A program made the position numbers and the translations under genes. Below are positions 1 to 64,000 of a DNA stretch of 64,000 nucleotides, one piece after another. The DNA lies in the NCBI GenBank assembly GCA_002694685.1, contig NZMW01000001.1, positions 248,001 to 312,000 on the forward strand, in the 5' to 3' direction. Below the pieces are notes generated by a model. The model worked only from the letters and a program-made list of their open reading frames with translations, had not been told where the DNA came from and ran no database searches. Every line of letters starts with the position of its first letter. Within the stretch, counting starts at the first letter, position 1. This DNA is from Balneola sp. GTDB taxonomy: Bacteria > Bacteroidota > Rhodothermia > Balneolales > Balneolaceae.

Positions 1-186
1 TCCAACTACACATAGAAAAAGAACCCCAAATATACTACCACCCCAGATCCATGCTTTCCGATAGGATGTTGTAGAAGAAGATTCGGATTTGGCTTTTTCT
101 TTACGTTCAGCCAAGATCTTTTTCCGGTATTCGGGATCGTTGAAATATCTCTTATTGTCTATTGGTTCTTTATGCTCTTCACTCAT
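1..186 (-). CDS. N-terminal part of a single-anchor membrane protein, cut by the window edge
   Basis: An open frame starts at ATG 186-184 and runs off the left edge after 62 codons. The visible part is a hydrophilic, highly charged cytoplasmic segment (about 46 residues, rich in Lys/Glu, with a Ser/Thr stretch) followed by a hydrophobic segment WIWGGSIFGVLFLCVVG that looks like a signal anchor. A short charged tail before one N-terminal anchor is the layout of class A penicillin-binding proteins and some division proteins. A PBP1A-type protein is my guess, but no catalytic motif lies inside the window. The gene ends 6 bp upstream of the phosphoesterase stop on the same strand, so the two may be co-transcribed in the order prenyl synthase, phosphoesterase, this gene. 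Confidence 0.6.
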   Translation of the reverse strand, partial: MSEEHKEPIDNKRYFNDPEYRKKILAERKEKAKSESSSTTSYRKAWIWGGSIFGVLFLCVVG

Positions 187-192
187 AGTCTC

Positions 193-963
193 TTATTTAG
201 TGCCTTCGAAAGGTACAAAATTTTTCGATGTTGCTTTCCACTTAACGAGCTTCATTCCATCTTTGTTATACAAAGCCAGCGTCCTGTGGTTAAAAAAGGT
301 TCCTAAGTTTATATAGCTTCCGCGGGGAAATGTTTCCACTCTCGGCACATGGTCGTGTCCACTTAAAATATAGTCTAAATTGTGCCTTTGGAAGATTTTT
401 TTAGCTTGTCTATTCAGTGGCTCGGGATTCACATAATTACGCCTACGGGTTAAAGAAGAAAACATCTTCATAGTAGCTAGTCCGGCTTTTGGCGGTAAAA
501 TCTTTTGATAAGTACTCACAAAACGCGGGTCTCTTAGAAGTTGATGAAAAGCCGCACGGGGAAAATCAATTTTGTTTGCAGCCACTCCATCGCCATGCAT
601 TAGCAATAATCTCTTGTCTTCAATTTCAAGTAGTCTAAAGTTGGGCTCCATCTCAAAACCCCGTTCTTTAAAATGCCCGAATGTCCAGTTATCGTGATTG
701 CCTGTTATATAAAGCGCGGGTTCAATGGCCTCGTTATAACGTTCAAATGCGTCCAGGACTCTCTTACCTAAATCAGGCACAAATCCTTTTTCCGGGTATT
801 CCATCCAGTAATCAAATAGATCACCAAGCACATGAATTTTAATTTCTTCGTCAATACAATGTTGAATGAGCGCGATTAAATCTTCTTCAATCTGTCGATT
901 TGTTTCTGAAGAAAATGCACCGAGATGTACATCAGAGAGGAAAAGATACTTCGTAAACTTCAT
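193..963 (-). CDS. UDP-2,3-diacylglucosamine diphosphatase-like metallophosphoesterase (LpxH family)
   Basis: Calcineurin-like phosphoesterase of 256 residues. All five metal-binding blocks are visible: SDVHLG (D11, H13), GDLFDYW (D48), GNHD (N89, H90), HGDG (H123) and SGHDH (H203, H205). Blocks and length fit LpxH, which removes UMP from UDP-2,3-diacylglucosamine to give lipid X in lipid A synthesis at the cytoplasmic face of the inner membrane. Bacteroidota-type genomes carry several LpxH-like paralogues of unknown substrate, so the exact reaction is inferred. It lies 5 bp downstream of the polyprenyl synthase on the same strand and is probably in one transcript with it. Confidence 0.85.
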   Translation of the reverse strand: MKFTKYLFLSDVHLGAFSSETNRQIEEDLIALIQHCIDEEIKIHVLGDLFDYWMEYPEKGFVPDLGKRVLDAFERYNEAIEPALYITGNHDNWTFGHFKERGFEMEPNFRLLEIEDKRLLLMHGDGVAANKIDFPRAAFHQLLRDPRFVSTYQKILPPKAGLATMKMFSSLTRRRNYVNPEPLNRQAKKIFQRHNLDYILSGHDHVPRVETFPRGSYINLGTFFNHRTLALYNKDGMKLVKWKATSKNFVPFEGTK

Positions 964-968
964 GTACT

Positions 969-1988
969 TTATTTTTTCCGGGTGATCACAAAGTGAATGA
1001 GGTCGGCGAAGTCCTGTTTAGCTTGTGAGTCAGGAAGTTTATTTAGTGCTTCTATGGCTTCATTCGCATAATCATACATGCTTTGTTTGGCATATTCCAT
1101 TCCGTCACTTTCATGCACAAAGGAGACAATCTTATCTACATCTTTGGATGTTTTTTTACGCTTCTTCATTAAGGCCCGAATGTTAGCAGACTCTTTTTTC
1201 GAAGCATGCTCAAAAGCTTTGATCAAAGGGAGCGTTACTTTACGTTCCTGTATATCGTTTCGGGTAGGTTTCCCGATATCATAGACTCCATAATCGAATA
1301 AATCATCTCTGATCTGGAAAGCGATACCTATACACATTCCGATCTCGCTCATTAGCTCATGCATCTCTTCATCGTCGGTAGCAGACACAGCACCACACTC
1401 ACAGCATGTAGAAATAAGGCTGGCTGTTTTTTCTGAAATAATCTGGAAATATCGTTCTTCCGTCATATTAAAAAGTCCGGCTGTCTTGAGCTGGCGAAGT
1501 TCACCTTCACTCATTTTTTGTACTGCCCTGGATTGCACTTTAAGGAGCTGATGTTCTTCATTCTCCAAAGCAATGAGTAAGCCTTTTGAAAGCAGGTAAT
1601 CACCTAATAATACCCCTGCTTTATTCTTCCAGATTTTGTTGATGCTCACAAAACCACGGCGTGAATCTGCTTCATCTACCACGTCATCATGTATTAGGGT
1701 GGCGGTATGGAGGAGTTCAATCATAGTAGCTGCTATATAACTTCTCTGATTGATGTCTCCGAATAAGTTCGCACTCATAAAAACAAGAGTCGGTCGGAGT
1801 TCCTTTCCTTTTTGCCGTAAAAGGTAATTAATGATTTGATCCAGCAGAAAAACATCTGACTGTATAGTATTTTTAAAAAAGCTTCTAAATTCTGTAAGAT
1901 TTTCCGAGACAGGAGAGGTTATTTTTTTTAAAGTCTTGCGGGTAACGGTCTCAGAATTTATCTGTTCTAACTCTTGGTTATCGGTCAT
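969..1988 (-). CDS. Long-chain polyprenyl diphosphate synthase (IspB/HepT type)
   Basis: All-trans prenyl diphosphate synthase of 339 residues. GKELRP (61-66) binds isopentenyl diphosphate. The first Asp-rich motif DDVVDEADSRRG (101-112) and the second, DDLFD (228-232), hold the Mg-bound diphosphates. The protein elongates farnesyl-type diphosphate with IPP to make the side chain of respiratory quinones. Chain length cannot be read from sequence alone; a menaquinone side chain is the likely product. The frame can be extended one codon to a TTG at 1991, but ATG at 1988 is the natural start. It is divergent from pfkA across about 100 bp that must hold both promoters. Confidence 0.92.
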   Translation of the reverse strand: MTDNQELEQINSETVTRKTLKKITSPVSENLTEFRSFFKNTIQSDVFLLDQIINYLLRQKGKELRPTLVFMSANLFGDINQRSYIAATMIELLHTATLIHDDVVDEADSRRGFVSINKIWKNKAGVLLGDYLLSKGLLIALENEEHQLLKVQSRAVQKMSEGELRQLKTAGLFNMTEERYFQIISEKTASLISTCCECGAVSATDDEEMHELMSEIGMCIGIAFQIRDDLFDYGVYDIGKPTRNDIQERKVTLPLIKAFEHASKKESANIRALMKKRKKTSKDVDKIVSFVHESDGMEYAKQSMYDYANEAIEALNKLPDSQAKQDFADLIHFVITRKK

Positions 1989-2090
1989 CAATTGTGTTGA
2001 AATTTTCTTAAACTTGGGACTGTATTAATTTACTGATAATACGGAACAATTATTTACTCTCAATCACTCACTCACTCTCACTAAAATTTT

Positions 2091-3080
2091 ATGTCAGACG
2101 ATTTAATCAAGGTTAAAACTATAGGAGTTTTAACTAGTGGAGGAGACTCCCCGGGTATGAATGCAGCTGTCAGGGCTGTAGTACGAGCCTCTGCACATTC
2201 AGATATTAAGGTTTACGGAATTACACATGGATACTATGGATTGATTCATGATGAGTTTTTCGAAATGGATACACACACGGTATCAAATATAATTCAGAGA
2301 GGGGGCACCATACTTAAGTCTGCCCGTTCTGAAGAATTCAGAACAGAAGAAGGAAGAGCAAAAGGAGCCGAGAATCTCAAAAAGTATGGAATTGATGCTT
2401 TAGTAGTCATTGGAGGTGATGGAACATTTACGGGTGCCAATAAACTTAGCAAAGAGCATAAAGTAAACGTAGTAGGCGTTCCAGCTACAATTGATAATGA
2501 TATTATAGGGACAGACGAAACGATAGGTTACGACACTGCCTTAAATACCGCTCTTGATGCCATCGATAAAATACGGGATACTGCTGACGCCCACGAACGC
2601 ATGTTTCTGGTTGAAGTAATGGGTAGAGATACCGGCTTTATAGCTCTTGAAACCAGTATTGCCAGTGGTGCCGAACTTGCTCTTCTTCCTGAAGAACTTT
2701 CTGATGTTGATGAGGTAAAGCGTCAGCTTAATAATATGTTGAAAGATCAGAGGCGAAGTAGCCTTGTAGTTGTAGCTGAAGGGGATGAAACCGGAGGTGC
2801 TATTAAGCTCGCAGAAAATATTAAAGATGATTTTTCACAATACGATATGCGAGTTTGTATTCTTGGTCACATTCAGCGGGGAGGTTCCCCTACAGCACGC
2901 GACCGGGTACTTGCAAGCCGGTTAGGTGCAGCGGCAGTAAAAGTTTTAGAAGAAGGTCATAGCGAAGTTATGGTTGGAATAGTTAATAATGCTTTGAAGA
3001 TCACTCCGATGAGAGTTGCTATCTCCAAAAAGAAAGCATTAGACACAACGTTAATTGAACTAGCTAGAATATTGAGGTAA
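2091..3080 (+). CDS. pfkA: ATP-dependent 6-phosphofructokinase
   Basis: Phosphorylates fructose 6-phosphate to fructose 1,6-bisphosphate, the committing step of glycolysis, in the cytoplasm. At 329 residues it has the bacterial PfkA size. Nucleotide-binding blocks are GGDSPGMNAA (17-26) and GGDGTFTGA (108-116). The catalytic block PATIDNDIIGTD (131-142) contains the base D135. The C-terminal sugar-phosphate block is RGGSPTARDR. Gly after GGD and the absence of the PKTIDND lysine argue for ATP rather than pyrophosphate as donor. The stop lies 3 bp before pgi, whose GAGG ribosome-binding sequence sits in the last pfkA codons, so the two are translationally close and surely one operon. Confidence 0.96.
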   Translation: MSDDLIKVKTIGVLTSGGDSPGMNAAVRAVVRASAHSDIKVYGITHGYYGLIHDEFFEMDTHTVSNIIQRGGTILKSARSEEFRTEEGRAKGAENLKKYGIDALVVIGGDGTFTGANKLSKEHKVNVVGVPATIDNDIIGTDETIGYDTALNTALDAIDKIRDTADAHERMFLVEVMGRDTGFIALETSIASGAELALLPEELSDVDEVKRQLNNMLKDQRRSSLVVVAEGDETGGAIKLAENIKDDFSQYDMRVCILGHIQRGGSPTARDRVLASRLGAAAVKVLEEGHSEVMVGIVNNALKITPMRVAISKKKALDTTLIELARILR

Positions 3081-3083
3081 CTC

Positions 3084-4370
3084 ATGATTACATGTGATAT
3101 AGGATTTGCACGGAAATTTATACAAGACAGTGAGTATTTAAAGGCACGTAAAAAAGCCGACACAGCTCTCGAGCAATTACAGAACAAAACAGGTCCAGGC
3201 TCAGAATGGTTGGGTTGGCGAGATCTGCTTTCAGATCCAAATGATGCTGAACTTGAGCAAATTGTTTCCTTGGCTGAAGAAATCCGTTCCAAAGCAGACG
3301 TATTTATCGTTTGTGGGATAGGGGGTTCTTATCTGGGTTCTAAAGCTGTAATCGATGCCTTAACTCCTCATTTCAAAAATAATGGCCCGGAAATTTTATA
3401 TGCTGGTCATCACATGGGAGGTAAATACCTCGAAGAATTGCTTGAATATTTGAAAGCGCCCAAAGCTGACGGCGAGCCAAAAAGTATTTACCTGAATGTG
3501 ATTTCCAAATCAGGGTCTACTCTTGAAACTGCGCTCTCGTTTAGGCTGATCCGTGAAGTACTTGAAGATATGTATGGAGAGGATTCCTCTGAACATATTA
3601 TTTGCACAACCGGAAAAGAAGGTGGGCTTCTAAACAAACTTATCGACCAGAAAGGATATCGTAAATTTATTATACCTGATGATGTAGGTGGTCGCTATTC
3701 GGTGTTAACTCCAGTTGGCCTTTTGCCAATTGCTGTAGCAGGCATTGATGTACGTACCTTATTATATGGAGCAGTGTCGGCTTACAATGAGTATGAAGAT
3801 AACGCTGAAGACATATTAGAATACGCAGCTCTCAGGAATGCAATTCACGAATCGGGAAAAACGATTGATGTTTTTGGAACATTTGAGCCTGAACTAACTT
3901 CACTTGGTGGCTGGATTCAGCAGTTATTAGGTGAAAGTGAGGGTAAACAGGGTAAAGGTATTTTCCCAACCGTAGCTACTTTTTCAACAGACCTCCATAG
4001 CCTGGGGCAATTCATCCAGCAGGGCAAGCGCAGTCTGATGGAGACTTTTATTGTTGTTGAAAAACCGTTTTCAGATCTTGAGGTAAATAATCTTGAGGGG
4101 AATGATGACGAGCTTAACTATTTGGCAGGTAAATCATTTCATGAAATAAATACCAAAGCCAGGGAAGGGACAACGGAAGCTCACAGTGAAGGTGATGTGC
4201 CTATTATCAAAATTTCGTTATCGGCACTAAATGAAGAGAATATTGGGCAACTTATATATTTCTTTGAGCTACTTACCGGAATTTTTGTTTACAGTCTCGG
4301 AATAAATCCTTTTAATCAACCCGGAGTGGAAGACTATAAGAAAGCTATGTATCGGCTTTTAGGTAAATAA
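3084..4370 (+). CDS. pgi: Glucose-6-phosphate isomerase
   Basis: Interconverts glucose 6-phosphate and fructose 6-phosphate, feeding pfkA just upstream. The 428-residue length is that of the compact bacterial branch, not the 550-residue E. coli form. The sugar-phosphate sites are GGSYLGSKA (80-88) and SKSGSTLET (141-149). GGRYS (202-206) carries the conserved Arg204. GESEGKQGKG (283-292) is the conserved catalytic-loop block holding the proposed base glutamate. The C-terminal GINPFNQPGVEDYKKAMY contains the conserved lysine. No feature is missing. Confidence 0.96.
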   Translation: MITCDIGFARKFIQDSEYLKARKKADTALEQLQNKTGPGSEWLGWRDLLSDPNDAELEQIVSLAEEIRSKADVFIVCGIGGSYLGSKAVIDALTPHFKNNGPEILYAGHHMGGKYLEELLEYLKAPKADGEPKSIYLNVISKSGSTLETALSFRLIREVLEDMYGEDSSEHIICTTGKEGGLLNKLIDQKGYRKFIIPDDVGGRYSVLTPVGLLPIAVAGIDVRTLLYGAVSAYNEYEDNAEDILEYAALRNAIHESGKTIDVFGTFEPELTSLGGWIQQLLGESEGKQGKGIFPTVATFSTDLHSLGQFIQQGKRSLMETFIVVEKPFSDLEVNNLEGNDDELNYLAGKSFHEINTKAREGTTEAHSEGDVPIIKISLSALNEENIGQLIYFFELLTGIFVYSLGINPFNQPGVEDYKKAMYRLLGK

Positions 4371-4383
4371 TCAAAAAGAAAGA

Positions 4384-5022
4384 ATGGATCAGGAAAAAAA
4401 GTCATCAAAGTACGTAGCTGTTGCCGGTAATATAGGTGCAGGTAAATCATCCCTAACCGGACTCTTAGCTAAGCATTTTAATTGGGAAGCTTTTTATGAG
4501 TCGGTAGATGATAACCCTTACCTGCAGGATTTTTATGAAGACATGCGTCGCTGGAGTTTCAATCTTCAGATATACTTCCTGTCCAGCAGGTTTCGTCATC
4601 AAAAAGAAATGCTGAATGATGATATAAATCTGATTCAAGATCGTACTATTTATGAAGATGTAGAGATTTTTGCAAAGAACCTTCATCAGATGAATTTGAT
4701 GAGTGATCGTGATTTTGCAAACTATGAAGCCCTCTTCGAAGAGATGAGTTATTACCTTCGCCCGCCAGACTTATTAATATATTTACGTGCACAAGTTCCT
4801 ACTCTGGTAAAGCAAATCCAGCAGCGGGGGAGGGATTACGAGAACACCATTCGTATTGAATATCTAGAACGCTTAAACAATCTTTATGAAGACTGGATAG
4901 GCCGTTATCCCCATGAAAAACTCATTATAGATACCGACGACCTCGATTTCGTTAATAATAAGGAGGATTTAGGCCGGGTTATTGAGATGATTGAACAGCG
5001 TATGTTTGGGTTATTTAATTGA
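4384..5022 (+). CDS. Deoxynucleoside kinase (deoxyadenosine/deoxyguanosine kinase family)
   Basis: Salvage enzyme of 212 residues that phosphorylates deoxynucleosides using ATP. The P-loop is GNIGAGKSS (15-23). It is followed by the ESVDDNPYL block, in which the Glu is the catalytic base that contacts the sugar, a DRTIYEDVEIFA block (the DRS-type motif) and RGRDYE as the lid region. Substrate preference (dA, dG or dC) cannot be told from the sequence. It starts 13 bp after pgi and so is probably the third gene of the pfkA-pgi operon, an unusual but not implausible pairing of glycolysis and nucleotide salvage. Confidence 0.9.
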   Translation: MDQEKKSSKYVAVAGNIGAGKSSLTGLLAKHFNWEAFYESVDDNPYLQDFYEDMRRWSFNLQIYFLSSRFRHQKEMLNDDINLIQDRTIYEDVEIFAKNLHQMNLMSDRDFANYEALFEEMSYYLRPPDLLIYLRAQVPTLVKQIQQRGRDYENTIRIEYLERLNNLYEDWIGRYPHEKLIIDTDDLDFVNNKEDLGRVIEMIEQRMFGLFN

Positions 5023-5075
5023 TTGAACCACAGAAGTATAATGCTTATTTTAGGTAGCTGTAATGGAGATGTTCT

Positions 5076-5579
5076 ATGCTTAAATTTAAGATCTTTGAAA
5101 TACCTGAAGAACAAAGTGAGAAAAACATCGAATTGGACTCGGAAGAGCTTGATTTGGGTGACATCACTTTTAAAGGTGGTTCTATACATATTGATTTCTA
5201 TCGCACGCAACAATTTGTTCGGACACAGTTCACCGTTGATGCTGCAGTAGAATTAATTTGTGACCGATCTCTCGACTCCTTCGATCACGAAGTTCATCAG
5301 AACTACGAAGTGCTTTTTAAAGCGGAAGAAGTTGAAGAATCAGCAGATGAGAATGGAGCAATAAGGAATTATGATCATACAAGTAAACAAATTGATTTAG
5401 AGCAAGATGTACGAGATACTATCTTGTTAAATCTCCCAACAAAGAAATTACATCCCCGCTTTCTGGACGAAGATGGCAATCCTGAGGAAGTGCTAAATGA
5501 ACAATTTGGCGATATTCCTGATGAAGATGAAGAACAGATCGATCCGCGGTGGGAAAAATTGAAAGATTTAAAAGACTAA
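5076..5579 (+). CDS. DUF177 (YceD) family protein
   Basis: A 167-residue acidic protein lying directly before rpmF, the position YceD/DUF177 proteins hold in most bacteria. In E. coli and in plants this family is linked to 23S rRNA accumulation or ribosome assembly; the biochemical role is not settled. The visible core is a hydrophobic strand block (GSIHIDFYRTQQFVRT) followed by a central VELICDRSL segment, where many members have a Cys pair (CxRCL); only one Cys remains here. The C-terminus is rich in Asp/Glu and ends PRWEKLKDLKD, typical of the family. A GGAG at 5065-5068, 7 bp from the ATG, supports the start. Confidence 0.85.
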   Translation: MLKFKIFEIPEEQSEKNIELDSEELDLGDITFKGGSIHIDFYRTQQFVRTQFTVDAAVELICDRSLDSFDHEVHQNYEVLFKAEEVEESADENGAIRNYDHTSKQIDLEQDVRDTILLNLPTKKLHPRFLDEDGNPEEVLNEQFGDIPDEDEEQIDPRWEKLKDLKD

Positions 5580-5598
5580 ATAATACAAGGTAAATTTA

Positions 5599-5778
5599 AT
5601 GGCACATCCAAAACGAAGAACGTCCAACTCCCGTAAAAATAAGCGTAGAGCGCATCATGCAATTTCTGATGTTACTTTAGCAAAATGCTCTAACTGTGGG
5701 TCTCTTCACAGATACCATCACGCATGTACCGACTGTGGCTACTACCGAGGCCGTCAAGTAATGAAAGCTACTAACTAA
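5599..5778 (+). CDS. rpmF: 50S ribosomal protein L32
   Basis: A 59-residue basic protein that fits L32 throughout. It starts MAHPKRRTSNSRKNKRRAHH and then carries a zinc-ribbon with two CxxC pairs (C30/C33 in CSNC and C43/C46 in CTDC). L32 sits at the peptidyl-transferase region of the large subunit. The four-Cys form binds zinc. Placed 19 bp after DUF177 and 10 bp before plsX, it completes the widespread yceD-rpmF-plsX order. AAGG at 5587-5590 is a plausible ribosome-binding site. Confidence 0.97.
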   Translation: MAHPKRRTSNSRKNKRRAHHAISDVTLAKCSNCGSLHRYHHACTDCGYYRGRQVMKATN

Positions 5779-5788
5779 AAAACATATT

Positions 5789-6772
5789 ATGATTGTTGCA
5801 GTAGATGCAGCTGGTGGAGATTATTATCCTAAAAATCCTGTTGAAGGAGCACTTCAAGCCGTTGAGGAAAACGAAAGTTTAACGGTATTGTTAGTAGGTC
5901 CGGAAGCGGAGATTATGAAAGAACTTGCAAATCATGAATATGATGAGCAGCGGGTTTTAGTTCATAATGCTCCTCAGGTTATTGGGATGGAAGAATCTCC
6001 TGCTCAGGCTGTTAAATCAAAGCAACAATCATCAATTGTAGTTGGTATAGGTCTCCACAAAGCAGGCAAATGCGATGCATTTGTAAGTGCCGGTAATACG
6101 GGAGCCCTTCTAGCTGCTTCAATGTTTATTTTAGGTAAGCTAAAAGGTGTTTTACGCCCTACAATTGCTTCTTACTTCCCAACCATTAAAGGTTTTCGCT
6201 TATTGGTAGATGCCGGAGCAAATCTGGAGATTAAGCCTGAAACTGCTGTCCAGTTTTCTAAAATGGCAAAGATCTATTGTGAGCAAATCCTTTCAATTTC
6301 AGATCCCAAAGTTGGTTTGTTAAATGTTGGGGAAGAAGAGGGGAAAGGCACTGATTTACTTAAAGAAATTCATACCGAACTTAAAAATCATAAAAACTTC
6401 ATCGGAAATGTGGAAGGTAAAGACATCCTTCCCGGAAATGCCGATGTTTATTTATGTGATGGATTAGTCGGTAATATCGTATTGAAATTTGGGGAATCTA
6501 TTCCTGAAATTGTCCAGCAAATGATAGGCGGAGCAATTAAGGAAATGGGCTTATCCAAAGAGGAAGCCGGGCAAATTCAAAAAGTGTTACATACCGCTTT
6601 ATCATCATTTAACTATGAAAATGTAGGCGGTATTCCTTTCTTAGGCGTTAATGGAGTTAGTATTGTTGGCCACGGAGGCAGTTCACCATTAGCTATTAAA
6701 AATATGATTAAAAGCGCCGTTCAGACCGTCGAACAGGATGTGAATGGTAAAATCGTAGCATCTCTAAACTGA
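5789..6772 (+). CDS. plsX: Phosphate acyltransferase PlsX
   Basis: Converts acyl-ACP plus phosphate to acyl-phosphate, the acyl donor for PlsY in phospholipid synthesis. It is peripheral on the cytoplasmic membrane. The 327-residue length is normal. Family blocks are present: AVDAAGGDYYPKNPVEGA at the N-terminus, FVSAGNTGALLAAS near residue 100, GLLNVGEEEGKGTDL near 195 and the C-terminal NGVSIVGHGGS. Its position between rpmF and fabH is the classic one and ties phospholipid entry to the fatty acid enzymes downstream. Confidence 0.96.
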   Translation: MIVAVDAAGGDYYPKNPVEGALQAVEENESLTVLLVGPEAEIMKELANHEYDEQRVLVHNAPQVIGMEESPAQAVKSKQQSSIVVGIGLHKAGKCDAFVSAGNTGALLAASMFILGKLKGVLRPTIASYFPTIKGFRLLVDAGANLEIKPETAVQFSKMAKIYCEQILSISDPKVGLLNVGEEEGKGTDLLKEIHTELKNHKNFIGNVEGKDILPGNADVYLCDGLVGNIVLKFGESIPEIVQQMIGGAIKEMGLSKEEAGQIQKVLHTALSSFNYENVGGIPFLGVNGVSIVGHGGSSPLAIKNMIKSAVQTVEQDVNGKIVASLN

Positions 6773-6786
6773 GTTAAAATCTCTTC

Positions 6787-7779
6787 ATGGAAGTAAAAAG
6801 AGCAAAAATTACAGCGGTAGGACATTATCTGCCTGAAGATCGTATGACCAATAAGGATCTTGAGAAATTGGTAGATACTAATGATGAATGGATACAAAGC
6901 CGAACCGGAATTGAGGAACGAAGAATTCTTAAAGATCCTGATAAAGCCACAGCTTTTATGGGGGCAGAAGCTGCTAAAGAGGTTTTGGAAAATCGGGGTA
7001 TTTCTGCTGAAGAAATTGACTTAATCATCCTCGCTACCGTTACGCCTGACTATATGTTTCCGGCAACAGCTTGTTTAGTACAGCAAGAAATTGGAGCTAC
7101 GAATGCTTTCGCTTTCGATTTATCCGCTGCTTGTTCTGGATTTTTATATGCCTTGAGTACAGGTTCAATGTACATTGAATCAGGTCGCGCTAAGAAAGTT
7201 CTAGTGATCGGTACTGACAAAATGAGTTCTATTTTGGATTTTACCGATCGTACTACATGTATTCTATTTGGTGATGGAGCCGGAGCCGTATTACTTGAAG
7301 ATTCAGAAGACGGTACAGGAATTATTGATCAAAAACATTACACCGAAGGTGATACTGAATGTAGTTTGTATCAGCCGGCAGGTGGAAGCCAAAACCCCGC
7401 GACAGAAGAGACGGTTAAAAATCGACTTCATTATTTACAGCAGGATGGCCGAGCCGTATTTAAGAAAGCTACCATGGGTATGGCTGATGTTTCGCTTGAA
7501 ATCATGAAGCGAAATAACCTTGACCCTGATGACGTAGCTTGGTTAGTGCCACATCAGGCAAATTTAAGAATTATTGATGCTACCGCTCGCCGAATGGGTG
7601 TTTCCAATGAAAAAGTGATGATTAACATCAATAAATATGGAAATACAACAGCCGCTACAATTCCACTTTGTCTATATGACTGGAAAGATAAATTGAATCA
7701 TGGTGAGAATATTATTCTTGCTGCTTTTGGCGGTGGTTTTACATGGGGAGCTATTTACTTAACGTGGGGGATGAAATAG
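6787..7779 (+). CDS. fabH: Beta-ketoacyl-ACP synthase III
   Basis: Condenses acetyl-CoA with malonyl-ACP to start fatty acid synthesis. The catalytic triad is visible: C116 in DLSAACSGFL, H256 in VPHQAN and N286 in YGNTTAATIP. Length 330 is typical. Chain-initiation preference (acetyl versus branched iso primers) cannot be decided from the sequence. It ends 1 bp before fabD, so translation is almost certainly coupled. Confidence 0.96.
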   Translation: MEVKRAKITAVGHYLPEDRMTNKDLEKLVDTNDEWIQSRTGIEERRILKDPDKATAFMGAEAAKEVLENRGISAEEIDLIILATVTPDYMFPATACLVQQEIGATNAFAFDLSAACSGFLYALSTGSMYIESGRAKKVLVIGTDKMSSILDFTDRTTCILFGDGAGAVLLEDSEDGTGIIDQKHYTEGDTECSLYQPAGGSQNPATEETVKNRLHYLQQDGRAVFKKATMGMADVSLEIMKRNNLDPDDVAWLVPHQANLRIIDATARRMGVSNEKVMININKYGNTTAATIPLCLYDWKDKLNHGENIILAAFGGGFTWGAIYLTWGMK

Positions 7780-7780
7780 G

Positions 7781-8668
7781 ATGAGTACTGCTTATTTATT
7801 TCCTGGACAGGGATCACAATTTGTAGGCATGGGGAAGGAGCTTTATGATTCCAATCCTGAAGCCGCAAAGTATTTTGAAGATGCGAATGAAATTTTAGGA
7901 ATCGACCTAAAGAGTATCATGTTCGAAGGTCCTCAGGAAAAACTTACTCAAACAGAATTCACACAACCAGCCATTTTTCTTCATTCTGTAGCTCTTTTTA
8001 AAACATTGGATGCCACACCGGATATGGTTGCGGGGCATAGTTTAGGTGAATTTTCCGCTTTAGTAGCTTCTGGAGCTGTTTCTTTTGAAGACGCTCTTAA
8101 AATAGTTCGCCGACGTGGAGAACTTATGCAGAAGGCCGGAACCGATAATCCAGGTACTATGGCTGCAGTCATTGGAATGGATGACGAAGCTGTTGAAAAG
8201 GTTTGTGCTCAAGCTACCGAAGAATCCGGTAAAGAGGTTATTGCTGCAAATTATAACTGCCCCGGACAGCTGGTAATTTCCGGTTATCAGGAAGCAGTGG
8301 AAAAAGCGGTGGAGCTTGCCAAAGAAAATGGAGCTCGTATGGCTAAATTGTTACCCGTTAGCGGAGCATTTCATTCCTCACTGATGCAACCTGCTTATGA
8401 TGGATTGAAAGATCAGCTCGAAAAACTGGAAATCAATGAAACTAACTGTCCGATTTACAGTAATTACACAGCTGAGCCAACAACCGATCCCGAAGAAATC
8501 AGATCGAACTTATTAAATCAGTTATTAAATCCCGTTCGCTGGACGCAGACTTTGAACAACATGAGTGCAAATGGTGCTGATGCTTTTGTTGAAGTTGGTC
8601 CGGGGAAAGTATTACAGGGATTAGTTAAACGGACTTTAAAAGACGTAGAAATTTCAGGACACCAATAA
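7781..8668 (+). CDS. fabD: Malonyl-CoA:ACP transacylase
   Basis: Moves malonyl from CoA to the ACP phosphopantetheine arm. Nucleophile S87 lies in the GHSLGEFSALVA motif and the partner H198 in SGAFHSSLM. The oxyanion glutamine is in LFPGQGSQ at the N-terminus. The 295-residue length is usual. It lies between fabH and fabG in a tightly packed run with 1 and 7 bp gaps. Confidence 0.96.
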   Translation: MSTAYLFPGQGSQFVGMGKELYDSNPEAAKYFEDANEILGIDLKSIMFEGPQEKLTQTEFTQPAIFLHSVALFKTLDATPDMVAGHSLGEFSALVASGAVSFEDALKIVRRRGELMQKAGTDNPGTMAAVIGMDDEAVEKVCAQATEESGKEVIAANYNCPGQLVISGYQEAVEKAVELAKENGARMAKLLPVSGAFHSSLMQPAYDGLKDQLEKLEINETNCPIYSNYTAEPTTDPEEIRSNLLNQLLNPVRWTQTLNNMSANGADAFVEVGPGKVLQGLVKRTLKDVEISGHQ

Positions 8669-8675
8669 AAATACT

Positions 8676-9425
8676 ATGAGTTTAACATTAGAAGGAAAAA
8701 CCTGTTTGGTAACCGGAGGAAGTCGGGGTATTGGAAGAGCGATTGCTCTCAAACTGGCCGATTTTGGTGCTGATGTTACGATCACTTATGCTCGTTCTGC
8801 TGATGCTGCAGAAGAAGTAAAGGCAGAGATTGAAGGAAAAGGTAGAAAATGTAAGGCTTTGCAAGCTGATGCCGTAAATTACGAGCGAGCCGAAGAAGTC
8901 ATCAATGAAATTGTTGTGGACTGGGGTAAACTTGATGTTATTGTAAACAACGCAGGCATCACTAAAGATAACCTGATTCTTCGCATGAGTGAAGAACAGT
9001 GGGATGATGTAATCACCACAAACCTTAAAAGTATTTTTAATTATTCGAAAGCAGCCGCTAAACCTATGATGAGGAACCGTGGTGGTTCTATTATCAATAT
9101 TGGCTCTGTTGTAGGAATTTCAGGAAATGCAGGCCAAAGTAATTATTCGGCATCTAAAGCTGGAATTATTGGGTTCACTAAATCCTACGCAAAAGAATTA
9201 GCATCAAGAAATATTCGTGCAAATGTTATTGCTCCGGGATATATTCTCACCGATATGACTGGTGAGCTTGATGAGAAAGTATTAGACGGAATTAAAGCAG
9301 AAACGCCACTGGGAAGAGCAGGAGAGGCCGATGAAGTTGCTGACGCTGTAGTCTTTCTTTCATCCGATATGAGTTCATACATTACAGGTGAAGTTATACG
9401 GGTTGATGGCGGTATGGCAATGTAA
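8676..9425 (+). CDS. fabG: 3-oxoacyl-ACP reductase
   Basis: NADPH-dependent short-chain reductase of 249 residues that reduces 3-oxoacyl-ACP. The TGGSRGIG cofactor loop is at 13-20, NNAG at 91-94, and the catalytic residues are N116, S144, Y157 and K161 (YSASK). The C-terminal GEVIRVDGGMAM ending is the standard FabG tail. It is followed by a 93-bp gap before acpP, the largest inside this cluster, where an extra promoter or processing site for highly expressed acpP is plausible. Confidence 0.96.
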   Translation: MSLTLEGKTCLVTGGSRGIGRAIALKLADFGADVTITYARSADAAEEVKAEIEGKGRKCKALQADAVNYERAEEVINEIVVDWGKLDVIVNNAGITKDNLILRMSEEQWDDVITTNLKSIFNYSKAAAKPMMRNRGGSIINIGSVVGISGNAGQSNYSASKAGIIGFTKSYAKELASRNIRANVIAPGYILTDMTGELDEKVLDGIKAETPLGRAGEADEVADAVVFLSSDMSSYITGEVIRVDGGMAM

Positions 9426-9518
9426 TTGTTGTTATTGCAGATTCTGAAATGAATTTATATGTTCACAACACCTATTTAAAAATTATAATTACCAACAAAC
9501 ACTGAAAAAGGACACAAA

Positions 9519-9758
9519 ATGTCACAAGACGTAGAATCAAAAGTAAAAGCTATCATTGTAGATAAACTTGGTGTAGACGAATCAGAAGTAGCAGGTGATG
9601 CTAACTTCACAAACGATCTTGGAGCTGATTCTCTGGATACAGTTGAATTGATCATGGAATTCGAAAAAGAATTCGATCTTAGCATTCCTGACGAAGATGC
9701 AGAAAACATCGCTACTGTAGGAGATGCAGTTACCTATCTTTCAGGTAAATTATCTTAA
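9519..9758 (+). CDS. acpP: Acyl carrier protein
   Basis: Small acidic carrier of 79 residues that holds growing acyl chains on a phosphopantetheine arm attached to S38 in the [17 protein letters not shown] helix-II motif. An AAGGA at 9508-9512, 6 bp from the ATG, is a clear ribosome-binding site, one of the better ones in the window, fitting the high expression expected for ACP. Confidence 0.98.
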
Positions 9759-9784
9759 TTAATACTTACTTATAAAAATTACCT

Positions 9785-11029
9785 ATGAGCACTCGGAGAG
9801 TTGTTGTTACGGGTATCGGTGCTTTTACCCCAATTGGTAAAAGTGCGCCAGATTTCTGGAACGGTTTAGTTTCAGGAAAAAGCGGAGTTCGCAATGTCGA
9901 ACACTTCGATACGACCGACTTCGCCACAAAATTTGCTGCTCAGATTGAGGACTACGATCCATCTGAATACTTTGACCGTAAAGAAGCCCGAAGAATGGAT
10001 AAGGTTGCACATTATGCCCTTATTGCTTCGGGTGAAGCGATTGAAGACAGTAAACTTGATCTGGATAAAATCAATAAAGACGATGTTGCTGTCTTGGTTG
10101 GAACCGGTATAGGTGGGATGGAGACATTCTACGATCAATCGGTATCATTTCATCAGCATGGACCAAGAGGGGTTTCACCTTTCTTCATTCCTATGCTGAT
10201 TCCTGATATTGTATCCGGTCAAATCTCTATCCGTTATGGATTCAGAGGACCTAACTACTGCGCAGTTTCCGCTTGTGCAACAGGCTCACATAATATTGGT
10301 TTGGCTTACGATACTATTCGTTACGGTCAGGCTGATTATGCTGTAGCCGGTGGTACTGAGGCTCCTGTTACCAGAATTGGTATTTCAGGATTCAACAGTA
10401 TGAAGGCGATGTCAACTCGGAATGATTCCCCTGAAACCGCATCAAGACCGTTTGATAAAAACCGGGATGGATTTGTTTTAGGTGAAGGCGCAGGAATATT
10501 TCTTCTTGAAAGCCTTGATTCCGCTTTAGACCGTGGCGCTCGTATTTATGGTGAAATTAAAGGATATGGCTTTTCAGCTGATGCTTACCATATTACAGCA
10601 CCTGACCCGAAAGGAGAAGGCGTAATTTTAGCTATGACCAAAGCTTTGAAGGCTGCCGGTATTAAGCCGGAAGATGTTGATCATATCAACATGCACGGTA
10701 CTTCAACGCCGCTGGGTGATATTGCTGAAACCAACACCATTAAGAAAGTATTTGGAGATCATGCTAAAAAGATCAATTTGAATTCAACTAAGAGTATGCA
10801 CGGTCATACACTTGGTGCTGCCGGGGCCATTGAGTCCATCGCAGCTTTGCTTTCAATTTATCATGGAATGATACCTCCAACCATTAACATCGAAGATCAA
10901 GATCCCGAGTGTGATTTAAATTACACGGCAAACGAGGCTGTTGTTCGCGATGTAGAATATGCATTAAATAATGCATTCGGTTTTGGTGGCCATAATTCAA
11001 CCTTAGTATTGAAAAAGTACAAGGACTAA
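9785..11029 (+). CDS. fabF: Beta-ketoacyl-ACP synthase II
   Basis: Elongating condensing enzyme of type II fatty acid synthesis, 414 residues. The Cys-His-His set is C164 in SACATGSHN, H304 in NMHGTSTPLGD and H341 in KSMHGHTLGAAGA, with conserved K336. The order acpP-fabF-rnc is conserved in many bacteria. It ends 4 bp before rnc. Confidence 0.96.
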   Translation: MSTRRVVVTGIGAFTPIGKSAPDFWNGLVSGKSGVRNVEHFDTTDFATKFAAQIEDYDPSEYFDRKEARRMDKVAHYALIASGEAIEDSKLDLDKINKDDVAVLVGTGIGGMETFYDQSVSFHQHGPRGVSPFFIPMLIPDIVSGQISIRYGFRGPNYCAVSACATGSHNIGLAYDTIRYGQADYAVAGGTEAPVTRIGISGFNSMKAMSTRNDSPETASRPFDKNRDGFVLGEGAGIFLLESLDSALDRGARIYGEIKGYGFSADAYHITAPDPKGEGVILAMTKALKAAGIKPEDVDHINMHGTSTPLGDIAETNTIKKVFGDHAKKINLNSTKSMHGHTLGAAGAIESIAALLSIYHGMIPPTINIEDQDPECDLNYTANEAVVRDVEYALNNAFGFGGHNSTLVLKKYKD

Positions 11030-11033
11030 TTAT

Positions 11034-11780
11034 ATGGCCGATTGGTTCAGGTCTCTTTTTACTAAAAAGAAAGAATCAGCACTTGAGCCTGAACTTAAAG
11101 ATCGAATAGAGAAATTAGAAAGGATCGTTGGTTTTGAAATCGACGATCCTTCTCTTTTTCTAAAAGCTTTACGTCACCGCTCTACGCTTTCCCAAGAGCA
11201 GTATGAAACCTATGATTCTTATGAAAGGTTGGAGTTTCTCGGAGATGCTGTACTAGATTTGATAGCAGCTGAAATTCTATTCAATCAATATCCCGAAAAA
11301 GACGAAGGTTTCTTAACAAAGGTAAGAGCTAAGTTGGTTCGTGGAGAAACACTCTCCGACTTTTCAAGAAAGTTAGGTATTTCAGATCTTATGGAATTGG
11401 GAGAGAGAAATAGTGCAACAAAGGTTTCCAAAAGTATACTTGCTGATGCCTTCGAGTCGATTATCGCAGCTATCTATATTACCAAAGGCTATGACGATGC
11501 TTATCAGTTCGTTGATCGGGTTATAAAAGAGAATCTGGTAATTACAGAGCTTATCAATACTGTAGATAACTATAAGAGCGCTTTGCTTGAATATGCCCAA
11601 GCAGAAAAAATGTCTATCCCAAGGTATGAGCTGATAAAAGAAAGTGGTCCTGGGCATAACCGCACATTTGAAGTTGAAGTACTCATCGGAGACGAACAAC
11701 TTGGAACGGGAATCGGGAAGAGTAAGAAAAAAGCTGAACAGAAGGCTGCCAAAGAAGCTCTTAAAATAATTGAGAGCTGA
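11034..11780 (+). CDS. rnc: Ribonuclease III
   Basis: Double-strand-specific endoribonuclease that processes rRNA precursors and structured mRNAs. The catalytic domain carries the signature ERLEFLGDAVLDL (64-76, metal ligands E67 and D71) and a second acidic block, LADAFESIIAAIY. A double-stranded RNA-binding domain follows from about residue 175, with the terminal KKKAEQKAAKEAL helix. The 248-residue length is normal, with a short Lys-rich N-terminal extension. It closes the fatty-acid operon. Confidence 0.95.
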   Translation: MADWFRSLFTKKKESALEPELKDRIEKLERIVGFEIDDPSLFLKALRHRSTLSQEQYETYDSYERLEFLGDAVLDLIAAEILFNQYPEKDEGFLTKVRAKLVRGETLSDFSRKLGISDLMELGERNSATKVSKSILADAFESIIAAIYITKGYDDAYQFVDRVIKENLVITELINTVDNYKSALLEYAQAEKMSIPRYELIKESGPGHNRTFEVEVLIGDEQLGTGIGKSKKKAEQKAAKEALKIIES

Positions 11781-11903
11781 GTACATTTACAGGATATTTG
11801 TAAAACCTTCCGATAATAATTCACCATTCTAAAACTTGTTTTTTGACGGATTAAGCCCGATTCTTAGCCCGTTCACCTCAGGCAGATTCAAACAAATTAA
11901 TTC

Positions 11904-13286
11904 ATGTTCGTTCAACTCATAAAACCGGAATTCGAAGAGCTTATCGCTTCCAAAGACTGGGTTACTTTGAAGGAAGTGTTGAACGACGTTCCTGCCGTAG
12001 ATATCGCTGATCTTCTGCTCGAACTCGACGGAAATATTGCTGTCGTAGTTTTTCGATTACTGAAAAAGCCCGTTGCTGCCGACGTATTCGCTGAGATGCC
12101 TTCATCTAAAGGAATTGAGCTGCTTGAGCTTTTCAATAAACAGCAGCTTAGTGACGTAATGAGCAACTTGGAGCCTGATGAGCAGGTTTCTATTCTTGAG
12201 GAGTTACCGGGTCACCTTACCCAAAGGGTGATGAACTCCATCGAAAGGGAAGATCAGAAGCAGCTTAAGAAACTCCTGGGCTATCCGGATGAAAGCGTTG
12301 GACGTTTGATGACTCCTCGTTATGTGAGGATCAAGTCTGATTGGACCATTAAACGAAGCATGAAGCACATCCGTAAGTATGGGGAAACAGCGGAGACTAT
12401 CAACGTTATTTATGTAGTTGACGATCAGGAACACTTGATTGATGATTTAAGAATTACCCATCTTATTTTAGCTGATCAGGAAGAACTGGTAGAATCCTTA
12501 ATGGACCGTTCTTTTGAAGCTCTTTCCGTATATGATGATCAGGAAGAGGCGGTTAGAATGCTAGCAAAGTATGATAGAGTAGCACTTCCGGTTATTGACT
12601 CAGATGGCGTGATTGTGGGTATCGTTACAGCTGATGATATTATTGATGTAGCCGAAGAGGAAACCACTGAGGATATGCAGAAAATGGCCGGTATGGATGC
12701 TCTGGATGACTATTATTCTCAAACATCTGTTTCTGGCATGGTGAAAAAAAGGGTTCGCTGGTTGATTGTATTATTTATTGGTCAGATGTTTACCGTGACG
12801 GCTATGAGCACTTATCAGTCAGTTATTGCCGGTGCTGTTTTACTTTCATTATTTATTCCAATGATTATCTCCAGTGGAGGTAACTCCGGTTCTCAGGCTG
12901 CAACATTGATTATCCGGGCGCTTGCAACGGATGATATTAGTGCATCTGACTGGAGGAAAATCTTGAGGCGGGAGCTGTTGTCAGGATTAATGCTAGGAGC
13001 TATGATTGGAGTTCTGGGTGTAATTATGACCCTCACTTGGGGAACTCTTCAAGGAGAAGTATTCGATAGGGGTTTGATACTTACTGCTGCTACCATTGGC
13101 CTCAGTTTGTTAGGGGTGATATTATTTGGAAATCTGACGGGCTCAATGCTTCCTTTTATTCTTACGAAATTCAAACTTGATCCGGCAGTAACTTCTGCAC
13201 CATTTGTAGCAACTTTGGTAGATGTTACCGGAATAATCATTTACTTTAGTCTTGCAATTTTACTGTTAAAAGGAACATTATTATAA
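11904..13286 (+). CDS. mgtE: MgtE family magnesium transporter
   Basis: Mg2+ channel/transporter of 460 residues in the inner membrane. The order is the acidic alpha-helical MgtE N domain (about 1-125), a CBS pair (about 130-260, including VALPVIDSDGVIVGIVTADD) that senses Mg2+, then about five membrane helices from residue 283. SGGNSGSQAATLIIRALA and the last-helix block with VDVTGII are hallmarks; the Asp in the latter corresponds to the pore selectivity Asp of Thermus MgtE. The 123-bp leader is too short and unstructured for me to call an Mg riboswitch. Confidence 0.95.
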   Translation: MFVQLIKPEFEELIASKDWVTLKEVLNDVPAVDIADLLLELDGNIAVVVFRLLKKPVAADVFAEMPSSKGIELLELFNKQQLSDVMSNLEPDEQVSILEELPGHLTQRVMNSIEREDQKQLKKLLGYPDESVGRLMTPRYVRIKSDWTIKRSMKHIRKYGETAETINVIYVVDDQEHLIDDLRITHLILADQEELVESLMDRSFEALSVYDDQEEAVRMLAKYDRVALPVIDSDGVIVGIVTADDIIDVAEEETTEDMQKMAGMDALDDYYSQTSVSGMVKKRVRWLIVLFIGQMFTVTAMSTYQSVIAGAVLLSLFIPMIISSGGNSGSQAATLIIRALATDDISASDWRKILRRELLSGLMLGAMIGVLGVIMTLTWGTLQGEVFDRGLILTAATIGLSLLGVILFGNLTGSMLPFILTKFKLDPAVTSAPFVATLVDVTGIIIYFSLAILLLKGTLL

Positions 13287-13304
13287 CGTTCAAAAACCAC
13301 TTCC

Positions 13305-14153
13305 ATGAAAGCATATCATGATCTTGTAAAAAGTGTATTAGAAAACGGAGTTCGTAAAGAAAACAGAACCGGCACTGATACTATTTCTAATTTCGCTGAA
13401 TTTTATAAGGTAGATTTATCCGAAGGATTTCCTCTGCTTACTACCAAGAAAGTCTATTTCCGTTCTGTAATTTTGGAAATGCTTTGGTATCTGAGGGGAG
13501 AGGACCATATTCGTTGGTTACGGGATGAAAATGATTGCCATATTTGGGATGCCTGGGCTGATGAAGACGGACATGTTGGCCCAATCTATCCGGTTCTTTG
13601 GCGAAGATTCCCTTATTTCGAAAAAGAAGAGATACGTTTTGAAGGAACCGGTTCAGCATTAAATAAAGAAGTTTGGGTGCAGAAAGAGTTCGATCAGGTC
13701 CAACGGGCAATTGATATGCTAAAAGATAATCCAAACAGCCGAAGAATTGTTGTGAGTGCGTGGCACCCGGGATTATTGGATGAAATGGGATTACCGCCTT
13801 GCCATCTGATGTATATATTTAATGTAGCTGATGGTAAACTGAACTGTCATTTAACTCAGCGTTCCGGCGATATAGCGCTAGGGATTCCATTTAACCTGGC
13901 TTGTTACTCAGCTTTAACAATGGCTATAGCGCAAGAAGTAGGCTTAGAGCCTGGGACTTTCGCACATTCTATAGTGGATGCTCATATTTATGTAAATCAC
14001 GTAGATGGTCTCAAAGAGCAGTTAAAGAGAAAGCCAAGGGAACTCCCGACTCTTAAAATAGCCAGCAAACCAGTTGATGAACTTACCTTTGATGACTTCA
14101 CCCTTGAAAACTACGATCCTGACCCGGTGATCAAATTTGAGGTAGCGGTATGA
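13305..14153 (+). CDS. thyA: Thymidylate synthase
   Basis: Methylates dUMP to dTMP with methylene-tetrahydrofolate. The nucleophile is C166 in LPPCHLMYIF. R21 in RTGTDT and the block QRSGDIALGIPFNLA bind phosphate and folate. At 282 residues it is longer than E. coli ThyA (264); the extra length is an insertion at about 103-130 after GPIYPVLWRRF, of the kind seen in Lactobacillus-type enzymes. The stop overlaps the folA start as ATGA (14150-14153), coupling the enzyme to the reductase that regenerates its cofactor. Confidence 0.96.
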   Translation: MKAYHDLVKSVLENGVRKENRTGTDTISNFAEFYKVDLSEGFPLLTTKKVYFRSVILEMLWYLRGEDHIRWLRDENDCHIWDAWADEDGHVGPIYPVLWRRFPYFEKEEIRFEGTGSALNKEVWVQKEFDQVQRAIDMLKDNPNSRRIVVSAWHPGLLDEMGLPPCHLMYIFNVADGKLNCHLTQRSGDIALGIPFNLACYSALTMAIAQEVGLEPGTFAHSIVDAHIYVNHVDGLKEQLKRKPRELPTLKIASKPVDELTFDDFTLENYDPDPVIKFEVAV

Positions 14154-14617
14154 CTATCACTCTTGTTGCAGCACATGACCCTAATCTAGTTATTGGAAAG
14201 GATGGTGGATTACCATGGCGCTATCCTGAAGACTTAAAGCATTTCAAAAGAACAACTATTGACGGCACCATCATAATGGGAAGGGGTGTTTTTGAAGAGC
14301 TTAATGAAATTCCACTACCCGGCAGAAAAAATATAGTTCTTTCAACTACCCAAACATACCCCAATGTAGAAACGCACACCTCATTAGAGGAGGCATTAAA
14401 ATCCTCTAATCAGGATGAGGTTTTCATAATTGGTGGAGGTGTTTTATACAGAGAGGCCATTGAAATAGCTGACAAACTCATTATTACTGAAGTGCATAAA
14501 GAGTACGAGGGAGATACTTATTTTCCTGAATATAGGGCTAATGTAGGTACGGTTTGGGAAGAGGTTTCAAGAGAAGATCACGATGATTTATCGTTTGTCA
14601 CTTATAAGCGAAGTTAA
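14150..14617 (+). CDS. folA: Dihydrofolate reductase
   Basis: Reduces dihydrofolate to tetrahydrofolate with NADPH. The 155-residue protein shows VIGKDGGLPWRYPEDLKHF with the active-site acid after PWRYPE, the cofactor motif IIMGRGVFEE and the FIIGGGVLY nucleotide-binding turn. It overlaps thyA by 4 bp, the common thyA-folA arrangement, in which the reductase recycles the dihydrofolate made by ThyA. Confidence 0.95.
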   Translation: MTITLVAAHDPNLVIGKDGGLPWRYPEDLKHFKRTTIDGTIIMGRGVFEELNEIPLPGRKNIVLSTTQTYPNVETHTSLEEALKSSNQDEVFIIGGGVLYREAIEIADKLIITEVHKEYEGDTYFPEYRANVGTVWEEVSREDHDDLSFVTYKRS

Positions 14618-14722
14618 TCAGTTTACAATAATTAATTAGTAAAGATTAACCTGTATTCTCTGAGGCTTTTAATAATTTTGGATGGTTCAATAGAGAGACA
14701 ATGCCATCATCTATAATTAATT

Positions 14723-15181
14723 ATGGGCCAACTCTTAAAAAACATATCTGTAAAAAATTCTACCAAAGTTCTAAGAGCTCTTATTGTTGATGACTTGAAA
14801 ATCAATAGAAGCTTAGCTAGAATAATGCTTGAGAGAAATAATTTCGAGATAGTGGAAGCAGAGAATGGTCAGCAGGCATTAGATCACTTCAACTTTGAAG
14901 ATCTGGATGTAGTTTTAATGGATATCTGTATGCCCGTTATGGATGGTATTGAAGCAATGACCAAGATCCGGGAATTGACTAAGAAGGAGAGTAAAATTCC
15001 GATTATAGCTTTTACATCTGGAGAACATGGCAATTCAAAATCCGATCTAATGAAGAAAGGATTCTCTGAGTACATCAAAAAGCCTTTTAAAGAAGAAGAT
15101 CTTTTTGATAAAATCTCCAAGTTTCTACCCCTTAAAAAATCGTTAGAGACACAAAACATCTCCAGCAACCCAGCTGTTTAG
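14723..15181 (+). CDS. Stand-alone response regulator receiver domain
   Basis: A 152-residue protein that is essentially one CheY-like domain with a short N-terminal tail and a 25-residue C-terminal tail. The acidic pair is D23/D24, the phospho-acceptor is D67 in LMDICMPVMDG, T98 lies in AFTSG and K120 in KKPF. No output domain follows, so it acts by protein contact or in a phosphorelay. No kinase is adjacent. Possible partners in the window are the Hpt protein at 41 kb and the HisKA_2 kinases at 55-59 kb, but nothing in the sequence proves this. It overlaps the convergent HD gene by 4 bp. Confidence 0.9.
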   Translation: MGQLLKNISVKNSTKVLRALIVDDLKINRSLARIMLERNNFEIVEAENGQQALDHFNFEDLDVVLMDICMPVMDGIEAMTKIRELTKKESKIPIIAFTSGEHGNSKSDLMKKGFSEYIKKPFKEEDLFDKISKFLPLKKSLETQNISSNPAV

Positions 15182-16428
15182 ATCTCAATCTCTTTTAAGT
15201 GAACACAGTAATGTTTCACAACAGGTTCCGTTAAAGCAATAATATTCTTTGTTTCTGCAGCTTTAGAGAACTCAATCGCCTTGTTATCCTCTAAAATCCA
15301 GATGCTTTCGTTTTTATACTTATAGGCTTCTGAGTAGCTTTGCTCAAAGCAAATGTAATGATCGAGAATAGCATCATCTTCGGGAAGTCTTAGCTTTCTT
15401 AATGCTTTTGTTGTCTTTTGTTTAATCTCGTTTTTATGAGCCTGAGTTGGTTTTTTGTCCATGAAGGTTGTGCGAAAAAGATCCCGATTCAGAAATCTAT
15501 GGCACAGATTTGCAAGAACTTTATCCTCTGATTTGGCCCATAGTTTAATGCTCAGATAGACATCATGATCATCCATTTCAGCATAGCGATCTATCATTTT
15601 TTTTGAAATGCGCTTCTTCGAGGAGGGACTTTCGGTTAAAAAATACTGCAAAGCCGGGGAGGCAAAGTTAAGCTCTTTCCCATCCTGAATGAGCTGATGG
15701 ACTCTCCTAAAAATACTTCGCAATAAAAAATCAGCACTCAGTACGGTTTTGTGTTGATAGACCTGCATATACATTAACCGGCGGGCAATGATATAGTTCT
15801 CAACAGCGTAAATTCCCTTTTTCTCAATAACAATGTTTCCTTTGAAAACCCGCATGGTTTTGAGAATACGGTTAATGCCTACCGTTCCTTCTGAAACACC
15901 GGTAAAGAAGCTATCTCTTCGTAAATAGTCGAGGCGATCCAAGTCCAGCTGAGAAGAAATAAGCTGATGCAGAAATTTCTTTTTGTACTGATTGGTAAAG
16001 ATGGCGATTGCTGTGTCTAAGGCCCCATCAAACTCTTTGTTAAGCTCCTTCATGATTGCCAGACTCATCATCTCATGATTAAAATCTGAAATCAATGAGT
16101 GTTCAAGAGTATGAGAAAGGGGGCCGTGGCCAACGTCATGAAGTAAAATTGCTATCAGCGTGGCTTCGTATTCGGGTTGACTGATGGTAGTGTCTTTCTC
16201 CCGAAGGTTATTTAAAACTCTTTGTCCTAATTCTAAAGCTCCGAGAGCGTGAGAAAAGCGGGAATGTTCAGCAGCCGGAAAAACCAAGTACCCAAGCCCA
16301 AGTTGACGGATTCGTCTCAATCGCTGAACATAGGGATGATCTATTAAACGAAGGATAATTCCTTTAGGAACCGTTATGAAACCATGAATGGGATCATTGA
16401 AAATTTTGTACCGGGTGCTTTTGTCCAT
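15178..16428 (-). CDS. HD-domain phosphohydrolase (dNTPase/SAMHD1-like)
   Basis: A 416-residue HD-superfamily hydrolase. The start YKIFNDPIHGFITVP, then EHSRFSHALGA (H60) and the HD motif LLHDVGHGPLSHTLEH (H97, D98, H101), are typical of the dGTPase/SAMHD1-like group (COG1078), and FTVP/YVQRLRRIRQLG precedes them as in that family. The C-terminal half is alpha-helical and basic. Members cleave dNTPs to deoxynucleosides and triphosphate, but the substrate of this branch is rarely tested. It may counterbalance dNTP pools next to thyA/folA; that link is inference. Confidence 0.85.
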   Translation of the reverse strand: MDKSTRYKIFNDPIHGFITVPKGIILRLIDHPYVQRLRRIRQLGLGYLVFPAAEHSRFSHALGALELGQRVLNNLREKDTTISQPEYEATLIAILLHDVGHGPLSHTLEHSLISDFNHEMMSLAIMKELNKEFDGALDTAIAIFTNQYKKKFLHQLISSQLDLDRLDYLRRDSFFTGVSEGTVGINRILKTMRVFKGNIVIEKKGIYAVENYIIARRLMYMQVYQHKTVLSADFLLRSIFRRVHQLIQDGKELNFASPALQYFLTESPSSKKRISKKMIDRYAEMDDHDVYLSIKLWAKSEDKVLANLCHRFLNRDLFRTTFMDKKPTQAHKNEIKQKTTKALRKLRLPEDDAILDHYICFEQSYSEAYKYKNESIWILEDNKAIEFSKAAETKNIIALTEPVVKHYCVHLKEIEI

Positions 16429-16509
16429 GTGTTGTACTGGTAATTTTATTTGAACCGGTTGAAGATATTAAAAAATGGGTGATATAGTGATTTGTTGAAT
16501 TAGAACTTC

Positions 16510-16565
16510 CATATCACCATATCACCGAACCACCATATCAGCCAACCATCATATCATCCAAATTC
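16510..16565. repeat. Tandem 8-bp repeat array (catatcac-like units)
   Basis: Seven consecutive 8-bp blocks can be read without a gap: catatcac, catatcac, cgaaccac, catatcag, ccaaccat, catatcat, ccaaattc. From the second block on they alternate between a CATATCA-N type and a C-N-AA-CCA-N type, giving a 16-bp higher-order unit. The array lies between the HD gene and the thioesterase and covers the last nine codons of the thioesterase. A related variant (gggtgatatagtgattt) occurs on the same strand just upstream, at about 16478-16494, in inverted sense. Confidence 0.75.
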
Positions 16566-16969
16566 TGAATATCAGGCAGTCGGGTAGGGCGCTGTTTTTT
16601 CATATCAAACCAAACGCCCTTCGTTTCTCCTATACAAACAAGGTCTTTCGATTCTTTATCATAAATGCCCTGAATTGCTGTAATACTTGTATTACCGAGC
16701 TCTTTTATGCCGGTTCCGATCATAATGGTTGCAGGAAATTTAATCTGCTTTAAATACTCGATGGTACATTTAACCAGAACAAAAGTCTTGCCTTCTGAAA
16801 ACTCACTTTGCATCTGACCTACTTCACCCAAAAACTGAATTCGGGCTTCTTCAAGGTAGGTATTGAATAATGCATTATTAACGTGATTAAGAGGATCTAA
16901 ATCACGAAAGCGAACCGGCATTTCTTTCCAGTGGTAGAATGTATCGGTGTTGTACTCAGGTCTAAACAT
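16538..16969 (-). CDS. Acyl-CoA thioesterase, 4HBT hot-dog family
   Basis: A small hot-dog protein of 143 residues. The motif FRDLDPLNHVNNALFNTYLE contains the catalytic Asp and the His-containing turn of 4-hydroxybenzoyl-CoA/YbgC-type thioesterases. The frame extends upstream to a TTG at 17017, but the added residues (MSFRCKPCIFQ...) resemble no thioesterase N-terminus; ATG at 16969 (MFRPEYNTD) is preferred. The substrate is unknown. The C-terminal codons (DDMMVG and stop) are made of the 8-bp repeat array, so the tail length may vary between strains. Confidence 0.82.
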   Translation of the reverse strand: MFRPEYNTDTFYHWKEMPVRFRDLDPLNHVNNALFNTYLEEARIQFLGEVGQMQSEFSEGKTFVLVKCTIEYLKQIKFPATIMIGTGIKELGNTSITAIQGIYDKESKDLVCIGETKGVWFDMKKQRPTRLPDIQNLDDMMVG

Positions 16970-17092
16970 GGTGTAACTTTTTGATTGGAAGATGCAGGGC
17001 TTACAGCGAAATGACAAGTTTTAAAGGCTTATTCTGGAACCTATATTTATTATATTCTAGCCGATTAAATTCAAACCAAATTATTTACACGA

Positions 17093-18175
17093 ATGGCGAA
17101 GCAAAAAGAGCGCGATTTTTTAGAAGAACTACTCATCACTCCGAGCCCCACCGGGTATGAAAAAGCAGGGGTTCAGGTTTGGAAAGACTATGTGGATCAG
17201 TTTGCGGATGAAGTAGTGACTGATGCGTATGGTTCAGCAGCAGGAAAAATAAATGTTAGTGGAGATGTAGCCACGGTAATGTTGGAAGCCCATTGTGATG
17301 AAATTGGAATGGTTGTTCAGCACATCACGGACCAGGGATATGTATATGTGAACAAGTTGGGCGGAAGTGATTCTACGATTGCCCGAGCTAAGAAAGTTTT
17401 CATTCACAATAAAAGAGGCCGTGTGGTTGGTGTGACCGGAAATACAGCCATTCACCTTCAGGACAATAAAAACGGTGGTGGTAAACAGCCGGCTTGGAAA
17501 GATATTTATGTCGATATCGGTGTTTCGTCGAAAGAAGAAGCCTTAGAGTTGGTGCAAATTGGGGACCCAATCACTTATACCTCCGACATTGAGTTCTTGA
17601 GCGATGAACACCTAACTGCCCGAGCATTAGACAATCGCATAGGCGGGTACATCATTGCAGAAGCAATGAGAAAGATTGCTGAGAAAAAGAAAGATCTTAA
17701 AGTAAATGTAATTGCGTTGAACTCAATTCAGGAAGAAGTAGGAGGGTTTGGTTCACGAATGATGAGCTATCGCTTTATGCCCGACGTTGCTTTGGTTACA
17801 GATGTAACGCACGCTACAGACACACCGGGTATTGACCAAAAAGAACATGGAACCGTAGAGTTAGGCAAAGGACCCACTGTTCAGCATGGGGGAGCGAATC
17901 ATCCCAAAGTTGTTGAATTTTTGGAAGATGTTTGTGAAAAGAATAAAATTGATATACAGCATGAAGCAACTAGTGTTCGTACTGGAACGGATACGGATAG
18001 CATTTTTTACCAGCAAACCGGTATACCGAGCGCCTTGATTTCCCTTCCACTTCGCTACATGCATTCTCCGGTCGAAGTTTGCTCTATGAAAGACGTTGAC
18101 GCTTTAATTGACGTAATGGTTAAAGCTGTACTTGCAATGCGTCCAGACCAAACGTTCGGCGTATTTCAGGATTAA
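17093..18175 (+). CDS. M42 family aminopeptidase (glutamyl aminopeptidase type)
   Basis: A 360-residue cytoplasmic metallopeptidase. Di-metal site blocks are LEAHCDEIGMVV (H67), RALDNRIGG (bridging Asp), the catalytic Glu pair in IQEEVGGFGSRM, and VTDVTHATDTPG; the final His is in MHSPVEVC. M42 enzymes form dodecameric tetrahedral particles that trim peptides from the N-terminus after proteasome or Lon action. It is transcribed alone and ends in a strong hairpin terminator 16 bp after the stop. Confidence 0.92.
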   Translation: MAKQKERDFLEELLITPSPTGYEKAGVQVWKDYVDQFADEVVTDAYGSAAGKINVSGDVATVMLEAHCDEIGMVVQHITDQGYVYVNKLGGSDSTIARAKKVFIHNKRGRVVGVTGNTAIHLQDNKNGGGKQPAWKDIYVDIGVSSKEEALELVQIGDPITYTSDIEFLSDEHLTARALDNRIGGYIIAEAMRKIAEKKKDLKVNVIALNSIQEEVGGFGSRMMSYRFMPDVALVTDVTHATDTPGIDQKEHGTVELGKGPTVQHGGANHPKVVEFLEDVCEKNKIDIQHEATSVRTGTDTDSIFYQQTGIPSALISLPLRYMHSPVEVCSMKDVDALIDVMVKAVLAMRPDQTFGVFQD

Positions 18176-18191
18176 TCTATATAAAAAAGAA

Positions 18192-18220
18192 AAGCCCGCT
18201 AGTCACTTACTAGCGGGCTT
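18192..18220. terminator. Bidirectional Rho-independent terminator
   Basis: A perfect 12-bp stem, AAGCCCGCTAGT / ACTAGCGGGCTT, with a 5-base loop (CACTT), flanked by A-rich sequence on the left and a T run on the right. It lies between the convergent M42 peptidase and fasciclin genes and can stop transcription from both sides. Confidence 0.93.
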
Positions 18221-18290
18221 TTTTATTGATTTCAATACTGTGAATTTCGTTTCAGTAATTAATACACAGCAATTTGAATAACTGAAATCT

Positions 18291-19217
18291 TTATTCTGCA
18301 GAGTAGCTTGGTGGCAATAATACTGCATCAATAATGTGTACAACACCATTTGTTCCTTGCAGATCTACAGTGGTTACATTAGCATTTTCATTCAGGGTGA
18401 CGTTTCCGCCGCTAATATTTACTGTGATATCTTCACCTTGCACGGTTGTGACCGTCATGCCATCACTCAGACTTGATGATAGAGCCTCAGCAGCTACAGC
18501 GTGATAGGTCAGTACTTCTCGTACTTGTTCTGAGGTAAGTGTTGCAAGAGTTGCACTTACTTCTTCAAATGCTGCATTGGTAGGTGCAAATACCGTAAAT
18601 GGGCCGTCACCTTCTAAAGTTGAAACAAGATCAGCATCGACAAGCAGAGATACTAAAGTAGACAGCTCATAGTTCTTAGATGCAATTTCCACAATGTTCT
18701 GGAATTTATTCGGAAGCATAACGCCATCGATCGCGTGAATGACACCATTCGTTGTTTCAATATCTGCCGTCACTACATCTGCTGTGTTATTAATTGTCAC
18801 TGAGCCGTTCTCTACGGTAACAAATATTGTTTCTTCAGTTAATGTTGCAACAGCCTGAGAGGCTTCCAGATCCGTAGATGCAACTTCCGCTGCAAGTACA
18901 TGATACTGTAGAATCTCGGTAAGTTGTTCGTTAGTTAAGCTTTCAAGCAGTCCTGATGGGAGAGCATTGAATGCTTCATTAGTAGGTGCAAATACGGTAA
19001 ATGGACCTGCACCACTTAAAGCGCCGTCAAGTTCTGCATCAACTAAAGCATCAACGAGGATAGAAAAATTATCGTTAGCTTGCGCGGTTTCTACAATATT
19101 GAGATCGTCGTCAGCTGCGTTTCCATCATCGTCGCTACATGCAAAAAATGTTACAGATGAAATTAATATTAAAGTGAATAGATAGGTAAATCTTGAAATA
19201 CTTAGGTTAGTTTTCAT
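18291..19217 (-). CDS. Two-domain fasciclin (FAS1) lipoprotein
   Basis: A 308-residue exported lipoprotein. The signal segment ends in FFAC with C27 as the lipidated residue, followed by an Asp-rich SDDDGNAADDD linker. Two FAS1 domains follow (about 42-175 and 176-305). Each has the FAPTN(E/A)AF box (GPFTVFAPTNEAFNAL and GPFTVFAPTNAAFEEV), the YH motif (YHVLAAEV and YHAVAAEA) and the terminal GVIHAIDGVMLP or GVVHIIDAVLLP strand. FAS1 proteins mediate adhesion or matrix contacts at the surface. No enzymatic motif is present. Acidic residues after the lipidated Cys fit surface export signals described for Bacteroidota, but that is inference. Confidence 0.93.
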   Translation of the reverse strand: MKTNLSISRFTYLFTLILISSVTFFACSDDDGNAADDDLNIVETAQANDNFSILVDALVDAELDGALSGAGPFTVFAPTNEAFNALPSGLLESLTNEQLTEILQYHVLAAEVASTDLEASQAVATLTEETIFVTVENGSVTINNTADVVTADIETTNGVIHAIDGVMLPNKFQNIVEIASKNYELSTLVSLLVDADLVSTLEGDGPFTVFAPTNAAFEEVSATLATLTSEQVREVLTYHAVAAEALSSSLSDGMTVTTVQGEDITVNISGGNVTLNENANVTTVDLQGTNGVVHIIDAVLLPPSYSAE

Positions 19218-19355
19218 GGTCTCTTTTGATTATTGATAAATAGTTACCCATTTAATGCCTTAGAGACCTTCTAAGTTCCTCAAATTTTAGCCGAGAAGAT
19301 TGTTTTTAAGCTACATAGAGCTTAATGTAATGGGCACGAACCGGTTAGAGAAATG

Positions 19356-20285
19356 TTAAACTTTCGCTTTATTTATTCTATTGATGAGGGCCGCGTAAAT
19401 TGAAGGATGGGTAGTCTTATACTTATCAATATTCTGAATGAAGACGGCTGAATAATGGTCCAGGTCAGCCTGCCTGAAGCGGTCAAAAAGTTCTTTGGAG
19501 AGAAGGTGAAGATCACCGTTATAGGTAATAACATTTGTTCTGGACCGACCAAAATCACTTTGAACTAAATAGAGAACATCACCTTTAATGGAGTCAATCT
19601 CACCATAAAAAACATCCGCATTTGGTTTGTAGTGAGAATATTTCTGACCGGGGCTTTTGGGGATTTGCTTTGTTCGGGTTGATTCAGATCTGATTTCAAT
19701 ACCTAACACCTCCTCAATCTCATTCTTCCCAATCTTTCCGGGTCGCAATATGGATGGGACTTTTGAAGTGAGATCTAAGACGGTGGATTCAATACCAACT
19801 TCAGTTGAGCCTCCTTCAATTACGGGGAAATCTAGCCCAAAATCGGCCGTAACATGTTCTGCCTTGGTAGGGCTCGGTTTTCCAGACTTGTTCGCACTCG
19901 GTGCAACTAATGGACCGGTTTGAGAGATAAGGGAAAGTGCCAGGTCATGATCTGGTATTCTGATAGCGACAGTGTCTAATCCTGCCGTAATAAGATCTAA
20001 GACTTTGGGGCGCTTCTTAAATACCAAAGTGAGCGGCCCCGGCCAAAAGTTATCGATCAATTTTTGAGCTGAATCTGGGATTTCAGCCACAAAATCATTC
20101 AGCTGATCCTGTTTAGAAATATGTACAATAAGCGGGTTATCTGACGGGCGCCCTTTGGTCTTAAATACTTTTTGAATGGCTGAAGGATTCCATGCATCTG
20201 CACCAAGTCCGTAAACCGTTTCGGTGGGGAAGGCAACAAGTTCTCCGGAGTTTATAAGATCTATATATTTTTTCAGATCATGCAT
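19356..20285 (-). CDS. tsaC: L-threonylcarbamoyladenylate synthase (Sua5 form)
   Basis: Makes threonylcarbamoyl-AMP from Thr, bicarbonate and ATP for t6A37 modification of ANN-decoding tRNAs. The YrdC domain (about 1-200) shows GELVAFPTETVYGLGADA and KTKGRPSDNPLIVHI. It is followed by the Sua5 linker SPGQKYSHYKP and a C-terminal Rossmann-like domain, giving 309 residues, so this is the Sua5 rather than the short TsaC form. ATG at 20285 overlaps the mfd stop by 8 bp (ATGCATGA); a GTG at 20294 would add three residues. It is translationally coupled to mfd. Confidence 0.94.
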   Translation of the reverse strand: MHDLKKYIDLINSGELVAFPTETVYGLGADAWNPSAIQKVFKTKGRPSDNPLIVHISKQDQLNDFVAEIPDSAQKLIDNFWPGPLTLVFKKRPKVLDLITAGLDTVAIRIPDHDLALSLISQTGPLVAPSANKSGKPSPTKAEHVTADFGLDFPVIEGGSTEVGIESTVLDLTSKVPSILRPGKIGKNEIEEVLGIEIRSESTRTKQIPKSPGQKYSHYKPNADVFYGEIDSIKGDVLYLVQSDFGRSRTNVITYNGDLHLLSKELFDRFRQADLDHYSAVFIQNIDKYKTTHPSIYAALINRINKAKV

Positions 20286-23200
20286 GTAACTCACTCATAG
20301 CCAATTCTTTGAGGTATTGAAAAGCTCCTTGAATATCAGGTATTTCCTGCACAACAAACCGAACGGTATCTTTCTTTTGAACCACCTGAAATTTATCTTT
20401 TTTAGTAGCTTCAAGCTTTTCAAGAATCTCCTGGAATTTCCCAGAGTCAAAAAAGTTTTTCCCCATTTCGGATTCCTGTTTTGGACAAACTAACCACATA
20501 CGATCTGCACGAATCGTAACTTTAGTAAAGAAGTTTTGTGAAGCAAAAAGACGAACTTTACTTGCTCCAATCAGATAATTGGCTTCTTTAGGAGCAGGGC
20601 CAAATCGATCTTCAATTTCTTCCTTCCATTCTTCAATCTCTTTCTCTGTTTTAGCCTGAGAGAGTTTACGATAGAGGTTTAAGCGTTCAACATTGTCTGT
20701 AACATAATCCTGAGGAAGAAGTGCTGTTTCGTCAGACTCTACGGTGGTTTCCGGTAATTCAGCCTCAATTTCAACATCGTCAAACATATCACTGAATTCT
20801 GACTGTTTAAGCTCTTTCACTGCATCATTTAGGATCTTGGTGTAGAGGTCAAAGCCTATATCGTTGATAAAGCCACTCTGTTCTCCGCCTAAAATATCTC
20901 CAGCACCGCGAATATCTAAATCTCGCATAGCGATATTAAACCCGGAGCCTAAATCAGAAAATTCTTCAAGAGCCAATAGCCGCTTTCTGGCTTCAGTACT
21001 CAAGGTTTGAATCGGATTCGTAATCAAATAGCAGAATGCTTTACGATTTGATCGTCCAACACGTCCACGCAATTGATGAAGTTCTGCTAGACCGAAGTTA
21101 TTAGCCTGATTAATGATGATGGTGTTGGCATTTGCGATGTCAATCCCGTTTTCAACAATATTTGTAGATACTAGTACATCAAACTTATGCTGATAGAAGT
21201 CTGTAATAATCTTATCAAGTTGCGAGCCGGTCATTTGCCCATGCCCGAAACGAACCCTTATATCAGGAGCTAGTCTTCGAATCATCTCAGCCGTCTCTTC
21301 AATATTCTTAACCCGGTTATGGATGAAAAAGACTTGTCCGCCCCGTGAAATTTCCTGGAGGATAGCATCACGGATCAGTTCTTCATCAAAGCTATGAATT
21401 TCAGTGTAAACCGGCTGACGGTTGGGGGGAGGAGTATTAATAACGCTTAGGTCTCGAGCGCCCATTAGCGAGAACTGAAGCGTTCTGGGGATAGGGGTAG
21501 CCGTTAGAGTCAGGACGTCAACGGATGCTCTAAAGCTTTTCAATTTCTCTTTAGCGGATACACCAAAACGCTGCTCCTCATCAACAATGATTAATCCCAG
21601 ATCTTTGAACTTCACATCTTTAGAAAGCAATCGGTGAGTTCCTATTACAATATCAACTTCGCCTTCGGCAAGTTTCTTGATAGCTTCTTTTTGTTCTTTT
21701 GCTGAACGGAAGCGGGAGAGAGCTTCAATTTTAACCGGGAATTTCTCCATTCGCTTCATAAAGGTTTTGGCGTGTTGTTCTGCCAAAATGGTAGTTGGGA
21801 CAAGCACAGCAACTTGCTTGTGATCAAGTACGGCTTTAAAGGCAGCGCGGACAGCAACTTCAGTTTTCCCAAAACCAACATCACCACAAACCAAGCGGTC
21901 CATGGGGTGTTTACTTTCCATGTCATTCTTTACGGATACAATGGCATCGTATTGATCAGGTGTTTCTTCAAATTCAAAGTTAGCCTCCAATTCCGTTTGC
22001 CATTCATTATCAGCTGAAAAATCATGAGCTGTCTCTGCTTTCCTCTTGGCATACAATTGAATAAGCTCTCTGGCAATGTCCTTAACTTTCTTCTTTGTTT
22101 GAGCTTTTTTCCGAGCCCAGGCTCCTGAACCTAGTTTAGTAATACGCGGAGCGGTTCCTTCTTTACCAGAATATTTTTGAAGTTTATGAAGGCTGGAGAC
22201 GTTTACATATAGCGTAGAGTCATCTTTATACTGCAGTACAACGACTTCCTGCTCGGTATTCTTAACATTGATTTTCTTAAACCCTCTGAACTTCCCAATA
22301 CCGTAATCTACATGGACAACATAGTCGCCAATACTCAGATCTTTCAATTCCTTAAAGGAAATCCCGCCATGAAAACGTCTTCTCTTTGTTTTTGGACGGT
22401 GATATCGATTGAAGATCTGATGATCTGTATAAACAGCTAATTTGGCCGGTTCGTAAATGAATCCTTCATGAAGTGATTCGACAACTAACAGATACTTAAA
22501 CTCCTGGCTGGCTTCCCCAAGCAGTTCTTCAAAGCGATCACGTTGCCCATCGTTATCACAAAGAATAATAGTGTTTAAGCCATTTGAGGAGTTCTTGGTG
22601 ATGTTTTCGCGAAGGAGTTTGAAATTCCCATGGAAATCTGGCTGTGGCTTGGTCTCGAGTGTAATTGTCGATTCATCTTTTTCAGAAGCTCCAACGTTCG
22701 CAACAAAAAGCTGGTGTGTAAACTTGGAAAGCTCCTCTTCAAAGACCTGTTCAGATAGATATAGCTCCTCAGGAAGTAATTGGTTTTCATTGTCGCTGTG
22801 ATCCTCGAATGCCTCTTCAGCTTTTTCATATCGTTTACCAACTTCGGTAATTATTAAATCCTTATTTGACGTAACTAGTAAGGTGTTCTCATTAAAATAA
22901 GAGAGGAAGCTGGATTTCTGAGTTTCAGGAAGGTTAGTTAAATCAGGAATAATGCGTGCTTGATTCAAGAAAGCAATAGAGCGCTGCGAATCGGCATCAA
23001 ATTCTCGGATGGTATCCAGTTCATCTCCAAAAAATTCAAGTCGCAGTGGGTATTCACCGGAAAAAGGAAATATATCAAGAATACCGCCTCGTACTGCAAA
23101 CTCTCCTGGTTCATCTACAAACTTAACCGGATTATATCCTTGTTCAACTAGTTGTTCTTTGAATTTATCCAGGTCAACTTCCTGACCTTTTTCAAGAACA

Positions 23201-23622
23201 AGGCTTACTTCATTTAGGGTTGAAGGTGGAGCGATTTTCTCTCCGATAGCTTCAACAGAAGTAATAACAATTTTTGAATTATGATCTGCAATGGATTGAA
23301 GTGCTTCTGACCTCTGAACTAATAAGCTGGTGTCTTTAAGCTGTTGCTGGTCATAAGGTTTTCGGTTTGAGGAGGGGTAAAGTACAACCGCTTTTTCGTT
23401 GCTGATTACATCGAGATCAGCTTTTAAAAAACGAGCACCTTCATCCGTTTCAGAAATGACCAGTACATTTTCTTTCTTGTTTGAGAGAGCATTAAGCAAA
23501 AAGCTATTTAAAGCTCCTATACTTTTTTTAAGGGTAAGCTTCTTCTGGTCTTCAATCTGATCGAAAACCCTTTCAAAGATCCCGTTTTTTCTAAGTTGTT
23601 CCTTTATTAAAGAAATGCTCAT
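20278..23622 (-). CDS. mfd: Transcription-repair coupling factor
   Basis: A 1114-residue ATP-driven DNA translocase that removes RNA polymerase stalled at lesions and recruits UvrA. From the N-terminus there are a UvrB-like module (GEFAVRGGILDIFPF), an RNA-polymerase interaction domain (HVDYGIGKFRG, about 440-510), the translocase core with Walker A GDVGFGKTEVAVRAAF, Walker B DEEQRFGV, LTATPIPRTL and the QLRGRVGRS motif VI, and a C-terminal TRCF domain. All modules are present and the length is near that of E. coli (1148). Confidence 0.96.
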   Translation of the reverse strand: MSISLIKEQLRKNGIFERVFDQIEDQKKLTLKKSIGALNSFLLNALSNKKENVLVISETDEGARFLKADLDVISNEKAVVLYPSSNRKPYDQQQLKDTSLLVQRSEALQSIADHNSKIVITSVEAIGEKIAPPSTLNEVSLVLEKGQEVDLDKFKEQLVEQGYNPVKFVDEPGEFAVRGGILDIFPFSGEYPLRLEFFGDELDTIREFDADSQRSIAFLNQARIIPDLTNLPETQKSSFLSYFNENTLLVTSNKDLIITEVGKRYEKAEEAFEDHSDNENQLLPEELYLSEQVFEEELSKFTHQLFVANVGASEKDESTITLETKPQPDFHGNFKLLRENITKNSSNGLNTIILCDNDGQRDRFEELLGEASQEFKYLLVVESLHEGFIYEPAKLAVYTDHQIFNRYHRPKTKRRRFHGGISFKELKDLSIGDYVVHVDYGIGKFRGFKKINVKNTEQEVVVLQYKDDSTLYVNVSSLHKLQKYSGKEGTAPRITKLGSGAWARKKAQTKKKVKDIARELIQLYAKRKAETAHDFSADNEWQTELEANFEFEETPDQYDAIVSVKNDMESKHPMDRLVCGDVGFGKTEVAVRAAFKAVLDHKQVAVLVPTTILAEQHAKTFMKRMEKFPVKIEALSRFRSAKEQKEAIKKLAEGEVDIVIGTHRLLSKDVKFKDLGLIIVDEEQRFGVSAKEKLKSFRASVDVLTLTATPIPRTLQFSLMGARDLSVINTPPPNRQPVYTEIHSFDEELIRDAILQEISRGGQVFFIHNRVKNIEETAEMIRRLAPDIRVRFGHGQMTGSQLDKIITDFYQHKFDVLVSTNIVENGIDIANANTIIINQANNFGLAELHQLRGRVGRSNRKAFCYLITNPIQTLSTEARKRLLALEEFSDLGSGFNIAMRDLDIRGAGDILGGEQSGFINDIGFDLYTKILNDAVKELKQSEFSDMFDDVEIEAELPETTVESDETALLPQDYVTDNVERLNLYRKLSQAKTEKEIEEWKEEIEDRFGPAPKEANYLIGASKVRLFASQNFFTKVTIRADRMWLVCPKQESEMGKNFFDSGKFQEILEKLEATKKDKFQVVQKKDTVRFVVQEIPDIQGAFQYLKELAMSELHA

Positions 23623-23736
23623 GAATAGCTTTTAATCCGTGCTAAATATTCTGTTAAAGATACGCTGAATCATAGCCGATTGGCAATGAAATTGTTCGCG
23701 TTCAATTGAAAAGAAGGGTAGATAGCTTTTAATCGT

Positions 23737-24732
23737 TCAGGAATGTTCAATTCCATTTAGTACCGTCTTTCCGAGTAAAAAGCTAAAGAATAGACATCCT
23801 AAAGAAAGAAGTAGGTAACGCATGTATAAATCCTCATAGTCAGTATAAATGAGCTCTTCAACTTCCGATTTCTCTAATTCATCAATTTCAGCGTATATAC
23901 TTTCCAGCTGCTCAGCATCGGTAGCTCTGAAGTATTTTCCATCAGTGAGGTTGGCTACTTGAGTCAGCATCTCTTCATCGATATTGACCTGTATGTTTTG
24001 GTATCTGCGGCCAAAGATTGGGTCTTGAATGGGATAAGGCGCTGTTCCTCGCGTACCGGCACCAATGGTATATATTTTAATTCCGTAAGTCACCGCAAGG
24101 TCTGCAGCTGTTACGGGGTCAATTTCACCAGCATTGTTTTGGCCATCGGTTAGTAGGATAATAATTTTGCTTTCAGCTTCACTCTCTTTAAGTCGGTTAA
24201 TGGCGGTAGCAATACCCATTCCAATAGCTGTTCCGTCTTCGATTATTCCCATTTCAAGGTCATCAATAAGGCTTTTGAGCAATCTGTAGTCAAGAGTAGG
24301 GGGAACAACGGTGAAGCTTTTCATAGCAAAAGTGACTAAGCCAATACGATCTGAGTTTCGTTTATCAACAAAATTCTTAGCCACGTTTCGGGCAGCCTCA
24401 AACCGGTTCGGCTTTAAATCCTCAGCCCGCATCGAGGTCGACATATCAAGAACCAAGACTATATCAATTCCCTCCGCATTACGTTCAACGGTGGTTAGCC
24501 GTTCTTGAGGGCGAGCGAGGGCTACAATAAGACAAGCAATGCCAGCCCACACTAAGAAAGCCTGCAGCCAATGCAGGTGAGATTTCCAGTTTCCGGGTAA
24601 ATCTTGCAGCAGCTCTAAAGATGAAAAAGAAAGCGTAGCCTGCCGGTGTGTGAAATACCTGTAAAGATAAAGCCCAATAAGAACAGGAAGTATTGATAAA
24701 GCCCAAAACCACTGCGGATTAGCAAACTCCAT
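23737..24732 (-). CDS. BatA-like von Willebrand factor A membrane protein
   Basis: A 331-residue inner-membrane protein with two N-terminal membrane segments (about 10-26 and 56-73), an extracytoplasmic or membrane-facing vWA domain (about 88-290) and a final helix (309-328). The MIDAS metal site is intact: DMSTS (D96, S98, S100) with a later TDGQNN. The RFEAARN and DRIGLVTFA blocks are typical of the BatA group of the Bacteroides aerotolerance (Bat) cluster. Its start overlaps the preceding stop as TAATG, so it is co-translated with the BatD-like partner. The molecular role of Bat proteins is unsettled. Confidence 0.88.
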   Translation of the reverse strand: MEFANPQWFWALSILPVLIGLYLYRYFTHRQATLSFSSLELLQDLPGNWKSHLHWLQAFLVWAGIACLIVALARPQERLTTVERNAEGIDIVLVLDMSTSMRAEDLKPNRFEAARNVAKNFVDKRNSDRIGLVTFAMKSFTVVPPTLDYRLLKSLIDDLEMGIIEDGTAIGMGIATAINRLKESEAESKIIILLTDGQNNAGEIDPVTAADLAVTYGIKIYTIGAGTRGTAPYPIQDPIFGRRYQNIQVNIDEEMLTQVANLTDGKYFRATDAEQLESIYAEIDELEKSEVEELIYTDYEDLYMRYLLLSLGCLFFSFLLGKTVLNGIEHS

Positions 24733-25727
24733 TAAGCGTCCTCTTTTTCTGTTTGGGTTGAAGTTTGAATAAACTGCTCGTTGTACTTCACTTTTAATCG
24801 TGATATACGGGCAGAATCAGTCAATTTTGCTTTTTCAAGGAATTCAAGGGCGTTTTCATGAGTATTCCAGGCATCCTCGAGGGTAGGGGTGAATTTTGCG
24901 AATTTTACCAAATCAGCCTTCCTGAGGATTATTCTGGTTTTATCGGTGAGGGTATCGTCAACACCATAGGCATCTAAATACCTAAGCAACTCACTTGATG
25001 TAGATTCCAAAGCAGGAATGTTATATAAGTCTTCAAAGTATGTCCGTATCGCATCTCCAACTTCACTGTAAAAGAGCTTGAAATCTTTAGTCTGGGCTAT
25101 CTCGGAGTTTTCTTTGATGTCCATTAACTCTTTCTCCAACTCTTTCAGTGGATTGTAGAAAGGCTCAATTTCTTGTTTTGGTTCCTCTTCAGCATCCGGA
25201 ACTTTTCTAAATTTAAACCACCACAGTAAAAAGCCTGCCAATGCTAGCCCAGCTAATATCCAAGGCCACCACGGGCGAGGGAAATCAAAAATCGGCTTCA
25301 TCGCTTTTATCGTTGTATCGCCTTCTGCAACTACTGTCTTGAAATTCACTAAAACAGGGTCTGTGTAAACAGTAATAGAGTCATCTTCCAAGAAAATGGT
25401 TACGGGCAAGGTTGAAATCTCGAGATCATTGGTTCCAAAATATTGAAGATTATAAACCAGACTGTCGGAAAATTCAGATAGTTTAAACTGCTGGCGCTCA
25501 ATAAGTTCAAGAGAAGAGGGGAAAGAGTTGGTATCCGGAAATGAAATGCGTTGGTATTCCTGATCTACCTGAATGGTCAGGGCATATTCAAAAACTTCAC
25601 CAATAGTGACCGAATCAGTGCTTACCCTGGTATTTACTTTTTGAGCGAAGACCTGAACAGTACATAAACATGAAACCAACAATATAAACAGTCGTAAAGC
25701 GCTGAGCCTTAGCGGATTCTTGATCAT
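24732..25727 (-). CDS. BatD-like exported protein with a C-terminal cytoplasmic domain
   Basis: A 331-residue protein with a cleavable signal peptide (cut near VFAQ at 26-29), an N-terminal beta-rich extracytoplasmic region (about 30-150), one membrane helix (about 155-168, WPWILAGLALAGFLLWWF) and a cytoplasmic helical tail. The layout and its position before a BatA-type gene match BatD/oxygen-tolerance proteins that accompany DUF58 and vWA proteins in Bacteroidota. Sequence blocks are weak, so the family call rests mainly on architecture and context. Confidence 0.7.
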   Translation of the reverse strand: MIKNPLRLSALRLFILLVSCLCTVQVFAQKVNTRVSTDSVTIGEVFEYALTIQVDQEYQRISFPDTNSFPSSLELIERQQFKLSEFSDSLVYNLQYFGTNDLEISTLPVTIFLEDDSITVYTDPVLVNFKTVVAEGDTTIKAMKPIFDFPRPWWPWILAGLALAGFLLWWFKFRKVPDAEEEPKQEIEPFYNPLKELEKELMDIKENSEIAQTKDFKLFYSEVGDAIRTYFEDLYNIPALESTSSELLRYLDAYGVDDTLTDKTRIILRKADLVKFAKFTPTLEDAWNTHENALEFLEKAKLTDSARISRLKVKYNEQFIQTSTQTEKEDA

Positions 25728-25878
25728 TAATACTTAGAATAAAAAGTTTGTGAGCTTAACGGTTAGAAAATATAACAATGAGTTGTAAATATTTAGCAAA
25801 AGTATGATCGTTCTGACTTTTATGAAAGTATCCTATTAATTCTTATTATTTTGAACATTATTAAATCTACAGTTACAT

Positions 25879-27168
25879 ATGGTGAATAAAGGTATAAAAT
25901 TGGGTATAGGAACGGCATTGCTATGTTTAGCAGTGATTTTCATTTCAATGATAGGTTTCAATGAGGATAAATCCGCTCCAAAATTGTTAATTTCATTAGA
26001 TAATTTAAATGAAATTGAGGAAGGAGCTGAGCTGGATTCATACGGTTTCAACAGAATGAATCTTGATATAGAAGAAGGACGGGTAAAAAGAAATGAAAGC
26101 CTTTATATTATTTTAAGAGATCTGGATGTATCACCACAGACTATTTATGAAATCAATAAGAAGTCTGAGGGTATCTTCCGCAGTAATCGCCTAAAACCTG
26201 GCCAACGTTATATAGCTTATCGTGATAAAGGATCTAAAACAGCACAAAGACTAGTGTTGCACGCTGATCCATTGAATTACATTATTTTTGATTGGCATAA
26301 AGATATTGAGGTTACTTCCGGTAAGAAAGAAGTAACAACCCAAATAGCCCATGCTGACGGTATAATTAAGTCATCCCTATATGAAACCCTTTTGGATAAT
26401 AATAAGAGCACGCTGCTGGGAAATCGACTTAGTGAAATTTTCGCCTGGCAAATAGATTTCTTTCGACTGTATCCCGGAGATAATTTTAAGGTGATCTACG
26501 AAGAAGAATTTGTGGATGGAAAGCCATTTGGCATCGGTCTCATTGTAGCGGCTGAGTTTACCAATAATGGAGAGACTTTTGACGCATTTTACTATGAGAC
26601 CGAAGATCGCGCAGGTTATTACGACAGTGAAGGTAACGGTGTACAAAAAGCTCTGCTTAAAGCACCATTTACTTATTCTCAGCGGGTGAGTTCGAACTTT
26701 AGTCACAGCCGTTTCCACCCGGTACTTAAGAGGCGTATTCCTCATTATGGAGTAGATTATGCAGCCCCACTGGGAACTCCGGTTTTAGCTGTGGGTGAGG
26801 GGGAAGTTATTGAAGCTCAGTACCGTGGAGCCAGTGGAAACATTGTCAAGATTCGACATAATGGTACTTATACTACTGCTTACCTTCATTTAAATGGATT
26901 TGCGAACGGGATCAAGTCCGGGAAAAGAGTCAAGCAAGGTGAAGTTATTGGCTATGTTGGAAAAACAGGGAGGGTGACGGGTGTTCACTTAGATTATCGC
27001 ATTTATAAAAACAATCAGCCTGTAAATCCTTTGACCGTTAAGCTTCCACCTTCAAAGGCGATTGATTCTGAAGAAATCGAAGATTTTTCTAAGCATATTG
27101 AAAAGCTTCAAATCCAACTCAGTGCTATTGATGATAAAGAAGATGCACAGCAGGTAGCTGCGCTTTGA
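25879..27168 (+). CDS. M23 family peptidoglycan endopeptidase-like protein
   Basis: A 429-residue protein with an N-terminal signal anchor (about 6-26), an OapA/LysM-like region (about 60-180) and a C-terminal M23/LytM domain (about 270-400). The first zinc motif HYGVDYAAP (HxxxD) and the GNIVKIRHNG and YLHLNGFANGI blocks are intact. The usual HxH motif reads HLDYR, so the second His is replaced by Asp. It is divergently transcribed from the Bat genes across 151 bp. Either a peptidoglycan hydrolase with an altered zinc ligand or a hydrolase activator (EnvC/NlpD-like). Confidence 0.85.
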   Translation: MVNKGIKLGIGTALLCLAVIFISMIGFNEDKSAPKLLISLDNLNEIEEGAELDSYGFNRMNLDIEEGRVKRNESLYIILRDLDVSPQTIYEINKKSEGIFRSNRLKPGQRYIAYRDKGSKTAQRLVLHADPLNYIIFDWHKDIEVTSGKKEVTTQIAHADGIIKSSLYETLLDNNKSTLLGNRLSEIFAWQIDFFRLYPGDNFKVIYEEEFVDGKPFGIGLIVAAEFTNNGETFDAFYYETEDRAGYYDSEGNGVQKALLKAPFTYSQRVSSNFSHSRFHPVLKRRIPHYGVDYAAPLGTPVLAVGEGEVIEAQYRGASGNIVKIRHNGTYTTAYLHLNGFANGIKSGKRVKQGEVIGYVGKTGRVTGVHLDYRIYKNNQPVNPLTVKLPPSKAIDSEEIEDFSKHIEKLQIQLSAIDDKEDAQQVAAL

Positions 27169-27175
27169 AAAGCTG

Positions 27176-28051
27176 TTAGTATCGACTTCCCCTTCGTTTG
27201 AAAAAGTTCATAAGCGGTTGCACGTAGGATTCATTGGTCTGAACTTCAACAGCATCAATTTTCATTTTGAGCATCTTGTCATTGATGTAAGCTTTTTGCT
27301 GCATACGCCGTTTTCTATAAGCTTCTCTTACTTTATGACTTGACGTGTCAATCATTTTTTCTGCACCGGTCTCGGCATCCCTTATTTTAACGAGTCCGAT
27401 ATCAGGCAATTCATCCTCTAAATGATCATTTATTATGATACTAACCAAATCATGTTTTTGATTGGTTATTCTGAGTTGCTTCTCAAATTCATGATCCTGA
27501 AAATCTGATGCGAGTACAACAATCGCTCTTCGATCTAGCAGCCTGTTTATGTAAGATAGGGCGTCAGCAATATCAGTACCGGTTCCAGTCGGTTTGGTTG
27601 TATAAAGTTCCCTTATCAGACGAAGCACATGCGTACGACCTTTTTTGGGAGGAACTACTTTTTCAATGTGATCACTGAAAAGAACCAAGCCAACCTTGTC
27701 ACTGTTCTTGATGGCACTGAAAGCCAATACTGCACAAAGTTCAATAGCCAAATCCATTTTACTTTGATTCTGGCTGCCAAAAGTGCCGCTCTGCGAAATA
27801 TCAATGCAAAGCATCAACGTTTGTTCTCGCTCTTCTTCAAAAATCTTTATGAAAGGGTCTCCGGTACGCGCTGTTACATTCCAATCGATTTGCCGGATGT
27901 CATCCCCATAGGTATATGCTCTAACCTCGGAAAACTCCATACCCCGGCCTTTAAAAGCGGATTGGTACTCGCCACCAAAAAGGCTATTTACTATGCCTTT
28001 GGTTTGAATTTCAAGCTTCCGGATTTTCTTAAGAATTTCCTTGGGAATCAT
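27176..28051 (-). CDS. DUF58 family protein (Bat/MoxR-associated)
   Basis: A 291-residue cytoplasmic protein. The DUF58 signature is complete: KGRGMEFSEVRAYTYGDDIR followed by QIDWNVTAR at about 34-65. A degenerate vWA fold follows with a MIDAS-like CIDISQSGTF and VVLASDFQDHEF. DUF58 proteins are encoded with MoxR AAA ATPases and Bat vWA proteins and are thought to assist assembly or envelope stress resistance. Here the MoxR gene is not adjacent, and the BatA/D-like pair lies on the other side of the M23 gene, 1.5 kb away, on the same strand. It is convergent with the M23 gene with a 7-bp gap. Confidence 0.88.
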   Translation of the reverse strand: MIPKEILKKIRKLEIQTKGIVNSLFGGEYQSAFKGRGMEFSEVRAYTYGDDIRQIDWNVTARTGDPFIKIFEEEREQTLMLCIDISQSGTFGSQNQSKMDLAIELCAVLAFSAIKNSDKVGLVLFSDHIEKVVPPKKGRTHVLRLIRELYTTKPTGTGTDIADALSYINRLLDRRAIVVLASDFQDHEFEKQLRITNQKHDLVSIIINDHLEDELPDIGLVKIRDAETGAEKMIDTSSHKVREAYRKRRMQQKAYINDKMLKMKIDAVEVQTNESYVQPLMNFFKRRGSRY

Positions 28052-28135
28052 AGAGGATTGATTTGATTAATCTGTGCCGAAGATAATAAATGGCTTCTTC
28101 AAAATTGAGAACTCAAGGTAAAAAATTGAATTCTG

Positions 28136-28753
28136 TCAAAGATTCATTTTAATATTTACGTAATCATATTTCTTACGCTCCAATAATGGCCAAAAGAAAA
28201 AGAGGAGCAAGGTGATAATTCCAATCCAGTACATTGTCCAGGCAACGGTCATGTAATGGTCCAAAATTCCATGCATACTGAGCATGTTATAAAAGTCATG
28301 TGCTGATTTGGGCAGGTTCCCAAGTAAAGGCATACGACGAGCAAAGGCATCTGCGGCATAGGCAGAAGATTCAATCCATGCGAAAGCGGTAAGTAACAAT
28401 CCAATTTGAGCAACAAGCCGACTGTAGTTCCACCAGCCGTAAATGAAAATCATGAACGGGAGCATGATTTCAAACAGAGTGCCACCAAGAATGGTGATAA
28501 ATCGGGAGCCAAAAAATCCTAAGAAAGTATGTCCTGCTTCATGTACAATGAGCAAGAAGTTATCGATTAGAAAAAAGAAGGGAGATAGGAATAGCGGATA
28601 ATCATAAATCCATGAAAAAGTAATTTCCCATTTCAAAGCCATCCAAAACTGATTGGCAAGTACCCAGCAAAAAGGAATGCAAACAACCGAAAACCACCAT
28701 TTTTTAATATGTGGAAGGGCCTTGTCAATAATTTGTTCTAGATCAACATTCAT
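28136..28753 (-). CDS. Multi-pass membrane protein with a HEAGH putative metalloprotease motif
   Basis: A 205-residue integral membrane protein with about five hydrophobic segments (roughly 20-38, 54-71, 88-105, 113-130, 170-190). H71-E72-A73-G74-H75 at the end of a hydrophobic helix has the HExxH zinc-protease form and placement of M50-type intramembrane proteases. A second polar cluster, AHDFYNML (H152, D153) and GILDHY (D165, H166), could supply the third ligand. The canonical M50 NPDG motif is absent. I do not recognise a named family. It follows the glycosyltransferase on the same strand with a 33-bp gap. Confidence 0.72.
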   Translation of the reverse strand: MNVDLEQIIDKALPHIKKWWFSVVCIPFCWVLANQFWMALKWEITFSWIYDYPLFLSPFFFLIDNFLLIVHEAGHTFLGFFGSRFITILGGTLFEIMLPFMIFIYGWWNYSRLVAQIGLLLTAFAWIESSAYAADAFARRMPLLGNLPKSAHDFYNMLSMHGILDHYMTVAWTMYWIGIITLLLFFFWPLLERKKYDYVNIKMNL

Positions 28754-28786
28754 TAATCTGCTATTTAATTATCTGATCAAATACCA

Positions 28787-29806
28787 CTAAGAGTTCAGAT
28801 TTCGAAAGTGCTTTACGCCCTTGAAGAAATGCTGCCAAATGAGACTGATGTCTAACATAGTCTCAGGATTATCCCCGTTGGTTCTTTTACTCTGAAGTTT
28901 TTTACGCTTTTTGTGGACATTTAAAAAGTTCAACCCAAAATGAAGATGAGCCCTGGCAATAGCCCACCATTCTTTAGGTTTTCCCGTCAATAATGCTTTG
29001 TATGCTGCAATCACGTCCAGAACAAGGCGGATTAGAAATCTGGTAATAAGGGTTTTTGAACTGTAATTTTTCCAAAGCATGAACAGGCTGTTTCGGAAGT
29101 TGTAATACACTTTTCTGGGAGAACCCATTGGAAGTGATCCACCACCGAGGTGATAAATGATGCTATCAGGGGCATAACCAATTTTGTAGCCTTGGTTTTG
29201 TAACCTCCAGCATAGATCTATTTCTTCCATGTGAAATTCAAAATCTTCGTCAAAGCCACCTGTGCTCAAGAATACATCTTTCTGTATGGCTAAAGCTGCC
29301 CCGGATGCCCAGAATAGGTTAGGGGAGTCATTATACTGCCCTTCGTCCTTTTCGGTCTCGTCAAAAATTCGCCCCCGACAAAAGGTGTAGCCAAATTTAT
29401 CTATGAAGCCGCCAGCTGCTCCTGCATATTCGAAGTAGTCAGGTTGGTTCAGCGATCTTAACTTAGGTTGTACGGCAGCAATTTCATCCTCATTGAAAGC
29501 AGAGTTTAACCCATGAAGCCAGTTTTTCTCTACTTTAACGTCATTATTGAGGAATACTAAAATTTCATTTTCCGCAAAGGGAACAGCTCTGTTATTTCCT
29601 CCGCAATAGCCGTAGTTTTGATCAAATGAAGCAATCTTGATATTTGGATACGCAGACTTTATCCATTCTTTAGAACCGTCTGAAGAAGCATTATCTGCAA
29701 TAATAATTTCAAAATCAGGATACTCAGTTTTATTTACTGAAGGTAAGAAGTTTTTGAGATGCTCAAGCGCATTCCAGGTAACAATAATGATGCTGAAACT
29801 CTTCAC
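28787..29806 (-). CDS. Family 2 glycosyltransferase (rhamnosyltransferase-like)
   Basis: A 339-residue GT-A fold glycosyltransferase. SIIIVTWNALEHL opens the nucleotide-sugar fold, IIADNASSDGS binds the nucleotide, FLNNDV is the DxD-equivalent metal site and EEIDLCWRLQNQG is the acceptor-side motif common to WbbL-like rhamnosyltransferases. Amphipathic basic helices at the C-terminus suggest membrane association. The sugar and acceptor cannot be deduced. The only in-frame start before SFSIII is GTG at 29806, preceded by a poor ribosome-binding site. Confidence 0.9.
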   Translation of the reverse strand: MKSFSIIIVTWNALEHLKNFLPSVNKTEYPDFEIIIADNASSDGSKEWIKSAYPNIKIASFDQNYGYCGGNNRAVPFAENEILVFLNNDVKVEKNWLHGLNSAFNEDEIAAVQPKLRSLNQPDYFEYAGAAGGFIDKFGYTFCRGRIFDETEKDEGQYNDSPNLFWASGAALAIQKDVFLSTGGFDEDFEFHMEEIDLCWRLQNQGYKIGYAPDSIIYHLGGGSLPMGSPRKVYYNFRNSLFMLWKNYSSKTLITRFLIRLVLDVIAAYKALLTGKPKEWWAIARAHLHFGLNFLNVHKKRKKLQSKRTNGDNPETMLDISLIWQHFFKGVKHFRNLNS

Positions 29807-29909
29807 TGAATGAATAAAATTTTGCTTTGGTTAATTAATATGTGGAACAAGATCTAAAAAAGTAGTTTCTTATTCCGCTTTATTAGAGAAGTAAGATGAT
29901 ACAAAAAGT

Positions 29910-30422
29910 ATGATCAAAATAGGGCTCATTTCAGACACACATAACTATCTGGATCCTCAGGTATTCGAATACTTTGAGGACTGCGAAGAAATTTGGCATG
30001 CCGGAGATTTTGGCAGCATTTCAATTGCCGAAGAGCTTAAGAAAATAGCGCCTGTTATTGGAGTTTATGGTAACATTGATGGGCAAGATATTCGGAAGGA
30101 GTATCCATTACATCAGCGCTTCGAACGGGAAGGACTAAAGGTATGGATGACTCATATTGGAGGAATTCCGGGCAGATATTGCATTCCTATTCGAGAGGAA
30201 ATGGAGAAGAATCCGCCGGAGCTTTTCATTTGCGGCCACTCTCACATCCTTCGTATTTCAAGAGATCAGGATCTGAATAAAATGCTATATATGAATCCCG
30301 GAGCTGCCGGGAAACAGGGGTTTCAGTCTCAGCGCACCCTTATTCGGTTTGAGATTGACAAGGGCAAGCTCAATAATGTTGAAGTCATCAATTTAGATGT
30401 AGAAAAAGAAGCAGCTGAATAA
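29910..30422 (+). CDS. YfcE/MJ0936-type metallophosphoesterase
   Basis: A compact 170-residue phosphodiesterase. Metal ligands occur in the expected order: GLISDTHNYL, HAGDFG, GNIDGQD (in place of GNCD), THIGG and CGHSH. Enzymes of this family hydrolyse phosphodiesters with Mn2+ and have no agreed physiological substrate. It is transcribed alone, divergent from the glycosyltransferase and convergent with the phytoene desaturase, with a 6-bp gap. Confidence 0.9.
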   Translation: MIKIGLISDTHNYLDPQVFEYFEDCEEIWHAGDFGSISIAEELKKIAPVIGVYGNIDGQDIRKEYPLHQRFEREGLKVWMTHIGGIPGRYCIPIREEMEKNPPELFICGHSHILRISRDQDLNKMLYMNPGAAGKQGFQSQRTLIRFEIDKGKLNNVEVINLDVEKEAAE

Positions 30423-30428
30423 TATCAT

Positions 30429-31907
30429 TTAGCTTTCTTCGAACCTGTCAATCAAGTTAACGGCGTTAAAAGCTGACTGAACTACTAAAGGAATGCCACC
30501 TCCCGGATGAGTAGATCCGCCTACAAAGTAGAGTTTATCAATTTCACGTGACTTATTTCTGGGTCTTAAAAACGCTGAAAATTTATTATTGGAAGAAGTT
30601 CCATAAATACTTCCTTTGTTGGATAGATACTTTTCGTAGAAATCTTTCGGTGTAATATGCTTCCTGACTTTAATATGATTAGAAAGCTCATTTAATCCAC
30701 GCTCTTCCAAAGCCTGAATAATTTTATCGCCATATTTCTGATCATTTGAATTCCAGTCATAATGATCGGAGAGATAAGGCGCATTCACAAGAATAAACAG
30801 ATTGGAATGGCATTCAGGAGCGTGCTTAGAATCTGAATAGGAGGTATTAGCTATGTAAATAGTGGGATCATCGGGCATTACTTTCTCTTGAAAGATCTGC
30901 TTGAATTCACGCTCGTAATCTTCAGAAAAAAAGATGTTGTGATGCACTAGCTGTTCATACTTTTTATCTACACCAAGAAGAAGTACATAGCCAGAACACG
31001 AGGGTTCTATAGTTTCTGCTTTTTGCTTTCGTTTGGTTGAAATATTTCCGTCGGGAATGAGGTGCGATAAGGTTTCGGTGGCATCACTATTTGAAATGAC
31101 CAGGTCTGATTTAATATGACTTCCATCTTTAAGAACAATTCCTTTTGCGGATTTTTGGTCAACGATAATTCGATCAATTTCAGCATTAAAAGTAAAGTCT
31201 ACGTTCAAGGAAATTGCTAGCTTTTCAAAAGCTTCCGCAACTTTATACAAACCACCTTTCACATAAAATCCACCCTGATTGATCTCTACATGGGGAATTA
31301 CATTGAGTGTTGCGGGAGCCTGATAAGGAGAAGAGCCGTTATAAGTAGTGAATCTTTTAAAGAATTTTCTCAGATAGATTGATTCAAATTTAGAGTCAAC
31401 TCTCTTACTGACCGTAGTAAAAGCATCAATTCCGAAGAAGCTTAGAAGATCCAATTCTTTGAGGTCTTCAAAACTATATAGTGGATTAAATATGAATGAG
31501 TCGGCTGTTTTTTGGTAGAGTGATTTTGAATAATTCAGAAACTCCGTGTAGGCTTCTACATCCTCAGGAGCTATTGATTCAAGTTCTTTTATTGTAGCTG
31601 ATTTATCCTCGTAATTATTAAAGATGGTGCCATCAGGATAGAAATACTTACAAATGGGATCGAGAGGATGAAGAGTCAAATAATCGCTCAGATCAACCCC
31701 ACATTCTTTAAAAAGCTTCTCAAGGATAAAAGGCATGGTGAGTAAGCTTGGCCCGGTATCGAAGCGGTATCCTTCAGTCTCGGAGATATTCATCTTGCCA
31801 CCAACGTTGCTATTCTTCTCAAATACGGATACCTGATGACCTCTAGCCGCTAACAAGCAAGCGGCTGACAATCCTCCCAATCCTGCACCAATTATTGAAA
31901 TATTCAT
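30429..31907 (-). CDS. crtI: Phytoene desaturase/carotenoid oxidoreductase
   Basis: A flavin-dependent desaturase of 492 residues. The N-terminal FAD-binding Rossmann motif is IIGAGLGGLSAACLLAARGH with FEKNSNVGGK. The C-terminal block YFVGGSTHPGGGIPLVV plus QSAFNAVNLI is the CrtI signature. It introduces double bonds into phytoene, or a related C30/C40 substrate, at the membrane, giving coloured carotenoids. No phytoene synthase (crtB) or cyclase is in the window, so the substrate is not fixed by context; a CrtD/CrtN/CrtO-like paralogue is possible. Confidence 0.88.
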   Translation of the reverse strand: MNISIIGAGLGGLSAACLLAARGHQVSVFEKNSNVGGKMNISETEGYRFDTGPSLLTMPFILEKLFKECGVDLSDYLTLHPLDPICKYFYPDGTIFNNYEDKSATIKELESIAPEDVEAYTEFLNYSKSLYQKTADSFIFNPLYSFEDLKELDLLSFFGIDAFTTVSKRVDSKFESIYLRKFFKRFTTYNGSSPYQAPATLNVIPHVEINQGGFYVKGGLYKVAEAFEKLAISLNVDFTFNAEIDRIIVDQKSAKGIVLKDGSHIKSDLVISNSDATETLSHLIPDGNISTKRKQKAETIEPSCSGYVLLLGVDKKYEQLVHHNIFFSEDYEREFKQIFQEKVMPDDPTIYIANTSYSDSKHAPECHSNLFILVNAPYLSDHYDWNSNDQKYGDKIIQALEERGLNELSNHIKVRKHITPKDFYEKYLSNKGSIYGTSSNNKFSAFLRPRNKSREIDKLYFVGGSTHPGGGIPLVVQSAFNAVNLIDRFEES

Positions 31908-32053
31908 ATATCTAAGTTAGAAAAATGAGAACTGCGATATCTCGTGAAAATTCTTCTCAATTGATAAAGTTTAAAAGTTGGGTTAAAATGATTTGTCTGT
32001 TCGACCATAAAACCCAGAATTAGACCGAAATCAATCCCAAAAAGATAAAACCA

Positions 32054-32887
32054 ATGAGAAAAATTACTACTACATCAATCTGTCTGTCATTAGCACTGTT
32101 TTATGTGGGATGTTCAGAGCAGTCAAGCGATAATAGATGGCAAGATGCTGAGTTGGTTTGGAGTGATGAATTTGAGGGCAGTTCAATTGACACCTCAAAA
32201 TGGGGTTTTGAAACCGGTGATCATGGCTGGGGTAACAATGAGTGGCAAGACTACAAACCTCTCGACCACGGCAATGCAACAGTTAGTAATGGCCAACTTC
32301 ATATTACAGCGAAGCTTGAGGGTGAAGGACAGCAAGTTGGGGATTATACTTCTGCAAGAATGAACAGTAAAGAGTCTTTTACTTATGGCAGAATGGAAGT
32401 GCGTGCAAAAATTCCTGATTATAAAGGAGAAGGTATCTGGCCCGCTATATGGATGTTGGGAGAGAATATTGGGGAGATTGGGTGGCCTAACTCTGGTGAA
32501 ATCGATATTATGGAATATGTAAGTTACAATCCGGACTCGGTTGTTTTTAGTATTCATAGTGTAGCCAATAACCACAGAGACGGAACACAAGTGAGTTCAG
32601 ATTTTGTTGCATTACCAACTATAGAAGAGGAATTCCACAATTATGGTATTTTATGGGAGGAAGATGTACTTCACTTCTATATAGATGAGATTGATAATAT
32701 TAAGTTATCTTTTGAGCGGCCTGAGAATTACAATCAAAATAACTGGCCATTTGATAAACCCTTTTACTTTTTATTGAATATCGCTGTTGGAGGAGATTGG
32801 GGAGGCCTCGAAGGCGTTGATGACACTATTTTCCCTGCCACCATGGACATTGACTATGTTCGGGTTTGGCAACTTCAAGAGAATTAA
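32054..32887 (+). CDS. GH16 glucanase lipoprotein, first copy
   Basis: A 277-residue secreted glycoside hydrolase of family 16. The lipobox FYVGC (C20) marks a lipoprotein. The jelly-roll domain carries the catalytic EIDIME (nucleophile E149, D151, acid/base E154) with YGRMEVRAKIPD and GIWPAIWMLG before it and WPFDKPFYFLLNIAVGGDWG after it. This ExDxxE form, with a bulged Met, is typical of laminarinases and related beta-1,3-glucanases. It likely cuts algal laminarin at the cell surface. It forms a tandem pair with the next gene. Confidence 0.93.
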   Translation: MRKITTTSICLSLALFYVGCSEQSSDNRWQDAELVWSDEFEGSSIDTSKWGFETGDHGWGNNEWQDYKPLDHGNATVSNGQLHITAKLEGEGQQVGDYTSARMNSKESFTYGRMEVRAKIPDYKGEGIWPAIWMLGENIGEIGWPNSGEIDIMEYVSYNPDSVVFSIHSVANNHRDGTQVSSDFVALPTIEEEFHNYGILWEEDVLHFYIDEIDNIKLSFERPENYNQNNWPFDKPFYFLLNIAVGGDWGGLEGVDDTIFPATMDIDYVRVWQLQEN

Positions 32888-32898
32888 AAAATACGACT

Positions 32899-33726
32899 AT
32901 GATGAAAGAGAATAAATTAAAGCTGTTTTTACTATTTGCATTGACTCCACTTCTGCTTTTGGGCTGTAAAGAGGAAGGCCCCACAAAAGCTGATAATGAA
33001 GTCCTTAAGTGGAGTGATGAATTTGACGGTGATCGATTGGATTATGATGAATGGACCCCACAAACCGGAGCCGGTGGTTGGGGAAATAATGAATGGCAGG
33101 AATATACTGCCAGGAATAATACTGAGGTAAGCGATGGAACACTCAAAATTATTGCCAAGAAGGTAGGACCCGGACAAAAGGCTGGGGATTACACTTCGGC
33201 ACGCCTTAATTCGGTAGATAGTTTCTTATATGGAAGGATGGAAGTCCGCGCAAAAATCCCGGATTTCAAAGGGAATGGTATTTGGCCCGCTATCTGGATG
33301 CTTGGGAATAGTATACGTACCGGAGAACATGGATGGCCAATGTGTGGTGAAATTGACATCATGGAATATGTCAGCTATAACCCGAATACGTTTTATGCTA
33401 CTATTCATAGTGATAAAAATAACCACAGAGATGGTACAGCCGTAGGTTCAGGCCCGGTAGAACTTCCTCAGATTGAAGAAGAGTTTCATACATTTGGGAT
33501 ATTATGGAGAGAAGACTACCTGAAGTTTTATGTAGAAGATACTACAAACATCATTTTCCGGTTTAATAAACCAGAAAATCCAACTCAGGCAAATTGGCCT
33601 TTTGATAAGCCTCACTATTTCTTGCTTAACACCGCGGTAGGTGGTGATTGGGGTGGTTCTCAAGGCGTTAACGATGAAATATTCCCAGCGGTTTTTGAAA
33701 TTGACTACGTGAGAGTTTACGAATAG
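32899..33726 (+). CDS. GH16 glucanase lipoprotein, second copy
   Basis: Paralogue of the preceding gene, 275 residues, starting 11 bp after its stop. The frame can be read from TTG 32866, but MMKENKLKLFLLFALTPLLL gives the proper lipoprotein signal with the lipidated Cys at C23 (LLLGC). Catalytic residues are E151, D153 and E156 in GEIDIMEYVSYNP. Compared with copy one, the loop before the catalytic strand is longer (NSIRTGEHGWPMCGE versus ENIGEIGWPNSGE), so substrate preference may differ. Its stop codon abuts the stop of the convergent VOC gene. Confidence 0.93.
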   Translation: MMKENKLKLFLLFALTPLLLLGCKEEGPTKADNEVLKWSDEFDGDRLDYDEWTPQTGAGGWGNNEWQEYTARNNTEVSDGTLKIIAKKVGPGQKAGDYTSARLNSVDSFLYGRMEVRAKIPDFKGNGIWPAIWMLGNSIRTGEHGWPMCGEIDIMEYVSYNPNTFYATIHSDKNNHRDGTAVGSGPVELPQIEEEFHTFGILWREDYLKFYVEDTTNIIFRFNKPENPTQANWPFDKPHYFLLNTAVGGDWGGSQGVNDEIFPAVFEIDYVRVYE

Positions 33727-34119
33727 CTAAGGCTTACTTATCAGAGCTTCATTCACCTCAATCCAATAGCCATCCGGATCTTGGAAATATACCTGTCTTA
33801 TTCCATCTGCCCGGGTAGTTATTGAGTTTGGCTTTCCCTTAGAATTATGAGGAGCTATGGAATGAGTTTCCATGTGAGACAAAAAAGCCTCAAAGTCTTT
33901 AAGCTTTAAAGCCATGTGAACTCCAATATCTGTATGAATCATAGTAGAGCCTCGTTCAACTATGTGTAGTTCCCCAGAGCCAAGAGAAAGCCAACGAATA
34001 TGTGGCTTCTTCGTACGGTTGGTAATTTCAGCTAATCCCAAAACGGTCTTATAAAAGTTAACACTCTTGGCTAGGTCGTTTACTTTTATAGTGTAATGAT
34101 CGAAGCTGAGTTGTTGCAT
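33727..34119 (-). CDS. VOC (glyoxalase-fold) protein
   Basis: A 130-residue vicinal-oxygen-chelate protein. It has two beta-alpha-beta-beta-beta modules: YTIKVNDLAKSVNFYKTVLG at the start and RQVYFQDPDGYWIEVNE at the end, the latter holding the metal-ligand Glu; the candidate His is in FDHYTIKV. Members include glyoxalase I, fosfomycin-resistance enzymes and dioxygenases; the reaction of this one is unknown. Convergent with the second GH16 gene with no intervening base. Confidence 0.85.
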   Translation of the reverse strand: MQQLSFDHYTIKVNDLAKSVNFYKTVLGLAEITNRTKKPHIRWLSLGSGELHIVERGSTMIHTDIGVHMALKLKDFEAFLSHMETHSIAPHNSKGKPNSITTRADGIRQVYFQDPDGYWIEVNEALISKP

Positions 34120-34137
34120 TTAAGAGCTATTCGTTGA

Positions 34138-34671
34138 TTATTTGGTCAAATGATTTTCTATTCGTGATAAAGAATTCCGGATGTCTTTTAAAATTTCTAC
34201 TGTAGCCTCAGATTCATTTGTAGGAGATGAAGCTCCGCGATTTTCTGTAACTACATCTCTTTGATCGAGCACCAGGCTTCTGAACTCAAAAGCATCAACA
34301 ACTCCGATTAACGATAAGTCAGGACCACCCTGAGCAGAGCTGCCAGCCGTTTCAACCCTTAAAATGCTCAGCCCAAAATATTTCAGCATAGGTCCTTCCT
34401 TGAAAGTTAAGTCCTGAATTTTATCTAAAGGAATCGTTCTTTCGGTATGGAAGATATATCCTTTCTTAAATCTTAGAGAACGTGTGGTAAGCTCACATTC
34501 TAAAAGCTCGTAGTATCTCTTAAGGTAGAAGGAACCAAACAGCAACCAAAAAGGAATGAGTGGAATTAATATAAATGTGATTGTACAAATTAGGACTCCG
34601 TACCACAAGATGTAATTTTTTATCTTTGGGCTGAAGTGTGCTTCATGAAGTATTTGTGCTTTAGAGCTCAT
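34138..34671 (-). CDS. Bacterial PH (bPH2/YdbS-like) membrane protein
   Basis: A 177-residue protein with two adjacent membrane segments (about 22-47, including ICTITFILIPLIPFWLLFGS) followed by a bacterial pleckstrin-homology domain (about 55-125). The typical block RTIPLDKIQDLTFKEGPML is followed by YFGLSILRVETAGSS. The C-terminal tail is charged and may form a short helix. Function unknown; the family is common in Bacteroidota and Firmicutes. It sits 18 bp upstream of the VOC gene on the same strand. Confidence 0.85.
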   Translation of the reverse strand: MSSKAQILHEAHFSPKIKNYILWYGVLICTITFILIPLIPFWLLFGSFYLKRYYELLECELTTRSLRFKKGYIFHTERTIPLDKIQDLTFKEGPMLKYFGLSILRVETAGSSAQGGPDLSLIGVVDAFEFRSLVLDQRDVVTENRGASSPTNESEATVEILKDIRNSLSRIENHLTK

Positions 34672-34698
34672 TGCAGGGTAGTTAGTGATTAAATAAAA

Positions 34699-34721
34699 AA
34701 GGCGTCCTTGTGAGACGCCTT
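34699..34721 (-). terminator. Rho-independent terminator of msrB
   Basis: The stem AAGGCGTC / GACGCCTT with a 7-base loop is followed on the minus strand by a U-rich run (plus-strand AAATAAAAAA at 34691-34700). It lies 40 bp after the msrB stop and separates msrB from the PH-domain gene. Confidence 0.88.
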
Positions 34722-34760
34722 ATAATCCAAATTGTTACCCTGATTTACAACACACTAATT

Positions 34761-35321
34761 TCAATTAGTAGCCACTTCTGCTTTAGGTATAAAATCCAAT
34801 GCTGCTGTATTCATGCAATATCTTAAACCAGTAGGGTTAGGGCCATCATCAAAAACATGACCTAGGTGACTTCCACAATTCGAGCATACGATTTCAGTTC
34901 GAGTCATAAACATACTATTATCAGGTTTTTCACCTACAAGAGAGTCTGCTAAAGGTTTCCAAAAGCTTGGCCAGCCTGTTCCACTATCATACTTGTGTTC
35001 GGAGCTGTATAGCTTTTGCCCACAACCTCCGCATACATAAATACCATCTTCCTTTAAGTCGTGATATTCGTTGACATACGGAAATTCAGTACCTTTTTCT
35101 CTAAGGATTCTATATTCCTTAGAAGTGAGAATTGACTTCCATTCTGTCTCCGTTCTTTGAAAAGGATACTCGCCTTCTTTAAGAGTATCTTGAACAGCTA
35201 TGCTTTCTATAGCTACCGATGTGTCCTCATCGTGAACGTGGGTAGAAGGTTTATTTCCAGCAAACAAAAGTAACAGAGCAAGAGCCGTTAGCAAAGCACC
35301 AAATATAGCTGCATATTTCAT
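34761..35321 (-). CDS. msrB: Exported peptide-methionine (R)-S-oxide reductase
   Basis: Reduces methionine-R-sulfoxide in oxidised proteins. The 186-residue protein has a hydrophobic N-terminus (AAIFGALLTALALLLLFAG) that acts as a signal peptide or anchor, placing it in the periplasm. The domain (about 55-180) shows two structural zinc pairs (CGGC and CSNC), GTGWPSFWKPL and the catalytic RYCMNTAALDF. RYCxN is intact, though Ile is Met and Ser is Thr relative to the common RYCINSAAL. A transcript terminator lies just downstream. Confidence 0.93.
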   Translation of the reverse strand: MKYAAIFGALLTALALLLLFAGNKPSTHVHDEDTSVAIESIAVQDTLKEGEYPFQRTETEWKSILTSKEYRILREKGTEFPYVNEYHDLKEDGIYVCGGCGQKLYSSEHKYDSGTGWPSFWKPLADSLVGEKPDNSMFMTRTEIVCSNCGSHLGHVFDDGPNPTGLRYCMNTAALDFIPKAEVATN

Positions 35322-35434
35322 AATCTAAATTTTTCGTTAGTTTAACTTTTAAGTTACTAACACTACGAACTTGGTTTAAGTTTAGATTTAATGAAATAAA
35401 TAATTCTTACTAAAAGATTAACTCCAAAGGATAT

Positions 35435-36922
35435 TTAATCCCAATTAATGTCCCAGTTTTGAAAGGAGTCCTTCAATGCAGGAACAGTCTTTTGCTTGAA
35501 CAGCCTTACACCGGCTGTAAACCCAACCCAGAATCTATACTGCCTGCCTTTCCTGTCTGGCGACCAAATGCTATACCAGGTATAGTCCGCAGCTCCAGGA
35601 ACTCTTGTAACTTGTGCATTAAATGTAGGTCCACCATAAAGGGAAAAGCCGCTTCCGAATCTTTTACCAACTAAGAATTTGTAGGAGTAAATGAGGTTTA
35701 GTTTAGACGACCATTTTTCTTCAAACTGATGTGTGAGCGAAAATTCCTGATTTACATACATGGTTTCATTGCTCCAGTTTTCGAAGGAATCACTGATCTT
35801 TTTTTCAAGCCCAACGGCTAAACCTACCCGATAAACATCTCTGTCTAATAAAGTATTATATCCAAAAATTGCAGTGTTATATACTCTGTAGGTACCTGAT
35901 GTAAACCCAAAGTCAGTAAACCCAGCATCTGAGAATCTCATATCCACATTTTGACGTCCGTTGCCATATATACTAAATAAGCCAATCGGGACACCTTCAA
36001 ATTCTTGTGCAATATTGATAAGGCCAACTTGCACTCCGGTAGATTTTTGAGAAGCATTTAAAACACCTGCAAACTGAAGTCCGGTTAGGTTGTTCCCAAT
36101 ATTTGCAACACCCGCAGCAGCAAGACCTTCAACATTATTAGCAATATTTAAAAGCCCGGCAGCGAAAAGACCGCTAGCGTCTTCTAGTGCAATATTTACA
36201 CCACCTGTTGCCATAAGTCCTTCAATATTTCCAAAAGCTACATTAGCTGCTCCGGCTGCTTGTAGTCCTGAGATATCAGAACCAGCAAAATTCAGTACAC
36301 TTGCTGCCTGTAATCCTTCGACGTTGTTACGAGCAATATTTGCAACCCCTGCAGCTTGCAAACCTGAAATGTCTCCCCAAGCTGCGTTAACAATACCTGC
36401 TCCTTGCAGACCTTCAATATCATCTTTAGCAATATTGCCAATACCTGCAAACTGTAGTCCGCTTGAATTGTTACCTGCTATGTTGAAAAGTCCTGCAGCT
36501 TGGATTCCCTCTAGATCTTCACCAGCAATATTACCAAACCCGGCAACTTGAATTCCTGACATATCACCTTTAGAAATATTAGCACCTCCTGCAACATTAA
36601 ACCCTGCTATATTCCCCCCAGAAGCGTTTGCAAGACCGGCTATTTGGAATCCATTCGAATAGAATTTGGTGTAGTTTACTAATCCTCCTATTTCTAAACC
36701 ATCTAAGCCACCATGATAACCACCTATAATGTTTATGGAATAACGCGCAGTGTACTCCGGTGCTTTTATGCCATTGGTACTAAGAGGAGGGAAGAGGGTT
36801 ACTCTCCATTTTCTATATTTAAGTTCTTCTTCACTGATGTCATCGTAGTCTTGAGCAACTACTGAGCCGGATAAAACAGCAATGGTAACAAGGAAAGTCA
36901 GAAAAGATAAAAGTCGCTTCAT
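35435..36922 (-). CDS. Surface protein with fifteen 14-16-residue GLQxAGxxN repeats
   Basis: A 495-residue exported protein with a signal peptide ending near VVAQ (about 21-24). From residue 75 to 309 it consists of 15 tandem units of the form GLQxAGxxNIAxxxxx. The first eleven are 16 residues, then three of 15 and a last of 14. Gly and Ala/Asn recur at fixed positions, fitting a right-handed parallel beta-helix or solenoid. The remaining 185 residues are aromatic-rich amphipathic strands (ESFENWSNETMYVNQEF, then GFSLYGGPTFNAQV) that look like an outer-membrane beta-barrel. It resembles LA_2272-type surface repeat proteins; function unknown. Confidence 0.82.
   Translation of the reverse strand: MKRLLSFLTFLVTIAVLSGSVVAQDYDDISEEELKYRKWRVTLFPPLSTNGIKAPEYTARYSINIIGGYHGGLDGLEIGGLVNYTKFYSNGFQIAGLANASGGNIAGFNVAGGANISKGDMSGIQVAGFGNIAGEDLEGIQAAGLFNIAGNNSSGLQFAGIGNIAKDDIEGLQGAGIVNAAWGDISGLQAAGVANIARNNVEGLQAASVLNFAGSDISGLQAAGAANVAFGNIEGLMATGGVNIALEDASGLFAAGLLNIANNVEGLAAAGVANIGNNLTGLQFAGVLNASQKSTGVQVGLINIAQEFEGVPIGLFSIYGNGRQNVDMRFSDAGFTDFGFTSGTYRVYNTAIFGYNTLLDRDVYRVGLAVGLEKKISDSFENWSNETMYVNQEFSLTHQFEEKWSSKLNLIYSYKFLVGKRFGSGFSLYGGPTFNAQVTRVPGAADYTWYSIWSPDRKGRQYRFWVGFTAGVRLFKQKTVPALKDSFQNWDINWD
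35996..36700 (-). repeat. Protein-coding tandem repeat array (15 units, about 48 bp each)
   Basis: DNA region encoding residues 75-309 of the surface repeat protein. The protein unit is conserved while third positions drift, so the array is old and under protein-level selection rather than freshly expanded. Its low-complexity coding produces a long open frame on the opposite strand (36090-36551) that is not a gene. Confidence 0.85.
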
Positions 36923-37008
36923 AATAGAGTGATAAATTGGAGTGTAAATTTAAGGCTCTCTACGAAGCGACTATGGAAAATGTTACTAAATTTTACCCAT
37001 TCAAATCA

Positions 37009-37539
37009 TCAGACAGCCGCAGGTTTAAGATTTGAGAATTGTTCATCAAGCGTTTCATTCCAATATTTAACCTGATCTATTTTGCGAAGTAACTCCTCAT
37101 ATTCGCCTTCTATAGCGATTGACTCTATTTGATCTCCTTGGGATATATCATTTACGATTTGCTGATCTGAATCAGACTCAACTTCTCCAAAAACGGCATG
37201 CTTCCCATCTAGCCATGGTGTTTCAACGTGGGTAATAAAAAACTGACTTCCGTTTGTGTCAGGTCCGGCATTAGCCATGGAAAGTTTGCCGGGTTCGTTA
37301 TGTATAAGTTCTTCATGGAATTCGTCTTCAAAGCGGTATCCCGGACCGCCTCTTCCATCTCCATTCGGGCACCCGCCTTGAACCATGAAATTATCTATAA
37401 CACGGTGAAATTTTAAATTATCGAAGAACCCTCTAGTTGCAAGGTTTACAAAATTAGCGACCGTTTTTGGAGCACGTTCTGAAAATAGTTGTACGTTAAT
37501 TTCGCCTTTTGATGTGTGTATAGTTGCTTTCAAGCTCAT
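37009..37539 (-). CDS. Cyclophilin-type peptidyl-prolyl isomerase
   Basis: A cytoplasmic 176-residue cyclophilin that catalyses cis-trans isomerisation of Xaa-Pro bonds. It has the short bacterial core ([20 protein letters not shown], then GSQFFITH and [11 protein letters not shown]), with active-site R in HRVI, Q in GSQFF and H in DGKHAVFG. The frame can be extended to a TTG at 37644, but that would overlap the upstream gene by 95 bp and add a non-family N-terminus; ATG at 37539 ([12 protein letters not shown]) is right. A C-terminal helical extension after residue 150 is unusual but small. Confidence 0.9.
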
Positions 37540-37549
37540 AACAGTAATA

Positions 37550-38149
37550 TTAAATTGAAAATTTGAGAAATAAGAAGTTTGAATCCAGACCCGGATTCTG
37601 CGACCCGGTTTCTGCGTTTGAAATATGATGAAATTTATATCCAAACGAGATCATTCCAAAAGAGCTAAACTTTAAATCCGCACCTAAAGTTATGTCGAAA
37701 GTGAAATTAAGCTTTTTGGCGTTATCGGTAGGAAACTCATTCTCCATATAAACAAAGCCACCAGATGTTTTTATAAAAGGAGAAAGTTTTTTAGGATTAG
37801 CCTGCGTAAGTGAGAACCCAAAAGGTGAAACACCGAATCCTCTTCTAGTAGCTATCCTATTTCCATCATCTTTTTTAGGATACAAGAAATGGATATAAGG
37901 TATGAAGTCTACGGTGTACCAAAGTATTTTACCATTTCCATATTCTTTAATCTCTTTTTGGTAGCCAAGAGATAAAATTTGTGTTTCGGAATTTTCAGTC
38001 TTCCCTAAAAACTTAACCGAGTTGAAAGAATAGCCTCCTAAGAAATAGAACATCTCCCTGGGATCCTGCTTCTGGGCAAGCGAGTCATTCAAATTCATAA
38101 AAGAAAAAAGAAATAATGCAGAGAAAAATAGTAACGCCTTAAACTTCAA
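37550..38149 (-). CDS. PagL-like acyloxyacyl hydrolase (lipid A 3-O-deacylase family)
   Basis: A 199-residue outer-membrane beta-barrel candidate with a signal peptide ending about SLAQ (23-26) and alternating amphipathic strands. The C-terminal motif [20 protein letters not shown] matches the PagL signature, giving candidate catalytic H175 and S177, with D189 at the position of the PagL glutamate. PagL removes the 3-position acyl chain from lipid A. Only TTG (38149) gives a complete signal peptide, so a TTG start is proposed. It lies 10 bp before the cyclophilin on the same strand. Confidence 0.78.
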
Positions 38150-38172
38150 GGAATGGCAGTAATAGATTAAAA

Positions 38173-38493
38173 TTATTTTTTCTTAGTTGATGATGAGCTA
38201 AACATGGATTCAATCCAAATAACTAACCATGCACCAGCTAGGTAATACTTAGCAATATAAATAAATATAGCTACTGTTAGTGCATAGACTATATGATAGA
38301 AAAGTGGGGGAGCTTCTGACTGATTAGCTTTCCGATTAAGAGAGGGCATGAAAAACACCAGCACTTTACTCAATAGCAGAAGACCGGTGTAAACCCAAAG
38401 TATTACTTCAATTATATTGTTAGTGTAGAACGCGAATACACAAATGAAAACAAGAACAACTAAATCTAAATAGGCATCTTTAAGCCAAGCCAT
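38173..38493 (-). CDS. Small multi-pass membrane protein of unknown function
   Basis: A 106-residue protein with three or four hydrophobic segments (about 7-21, 26-48, 67-82, 85-95), a Lys-rich C-terminal end (SSSTKKK) and no motif I recognise. Its start abuts the cold-shock gene stop on the same strand, so the two are probably translated from one mRNA. Nothing points to a specific job. Confidence 0.7.
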   Translation of the reverse strand: MAWLKDAYLDLVVLVFICVFAFYTNNIIEVILWVYTGLLLLSKVLVFFMPSLNRKANQSEAPPLFYHIVYALTVAIFIYIAKYYLAGAWLVIWIESMFSSSSTKKK

Positions 38494-38727
38494 TTAATCT
38501 ACCTGATCTTCAACAGGATTGAGAGATACAACTTCTTTAGCGTGCAAGCCCTTATCACCTTGATCTAATAAAAATTCCACTTCTTCACCTCGTCGTAACT
38601 TTTTAAAACCATCTGCCTGAATTTCAGAATAGTGAACAAATGCATCCTCACCAGTTTCTGTACTAATAAAGCCATAACCTTTTGTGTTATGGAACCATTT
38701 AACTGTACCCTTTTGCTTCGCTGACAT
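38494..38727 (-). CDS. Cold-shock domain protein
   Basis: A 77-residue CspA-like protein. RNP1 (KGYGFIST) and RNP2 (DAFVHYSEI) lie in one five-stranded barrel, with [15 protein letters not shown] as the start. It binds single-stranded RNA or DNA and destabilises mRNA structure; whether it is cold-induced cannot be told. The Arg/Glu-rich second half has the usual RRGEEVEF strand. The 109-bp upstream leader is long enough for a regulatory 5-prime UTR but shows no structure I can defend. Confidence 0.93.
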
Positions 38728-38836
38728 ATGTACCCGATTTACTTTAATGTTTAACTCACAAAGAGTTATACCCTCCGTGTTTGCATAAAGAAAATAATTT
38801 TTGGGGGTAATACAATCAACAGAAACTTTATATTTG

Positions 38837-39421
38837 TTATCTGATATCTATTTCCTCGATCCAAAGGGCATATCCTTTTTCATTTTTACTTTTAGACAGC
38901 TGTGTTTCTGTGGTATAATTGAAGCCTGTATCGTGCTCTACATCAACTAAAAGGCCTTTTATATTAATGATGTGACCATCACGAAGCTTCTTTAAATTTT
39001 CATCAATTTTAGCAGTTGAAGGAATTAAGTGCCATAAATCACTTTCCATATAAATGGTTTGTAATTCAACTGGCGGGCGTGTTAGATCCACTTCAAACTC
39101 CCGGTTATCCATTTGGTAGTAAATGTAGTCCAGATTTCTTTCGTCTGATAACACATTCCAGCCTACAATAGCATCCACCGGAGAATACCTTGAGAAACCG
39201 TCAAAGAAATAACGTTTTCTTTTTATAACTCTAACTTCAGCTTCAATAACTTTTTTGGGAATTAGTGTTGCTCCCTTAAATGAGAAGGGTTCTTGCCAGG
39301 TTAGACTTTTTATCTTGGGTTCTTCTTTCGCAGTTATACCAGGACCGTGATTAATAGGGAAATTACTATAAACAATATATCCTGCTGCTACGCATACGCA
39401 GAAAATTAAATACTTGACCAT
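38837..39421 (-). CDS. Membrane-anchored protein of unknown function
   Basis: A 194-residue protein with one N-terminal hydrophobic segment (about 4-19, [16 protein letters not shown]) and a soluble domain outside the membrane. Blocks [33 protein letters not shown] and [19 protein letters not shown] recall a family of small exported or membrane-anchored proteins of unknown function found in many Gram-negative bacteria (typical text there: WGPMSD, ANMHLIPAD, VRKGD, LKGYLV). I have no function for that family. It stands alone upstream of the cold-shock gene. Confidence 0.65.
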
Positions 39422-39555
39422 ATTGCTCCTTCCTTGATTCTTTTTTGTTTACAAGAGTGTACGCACCCTATACGTGTTACAGATTTATTATAAATCTATA
39501 ATATTCATCAGGATTGCGAGTGATAAGCTTGTTATCGGACGTAATGGCCAAAAAA

Positions 39556-39583
39556 AAAGCCCTCAAAAAAATTTGAGGGCTTT
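39556..39583 (-). terminator. Rho-independent terminator of tRNA-Leu
   Basis: The perfect stem AAAGCCCTCAAA / TTTGAGGGCTTT with a 4-base loop is followed on the minus strand by a U run (plus-strand A run at 39551-39558). It begins 2 bp after the tRNA 3-prime end, so the tRNA is transcribed as a single-gene unit or as the end of one. Confidence 0.93.
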
Positions 39584-39584
39584 G

Positions 39585-39666
39585 TACCAAAGGAGGGACT
39601 CGAACCCTCACTTCCGAAGAAACGCGATTTTGAGTCGCGCGCGTCTACCAATTCCGCCACTTTGGC
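39585..39666 (-). tRNA. tRNA-Leu (anticodon CAA)
   Basis: The minus strand folds as a class II tRNA of 82 bases. The acceptor is GCCAAAG / CTTTGGT (G-U at the first pair), the D-arm contains GGAATTGGTAGAC, the anticodon stem is CGCGA / TCGCG with loop CTCAAAA (anticodon CAA), there is a long variable arm TTCTTCGGAA, and the T-arm is GAGGG TTCGAGT CCCTC. The discriminator is A, as in leucine tRNAs. CCA is not encoded. It decodes UUG. Confidence 0.96.
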
Positions 39667-39725
39667 TTTCGAACAGATTTAAAGATAAGACTACAAAAGG
39701 GTAAATAACAAAGTAGATTCGATAA

Positions 39726-40736
39726 TTATTTATAACCGTTTGGGTTCTCAGATTGCCATTTCCAGGCATCCCTGCACATTTCTTCAATTCCACGTTTTGC
39801 TGTCCATCCAAGTTCTTTTTCTGCTTTCGAAGGATTAGCGTAGCAAGCAGCGATATCGCCGGGTCTTCTTGGCGCAATTTTGTAAGGCACTTTTTTCCCT
39901 GATGCATTTTCAAATGCTTTAACCATATCTAATACACTTGAGCCGGCTCCTGTTCCAAGGTTATATACGACTAGCCCCGGATTGGTATTTAATTTTTGAA
40001 GTGCTTTTAGATGCCCAATTGCGAGATCAACAACATGGATATAGTCGCGAACACCGGTGCCATCAGCAGTAGGGTAGTCATCCCCAAAAATCGAAAGCTC
40101 CTTTAGTTTTCCAACTGCTACCTGAGATACATAGGGCATTAAGTTGTTTGGAATGTCATTGGGATCTTCACCAATCAAGCCACTCTTATGAGCGCCAACG
40201 GGATTGAAATATCTTAAAAGAGCAATATTCCAGGAATCGTCGGCAATGTGAAGGTCTTTTAGAATGTATTCAATAAAAAGCTTTGTACGACCGTAAGGGT
40301 TTGTTGCTGAAAGAGGAAAATCTTCAGTTATCGGAACCTCGTGAGGATCTCCGTAAACTGTGGCTGAAGATGAAAAAACAATATTTCGAACACCATGCTT
40401 TTTCATGAGTTCACACAAATAAAGCGTACTGGTAATATTATTATCGTAATACTTTAGCGGTTTTGATACAGATTCACCCACAGCCTTAAATCCAGCAAAA
40501 TGTATAACAGAATCAATGTTGTGTGTTGTGAAAATCTTATCAAGTGCTGCTTTATTGAGTAAATCTTCTTCGTAGAACGTGAGTTCTTTATCCGTGATTT
40601 TCTGAACTCTTTTTAATGCTTCATAGCTGCTATTTGAAAGATTGTCAACAACAATCACATCCTGGCCTTCATTTAATAACTCCAGTACGGTATGACTTCC
40701 AATATAACCCGCTCCACCAGTGACTAATACGCTCAT
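39726..40736 (-). CDS. galE: UDP-glucose 4-epimerase
   Basis: Interconverts UDP-glucose and UDP-galactose (possibly also the N-acetyl forms) for surface polysaccharide. Extended SDR of 336 residues: NAD-binding GGAGYIGSH (7-15), VVDNLSNSS, then catalytic [10 protein letters not shown] and NPYGRTK (Tyr and Lys of the YxxxK motif), and [12 protein letters not shown] at the sugar-binding side. It is the last of three minus-strand genes (thioesterase, Hpt, galE) with gaps of 8-13 bp. It could supply UDP-sugars to the GT2 enzyme at 29 kb, but the link is only functional. Confidence 0.95.
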
Positions 40737-40749
40737 TAGGTATATGTAT

Positions 40750-41097
40750 CTAAAGTTTTTCTTCTAATTCTTTGACAACATCTGAGCAAATGCTTTGAAC
40801 CTTATCAGCAGACTTTTCTAACTCTTCCTGAGGTCCTTCATCCCAAATAAGCGTTTTTGCGTGCTCGTATTCATCCAGTATCTGTTCAACTCCAAGCATC
40901 TGGGTTACCGGCTTAATTTTATGTCCCGCTTTTCTGAAGTTTGTTTCATCCCGTTGTAGTAAAAACTTCTTATAGTTTTCCGAAAATTCCTGAAATGAAC
41001 TAATCGCAGCTTCTGCAAATTCCTGAATATACTTTTCCTCACCATACAACATTTCATTCAGGCTCGAAAAATCTACTAATTTGTCTTTCTTACTCAA
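40750..41097 (-). CDS. Histidine phosphotransfer (Hpt) domain protein
   Basis: A 115-residue all-helical protein. [17 protein letters not shown] carries H59 in a context like the Hpt consensus AHxLKG, on the second helix of a four-helix bundle. It probably moves phosphate between receivers in a phosphorelay. The only extended start is TTG at 41097 (MSKKDK...); the next Met is residue 16. The gene sits between a thioesterase and galE, an odd location for a signalling part, with no kinase alongside. Confidence 0.75.
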
Positions 41098-41105
41098 TCT
41101 AGTCT

Positions 41106-41492
41106 TTAATCATTTGCAGGTTCAGTAATATGATGAGGGGTAGGTTTACCGAATTCGTCAAGGTGAACAAAAACAATCTCATCAATACTTATAATAGTGT
41201 CTTTATCAAACTTATTCCTAACCACGCACTTAACGGTGATGGAAGTCCTGCCAAACTTAACAGTTTCCATACCAATCTCAATAACTTCACCCAGTTTAGC
41301 TGAATTTACGAAATTGATTTCCGACATGTACTTAGTAACGATATTACCTTTCCCAAGTTGACATAAAACATATATCGCTGCTTCCTCATCAACCCAGCTT
41401 AAAACGGAACCTCCAAAAAGGGTGCCGTGGGCATTTAGGTCTTCTGGCTTAATTAGTTTTCGGCTAAAAAATCTCATTATATCTATCTTCAT
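41106..41492 (-). CDS. YciA-like acyl-CoA thioesterase
   Basis: A 128-residue hot-dog fold thioesterase. NAHGTLFGGSVLSWVDEEAA includes the catalytic Asp, and AKLGEVIEIGMETVKFGRTS follows as in YciA and acyl-CoA hydrolases of the hot-dog cytosolic group. It hydrolyses acyl-CoA to free fatty acid and CoA. First gene of the thioesterase-Hpt-galE run; divergent from the ParA gene across 167 bp. Confidence 0.85.
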   Translation of the reverse strand: MKIDIMRFFSRKLIKPEDLNAHGTLFGGSVLSWVDEEAAIYVLCQLGKGNIVTKYMSEINFVNSAKLGEVIEIGMETVKFGRTSITVKCVVRNKFDKDTIISIDEIVFVHLDEFGKPTPHHITEPAND

Positions 41493-41659
41493 TATTGGTA
41501 CATTTAAGATAAGAGATAAAAATAAATGAAATAGTTTCTTTTTGCTCTTTATGACAATTAAAAAGTTCTATTGGACAATCCGCCGAACTAATATTATTGT
41601 AACAAAAGGGCAAATTATTACTCTCTAAGTAAAAAGAATTATCACGGCTTAGATATATT

Positions 41660-42415
41660 ATGAAGACAATTGCATTAACTAATCAAAAGGGTGGGGTTGG
41701 TAAAACAACAACAACCATTAATCTTGGGGCAGGACTTGCCAAATTAGGTAAAAAAGTTCTATTGATTGACCTGGATCCTCAGGCAAATTTAACTTACTCG
41801 CTAAGAACGCATTCTCATAGGCTTGAAAAGACAGTTTACCACGCACTAAGAGGTACTGCCAGCGTGGAAGAAATGATTATTGAACACAATGGTTTTGACT
41901 TTATTCCTTCATCTCTGGAACTATCAGGTGCTGAGCTCGAACTGGCTAGCGAACCTGCTCGGGAGGGATTACTTAAGAACTTAATTTTGCAGCTGGATGA
42001 TTACGATTATGACTATGTGTTGATTGATTGCCCGCCCAACCTTGGTCTGTTAACATTGAATGCATTTACTGCTGTTGAAGATATCTTCATTGTGCTGCAG
42101 TCTGAATACCTTGCCCTGCACGGTTTGTCAAAGCTTCTTGATTTAGTAAAAGTTGTACAACAACGACTGAACAATAAGCTCGAAGTTGGTGGGATAATTT
42201 GTACCCTTTACGATAGCCGGAAAAACCTCAACAAAGAGGTTGTAGGACATATTAAAGATTACTTTGGACCAAAAGTATTTAAAACGATTATTCGTGATAA
42301 CGTTGCGCTTGCTGAGGCTCCTAGTCACCATAAAACTATTTTTGAGTATGACGGAAATAGTGCGGGTGCACAAGATTACTTCGCATTAGCTAAAGAAATA
42401 AAAAACGGCCATTAA
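41660..42415 (+). CDS. ParA-type partition ATPase
   Basis: A 251-residue deviant Walker ATPase. KGGVGKTTTTINLG (10-23) is the deviant Walker A with the second lysine at K10. DLDPQANLTYSL (A-prime motif) and VLIDCPPNLGLLTLNA follow. No N-terminal helix-turn-helix is present, so it is the short type (ParA type Ib or chromosomal Soj-like). A 90-residue partner follows 3 bp after its stop. Upstream TTGGAC (41571-41576) and TATTAT (41592-41597), 15 bp apart, are a weak promoter candidate. Confidence 0.9.
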   Translation: MKTIALTNQKGGVGKTTTTINLGAGLAKLGKKVLLIDLDPQANLTYSLRTHSHRLEKTVYHALRGTASVEEMIIEHNGFDFIPSSLELSGAELELASEPAREGLLKNLILQLDDYDYDYVLIDCPPNLGLLTLNAFTAVEDIFIVLQSEYLALHGLSKLLDLVKVVQQRLNNKLEVGGIICTLYDSRKNLNKEVVGHIKDYFGPKVFKTIIRDNVALAEAPSHHKTIFEYDGNSAGAQDYFALAKEIKNGH

Positions 42416-42418
42416 ACA

Positions 42419-42691
42419 ATGAGTAAGAAAAAGAGCCTTGGGCATAATCCGCTAGCATATAGCACGCGGAGACATGCGTCTTTTGATTTTATTACTCCTT
42501 CTGATGAGAAGCAGGACAAGGAGGAGCATGATCAAAATTTCACCAAGGTTTCTAAAACAACAGCTAGTTACTACCTCGAAGAGCCTGTAGTAGATGGAAT
42601 TAAGGATATCGCTGACAATCGGGAAACTTCATATTCATCCATTGTTAATGCTATTCTTAAAAGTGCGATTAAAAAGCTTAATAATCGATAA
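42419..42691 (+). CDS. Small ParA partner with ribbon-helix-helix-like C-terminus
   Basis: A 90-residue protein encoded 3 bp after the ParA stop. The N-terminal half is polar and likely disordered (KKKSLGHNPLAYSTRRH). The C-terminal half, KTTASYYLEEPVVDGIKDIA then ETSYSSIVNAILKSAIKKL, has one strand and two helices, as in ribbon-helix-helix DNA-binding proteins that serve as the centromere adaptor for short ParA ATPases. Its basic N-terminus may contact ParA. No ParB-type HTH. The family assignment is from architecture and position. Confidence 0.72.
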   Translation: MSKKKSLGHNPLAYSTRRHASFDFITPSDEKQDKEEHDQNFTKVSKTTASYYLEEPVVDGIKDIADNRETSYSSIVNAILKSAIKKLNNR

Positions 42692-42747
42692 AAGGGGCTT
42701 TTAAAACTCTATGCTTTTCTTATTATGTGCCTCAGAATAAAGGCACT

Positions 42748-45700
42748 ATGTTCAATATTTATCAATCACATTCATTACGGCTTCTATCTAATCACTTGTC
42801 AGAAATCTTTGCACCTGATAGTGCAAATCCGCTGACTCAGCAATGGGTGATAGTTCAGAATAATGAGATTAAAGAATGGCTTTCCCTACAGTTAGCCAAG
42901 GATCAGGGTATTGCCGGGAATCTGAAGTTTATATTTCCATCGGAGTTCATATGGCTTCTCTATCGGCTTAAACATGATGAGGTGCCTAAAGTACTTCCCA
43001 GTGACCTTCAGGCTATGCAGTGGGCTATTTTTAAGCAGCTGACAACTAACGCTGCATTATTGAAGCAACTGCCTTCTTTTGGAAATACTGAAGGCGACAG
43101 CAAACGGCTATTTCAGCTAAGTAATCAGTTGGCTGATAATTTTGATCAATATCAGGTTTATAGACCCGATATGATGGAGAATTGGGTTCATGGGAAACTT
43201 GCTACCAAGCATAAAGATGAAAAGTGGCAGCTATCTATCTGGCGAAGTTTGAATCAAGCTTGGAACCAATCGGAAAAAACAAGAGATATCCCCAGAAGAT
43301 CACAAGCTTATGCCGAGCTACTGAATTGGTTGCAAGACCCTGATAACGAAATTTGGGATCATATCCCCAAGCAATTGTATGTTTTTGGGCTTTCACAAAC
43401 TTCAAAGCCCTTTCTGGAAGTGATTTCTAATCTTTCCTCCCAAATCGAGCTTCAATACTTCACTAAATCTGTTCAGGATGTTCAACCACATTCAGAAATT
43501 GAAAACCTTGTTTTAAACTGGAGCAAGCCGGCATCTGAACAATTGAATTTATTAAAAAGCATTTTGAATAATGCTCAATTGCCTTTTTCGCAGGAAGAAC
43601 TATTGGCAAGTGAAAGAAATGTATTACCTGAGATAGCAATTCATTCCTGTCATAATAATCGCAGGGAAGTGGAGGTATTGAAGAATGAAATCCTAAGCTT
43701 TCTTGATGAACATCATGATGCCAAGGCTAGCGATATACTCGCTATGGTGCCAGATGCAGAAGAGTATGCTGGTATTTTGGAAACCGTATTTAACGAGGAA
43801 GAACCAGTTTTGCCGGTTTCTCAACTTTCTGGAAAGAACTACCAATCAGCAGAATACACGATTTCGGAACTTCTTGAGCTCTTAAGTTCATCATTCAAAG
43901 CCACCGCAGTTTTACAGTTACTCAACCTCGAGCCTGTTAAATCGAAATTTAAACTTACCGATGACCATCTAGACTTATTGGAAGATTGGATACTCGTCAA
44001 TAGAGTTCATCGCTCGTTAGGCGAAGAATTCAACGAGCAGTATAGCTGGCGAAAAGGGTTAAACCAACTGATTTCAGGGTTTATGATGCAATCAGGTTCC
44101 CTGGGAGTATATAACGGGTTGGTTCCTTTTGGTGAATTATCGTCCTCTGATGATGCTGAACTAACAGCTAATTTTTCACAATTCATTCACGCGTTAAAGG
44201 ACGCTAAGAATAGATCAGAATCGAGTAAAACTCCCTCAGAATGGATTGAATTTACAGAGTCATTAGTAGATACTTTTGTAGGTCAATCAGATGGTAAAGA
44301 AGCTGCTAGCGCTTCACTAAGGAAGTTACTTGATAAGCTTCGTCGGCAAATGGAGTTCACAGAGGAGAACCCAAAAGTTAATTTTGACCTTATTAAAGAT
44401 TGGCTTACTTCACAGCTAAAGTCTCATGATTCAAGTTCCGGACGTTTTGGTCAGGGAGTAACGGTAAGTTCCTACATCCCATATCGTTCAGTCCCGTTTA
44501 AATTTATCGCGATGTTGGGCATTAATGAGGGTGTTTTTCCAAGAAAGGCAGTTCGGCCTGAATTCGATCTCATCTATGCCCAGCCGAAACCAGGTGACCG
44601 AATCTTGAAAGAAGACGATTCCTATTTATTTCTGGAAACCCTGCAGGCTGCTGAGACTCATCTACACCTAAGCTATAAGGGGCAAGATCAGCGGTCTGAT
44701 TCGGAGCGATTACCTTCCATTTTGATTCAGCAATTACTCGATACAAAGGGAGAGGAAGGGAAGGGAATTATTCGCCATAGTTTACATCCATTCAATAAAA
44801 AATATTTTGATGGAAAGGGGTTGAAGTCTTACTCGGATTCTAACCTCAATCTCGCCCAAAAAATGCAGTTGGAGAGTCAGGATCATCCTATCCTTTTTAC
44901 AGATGGAGCATGGAGCTCAGATTCACATAACACAACTGATATAGTTCATATATCAGATATAATAAATTATTTCAGTCATCCTTCTAAGTATCTATTGCAG
45001 AATGAATTAAACATTAAGAATTATAACTCATTTAATGAAGTTATTGATCGAGAGCAGTTTAAATTGCAGGGCTTAGATCGGTATAAACTGGACGACTATT
45101 TATTCGATGCACTGGCAAATGATCACCCCATAAACCAAGTATTTAACTTTGCATCAGCTGCTGCTTTAATTCCCCAAAAACTTCAAGGGAAGAAGTCATT
45201 TCAAGTCGAAAAAGAGAATATTCAAGAGTTAGTAAACAGCCTGGAGAATCTGACAAACGAAGAGGAGCGTAAGGAAGATATTCGTATAAATTTTGAAGGA
45301 GCAGAGATTCTTGGAATCATCAACGGAATTTATGACGACGTATTGGTTACCTATCGTGTTGGCAAACGAAGGGAGAAGCATGAGGTTGGCCACTGGTTAA
45401 AACATCTTTTACTGTTGAGTAATGGAACTCCGATTACCAAAAGTATATTCCTCTCGAAAGATGATGATAGTGTTGATATCCTTGAAATACCTTCAGAGAA
45501 TATTTATAAAAATCCTCTTAATGACTATTTAAAGTGGTTTTTCTCAAATGAGCCAATATTAAACAAAGCAGCTTTTTTTCCTGCCTCATCCCAATCCTTT
45601 GCAAAAACCTTTTCAGATGGCAGCGATCTGGAAAAGGCAAAATCCAAAGCCGAATCTCAATGGCAGGTGACAAAATTTAATCAATACGGAGAGTCCGGAG

Positions 45701-45819
45701 ATTATTTCAATGCTTTACTCTGGCGGGGTTATAATCCTATAGAGATCGAAGCTTTCCAGCAAAAGGGTCTTCGCTTTTGGGTTCCATTTTTAGAGGCAAT
45801 AGGCGGAGATGGAGCATGA
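42748..45819 (+). CDS. recC: Exodeoxyribonuclease V subunit gamma (RecC)
   Basis: A 1023-residue subunit of RecBCD, the non-catalytic helicase-like scaffold that recognises Chi in E. coli. The start MFNIYQSHSLRLLSNHL aligns with the RecC N-terminus, so ATG 42748 is preferred over the GTG at 42727. Typical RecC blocks are WVIVQNNEIKEWLSLQLA, IHSCHNNRREVEVLKNEI and FKFIAMLGINEGVFPRK. Length is slightly below E. coli RecC (1122). It is the first gene of recC-recB-recD and overlaps recB by 4 bp (ATGA). Whether the Chi-recognition residues are conserved cannot be judged by eye. Confidence 0.92.
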   Translation: MFNIYQSHSLRLLSNHLSEIFAPDSANPLTQQWVIVQNNEIKEWLSLQLAKDQGIAGNLKFIFPSEFIWLLYRLKHDEVPKVLPSDLQAMQWAIFKQLTTNAALLKQLPSFGNTEGDSKRLFQLSNQLADNFDQYQVYRPDMMENWVHGKLATKHKDEKWQLSIWRSLNQAWNQSEKTRDIPRRSQAYAELLNWLQDPDNEIWDHIPKQLYVFGLSQTSKPFLEVISNLSSQIELQYFTKSVQDVQPHSEIENLVLNWSKPASEQLNLLKSILNNAQLPFSQEELLASERNVLPEIAIHSCHNNRREVEVLKNEILSFLDEHHDAKASDILAMVPDAEEYAGILETVFNEEEPVLPVSQLSGKNYQSAEYTISELLELLSSSFKATAVLQLLNLEPVKSKFKLTDDHLDLLEDWILVNRVHRSLGEEFNEQYSWRKGLNQLISGFMMQSGSLGVYNGLVPFGELSSSDDAELTANFSQFIHALKDAKNRSESSKTPSEWIEFTESLVDTFVGQSDGKEAASASLRKLLDKLRRQMEFTEENPKVNFDLIKDWLTSQLKSHDSSSGRFGQGVTVSSYIPYRSVPFKFIAMLGINEGVFPRKAVRPEFDLIYAQPKPGDRILKEDDSYLFLETLQAAETHLHLSYKGQDQRSDSERLPSILIQQLLDTKGEEGKGIIRHSLHPFNKKYFDGKGLKSYSDSNLNLAQKMQLESQDHPILFTDGAWSSDSHNTTDIVHISDIINYFSHPSKYLLQNELNIKNYNSFNEVIDREQFKLQGLDRYKLDDYLFDALANDHPINQVFNFASAAALIPQKLQGKKSFQVEKENIQELVNSLENLTNEEERKEDIRINFEGAEILGIINGIYDDVLVTYRVGKRREKHEVGHWLKHLLLLSNGTPITKSIFLSKDDDSVDILEIPSENIYKNPLNDYLKWFFSNEPILNKAAFFPASSQSFAKTFSDGSDLEKAKSKAESQWQVTKFNQYGESGDYFNALLWRGYNPIEIEAFQQKGLRFWVPFLEAIGGDGA

Positions 45820-48800
45820 GTAGACCTTTAGACGTATTTGATGCTCCTCTGTCGGGAATAAGCCTTGTAGAGGCAAGTGCGGGCACGGGTAAGACCTTCA
45901 ATATTACTTCATTATATGTGAGGGCGGTTTTGGAGAAGGGATTAGATCCATCCCAAATCCTTGTAATGACCTACACGGAAGCGGCTACCGCAGAGCTGAA
46001 GCTTCGTTTGAGAAACAGATTAAAGGAATCATTAAATGCGGTTGAGTCAGGGGAGCCCGGAAAAGATCCCTTTCTAAAAAAGCTCCTGCAAAAAGATTAT
46101 CCGGAAGCATCATCAAGGCTGCGTAACGCTGTTGACTTGTTCGATGAGGCTGCCGTATTCACGATTCATGGGTTTTGTAGTCGTATTCTCACAGAATTTA
46201 GCTTACAGTTCGGTGTTTCTCCAGATTTTGAGCTGTTGACGGATGAATCGGAGCTCCTTCAGGATTGTGTAGATGATTACTGGCGAAATTTCACTGTAGA
46301 AGCTGAGGATGATCCACAGGCTTACATTATTCTGGATTATTTAACGGATGAAGGCTTTGGACCCGATGAACTAAAAGCGATAGTTAGTGAAATTGTTAAT
46401 CGGCCTAATACATCTCTGGTTCCCGAGAAACCAACAAAGGAAGAGCTATTTTCACTTTTGGATGATTGGAGGTCAAAGTTTGAAGAAGCAAAGGCTACCT
46501 GGGTACAAGAGAAAGAAGCATTTGAAGATGTTTACTTTAATGGTGATTTAGATGGGAATGCATTCAGAAAATCAAAACGACAGCCCGATTGGGAGATACT
46601 GCAAAGCTGGCTAAAGCAAGCAAAGCCGTCTATCTCTATTTCTGATCGATTATCACGTTTCGGAAGCTATATGGAAGACCGGGGCAGTAAGAAATCCTAC
46701 CAAGTTCCGCACTTTGATTTTTTTGGAATTGTCGATGAATTTATTGCTATAACAGAGCAATTAAAGATGCTGAAACCCATCTTCATCAAGGAGGCAGCGA
46801 AAGAAATAAAGAGACAGTTTGAAGCTGAAAAGGAATCAGGTAACCTGCTTTCTTACAATGATTTGTTAGAAGTAGTTGAATCAGGCATAAGAAGTAATAG
46901 TGATAATAAATTAGGTGCTAAACTTTCAGAAAATTACCCACTGGCTTTAGTGGATGAGTTTCAGGATACAGATCCTACACAGTATAGCATCTTCCGCCAA
47001 ATGTATGAAGGAAGGGAGAATGCGGCTTTGTTTATGATCGGTGATCCTAAGCAGGCTATTTATGGTTTTAGAGGAGCGGATATATTCACGTATCTGGATG
47101 CCAAAAAGGATGCCGATGATTCACAGTCTTATACTTTGAGCAATAATTTCCGGTCCAATAAGCGGATGATTGAGGGTGTTAATGAGTTCTATACGATTTC
47201 TGATAACCCATTTCTATTTGATGGGCTCACCTTTAATTCCGCTCATTTCCCTGATGAAAAATCTGATGACCAATATATATTAGATAATAAGGGCAACTTG
47301 GTAAACCCCATGCAGATCGTTGCTTTCGACAATGAAGAGTCCGGTTCAAAAGATGCTTTTAAAGATCAGCTGTATGATGCGGTGTGTGGTGAAGTTTTAG
47401 AGCTATTGTCTGGAGAGTATTCAATTAATGATCGGAGTGTTGCAGAGAAGGACATTGCGATTTTAGTGCGCAAAGGATTTGAAGGAGAAGAGATTCAAGC
47501 CAGACTTCGCGATAAAGGGCTTAAAAGTGTATTGAAGTCCCGGAGTAGTGTTTTTGAGTCAAAAGAAGCCGATGAGCTATTTTTGATATTAAAGGCCATT
47601 CAAAAGATAAGTTATGAACCTGGAGTAAGAGCTGCTTTAGCAACGGAATTGCTTGGTTTTAACGCTCAGAAACTATACGAATTATTGGATGATGAGCCTG
47701 AATGGTCCGCGATTATTCAGAAATTTGTTGAGCTCAAACAAGTATGGGAGAAGAGAGGGATTGAATCTTCGATAGAACAATTGCTTTCTGTTTTTGATGT
47801 GCAGGAATCATTAGCCTTACAAAAAGATGCAGAACGTAGAATCACCAACTTGATGCATTTATCGGAGCTCTTGGCTAAGGCAGAGCGAGAGTTTCGTATT
47901 GAGGGAAAGGCGCTACTAAAGTGGTTCTATCAAAAGATGAATAAGTCTGGTACAGAATCCGATGATGAACAGCTGCGACTGGAAAGTGACGAGAACCTGA
48001 TACAAATTTCAACTATACATGCGGCAAAAGGGTTGCAGTACCCAATTGTTTTGTGTCCATTTTTATGGGATTCTGGAGCTGCTAAGAAAAAGAACGATCT
48101 CCTCAAATTTCACAAAGAAGGCGAAAACTTCATTGACATCAGTGCGGGAATTACTCACCCAAAAAGAGAAGAATTTTCTGATTTAGCCGAAGATCAGGAA
48201 AAGGCAGAGGAGGTTAGGCTGACATATGTTGCTCTAACCCGTTCGGTTTCTGCTTGTTATATTTTCCTGCCAGACTATAAAAAAATGGATGACTCAGCGT
48301 TGGCGAGTATCATAGCTGGTTTTAGGAATGATCAAAAAGCAGATTATGGATTCATCAAGAGTCGGCTTAATGAATGTGAGTACATTGAAGTGAGGAAGCC
48401 TTCAGAAACTCCAAAGAATTCAACCCCAAAAGAAAAAAGTCCAAAAGCAGAAACTTTAAAAGCGGGAGAATTTAAACGAAAAGACGCGCTTTTATACCCA
48501 AGAATGCTTAGCTATTCTTCATTAGCAGAAGGCAAAGAACATGGAGAAGTTGGCCGTGACTATGACGAGCTATTTACCTCCCAAAAAGAAGAAACTGTTG
48601 AGTTCAATAAATATGGGTTTCCCAAAGGAGCCGGGGCCGGAACTTGCTTGCATAACATATTCGAAGATATTCGGTTTGATAATCCCAAGAAGCTGGAACA
48701 AGTAATCGGTGATAATCTGGATTATTACGGGTTTGAATCTATTTGGCAAGAACCCGTTAAAAAGTGGGTCAAAAATGCATTAAGCCATAATCTTGGTGAT

Positions 48801-49307
48801 CCTAAGTTATCCCTTTCTGCCTTGAAAGAATCCGAAGTTCTGAAAGAAATGGAGTTCTTTTTTCCGGTTGAGGGTATTGATGCTCAGGAGCTGTGGAAGT
48901 TCATTAGAACAAATGAACCCGATTCATCAATTTCTCAATCTCTTAGCGGGTTTATGAAGGGCTTCATTGATTTGACCTTCTGTTATAGAGGCAAGTATTA
49001 TATACTGGATTACAAATCGAATCACCTGGGGCATGAGGCTTCTGACTATGATTCTCCTAAACTTGCTCAGGCGGTTACTGATGCTGGATATGACCTTCAG
49101 TACCATATTTACACACTAGCTCTCCACCGCTTTCTTAGAAACAGAATTAAGGGTTATGAATATGATCAACACTTTGGTGGGGTCTTGTATTTATTTTTAA
49201 GAGGAGTAGAAGTGACCCAGCCGGGAAGTGGAGTCTTTTTCGACCGTCCAGATAAGAAGCTTATTGATAAGATGGACCGATATTTCAGTACAGGGAGGGT
49301 AGAATGA
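45816..49307 (+). CDS. recB: Exodeoxyribonuclease V subunit beta (RecB helicase-nuclease)
   Basis: A 1163-residue helicase and nuclease. The N-terminal SF1 helicase carries Walker A EASAGTGKTFNIT (19-31), TYTEAATAELKLRLR, Walker B LVDEFQDTDPTQY and GDPKQAIYGFRGAD. Helicase motifs V/VI (TIHAAKGLQYPIVL and YVALTRS) follow. The C-terminal nuclease domain has TCLHNIFED (the metal His) and YILDYKSNHLG with the catalytic Asp and Lys. The start ATG at 45816 overlaps the recC stop; a TTG at 45777 would add an unlikely extension. Confidence 0.95.
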   Translation: MSRPLDVFDAPLSGISLVEASAGTGKTFNITSLYVRAVLEKGLDPSQILVMTYTEAATAELKLRLRNRLKESLNAVESGEPGKDPFLKKLLQKDYPEASSRLRNAVDLFDEAAVFTIHGFCSRILTEFSLQFGVSPDFELLTDESELLQDCVDDYWRNFTVEAEDDPQAYIILDYLTDEGFGPDELKAIVSEIVNRPNTSLVPEKPTKEELFSLLDDWRSKFEEAKATWVQEKEAFEDVYFNGDLDGNAFRKSKRQPDWEILQSWLKQAKPSISISDRLSRFGSYMEDRGSKKSYQVPHFDFFGIVDEFIAITEQLKMLKPIFIKEAAKEIKRQFEAEKESGNLLSYNDLLEVVESGIRSNSDNKLGAKLSENYPLALVDEFQDTDPTQYSIFRQMYEGRENAALFMIGDPKQAIYGFRGADIFTYLDAKKDADDSQSYTLSNNFRSNKRMIEGVNEFYTISDNPFLFDGLTFNSAHFPDEKSDDQYILDNKGNLVNPMQIVAFDNEESGSKDAFKDQLYDAVCGEVLELLSGEYSINDRSVAEKDIAILVRKGFEGEEIQARLRDKGLKSVLKSRSSVFESKEADELFLILKAIQKISYEPGVRAALATELLGFNAQKLYELLDDEPEWSAIIQKFVELKQVWEKRGIESSIEQLLSVFDVQESLALQKDAERRITNLMHLSELLAKAEREFRIEGKALLKWFYQKMNKSGTESDDEQLRLESDENLIQISTIHAAKGLQYPIVLCPFLWDSGAAKKKNDLLKFHKEGENFIDISAGITHPKREEFSDLAEDQEKAEEVRLTYVALTRSVSACYIFLPDYKKMDDSALASIIAGFRNDQKADYGFIKSRLNECEYIEVRKPSETPKNSTPKEKSPKAETLKAGEFKRKDALLYPRMLSYSSLAEGKEHGEVGRDYDELFTSQKEETVEFNKYGFPKGAGAGTCLHNIFEDIRFDNPKKLEQVIGDNLDYYGFESIWQEPVKKWVKNALSHNLGDPKLSLSALKESEVLKEMEFFFPVEGIDAQELWKFIRTNEPDSSISQSLSGFMKGFIDLTFCYRGKYYILDYKSNHLGHEASDYDSPKLAQAVTDAGYDLQYHIYTLALHRFLRNRIKGYEYDQHFGGVLYLFLRGVEVTQPGSGVFFDRPDKKLIDKMDRYFSTGRVE

Positions 49308-51109
49308 GCGTACTGACCAGACTTGAAGATTTGCGTGAAAAAGAAGTGATTTCGGCTGTAGAAGTCGAATTTGTTCGTTTTCTATTGGAAATACACCCGT
49401 CGGTTCAGGATGATGTGCTTTGGGCTGCGGCTGCTTGTATTTACGCTCAAAAGAATGGTCACGTCTGCCTTGATTTTGCTAATTGGGATGATGAATGGCT
49501 ATTCAATGACAAGAAATCGAACCTAAAACTCACCGATTCCATTAAGAAACAATGGATTACATCTTTGGCAGAGTGTCCTATTGTAAGCGATGGAAAAGAA
49601 TTACAACCTCTGATTCTAGAATCAAGTCGATTATATCTGCATCGATTTTGGAGTTTTGAAGGAGAATTATGTGACTGGCTGAATCATAAATCTTCCAAAA
49701 CGAACCAAATTTCTGAGATAGAGAAAAAGGTCATGCAATCTCTACTCAATCCTACAGAAGATCTTTTTGAAACCAATTGGCAGCATATAGCAGTTCAGCT
49801 TAGCTTTTTGAAGGATATTGTGGTCGTTTCCGGAGGACCAGGAACAGGCAAAACATTCACGGTTCTAAATATTATCGCAGCACACCTGTTATCCAAACCT
49901 GAAGGAGATTTCAGAATTGCTTTAGCTGCTCCGACCGGAAAAGCTGCACGAAGGCTGGCAGAATCTCTCGAAGCTGGCAAAAATAACTTACCTGATAAAA
50001 TGCAGGGTGAAGTACAGATTCCGGATTCAGCCCAAACAGTTCACAAATTACTAGGGTCAGATTTTAGGGGAGCCTCATTTTCATTCAACGAAGAAAACCC
50101 ACTCCCATACGACCTTGTGATCATTGACGAAGCTTCTATGCTGGATATGAACATGTGGGTTCGCCTGATTCGCGCGATTGGTTCAAATACTAAGCTGATT
50201 GTGTTGGGAGATAAAGATCAGTTGGCCTCTGTTGAAGCAGGTTCTATTCTGGGGGATATTTGCGGGGGTGATAACTCTTTCTCAGACAGGATAGCTAAAT
50301 CAATTAGCCAAATTCAGGGAACAAATATACCTATTGTTAAGGATCAGCCTTCAATAAATGATTGTATTGTCTTTTTAACAAAAAGCTACCGCTTCGGAGA
50401 AAACAGTGGAATCCAAAAATTTGCTGCTGCTGTAAATGAGTCCAATCCCGATTTAGCTATAAAGATACTTCAGGATTCCAACCTTACCGACCTGAACTGG
50501 CTGGAGCCGACAAGTGAAAATATGGAAACTATAGTCCGAGACTATGCGGTAAACCACCACGCTGAGTTCCAAAAGAAGCCTCAGGATCAACGCCTGAGTG
50601 CATCAAACAAAAAGAAAATATTATGTGCTCTTAGAAAAGGCCCTTTTGGAGTTGAACAAGTAAACGGGAAAGTAGAGAGTATCATTAAAAGGAAGCATAA
50701 TATATTAGCCGGAAGAATCTGGTATGAAGGCAGAATTGTGATGGCTACCCGAAACGATGCTTTACTACGAATTAGAAATGGGGATATTGGAATTTATACG
50801 GATAAAGAAAACGGAGTTATAGAATTTGAAGGAGAGGAAGGGCAAAGTCTTTCAGCGAATCGTCTTAAAGATTACGAACCAGCATTTGCTATTACGATAC
50901 ACAAAAGTCAGGGCTCGGAGTTTGACGAAGTAGCAGTAATTCTTTCAAATCGAGTAAATTCAGTGCTTTCGAAAGAGATTCTTTATACTGCTGTAACAAG
51001 AGCCCGTAAAAACACTCTTATCATTGTAAATGAAGATGTTTTACGTAAAACAATACTTAGATCTGTATCAAGAAGAAGTGGTCTGAAGGAAAAAATTTGG
51101 GGTCCTTAG
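49304..51109 (+). CDS. recD: Exodeoxyribonuclease V subunit alpha (RecD helicase)
   Basis: A 601-residue 5-to-3-prime SF1B helicase completing RecBCD. An N-terminal interface domain precedes Walker A VVSGGPGTGKTFTV, motif Ia AAPTGKAARRLAES, Walker B VIIDEASMLDM, GDKDQLASVEAGSILGDI, AITIHKSQGSEFDEV and YTAVTRARK. It is the RecD form within a recBCD operon, not the stand-alone RecD2. ATG overlaps the recB stop by 4 bp, so the three subunits are coupled for stoichiometric synthesis. Confidence 0.95.
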   Translation: MSVLTRLEDLREKEVISAVEVEFVRFLLEIHPSVQDDVLWAAAACIYAQKNGHVCLDFANWDDEWLFNDKKSNLKLTDSIKKQWITSLAECPIVSDGKELQPLILESSRLYLHRFWSFEGELCDWLNHKSSKTNQISEIEKKVMQSLLNPTEDLFETNWQHIAVQLSFLKDIVVVSGGPGTGKTFTVLNIIAAHLLSKPEGDFRIALAAPTGKAARRLAESLEAGKNNLPDKMQGEVQIPDSAQTVHKLLGSDFRGASFSFNEENPLPYDLVIIDEASMLDMNMWVRLIRAIGSNTKLIVLGDKDQLASVEAGSILGDICGGDNSFSDRIAKSISQIQGTNIPIVKDQPSINDCIVFLTKSYRFGENSGIQKFAAAVNESNPDLAIKILQDSNLTDLNWLEPTSENMETIVRDYAVNHHAEFQKKPQDQRLSASNKKKILCALRKGPFGVEQVNGKVESIIKRKHNILAGRIWYEGRIVMATRNDALLRIRNGDIGIYTDKENGVIEFEGEEGQSLSANRLKDYEPAFAITIHKSQGSEFDEVAVILSNRVNSVLSKEILYTAVTRARKNTLIIVNEDVLRKTILRSVSRRSGLKEKIWGP

Positions 51110-51327
51110 AGGGGGTTAAACTTCCTCGGAACAAATTATTACCAAAAAGCTACAATTTAATATTAAGCCCCAAAATAAATTGTACCCCAAAAAGCCAACG
51201 TATCAGGGGGGAGCGGTTGATAGCCGTTTCCCCTTATTTATTTTCATAAATATCGGTATAGTTTTAGTTAAAAACCCTTAGATATTCTTAATCAGCATTA
51301 AGTAAATCTTATAAAGGGTAATAAAAA

Positions 51328-51357
51328 AAGCCTGACATTATTTTAAATGCCAGGCTT
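51328..51357 (-). terminator. Rho-independent terminator of the FKBP gene
   Basis: The stem AAGCCTGACATT / AATGCCAGGCTT has a single A-C mismatch and a 6-base loop; on the minus strand it is followed by a U run (plus-strand AAAAAAA at 51323-51329). It lies about 27 bp past the FKBP stop. The remaining 220 bp toward recD are A/T-rich and show nothing else I can name. Confidence 0.85.
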
Positions 51358-51383
51358 AATCAACAAAACAGATCTTCAGAATA

Positions 51384-52139
51384 TTAGTTTGAAGAGCCAG
51401 GGGATTTAACTTCGAGTAATTCCACTTCAAAGATTAACGTAGCGTTAGGTCCAATTTTACTGCCCTGTGGAGCTCTGCTTCCATAAGCAAGTTCTGAGGG
51501 AATATAGAACTCATAAGTCGCGCCTTCGTTCATTAGCTGAACACCTTCTGTCCAACCGGGAATAACACGGTTAAGAGGAAATTCAGCACCACTATAAGGT
51601 TCTCTTTGTGGGTTATAAAGTCCGTTTGCCTGGGCTACATCTTTTCTGCTTGTATCAAAAATGGTTCCGTCAAGCAATTCGCCAACATAATGAACGCGAA
51701 CGGTGCTTTGTGCTGAAGGAGAAGTTCCGTCACCTTCTTCAATTACTTTATACTGAAGGCCGGATTCTGTTTCCATAACTCCTTCCTTGGTTTTATTCTC
51801 TTCAAGAAAAGCTTGCCCTTCATCTAGGTTATCCTGGCTAATTTTCTCAGTGATTTCCTGCAGGTAGCTGTTGGTTACTGCTTGAATTTCTTGTTGAGTG
51901 AGTAACCCATCTTCCGAAGAAAGTCCTGCACCAATTCCGGCATTATAATTATTCATATTTAATTCAGTGATCCCTTCACGGCTAAGAAAAGTACCATTTT
52001 GGTACCCGAGTGCGTAACTCACACTGTCAAGTTTTGTTGAAAGGTCCGCTTTGGGTGTGCCCATTTGGGGCTGATTACAAGCTGTAGTCAGCATTAATAT
52101 GCTCAATAGGGCACTTAGAAATAGTTTATTAAGTGTCAT
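51384..52139 (-). CDS. FKBP-type peptidyl-prolyl isomerase lipoprotein
   Basis: A 251-residue exported isomerase. The signal segment ends in LTTAC, so it is lipidated at that Cys. An N-terminal dimerisation helix region (about 40-120) as in FkpA/Mip is followed by the FKBP domain (about 130-245): VRVHYVGELLDGTIFDTS, VIPGWTEGVQLM and FYIPSELAYGSRAP, with conserved drug-pocket Tyr, Asp, Trp and Tyr. It folds exported proteins at the periplasmic face. It is monocistronic, with a terminator behind it. Confidence 0.94.
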   Translation of the reverse strand: MTLNKLFLSALLSILMLTTACNQPQMGTPKADLSTKLDSVSYALGYQNGTFLSREGITELNMNNYNAGIGAGLSSEDGLLTQQEIQAVTNSYLQEITEKISQDNLDEGQAFLEENKTKEGVMETESGLQYKVIEEGDGTSPSAQSTVRVHYVGELLDGTIFDTSRKDVAQANGLYNPQREPYSGAEFPLNRVIPGWTEGVQLMNEGATYEFYIPSELAYGSRAPQGSKIGPNATLIFEVELLEVKSPGSSN

Positions 52140-52279
52140 AAGTAACTTTTTGATGTTTAGAAATTTAATCTTGGTTCGGTATCATTATAAAATAGGGCAA
52201 ATCATAGCAAAGTGGAATAAATAATCGCTTATCTGTGTATATTGTTACATAATGAAAAGTTTCACTACAGACGAATCCA

Positions 52280-53827
52280 TTGACATTTAACGATTTTGAT
52301 TTCAAAGACGAGCTACAATCTGGCTTAAGAGATATTGGCTACACAGAACCTACTCCGATTCAAGAACAAACAATTCCGATCATACTTGATAAGAAGGATA
52401 TTATTGGGGCTGCCCAAACAGGAACAGGTAAGACAGGCGCATTTGTAATTCCAATACTTCAACAGATTTTAGAGAATCCCTCAGAGCATACACAGGCTTT
52501 GATTCTCTCACCAACCCGAGAACTTGCCCAGCAGATAGATGAGCAGATTTTTGCCTTAGGCTATCACACGGGTATTTCATCTGCCAATGTTATTGGTGGG
52601 GCTGATTTTTCACAGCAAGCCAAAGCCATTCGTTCTGGTGTGGACATTATTGTGGCTACTCCCGGCCGACTTATTGATCAGACTAAGGTGCTGGATATTG
52701 ATTTCAGCAATATAAAATTCCTGGTTCTTGATGAAGCAGATCGGATGCTGGATATGGGATTTTTGCCGGATGTAACAAAGATCATTAAAAAACTCCCAAA
52801 AGAGCGGCAAACCCTTTTGTTTTCTGCGACCATGCCAGATCAAATTAAAAAGCTGGCTAATGATTTCATGAACAATCCGGAGAAAATTGAGATTGCAATT
52901 GAGAAGCCATCAGGGAGCATATCTCAACGAGCTTATTTTGTTGAGCAGAAAGAGAAACTTGGATTGATTCAAAATGTTCTGGACGACCTTGACTGGGAAT
53001 CTTGCATTATTTTCTGTGCTACAAAGAGGGGAGTTGATGAACTTGAAAAACTTCTTCAAAAGAAAGGCATTAAAGCTGGAAGTATTCATGGAGACAGAGA
53101 TCAGGATGAACGGAATAAGGCACTTCATGAATTCAAAAGTGGAAAATACCCGGTTATTGTGGCAACAGATGTATTAGCCCGAGGGATTGATATTGATAAC
53201 ATTTCACTAATTGTGAACTTTGACGTACCAAGACAAGTGGAAGATTATGTGCACAGAATAGGGCGTACAGGCCGTTACGATAAAACAGGTATCGCCATTA
53301 CTTTTGTGAATAAGAAAGATAAGAGAGCCTTTTCAGCAATTCAGGATAAGGTAGGAGATCAACTCGAGATTCTTACTGATCCCGGAGATAAAAGCAATTC
53401 GAAAACTAAATCGAAGCCGGTACGCAAGAAAGCTCCTCAGAAAAAGGAAGAGGACTCGAATAAGCAAGCAAGCAAGAAACCATCCCCAAAGAAAGCTGAA
53501 TCTAAAAAACCGGAAAAGAAAGAAGCAGAAGTATTAACGGATAAAGATATTGCCAAAGCCAACAAAATTGTCGAGAACCTCGAGAGTGTTGATGTTATCC
53601 TGAAAGGATCTCAAAAGAAAAGCACTCAGAAAAAAGATGATAAATCATCCTCCTCAAAATCTTCTAAAAAGACTTCTCCTAAGAAGTCGGAACGGAATAG
53701 TAATAATAACGGGCGGCAAGAGCCTGCTATCCCAGCAGAAAGGATTACGAAAGCAACAAAGCGAAATCAAAACTCTCTAAAGCCTGCAAAAGGTTTTTGG
53801 GGATTGATTAAAGCGTTGTTTTCATAA
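52280..53827 (+). CDS. DEAD-box ATP-dependent RNA helicase (RhlE-like)
   Basis: A 515-residue RNA helicase. The Q-motif lies in GYTEPTPIQEQ; then AQTGTGKTGAF (I), PTRELAQQ (Ia), TPGRLID (Ib), LDEADRMLDMGF (II), SATMP (III), IIFCATKRGVDEL (IV), ATDVLARGIDID (V) and HRIGRTGRY (VI). The C-terminal 140 residues are Lys/Ser-rich and disordered, typical for RNA binding. The only good start is TTG 52280; no in-frame ATG precedes the Q-motif. A 12-codon frame (MKSFTTDESIDI, 52252-52290) overlaps that start. Confidence 0.93.
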   Translation: MTFNDFDFKDELQSGLRDIGYTEPTPIQEQTIPIILDKKDIIGAAQTGTGKTGAFVIPILQQILENPSEHTQALILSPTRELAQQIDEQIFALGYHTGISSANVIGGADFSQQAKAIRSGVDIIVATPGRLIDQTKVLDIDFSNIKFLVLDEADRMLDMGFLPDVTKIIKKLPKERQTLLFSATMPDQIKKLANDFMNNPEKIEIAIEKPSGSISQRAYFVEQKEKLGLIQNVLDDLDWESCIIFCATKRGVDELEKLLQKKGIKAGSIHGDRDQDERNKALHEFKSGKYPVIVATDVLARGIDIDNISLIVNFDVPRQVEDYVHRIGRTGRYDKTGIAITFVNKKDKRAFSAIQDKVGDQLEILTDPGDKSNSKTKSKPVRKKAPQKKEEDSNKQASKKPSPKKAESKKPEKKEAEVLTDKDIAKANKIVENLESVDVILKGSQKKSTQKKDDKSSSSKSSKKTSPKKSERNSNNNGRQEPAIPAERITKATKRNQNSLKPAKGFWGLIKALFS

Positions 53828-53905
53828 ATATCACTTTCTTAATTTTACGTTATAATAACCTTCGCTTAAATCTGAATTTTTATCTTAAGAATAAAAAATT
53901 GTGCT

Positions 53906-55075
53906 ATGAAAAGATTATTCCTGTTAGTTTTTATACTATCAATTTCTACAGCTTGTCAAGATTCATCAGATAATAATCCTACAGAGAATATTTCTGTAGC
54001 AGAGTCTGAAGCTACTCCGGAGTTACTGCCTCTTGTTGAAGGTAAAACTATAAAGAATATTATCTTTTTGATCGGAGACGGTACAGGAATCGCACAGTTA
54101 ACATCTGGTCAGTATGCAACGGTTGGCTCGGACGGTCTTCTTCATGTGCAAACCATGCCGGTAACAGGGATTGTTAAAACACACTCTTCAGATAATTTAA
54201 TCACAGACTCAGCTTCTGGGGCTACAGCATATTCCTGCGGCCTGAAGACTTACAATGGTGCCATAGGGGTTAATCCTGATAAAACGCCTTGTAAGACCAT
54301 CCTTGAGCTTGCTGAGGAAAAAGGTTTAAGCACCGGTCTTGTCTCAACTTCATCTATAACCCACGCAACGCCCGCCAGCTTTGCTGCTCATGTTGAAAGC
54401 AGAAGTATGGAAGATGAGATAGCTGCTCAGTTTTTAAATTCAGGTGTTGAAGTATTGTTAGGAGGAGGAGTAGAGTATTTTTCTTCTGAAGATCGATCGG
54501 ATTCAAGAGATTTGATTTCTGAGTTCAGTGATAAAGGATATCAGGTTCTGCTAAATGCTGATGATCTCAATAATTCAACTTCAGATAAATTGCTTGGTTT
54601 GTTTGCTTCTGATGGTTTAGAGAGGGCAGAAGGTGAACCTTCAACAGCTGCTATGACTTCTAAAGCACTTGAGATATTAAACAAAAATGAGAAGGGCTTT
54701 TTCCTCATGGTTGAAGGAAGTCAGATTGACTGGGGTGGGCATGGCAACAGTGCTGATTATGTAATTAATGAAGTTCAGGATTTTGATGCGGCGGTTAAAG
54801 CAGCGTTAGATTTTGCACAGGAAGATGGCGAGACCCTTGTTGTAGTTACTGCTGATCACGAAACAGGAGGGATGACTCTACAGCGTCAAACTGCGGACGG
54901 AGATTCCTTGGAAATTTATTGGACCACAGGCTATCATACCGGTACACCTGTTCCTTTAATGGCATATGGCCCAAATGCTACCGAATTTATGGGCTGGAGA
55001 GATAATACTTATGTTGGAAAGAAGTTAGCGGAACTGTTACAGGTTGGTAATCTGCCTATTTTACTCGAAAACTAA
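53906..55075 (+). CDS. phoA: Alkaline phosphatase (PhoA type)
   Basis: A 389-residue exported phosphomonoesterase. The signal ends in a lipobox, STAC, followed by a Ser/Glu/Asn-rich linker, so it is a lipoprotein. Metal and catalytic blocks are LIGDGTGIAQL, TDSASGATAYSCG (the Ser after TD is the nucleophile), EGSQIDWGGHGNS and VTADHETGGMTL, plus a final His in YHTGTPVPL. It releases phosphate from organic esters and is probably induced in phosphate starvation. No Pho box is recognisable. It is convergent with the downstream kinase, with a 13-bp gap. Confidence 0.94.
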   Translation: MKRLFLLVFILSISTACQDSSDNNPTENISVAESEATPELLPLVEGKTIKNIIFLIGDGTGIAQLTSGQYATVGSDGLLHVQTMPVTGIVKTHSSDNLITDSASGATAYSCGLKTYNGAIGVNPDKTPCKTILELAEEKGLSTGLVSTSSITHATPASFAAHVESRSMEDEIAAQFLNSGVEVLLGGGVEYFSSEDRSDSRDLISEFSDKGYQVLLNADDLNNSTSDKLLGLFASDGLERAEGEPSTAAMTSKALEILNKNEKGFFLMVEGSQIDWGGHGNSADYVINEVQDFDAAVKAALDFAQEDGETLVVVTADHETGGMTLQRQTADGDSLEIYWTTGYHTGTPVPLMAYGPNATEFMGWRDNTYVGKKLAELLQVGNLPILLEN

Positions 55076-55088
55076 AGATGTTATACCT

Positions 55089-56573
55089 TTAGTTAACATT
55101 TGCACTACCGATTCCTGAAATCTCGTTACTCCGTTTAAACTGGATTTCAAAATAAGCACCTGGTTTATCTTCCAGGTTTTTATAAGTGTAGGTAGCGTCA
55201 ATTTGCTCGCTCAGTAGCCTGATTAGGTGTAAGCCAAGAGAGCTGCTTTCTCCTTCAACAAAGTCAGGTTCAAAGCCAATACCATTATCTTCAATCTTTA
55301 TACTTATCAGTTCATTTTCTTCGGTTAGCTCAAAATCGATTTTACCAAGTTCATGCCCATCGAAAGCATGCTTGTAGATATTGGTCAAAACTTCATTCAC
55401 AATTAATGAAGCCGGAATAGCCTGATTAATATTAAGCTTCAATGGGTTACAATGAATGTTTGTTTCAATTGGAGTTGAGGTTTGAAGGGTATCGGATATA
55501 TTCTCAACCAATTTTTGAAGCGTTTCAGAAAACTCAAGTTGTGAAAAGCTCTGCGATTGATACAGTAGCTCATGAACGGTGGCCATTGTTTTTATGCGCA
55601 CCACGCTATCATATAGTTTTGCTTTTAGCTCATCATCATCCGATTCAAAAGCCTGCAGCTGCATCATTCCGGATACTACTGCCAAATTATTTTTAACTCT
55701 GTGGTGAATTTCAGAAAGAAGAGTATTTTTTTCAGTTAAGGACTCTTGAATCTTGTTTTCAGAAACCTTTTCTGAGGTGATGTCTTTTTGCGTTGCCCAT
55801 ACACGGGTTAGGTAACCATTTTCTACTACCCCAGTGATGCTATTCAGAAAGTATTTTGGATTCCCGTCTTTGTCTACCTCAACGCTTAGTTCATCTTTAA
55901 TATCATATCCTGATTCGATGATATTCGTCAAATACTCAATATTTTCTTCTTCACCAATTGCCCCCCATAAAGCATTTAGATCTTTGCCAATTAATGAGTC
56001 AATGTCATTGTAACCGTACATATTTGCCATCACCAAATTGCAGGTCGATATGTAACCATTTTCAAAAATCAGTTCTCTTTGTTCATCAACAGGTAAGGAG
56101 CTATCGATAGGTTCTCTAAACTCGAACAGGTAGATGCCTTCGCTGCTATTTTGAACAAATCCTCTGTATTTTTCCTCACTTTCCTTTAATGACTGTTCCG
56201 ATTTTTTTTGCTCTGTTATTTCAACAGAAGTACCTACAAGCCTAGTTATTTTGTTATCCTCATCTTCGATAGGGGTGATGGTAGTCAAGAAATACCTTTC
56301 ACCTTCATCCGGTAAATCAACTTGTTCTTCGTAGGAAATTCTCTCACGCTTATCTACACATTGTTGGTACATGGAGGAAGTGTAATTGGCAAGTCTTTCC
56401 GGAAGAATTTCATGAATAAACTTCCCAACAATATCAGATCGCTTTTTATTGATAGAAGTCAGCTGAGCTTCGTTTACATGATTGATTTTAAACTTACTAT
56501 TATCATGCACTTCTATTATAAAAATGCTGTTAGGTATTTTATCAAGTATTTGGCTTGTTTCTAAAGTCTTCAT
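55089..56573 (-). CDS. PAS-sensor histidine kinase, HisKA_2 type (two PAS domains)
   Basis: A 494-residue kinase with no membrane segment. PAS1 (about 5-125, IPNSIFIIEVHDNSKFKIN) is followed by PAS2 (about 135-275) and then a kinase core (about 280-490). HisKA_2 contains the phospho-His in SEIHHRVKNNLAVVSGMMQL; the ATPase has NEVLTNIYKHAF (N-box) and IEDNGIGFEPDF (G1 box). The frame extends to a TTG at 56600, but ATG 56573 (MKTLETSQIL) is natural. The core is almost identical in wording to the neighbouring kinase at 56.7-59.6 kb. Confidence 0.92.
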   Translation of the reverse strand: MKTLETSQILDKIPNSIFIIEVHDNSKFKINHVNEAQLTSINKKRSDIVGKFIHEILPERLANYTSSMYQQCVDKRERISYEEQVDLPDEGERYFLTTITPIEDEDNKITRLVGTSVEITEQKKSEQSLKESEEKYRGFVQNSSEGIYLFEFREPIDSSLPVDEQRELIFENGYISTCNLVMANMYGYNDIDSLIGKDLNALWGAIGEEENIEYLTNIIESGYDIKDELSVEVDKDGNPKYFLNSITGVVENGYLTRVWATQKDITSEKVSENKIQESLTEKNTLLSEIHHRVKNNLAVVSGMMQLQAFESDDDELKAKLYDSVVRIKTMATVHELLYQSQSFSQLEFSETLQKLVENISDTLQTSTPIETNIHCNPLKLNINQAIPASLIVNEVLTNIYKHAFDGHELGKIDFELTEENELISIKIEDNGIGFEPDFVEGESSSLGLHLIRLLSEQIDATYTYKNLEDKPGAYFEIQFKRSNEISGIGSANVN

Positions 56574-56686
56574 GAATAAAGTGCTAAAGCCTTTTAGCAA
56601 AAACTAACGGCTTAAAATTATGCGAATATTCGCGACAAAAAGTTAAGAACTTGGAGCAGATGTGCCCGTTAATAAATTGCAATAAT

Positions 56687-59623
56687 TTAGGTGATATTTT
56701 CTACTGCAGTGTTATCCTGCCTTTCAAAAGTAAGTTCAAAGAATGTACCTGTGCTATTATCATCATAGGTATAAGAAGCATCAATCTGTTCACTAAGTAC
56801 ACGTATAAGATGAAAACCTAAAGAGGTATTAACGTTTGTATCAAAATCCTCGGGAAATCCCTGCCCGTCATCTTCAATAGCGATTGTTATTTTGTTGTCT
56901 CTTTCTTTAAGTGTGAATGTGATAGTACCTTTTTCAAGGTTTCTGAAGGCATGCTTATAGATATTCGTCATTACTTCATTCACAATAAGTGAAGCGGGAA
57001 TAGCCTGATTAATGTTTAGGTTGATTGATTCACAGTCAATGGAAACATCAACGATCGCTTTTGTTCTAAGCGTCTCCGATATATTTTCTACTAGTTTTTG
57101 AAGGGTATCAGAGAATTCGAGTTTTGAAAAACTTTGTGACTGATAAAGAAGTTCATGAACCGTTGCCATTGTTTTGATTCGTACTACGCTGTCAAATAAC
57201 TTGGCTTGAAGTTCAGCGTCTTCGGTGTCGTAAGCCTGAAGCTGCATCATCCCTGAAACGACTGCAAGATTGTTTTTTACCCTGTGATGGATTTCAGAAA
57301 GCAATGTTTCTTTTTCGGAAAGGGAGGCCTGAATTTCTTTCTTTGTGATTACCTCTTCGGTCACATCTTGGATAGTCCCAATCATTCGTATAGCCTTTCC
57401 ATCATCATTTCTGATTATATATCCGATTTCCCGAACATGCGCATAATCACCTTCTGCCTTTTTCAGGCGATACTCATAAGTCCAGTGATTCATAGATTCA
57501 TCTTTGAGCGTGAACTTCAACTCTTCCTGAACTTGATCAATATCTTCTGGGTGAATTTTTGTAATCCAGTTGTTAGCTGAATCATACATCTCTTTAGGAT
57601 TGTACCCAAAGAGGATGTTTAGCCCATCTCCCCAGTGGATGGTATCATTTTCTGCATCCCAGTCATAAATAGCATCTCTGGTAGCTTTAGTTACATAATG
57701 ATATCTCTTTAAGCTTTCCTTGAGCTGACTTTCATACTTTTTACGTTCGGTGATATCCGTTAATGAACCTATAATGGATTTTGTTTCCCCATTAACTACA
57801 TAGGGGGCTTCATTAACTTCAACCCAGATGATTTCATCTTTAGCAGTCCGCAGCTCCAATTCGTAGGGCGGCTGAGTTTTCCCTGTTTCAATAGCTTTTT
57901 GAGTAACCTTTATACCTTTAGCGTTGATCGGGTGGTCGGTAACAAACTCCACCCATCTCTTTTTAGCCTCTTCAGGTTCCAAACCTAGAAAGTAGCTCGA
58001 TTGTGGGCTTACATAATTTAGAATGCCTTCCGTATCATGGGTATAGAACATATTGGTACTATGCTCTACAACATTACGGTATTTTTGCTCGGCAGACCTT
58101 AATTCCTCCCTCATCAATTTCTGTTCGGTTATGTCTTGAGTACTTCCAAAAACCCGAACACATTTACCATTTATGGTTTCAGGCGTACCCACGACACGCA
58201 CCCATTTTTCATTCCCCTTAGCTGTTTCAATCTTTAGTTCGAGATCAAAAGAAAGGCTCTCTTCAATAGCTTGCTGCACGTTTTCGGAAATTTTTTGCCT
58301 GCTTCCATCTTCCAGATAAAAATTAACAGCTTCTTCTAAATTTGGTTCATAGTCAGCCGGGACTTCATGGAGTTTTCTGACATATGGAGACCAGTAAAGC
58401 TCACTATTTTCAAGATCAAGCTCCCAGTTTCCAATCTTTGCGATCTCGTAGGTTTCCTCTGTTAGTTGTTCAAGCTCTTTCTTGTCAGAGATGTCAATCA
58501 TTAAGCCTCTTATTAAGTCAGGCTTTCCTTCTTTCCTAATCACGGTAACCACGTCATGGATCCAAACGTATTCACCGGTTGACTTTTTAAAGCGATATTC
58601 GAAATCGTGATCTAGTCCTTTAGAAGTTTCTCTTCTGCAGTATTGAACTACTTCTTCACGATCCTCCGGATGAATAGAGTTTTCCCATAATCCGGGTTCT
58701 TCAATCCATTCCTTGGGTTTATATCCGAAGATCTTCTTTGATTGTGGGCTTACATATGTAAACTCAAAAGTATCAGCTTTTGCTTCCCATACTACGCCAT
58801 TAATTGTTTGTACAAGAGACTGATAAAGTTGTTTAGTTTCCTTGAGTTTATTTTCAGCTATTACTTTCTCTGTGATATCCCTGAAATTATCGACAATTCC
58901 GGCTATGTCAGGGTCGTGCAACATATTCTTGATGGTTCCAGAACACCACCTCCAGTCTCCATCTTTATGCCTCATTCGTGCCGGTTCAACCTGTATAGGA
59001 ACTCCGGGTTGTTCTAAGGACTTCATGATTTCTGAACTCACAATTTCCTGATCGTCAGGATGTATAATGTTTGAAACATCGAAGTCCATAGCTTCATCAA
59101 CCGAATACCCCAAAACTCTGGATATTGAAGGAGATACATATTTAGCAGAACCTTGTTCATCCAAAATGAAAACGACGTCATTACCTTGTTCAACTAAGGT
59201 TTTAAATCGAATTTCAGAAACAACTTGCTTGGTGATATTGGATACGGTATTGATGATGAACTCAATCTTTCCGTCTTCACCAAATACAGGAGCATTGGTT
59301 ACCCGAAAGTATTCTTGACTATAGCTTCCATCATCCTGCAGAATATCATACCGCACCTTTTTTATTGAATGCGTTGCTTTGGTCTTAATAACTTCTCTAA
59401 AAGAATTCTTAAAGAGCTCAACTCCGGAAGGTTTTTCTTGAGCCGGATTTTCAGGAAATTGCTCAAAAAGTGATTCTCCTATCAAATCCTTTTCATTCTT
59501 TTGGACCATTTTTAGGTAGGCATCATTCATCTGAATAAAAGTAAAGCTGGGATCATCCGCTCTTACTATGGTAGTAGGAACTGGACTAGCCTTAAATATC
59601 TTTATTATCTGATTTTTATCCAT
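56687..59623 (-). CDS. Large six-PAS histidine kinase, HisKA_2 type
   Basis: A 978-residue soluble sensor. About six PAS/PAC units run from residue 1 to 760 (repeated DITEQK- or DITERK-type ends: ISDKKELEQ, ITEQKLMREE, ITERKKYESQ), then a HisKA_2/HATPase core (about 770-970) with SEIHHRVKNNLAVVSGMMQL, NEVMTNIYKHAF and IEDDGQGFPEDF. Cytosolic sensing of small ligands, redox or light is possible; no cofactor-specific residue such as a LOV Cys was recognised. The core matches the adjacent kinase, which points to duplication. No response regulator is adjacent. Confidence 0.93.
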   Translation of the reverse strand: MDKNQIIKIFKASPVPTTIVRADDPSFTFIQMNDAYLKMVQKNEKDLIGESLFEQFPENPAQEKPSGVELFKNSFREVIKTKATHSIKKVRYDILQDDGSYSQEYFRVTNAPVFGEDGKIEFIINTVSNITKQVVSEIRFKTLVEQGNDVVFILDEQGSAKYVSPSISRVLGYSVDEAMDFDVSNIIHPDDQEIVSSEIMKSLEQPGVPIQVEPARMRHKDGDWRWCSGTIKNMLHDPDIAGIVDNFRDITEKVIAENKLKETKQLYQSLVQTINGVVWEAKADTFEFTYVSPQSKKIFGYKPKEWIEEPGLWENSIHPEDREEVVQYCRRETSKGLDHDFEYRFKKSTGEYVWIHDVVTVIRKEGKPDLIRGLMIDISDKKELEQLTEETYEIAKIGNWELDLENSELYWSPYVRKLHEVPADYEPNLEEAVNFYLEDGSRQKISENVQQAIEESLSFDLELKIETAKGNEKWVRVVGTPETINGKCVRVFGSTQDITEQKLMREELRSAEQKYRNVVEHSTNMFYTHDTEGILNYVSPQSSYFLGLEPEEAKKRWVEFVTDHPINAKGIKVTQKAIETGKTQPPYELELRTAKDEIIWVEVNEAPYVVNGETKSIIGSLTDITERKKYESQLKESLKRYHYVTKATRDAIYDWDAENDTIHWGDGLNILFGYNPKEMYDSANNWITKIHPEDIDQVQEELKFTLKDESMNHWTYEYRLKKAEGDYAHVREIGYIIRNDDGKAIRMIGTIQDVTEEVITKKEIQASLSEKETLLSEIHHRVKNNLAVVSGMMQLQAYDTEDAELQAKLFDSVVRIKTMATVHELLYQSQSFSKLEFSDTLQKLVENISETLRTKAIVDVSIDCESINLNINQAIPASLIVNEVMTNIYKHAFRNLEKGTITFTLKERDNKITIAIEDDGQGFPEDFDTNVNTSLGFHLIRVLSEQIDASYTYDDNSTGTFFELTFERQDNTAVENIT

Positions 59624-59712
59624 TGATAGGAGGGAAGAGTTTTCTTTTTTTGTAAGCCAACGTCGGAATATATAAAATGAAGAATATAGGTGTTAGTGAC
59701 AAATTGAATAAA

Positions 59713-59740
59713 AAAAGCCACCTCGCAAGAGGCGGCTTTT
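59713..59740 (-). terminator. Rho-independent terminator
   Basis: The stem AAAAGCCACCTC / GAGGCGGCTTTT has one A-C mismatch and a GCAA tetraloop; on the minus strand a U run follows (plus-strand AAAAAA at 59711-59716). It sits 20 bp after the stop of the outer-membrane protein gene and insulates it from the six-PAS kinase. Confidence 0.88.
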
Positions 59741-59760
59741 GATGTTAATAGAGTTTAAGA

Positions 59761-60240
59761 CTAGAAATAAAACGATGCAGAGACTCTTACAACCGTACCA
59801 ATATTAGTTGGTGAGTCACCAACCCGACTGGTTAAACCAGCATCTGCACTAAGACTGAACTGATTAGAAAAGAAATATTCAGCCCCATAACCGGCACCTA
59901 TATTAAAGTTAGTATTTGAGTTATTGGTATTGTTGGAAGAAACATTAGTAATTCCAAGAGTACCTGTCACATAAGTAGCTAGAGCTTCAGAAATGCCGAA
60001 ATAGTATCTTGGACTAACTCCAATGTTTAGGCTGGTAGTAGAGTTTTCTGTAGACTGGAACCCAATATAAGGTGCTAAAGAAAAGCTTTCGCTGAGCATA
60101 TACGGTAGTTCTATATTGGTCTGCCCGCCAATATTAGCTCTTATCCCCAGATTATTTTGCTCAGGGAGTGTTTGAGCCTGACATACAGATATTGAAAGTA
60201 AAAGTGCTAAAGTTGTCGTGTAGTATTTAAACCACTTCAT
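59761..60240 (-). CDS. Outer-membrane beta-barrel protein, OmpA/OmpX-like
   Basis: A 159-residue exported protein. The signal peptide (MKWFKYYTTTLALLLSISVC) ends near CQAQ. The mature part is about eight alternating amphipathic strands ending in VVRVSASFYF, where the terminal Phe is the Bam-recognised last residue. NNTNNSNTN is a probable exposed loop. The frame could run upstream to a TTG at 60252, but ATG 60240 gives the correct signal peptide. No enzymatic motif; role unknown. Confidence 0.85.
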   Translation of the reverse strand: MKWFKYYTTTLALLLSISVCQAQTLPEQNNLGIRANIGGQTNIELPYMLSESFSLAPYIGFQSTENSTTSLNIGVSPRYYFGISEALATYVTGTLGITNVSSNNTNNSNTNFNIGAGYGAEYFFSNQFSLSADAGLTSRVGDSPTNIGTVVRVSASFYF

Positions 60241-60315
60241 TAGTGACTCCAATTTTTTAGTTAGATTATAAATAACCCCAAAAGTCTTTTAACTAAAAAA
60301 GATAGTTTTGAGGTT

Positions 60316-60810
60316 CTATTCTATATTGTATAACTCAACAACTTGCTCATAGTTCCGATAATCAATTCCCTTGGTTCTTATTACCTCAGAAGGTGGAATA
60401 GCAATTACCCTAAGTACATCACCGTTGAAAAGCTCAGCATTGCTACGGTTGTTATTTGCCACTTCGCCTTCTAACACTAAGCTAAAGTTGTTTATATCGA
60501 ATAAGTAACGCAGGTTAACCAAGTCATCATCGAAGGGTACAGAGTAAGGCAGGGCATGCCAGGCTGTTGTTCCTTCAAACCGGATGTAGCCTAAAACTAA
60601 GCCGTAGTCTACCATTTCTTCATCCAGGTTATCCCAGCCATATTCAGCTACAGAAATAAATTCATCTTCGGGATCAAAGTCATTTTCAGAAATTACGATC
60701 GTACTGGAATAGACTAAGTCAACGTCACCTTCCACATCGTTATCGTAAATAGTACAGGAAGAAAAGCTGAATAAGAGGGTAATGATTAATAAAGACTTTA
60801 GGGTTTTCAT
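60316..60810 (-). CDS. Small lipoprotein of unknown function
   Basis: A 164-residue exported lipoprotein: MKTLKSLLIITLLFSFSSC followed by an Asp-rich segment (TIYDNDVEGDVD). The rest is about 140 residues of mixed beta-strands (LVYSSTIVISENDF, then TTAWHALPYSVPF and YLFDINNFSLVLEGEV) with no recognised domain. The ATG at 60810 is chosen because AAGGAG lies 6 bp upstream; a longer frame from TTG 60843 has no such signal. Acidic residues after the Cys may direct it to the cell surface, by analogy with Bacteroidota lipoproteins. Confidence 0.8.
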   Translation of the reverse strand: MKTLKSLLIITLLFSFSSCTIYDNDVEGDVDLVYSSTIVISENDFDPEDEFISVAEYGWDNLDEEMVDYGLVLGYIRFEGTTAWHALPYSVPFDDDLVNLRYLFDINNFSLVLEGEVANNNRSNAELFNGDVLRVIAIPPSEVIRTKGIDYRNYEQVVELYNIE

Positions 60811-60816
60811 AACAAG

Positions 60817-60822
60817 CTCCTT
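60817..60822 (-). promoter_or_regulatory. Shine-Dalgarno sequence deciding the lipoprotein start
   Basis: AAGGAG on the minus strand, 6 bp before ATG 60810. This is a full-strength anti-16S match, rare in this window, and it selects the downstream ATG over the in-frame TTG at 60843. Confidence 0.8.
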
Positions 60823-60941
60823 TTTATTTGGTATGATGTTCAATCAAGAACTTGGATGAGAATAGAAAACGCAGGCTTAATAAAATATCGCATCTTTAGG
60901 TTAGGCAATTCATGCGATAGGTGATGAGGGAAAGAGAAATA

Positions 60942-60967
60942 AAAAAAGCCGGAAATCCGGCTTTTTT
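60942..60967 (-). terminator. Rho-independent terminator after nuoH
   Basis: The stem AAAAAAGCCGG / CCGGCTTTTTT with a 4-base loop (AAAT) can act in both directions; on the minus strand it ends the nuo transcript 25 bp after the nuoH stop. This indicates that nuoH is the last gene of this complex I operon segment. Confidence 0.9.
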
Positions 60968-60991
60968 AATAAATAATAGATTTGTTTCTGA

Positions 60992-62026
60992 TTATAACCA
61001 GTGTGTATATGCATACATACCCAATGCAATCAACATGAAGTTGAGGATGCTCAGAGGCAGTAATCTTCCCCAACCAAGCTTCATAACCTGATTGTACTTG
61101 AATCTCGGGATCGTCCAACGGACCCAGATGAATACAAAGCACCAGAATATAACCTTCACTGAGAATACAGATACATCAAGAATTCCCTTCAAAAGAGGAT
61201 CTAATTCTGGTAGCCAGTAGCCTGCAAAAGGGAGGTGGTAACTTCCAAAGAAGAAGGTGGTGATTAGAATACTTCCAATGAATACGTGCATGTATTCAGC
61301 AAGGAAGAACATTCCGAATTTCATTCCTGAATACTCCGTGTGAAATCCACCAACTAATTCTTGTTCAGCTTCCACAAGATCAAAAGGAGTTCTGTTGGCT
61401 TCAGCAAAAGCAGCAATAATAAATATGACTGCACCAATTGGGTTGATGAAAAAGTTCCACAAGTGTTCCTGTGAAGCAGCGATTTCAACTACGCTTAAAG
61501 AGCCTGCCACTAATACAACCGAAGCTACGGCCATTCCCATAGGAAGTTCGTAACTGATCATCTGTGCTGCAGCTCTAAGACCACCCAGTAGGGAGTATTT
61601 ACTGTTTGATGCCCATCCAGCCAAGGTTACTCCGTATACTCCGAGAGAAGCCACAGCAAGAATGAATAAAACTCCAGCATTAATATCAGTCACATAAAGA
61701 CCTTCACCAAATGGTATAACCGCTACAGACATTAAAGCTGTAATAACAGGGATCATTGGTGCGACAGCATGAAGTACTTTATAACCCTTTGAAGGAGTTA
61801 CGTCTTCTTTTAGAAGAAGCTTTACAACATCAGCTATAGGTTGAAGAAGACCAAAAGGTCCAACTCGGTTAGGTCCAACCCGGTTTTGAATAAATGAAGC
61901 TATACGTCGTTCAGCGTACACCAAAACGGCGGCTGAGTTTAAATAAGTAATCACTCCGATCGCTAATACAGCTACCCAGGTTGGGACAAATAACAATCCA
62001 AAAATATCAATTCCACCTGTACTCAT
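60992..62026 (-). CDS. nuoH: NADH-quinone oxidoreductase subunit H
   Basis: A 344-residue membrane subunit of complex I that forms the quinone entry tunnel with NuoB/D and links to the proton-pumping arm. About eight membrane helices. Signatures: VYAERRIASFIQNRVGPNRV, PFDLVEAEQELVGGF, TEYSGMKFG and the C-terminal WVRWTIPRFKYNQVM. The order with nuoG upstream is as in E. coli (nuoF-G-H). The start abuts the nuoG stop directly. Confidence 0.96.
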   Translation of the reverse strand: MSTGGIDIFGLLFVPTWVAVLAIGVITYLNSAAVLVYAERRIASFIQNRVGPNRVGPFGLLQPIADVVKLLLKEDVTPSKGYKVLHAVAPMIPVITALMSVAVIPFGEGLYVTDINAGVLFILAVASLGVYGVTLAGWASNSKYSLLGGLRAAAQMISYELPMGMAVASVVLVAGSLSVVEIAASQEHLWNFFINPIGAVIFIIAAFAEANRTPFDLVEAEQELVGGFHTEYSGMKFGMFFLAEYMHVFIGSILITTFFFGSYHLPFAGYWLPELDPLLKGILDVSVFSVKVIFWCFVFIWVRWTIPRFKYNQVMKLGWGRLLPLSILNFMLIALGMYAYTHWL

Positions 62027-63763
62027 CTATGCAGTAGCCTCTTCTTTGTTTGAAGCATTAAGATTAATACCCATCTCGTTATCCATTCGCTCATAATTCA
62101 CTGCTTTAAAGGCAGGTATACTTGATGCGATTTCTTCCATAATTTCCCGAGGTGCTCCTAAGGAAACATCTAATCCCATTCGTTCAGCTAACTGATTCAT
62201 AATATCCCATGCAGGTGCACAGTCTACTTTGTTGTCTTCAGTTACCCAGTTATCAAAATTAGTACCATAGCGATCTAAACGTCCCTGAGACATTTCAAGA
62301 TCCAGGCTTCTGTGGGTGTATTTAGTTTCTTTAGCAGGGAAGGAGCGCTGGATGCGACCATCTACGTTTACATAACTTGCTGCATGTTCTGCAATACAAG
62401 TTACCGGAATTACCAGATCAGCAACTTTGCCGGTTTCGCATTCATTTGTTGAAAGTAAAATGCTGAACTTACCTGATAGATCATCTGCAGAAAGCACTTC
62501 ACGATCTATCAGTTCATCAGAAAGTATAATAACTACTTTAGCGTCTTTAACTTCAGACTTGAGATTTGAAGTTTCTTCAAACCCAAGAAGCTTAACGCCC
62601 TGTGTGTTTGGAGCCTGATCGTCGGTCAATAATAAATCATCACCAGCTCCTTCAACGATATGAGGAGCAAACTTAAAGTTATTGACTCCCCAAAGATTGA
62701 ATACCTTCATTAAGGCATAATTTTCTTCAACTGAAGCATGAGCGCTTCCAACTACCAAAACATCTTCTGGTTTGTGAGATTCTAAGGTCTCGGCAAAAGT
62801 CTCAATAGCATTATTCCAAGAAGTTTTGGTCTGATTGTCTCCGTCCAATTTAATTGCAGGGCGGGAGATTCTGTTTTCATTAAATCTGCGATAAGCTGCA
62901 CGGCCTTCATCAGGCATCCAGTGGTCATTCACTTCACCATTATATCTTGGGGTGATGCGAAGTACGAGATTATCCCGGGTCCAGAGATCAATATTGGTTC
63001 CTTTTCCGTTTGTGATATCGATACTTGGGGTTTGATTCATTTCCCAAACACGTGCTTTAAATCGGAAATCAGTAGAGGTGAGAGCTCCAACCGGACAAAT
63101 ATCGATGGTATTCATTGAATACGGATCATCAAACTCACGTCCCGGAGCTGTAATCGGGTAGTTCTTATCACCACGAGCTGTAATCGTCAGCTGATTGGTT
63201 TCACTAATTTCTTCCGTAAACCGAACACATCTAGTACAATTAATACAACGCTCGGCATCAAGCGTAACTCTTGGGCCTAACTCAACCCGTTTTGGCTTGT
63301 GTTGTTTCTTAACTTCGAAACGACTGCCTTCTGGTCCATACTTATAAGTTTGAATTTGAAGTGGACATTCACCTGCCTGATCACAAATAGGGCAATCTAA
63401 CGGGTGATTGATAAGAATGAGCTCCATGGTATCTTTTTGAGCTCTGGCAACTTCTTCACTCGTTTCCTGAGTGTGGACTACCATTCCATCTTGCATCTGC
63501 ATGGTGCAGGAAGTCTGCATTTTTGGGAACCAGCGTATTTCACGCTCACCGTTTTCATCCAGCTCGTATTCACCGGTTTCACGGTTTTTAACTGGCGTTC
63601 CCACCTTTACATAGCACTGACGGCAATTAGCCGGTGCACTCATGGATGGGTGATAGCAGAAGAATGGAACTTCTTTACCATTATCTAAAATGAATTGAAG
63701 CAGACCTTTATCGTAGCCTTCTTCAAATTCGTATCGTTGTCCGTCTATAAATATTTCTGGCAT
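62027..63763 (-). CDS. nuoG: NADH-quinone oxidoreductase subunit G
   Basis: A 578-residue electron-transfer subunit. The N-terminal 2Fe-2S domain (PFFCYHPSMSAPANCRQC and the later Cys in QTSCTMQMQ) is followed by the HxxxCxxC-type cluster site HPLDCPICDQAGECPL, a ferredoxin-like 4Fe-4S pair (CINCTRCVRF and DICPVGALT) and a molybdopterin-oxidoreductase-like C-terminal domain that is shorter than E. coli NuoG (about 900 residues). All Cys ligands expected for N1b, N4 and N5 seem present; the extra N7 cluster is not evident. Confidence 0.95.
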   Translation of the reverse strand: MPEIFIDGQRYEFEEGYDKGLLQFILDNGKEVPFFCYHPSMSAPANCRQCYVKVGTPVKNRETGEYELDENGEREIRWFPKMQTSCTMQMQDGMVVHTQETSEEVARAQKDTMELILINHPLDCPICDQAGECPLQIQTYKYGPEGSRFEVKKQHKPKRVELGPRVTLDAERCINCTRCVRFTEEISETNQLTITARGDKNYPITAPGREFDDPYSMNTIDICPVGALTSTDFRFKARVWEMNQTPSIDITNGKGTNIDLWTRDNLVLRITPRYNGEVNDHWMPDEGRAAYRRFNENRISRPAIKLDGDNQTKTSWNNAIETFAETLESHKPEDVLVVGSAHASVEENYALMKVFNLWGVNNFKFAPHIVEGAGDDLLLTDDQAPNTQGVKLLGFEETSNLKSEVKDAKVVIILSDELIDREVLSADDLSGKFSILLSTNECETGKVADLVIPVTCIAEHAASYVNVDGRIQRSFPAKETKYTHRSLDLEMSQGRLDRYGTNFDNWVTEDNKVDCAPAWDIMNQLAERMGLDVSLGAPREIMEEIASSIPAFKAVNYERMDNEMGINLNASNKEEATA

Positions 63764-63777
63764 AATTTCTTTATTAA

Positions 63778-63827
63778 AACCACAGAGTTCACAAAGCTTA
63801 GTTGCTTTCCCCGTGTTCTTTGTGGTT
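63778..63827. repeat. Imperfect inverted repeat between nuoF and nuoG
   Basis: AACCACAGAG on the left arm pairs with CTTTGTGGTT on the right (one mismatch). Inner segments TTCACAAAG and CTTTCCCCGTG pair less perfectly, leaving a loop near CTTAGTTG. The element fills most of the 69-bp gap between nuoF and nuoG. It has the look of a dispersed palindromic extragenic repeat; AACCACAGA also occurs at about 5026-5034. Confidence 0.6.
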
Positions 63828-63832
63828 AATCA

Positions 63833-64000
63833 TTAAGCAACTGCATGCGCGCTTTTTTTACAGCGAGCTTCAAATTCATCTCTAAAGCGATTGATGGTAT
63901 GACGAATTGGCCATGCTGCGGCATCAGCCAGAGCACAGATTGTTCGTCCTTCCATTTGAGTAGTCAGATCAAGCAAAAGATCTAAGTCCCTTAATTCACC
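63833..64000 (-). CDS. nuoF: NADH-quinone oxidoreductase subunit F, C-terminal end
   Basis: The last 55 residues of NuoF; the rest lies beyond the window edge. The text [20 protein letters not shown] is the conserved FMN/NADH-subunit tail around the fourth Cys ligand of the N3 cluster (TICALAD; E. coli has TFCAH). The stop TAA is at 63835-63833. It precedes nuoG on the same strand, as in the standard nuoE-F-G order. Confidence 0.93.

Follow-up and report, generated by a model that had tools for sequence, protein, structure and literature searches.

The 495-residue protein encoded at 35435..36922 on the minus strand of the window (the whole 64,000-nucleotide stretch of Balneola sp. DNA analysed here) contains a repeat array whose units shorten in two separate steps immediately before a predicted outer-membrane barrel, and this shortening is retained in most relatives. 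The array is predicted to fold as a β-solenoid that most likely forms a periplasmic arm, by topology inference. Related proteins in the Bacteroidota carry an extra STN domain in front of the solenoid and look like cell-surface-signalling transducers, judging from their domains and adjacent FecR genes. The parts of the protein and the two flanking genes are as follows.

35435..36922, minus strand: whole gene of the solenoid–barrel protein, an open reading frame of 495 amino acids
36854..36922, minus strand: signal peptide, residues 1–23, with a helix at 2–20 in the model and a cleavage site judged by eye
36701..36826, minus strand: conserved N-terminal cap, residues 33–74, with a major-residue fraction of 0.75 in 32 sequences, and predicted strands and a short helix
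36173..36700, minus strand: units 1–11 of the repeat parse, 16 residues each, residues 75–250
36038..36172, minus strand: units 12–14, 15 residues each, residues 251–295, with the loop one residue shorter
35996..36037, minus strand: unit 15, 14 residues, residues 296–309, with the core one residue shorter
35957..35995, minus strand: terminal short coil leading into the barrel, residues 310–322, from the model, conservation and the parse
35501..35956, minus strand: predicted eight-stranded outer-membrane barrel, residues 323–474, from the model, structure matches and the face test
35438..35500, minus strand: C-terminal tail, residues 475–495, from the model and its weak conservation
34761..35321, minus strand: SelR/MsrB-type methionine sulfoxide reductase gene, context only
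37009..37644, minus strand: cyclophilin-type peptidyl-prolyl isomerase gene, context only

Neither the protein itself nor alignment A5, used as query, turned up a second copy of the gene in its own genome, and 60 of 92 Balneolaceae genomes, the source genome included, contain a match to the protein. Judged from the closest relatives that bear a name, the source organism is near Gracilimonas within the Balneolaceae. Of the 20 closest loci (L064–L083), 17 have cyclophilin, MsrB and bacterial-PH-domain genes flanking the solenoid gene. Two genes upstream lies a barrel of the PagL-type lipid A deacylase family (PF09411; 37550–38149, minus strand), which is also found near the solenoid gene in several relatives. 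Elsewhere in the window, RecC-, UvrD/RecB- and RecD-like genes stand consecutively at 42727–51109 on the plus strand. The Pfam scan of the window protein returned no families, and a PDB sequence search gave no relative at E ≤ 10.

Starting from residue 75, the protein parses into 15 units, of which the first 11 have 16 residues, the next three 15 and the last 14. The 15 in-phase units of the preliminary description are therefore exact, and the barrel-like domain placed after them is predicted; a 16th short coil, GVPIGLFSIYGNG, at residues 310–322 had not been counted. The parser was designed on this protein and favours 4- or 5-residue loops, and its score of 252.5 compares with a best value of 67 among 200 shuffles of the same residues. 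There are 5460 possible orders of the 15 unit lengths, and only one of them is non-increasing. The step from 16 to 15 residues at unit 12 shortens the loop between cores from five to four residues, whereas the step from 15 to 14 at unit 15 shortens the core itself from 11 residues (GLQxAGxxNxA) to 10 (GLQxGLxNxA). The graded single-residue taper proposed earlier is thus real as a shortening, and is conserved in relatives, but it consists of two separate, uncoupled steps in loop and core and not of a smooth loss of residues. An antisense open reading frame of 153 residues (36090–36551, plus strand) also spans the repeat array and is probably a mere by-product of the repeat codons.

The whole protein was modelled with AlphaFold2 from 66 sequences (mean pLDDT 92.2, pTM 0.77), a method that can overrate its confidence on tandem repeats. 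In the model, a regular β-solenoid occupies residues ~33–322 and runs straight into the barrel. The mean pLDDT of 10-residue blocks is 93–98 over residues 51 to 320, and the structure prediction called for by the preliminary description thus gives a regular solenoid free of irregular coil. Modelling of the solenoid alone produces the same fold pattern (pLDDT 93.9, pTM 0.84). The interior 16-residue units are each built from a strand of 7–8 residues, a turn, a strand of four and a second turn, while the 15- and 14-residue units are modelled as unbroken strands of 12–14 residues and a turn of two residues, as though the shortened loop had been absorbed into the sheet. The stretch around unit 1 likewise has long strands although this unit is 16 residues long, so strand length is not simply set by unit length. 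The pattern is independent of the barrel, since it is present in the solenoid-only model.

We compared the predicted solenoid with 49 chains using VIA-align. The closest superpositions in RMSD are with 6n2c (3.0 Å for 194 residues, Z 12.1), 4i84 (3.4 Å for 171 residues, Z 9.6) and 4phb (2.9 Å for 154 residues, Z 7.9), all of which we take to be right-handed helices. Left-handed entries among the 49 chains deviate by 9.5–11.7 Å, and the modelled β-solenoid is probably right-handed. A left-handed β-helix was considered and set aside as less likely: its Z scores are high (18.9 for ydcK and ~12–13.5 for GlmU/LpxD), yet the RMSD values of 9.7–11.7 Å indicate that these scores probably reflect shared periodicity only. 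Foldseek gave no match at E ≤ 0.001 for either the whole model or the solenoid model, the best E value of the latter being 1.1.

The C-terminal domain is a predicted OmpA-type eight-stranded outer-membrane barrel. Eight strands are modelled in residues 323–474, and the C-terminal part (~320–477) superposes with known eight-stranded outer-membrane barrels, namely OprF (4rlc; Z 13.7, RMSD 3.0 over 123 residues), NspA (1p4t; Z 12.9) and OmpA (1qjp; Z 11.8). The two faces of the strands differ in hydrophobicity, with weak alternation in strands 2, 3 and 6, and a difference as high was reached in two of 5000 shuffles. An outer-membrane barrel with an even number of strands has both of its ends on the periplasmic side. 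Thus, the N-terminal side of an eight-stranded barrel, and hence the solenoid, should face the periplasm. With both ends placed in the periplasm, the inter-strand gaps sum to 36 residues outside (3, 6, 7 and 20) and 18 inside (3, 12 and 3), a further but weak hint for a periplasmic solenoid. In known systems, the STN domain acts in the periplasm, according to the part of PMC11637429 consulted, and in relatives this domain stands in front of the solenoid. The strand number and the STN position together make a periplasmic arm the most likely form of the solenoid. The cap between stalk and outer-membrane barrel suggested by the preliminary description fits as a solenoid-to-barrel cap, since the taper is conserved and the barrel follows directly; the surface stalk is probably wrong.

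To follow the taper across relatives, we counted unit lengths in 91 of 92 distinct proteins, which derive from 138 loci after 46 had been dropped for identical last 250 residues; one protein was dropped for having too few parsed units. Six of the 91 fall outside the three groups compared, in which the last four units are shorter on average than the middle ones in 31/31, 30/30 and 22/24 proteins (83 of 85), the two exceptions being Bacteroidota-group arrays. The last unit has 14 residues with a ten-residue core in 80 of the 91, and the number of 16-residue units varies from 2 to 14. Counted from the array end, positions −1 to −4 hold mostly short units, and position −5 is a 16-residue unit in 79/91. 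The arrays of Balneolota-type proteins end in 15-15-15-14, 15-15-14-14 or 15-14-14-14; the two shortening steps fall at different units in relatives and are therefore separate. In some relatives, 15-residue units also open the array, which is then widest mid-way, and this partly accounts for a permutation test of C-terminal shortening falling below 0.01 in only 43/91 proteins. Among 24 further solenoid open reading frames, five of which have a parsed array too short to count, shortening was found in 18 of the 19 countable arrays. The bias is common to proteins with 24–38% identity to the window protein. As the preliminary description had asked, unit lengths were thus compared in relatives, and most show the trend; the conservation of the taper gives weight to the observation in the single array. 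The taper appears dispensable for some members, since all ten units of L197:4374-5447 have 15 residues and the array does not taper, which makes it a possible natural control, and the units of L061, which belongs to the window protein's own family, are nearly uniform.

Conservation of residues follows the same layout. In alignment A1 (32 Balneolaceae-type sequences), the terminal coil and link have a major-residue fraction of 0.79 and the N-terminal cap one of 0.75, compared with 0.63 in the barrel and 0.51 in coils 3–11. For 68 Balneolota-type proteins, the terminal coil shows 0.65 identity within its position and ≤ 0.35 between positions, and the unit before it 0.62 within and ≤ 0.50 between, while interior units resemble those at other positions almost as closely as their counterparts at the same position. 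In 21 other proteins, the terminal coil is weakly position-specific (0.40 within versus 0.34 between). A cap motif (TNG ... S-N---GGY[HN]GG) is common to the window-type and Bacteroidota forms.

The gene context of relatives was taken from a genome contig search that gave 75 loci recruited by patterns from alignment A1, which is not a random sample. Fifty are Balneolota-type (L064–L113, most labelled Balneolaceae or Balneolales), and the 25 others (L114–L138) are mostly Bacteroidota. In 20 of these 25, a solenoid–barrel protein is extended at its N-terminus by an STN/carboxypeptidase-regulatory-like region, and in this first set a FecR-type gene lies directly upstream of all 20 STN-bearing genes, with an ECF sigma gene just before FecR on the same strand in 16. 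When 246 genomes from the phylum were searched, 44 had matches, Balneolaceae-like ones included. Nineteen further regions, hand-picked as 13 with new frames of at least 550 residues plus six others, contain 13 STN-type genes, with FecR upstream in 13/13 and sigma in 12/13. Over both sets, FecR is directly upstream in 33/33 STN-type genes and ECF sigma in 28/33; these counts include near-copies or single-genus loci (five Mucilaginibacter; L123/L124), and the sigma, FecR and STN HMMs were built partly from loci that they later scored. Pfam recognized FecR in 13/13 proteins scanned, ECF sigma in 4/4, and STN at E ≤ 0.01 in 9/10 proteins (above the cut-off in 4/10). At E ≤ 0.01, Pfam detected neither a TonB plug nor a TonB barrel in the 18 STN-type proteins scanned, which are 8 of the 10 proteins of one scan and all 10 of another, and the same method did recognize plug and barrel in a neighbour, L121:8575-10905. 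This gene, which follows an STN-less sister gene, encodes a TonB-dependent receptor that includes a carboxypeptidase-regulatory-like domain.

Such STN-less sisters of the solenoid–barrel type lie within ~0.9 kb downstream of the STN-bearing gene in six of the 25 loci (L116, L118, L120, L121, L125 and L135) and nearby in four of the nineteen further regions (upstream of the sigma gene in L181, and downstream in L183, L187 and L188). The STN-bearing gene and its sister may work as a pair.

L121:7236-8468, L120:6851-8158, L125:6370-7536, L135:4842-6029, L183:3004-4182, L187:5735-6964, L188:5805-6941: STN-less solenoid–barrel sisters, downstream of STN genes

The flanks fetched for the 50 Balneolota-type loci (L064–L113), in part truncated by contig ends, contain no sigma, FecR or STN match. 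The window protein likewise has no STN, as the Pfam scan found no family and the signal peptide is followed by the cap, and no FecR or ECF sigma gene adjoins its gene; the three FecR matches of the genome lie elsewhere. In a tree of the barrel region, 23 Balneolota-type sequences split from 19 others (18 Bacteroidota and L061), and the STN label takes five changes; the tree holds 42 of 53 sequences, the terminal motif having not been found in the 11 dropped, five of which are STN-bearing.

We propose that the eight-stranded C-terminal barrel would hold a rigid, probably right-handed solenoid that hangs into the periplasm, with ~17 rungs and a length of ~8 nm if each rung adds 4.8 Å. Where this solenoid meets the barrel, its short C-terminal units of fixed length would act as a structural adapter for docking; this cap-to-barrel reading of the taper is likely. 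The interior 16-residue units would serve as a spacer of drifting number, and the conserved N-terminal cap as the functional tip. In the Bacteroidota relatives, the tip would bear the STN domain, mostly together with a carboxypeptidase-regulatory-like domain. Since genes for FecR and, in most cases, an ECF sigma factor lie beside that of the STN-tipped protein, the arm of these relatives most likely signals to FecR from the outer membrane, as FecA-type proteins do, although no TonB-dependent barrel would take part. The window protein, which lacks STN, most likely touches another periplasmic partner through its bare cap, and a signalling role for it is only a possibility. Taken as a whole, from barrel-held arm, adapter, spacer and tip to FecR signalling in the STN-bearing relatives, we consider this explanation fairly probable. 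A more specific version is tentative, and we would call it possible without leaning towards it: a TonB-independent signalling system of ECF sigma, FecR, an STN–solenoid–barrel transducer and sometimes a sister, with the window protein as a free-standing STN-less reporter of outer-membrane state that acts through its tip and whose reach is set by coil number.

The taper could also have no structural job, if the last units were old fixed copies and duplication and loss took place among interior units only. The near-equal likeness of interior units between and within positions agrees with such a history, as do their varying number and the untapered array of L197. However, the steps are uncoupled between relatives yet confined to the last units, and the bias extends to proteins at 24–38% identity; we regard a taper of this kind as unlikely, though it keeps some weight. 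Another way to read the terminal units is as membrane hairpins, so that one repeat would give solenoid coils mid-array and barrel strands at the end. The unbroken strands of 12–14 residues with two-residue turns would suit this role, but the barrel matches span about 305–477 with eight strands, the long strands persist in the solenoid-only model and neither strand face is lipid-like throughout (by eye), which makes hairpins very improbable.

Two further alternatives would place the solenoid outside the cell. The order of an N-terminal β-helix and a C-terminal barrel is similar to that of autotransporters, and the solenoid could be a passenger exported through the barrel. The classical autotransporter translocator barrel has twelve strands. 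The model has eight and contains no helical linker between solenoid and barrel, and no Pfam family is present in the window protein, so that passenger export is scarcely credible. A surface stalk, in which the barrel carries the solenoid outside for adhesion or binding, has in its favour the NCBIfam name of the family, 'surface repeat-containing', and a 2008 computational survey that, in the part consulted, puts leptospiral LA2272 among the outer-membrane/extracellular candidates (PMC2387172). Against it, eight strands place both barrel ends in the periplasm, the AlphaFold2 model has no linker between the solenoid and strand 1, and STN precedes the solenoid in relatives. We therefore find a stalk improbable; the surface location proposed in the preliminary description is not supported, and the barrel and the STN position point to the periplasm instead.

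The trimming of repeat length, in an order that is kept on the approach to the membrane barrel, is a natural example of a solenoid adapted to a different fold, and is useful to repeat-protein design. An unexplained 'surface repeat' also gains a testable role through its STN-bearing relatives, which have the look of sensors in the outer membrane with an output to FecR and ECF sigma factors and no need of a TonB-dependent transporter. We consider this signalling context of the relatives a more interesting result than the taper itself.

The barrel fold of the window protein is shared with OmpA-, NspA- and OprF-type barrels. The extension of OmpA is a C-terminal peptidoglycan-binding domain, whereas the extension of the window protein is N-terminal to the barrel and a solenoid. 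The repeat motif is shared with the LA_2272 family (NF047436), which is named after a Leptospira protein. The window protein matches this family at 27.8 bits against a cut-off of 25, which bears out the likeness to leptospiral GLQ-AG-N repeats claimed in the preliminary description; the six-frame genome scan scored 21.1 bits, below the cut-off, and in alignment A2 the family is matched by 56 of 66 sequences at E ≤ 0.001. The family model covers only a repeat stretch of 30 positions, and the best stretch here is 280–307, in the 15- and 14-residue units; the eight-stranded barrel, the taper and the STN forms lie outside it. Elsewhere in the source genome, a 579-residue frame has a weak repeat match to the same family below the cut-off (G000:C14:33777-33821). 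The entry 1dab corresponds to pertactin. The LA2272 protein is given a fold match to 1dab in the part of PMC2387172 consulted. The VC2662 family (NF047437) matches 43/66 members of A2 and gave no match to the window protein at E ≤ 1. It was rejected as a clue to function: removal of VC2662 left the phenotype of an ompU mutant similar, and the portion of PMC10865864 consulted yields no function.

Signalling of the FecA/FoxA type uses an ECF sigma factor, a FecR-type anti-sigma factor and an STN signalling domain, as described in the part of PMC11637429 consulted. The relatives resemble these TonB-dependent transducers in having STN, mostly a carboxypeptidase-regulatory-like domain, and FecR and usually ECF sigma genes alongside. 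They differ in having a solenoid and an eight-stranded barrel in place of the TonB plug and barrel, and the window protein also differs in lacking STN. Among the matches listed in searches of the open-licence PMC literature, no title or abstract opening describes an STN–solenoid–barrel transducer. The Dma family of Bacteroides also bridges the periplasm between an outer-membrane barrel and an ECF sigma factor, with anti-sigma domain, membrane helix, disordered tether and barrel all parts of one polypeptide (PMC13088901). The window protein is not Dma-like, since it starts with a signal peptide and has no Pfam match for an anti-sigma domain. In the STN-bearing relatives, FecR has a gene of its own instead, and the arm is predicted to be a rigid solenoid. 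With these differences, Dma appears to be the nearest working analogue that we have seen of a barrel linked to an ECF sigma factor.
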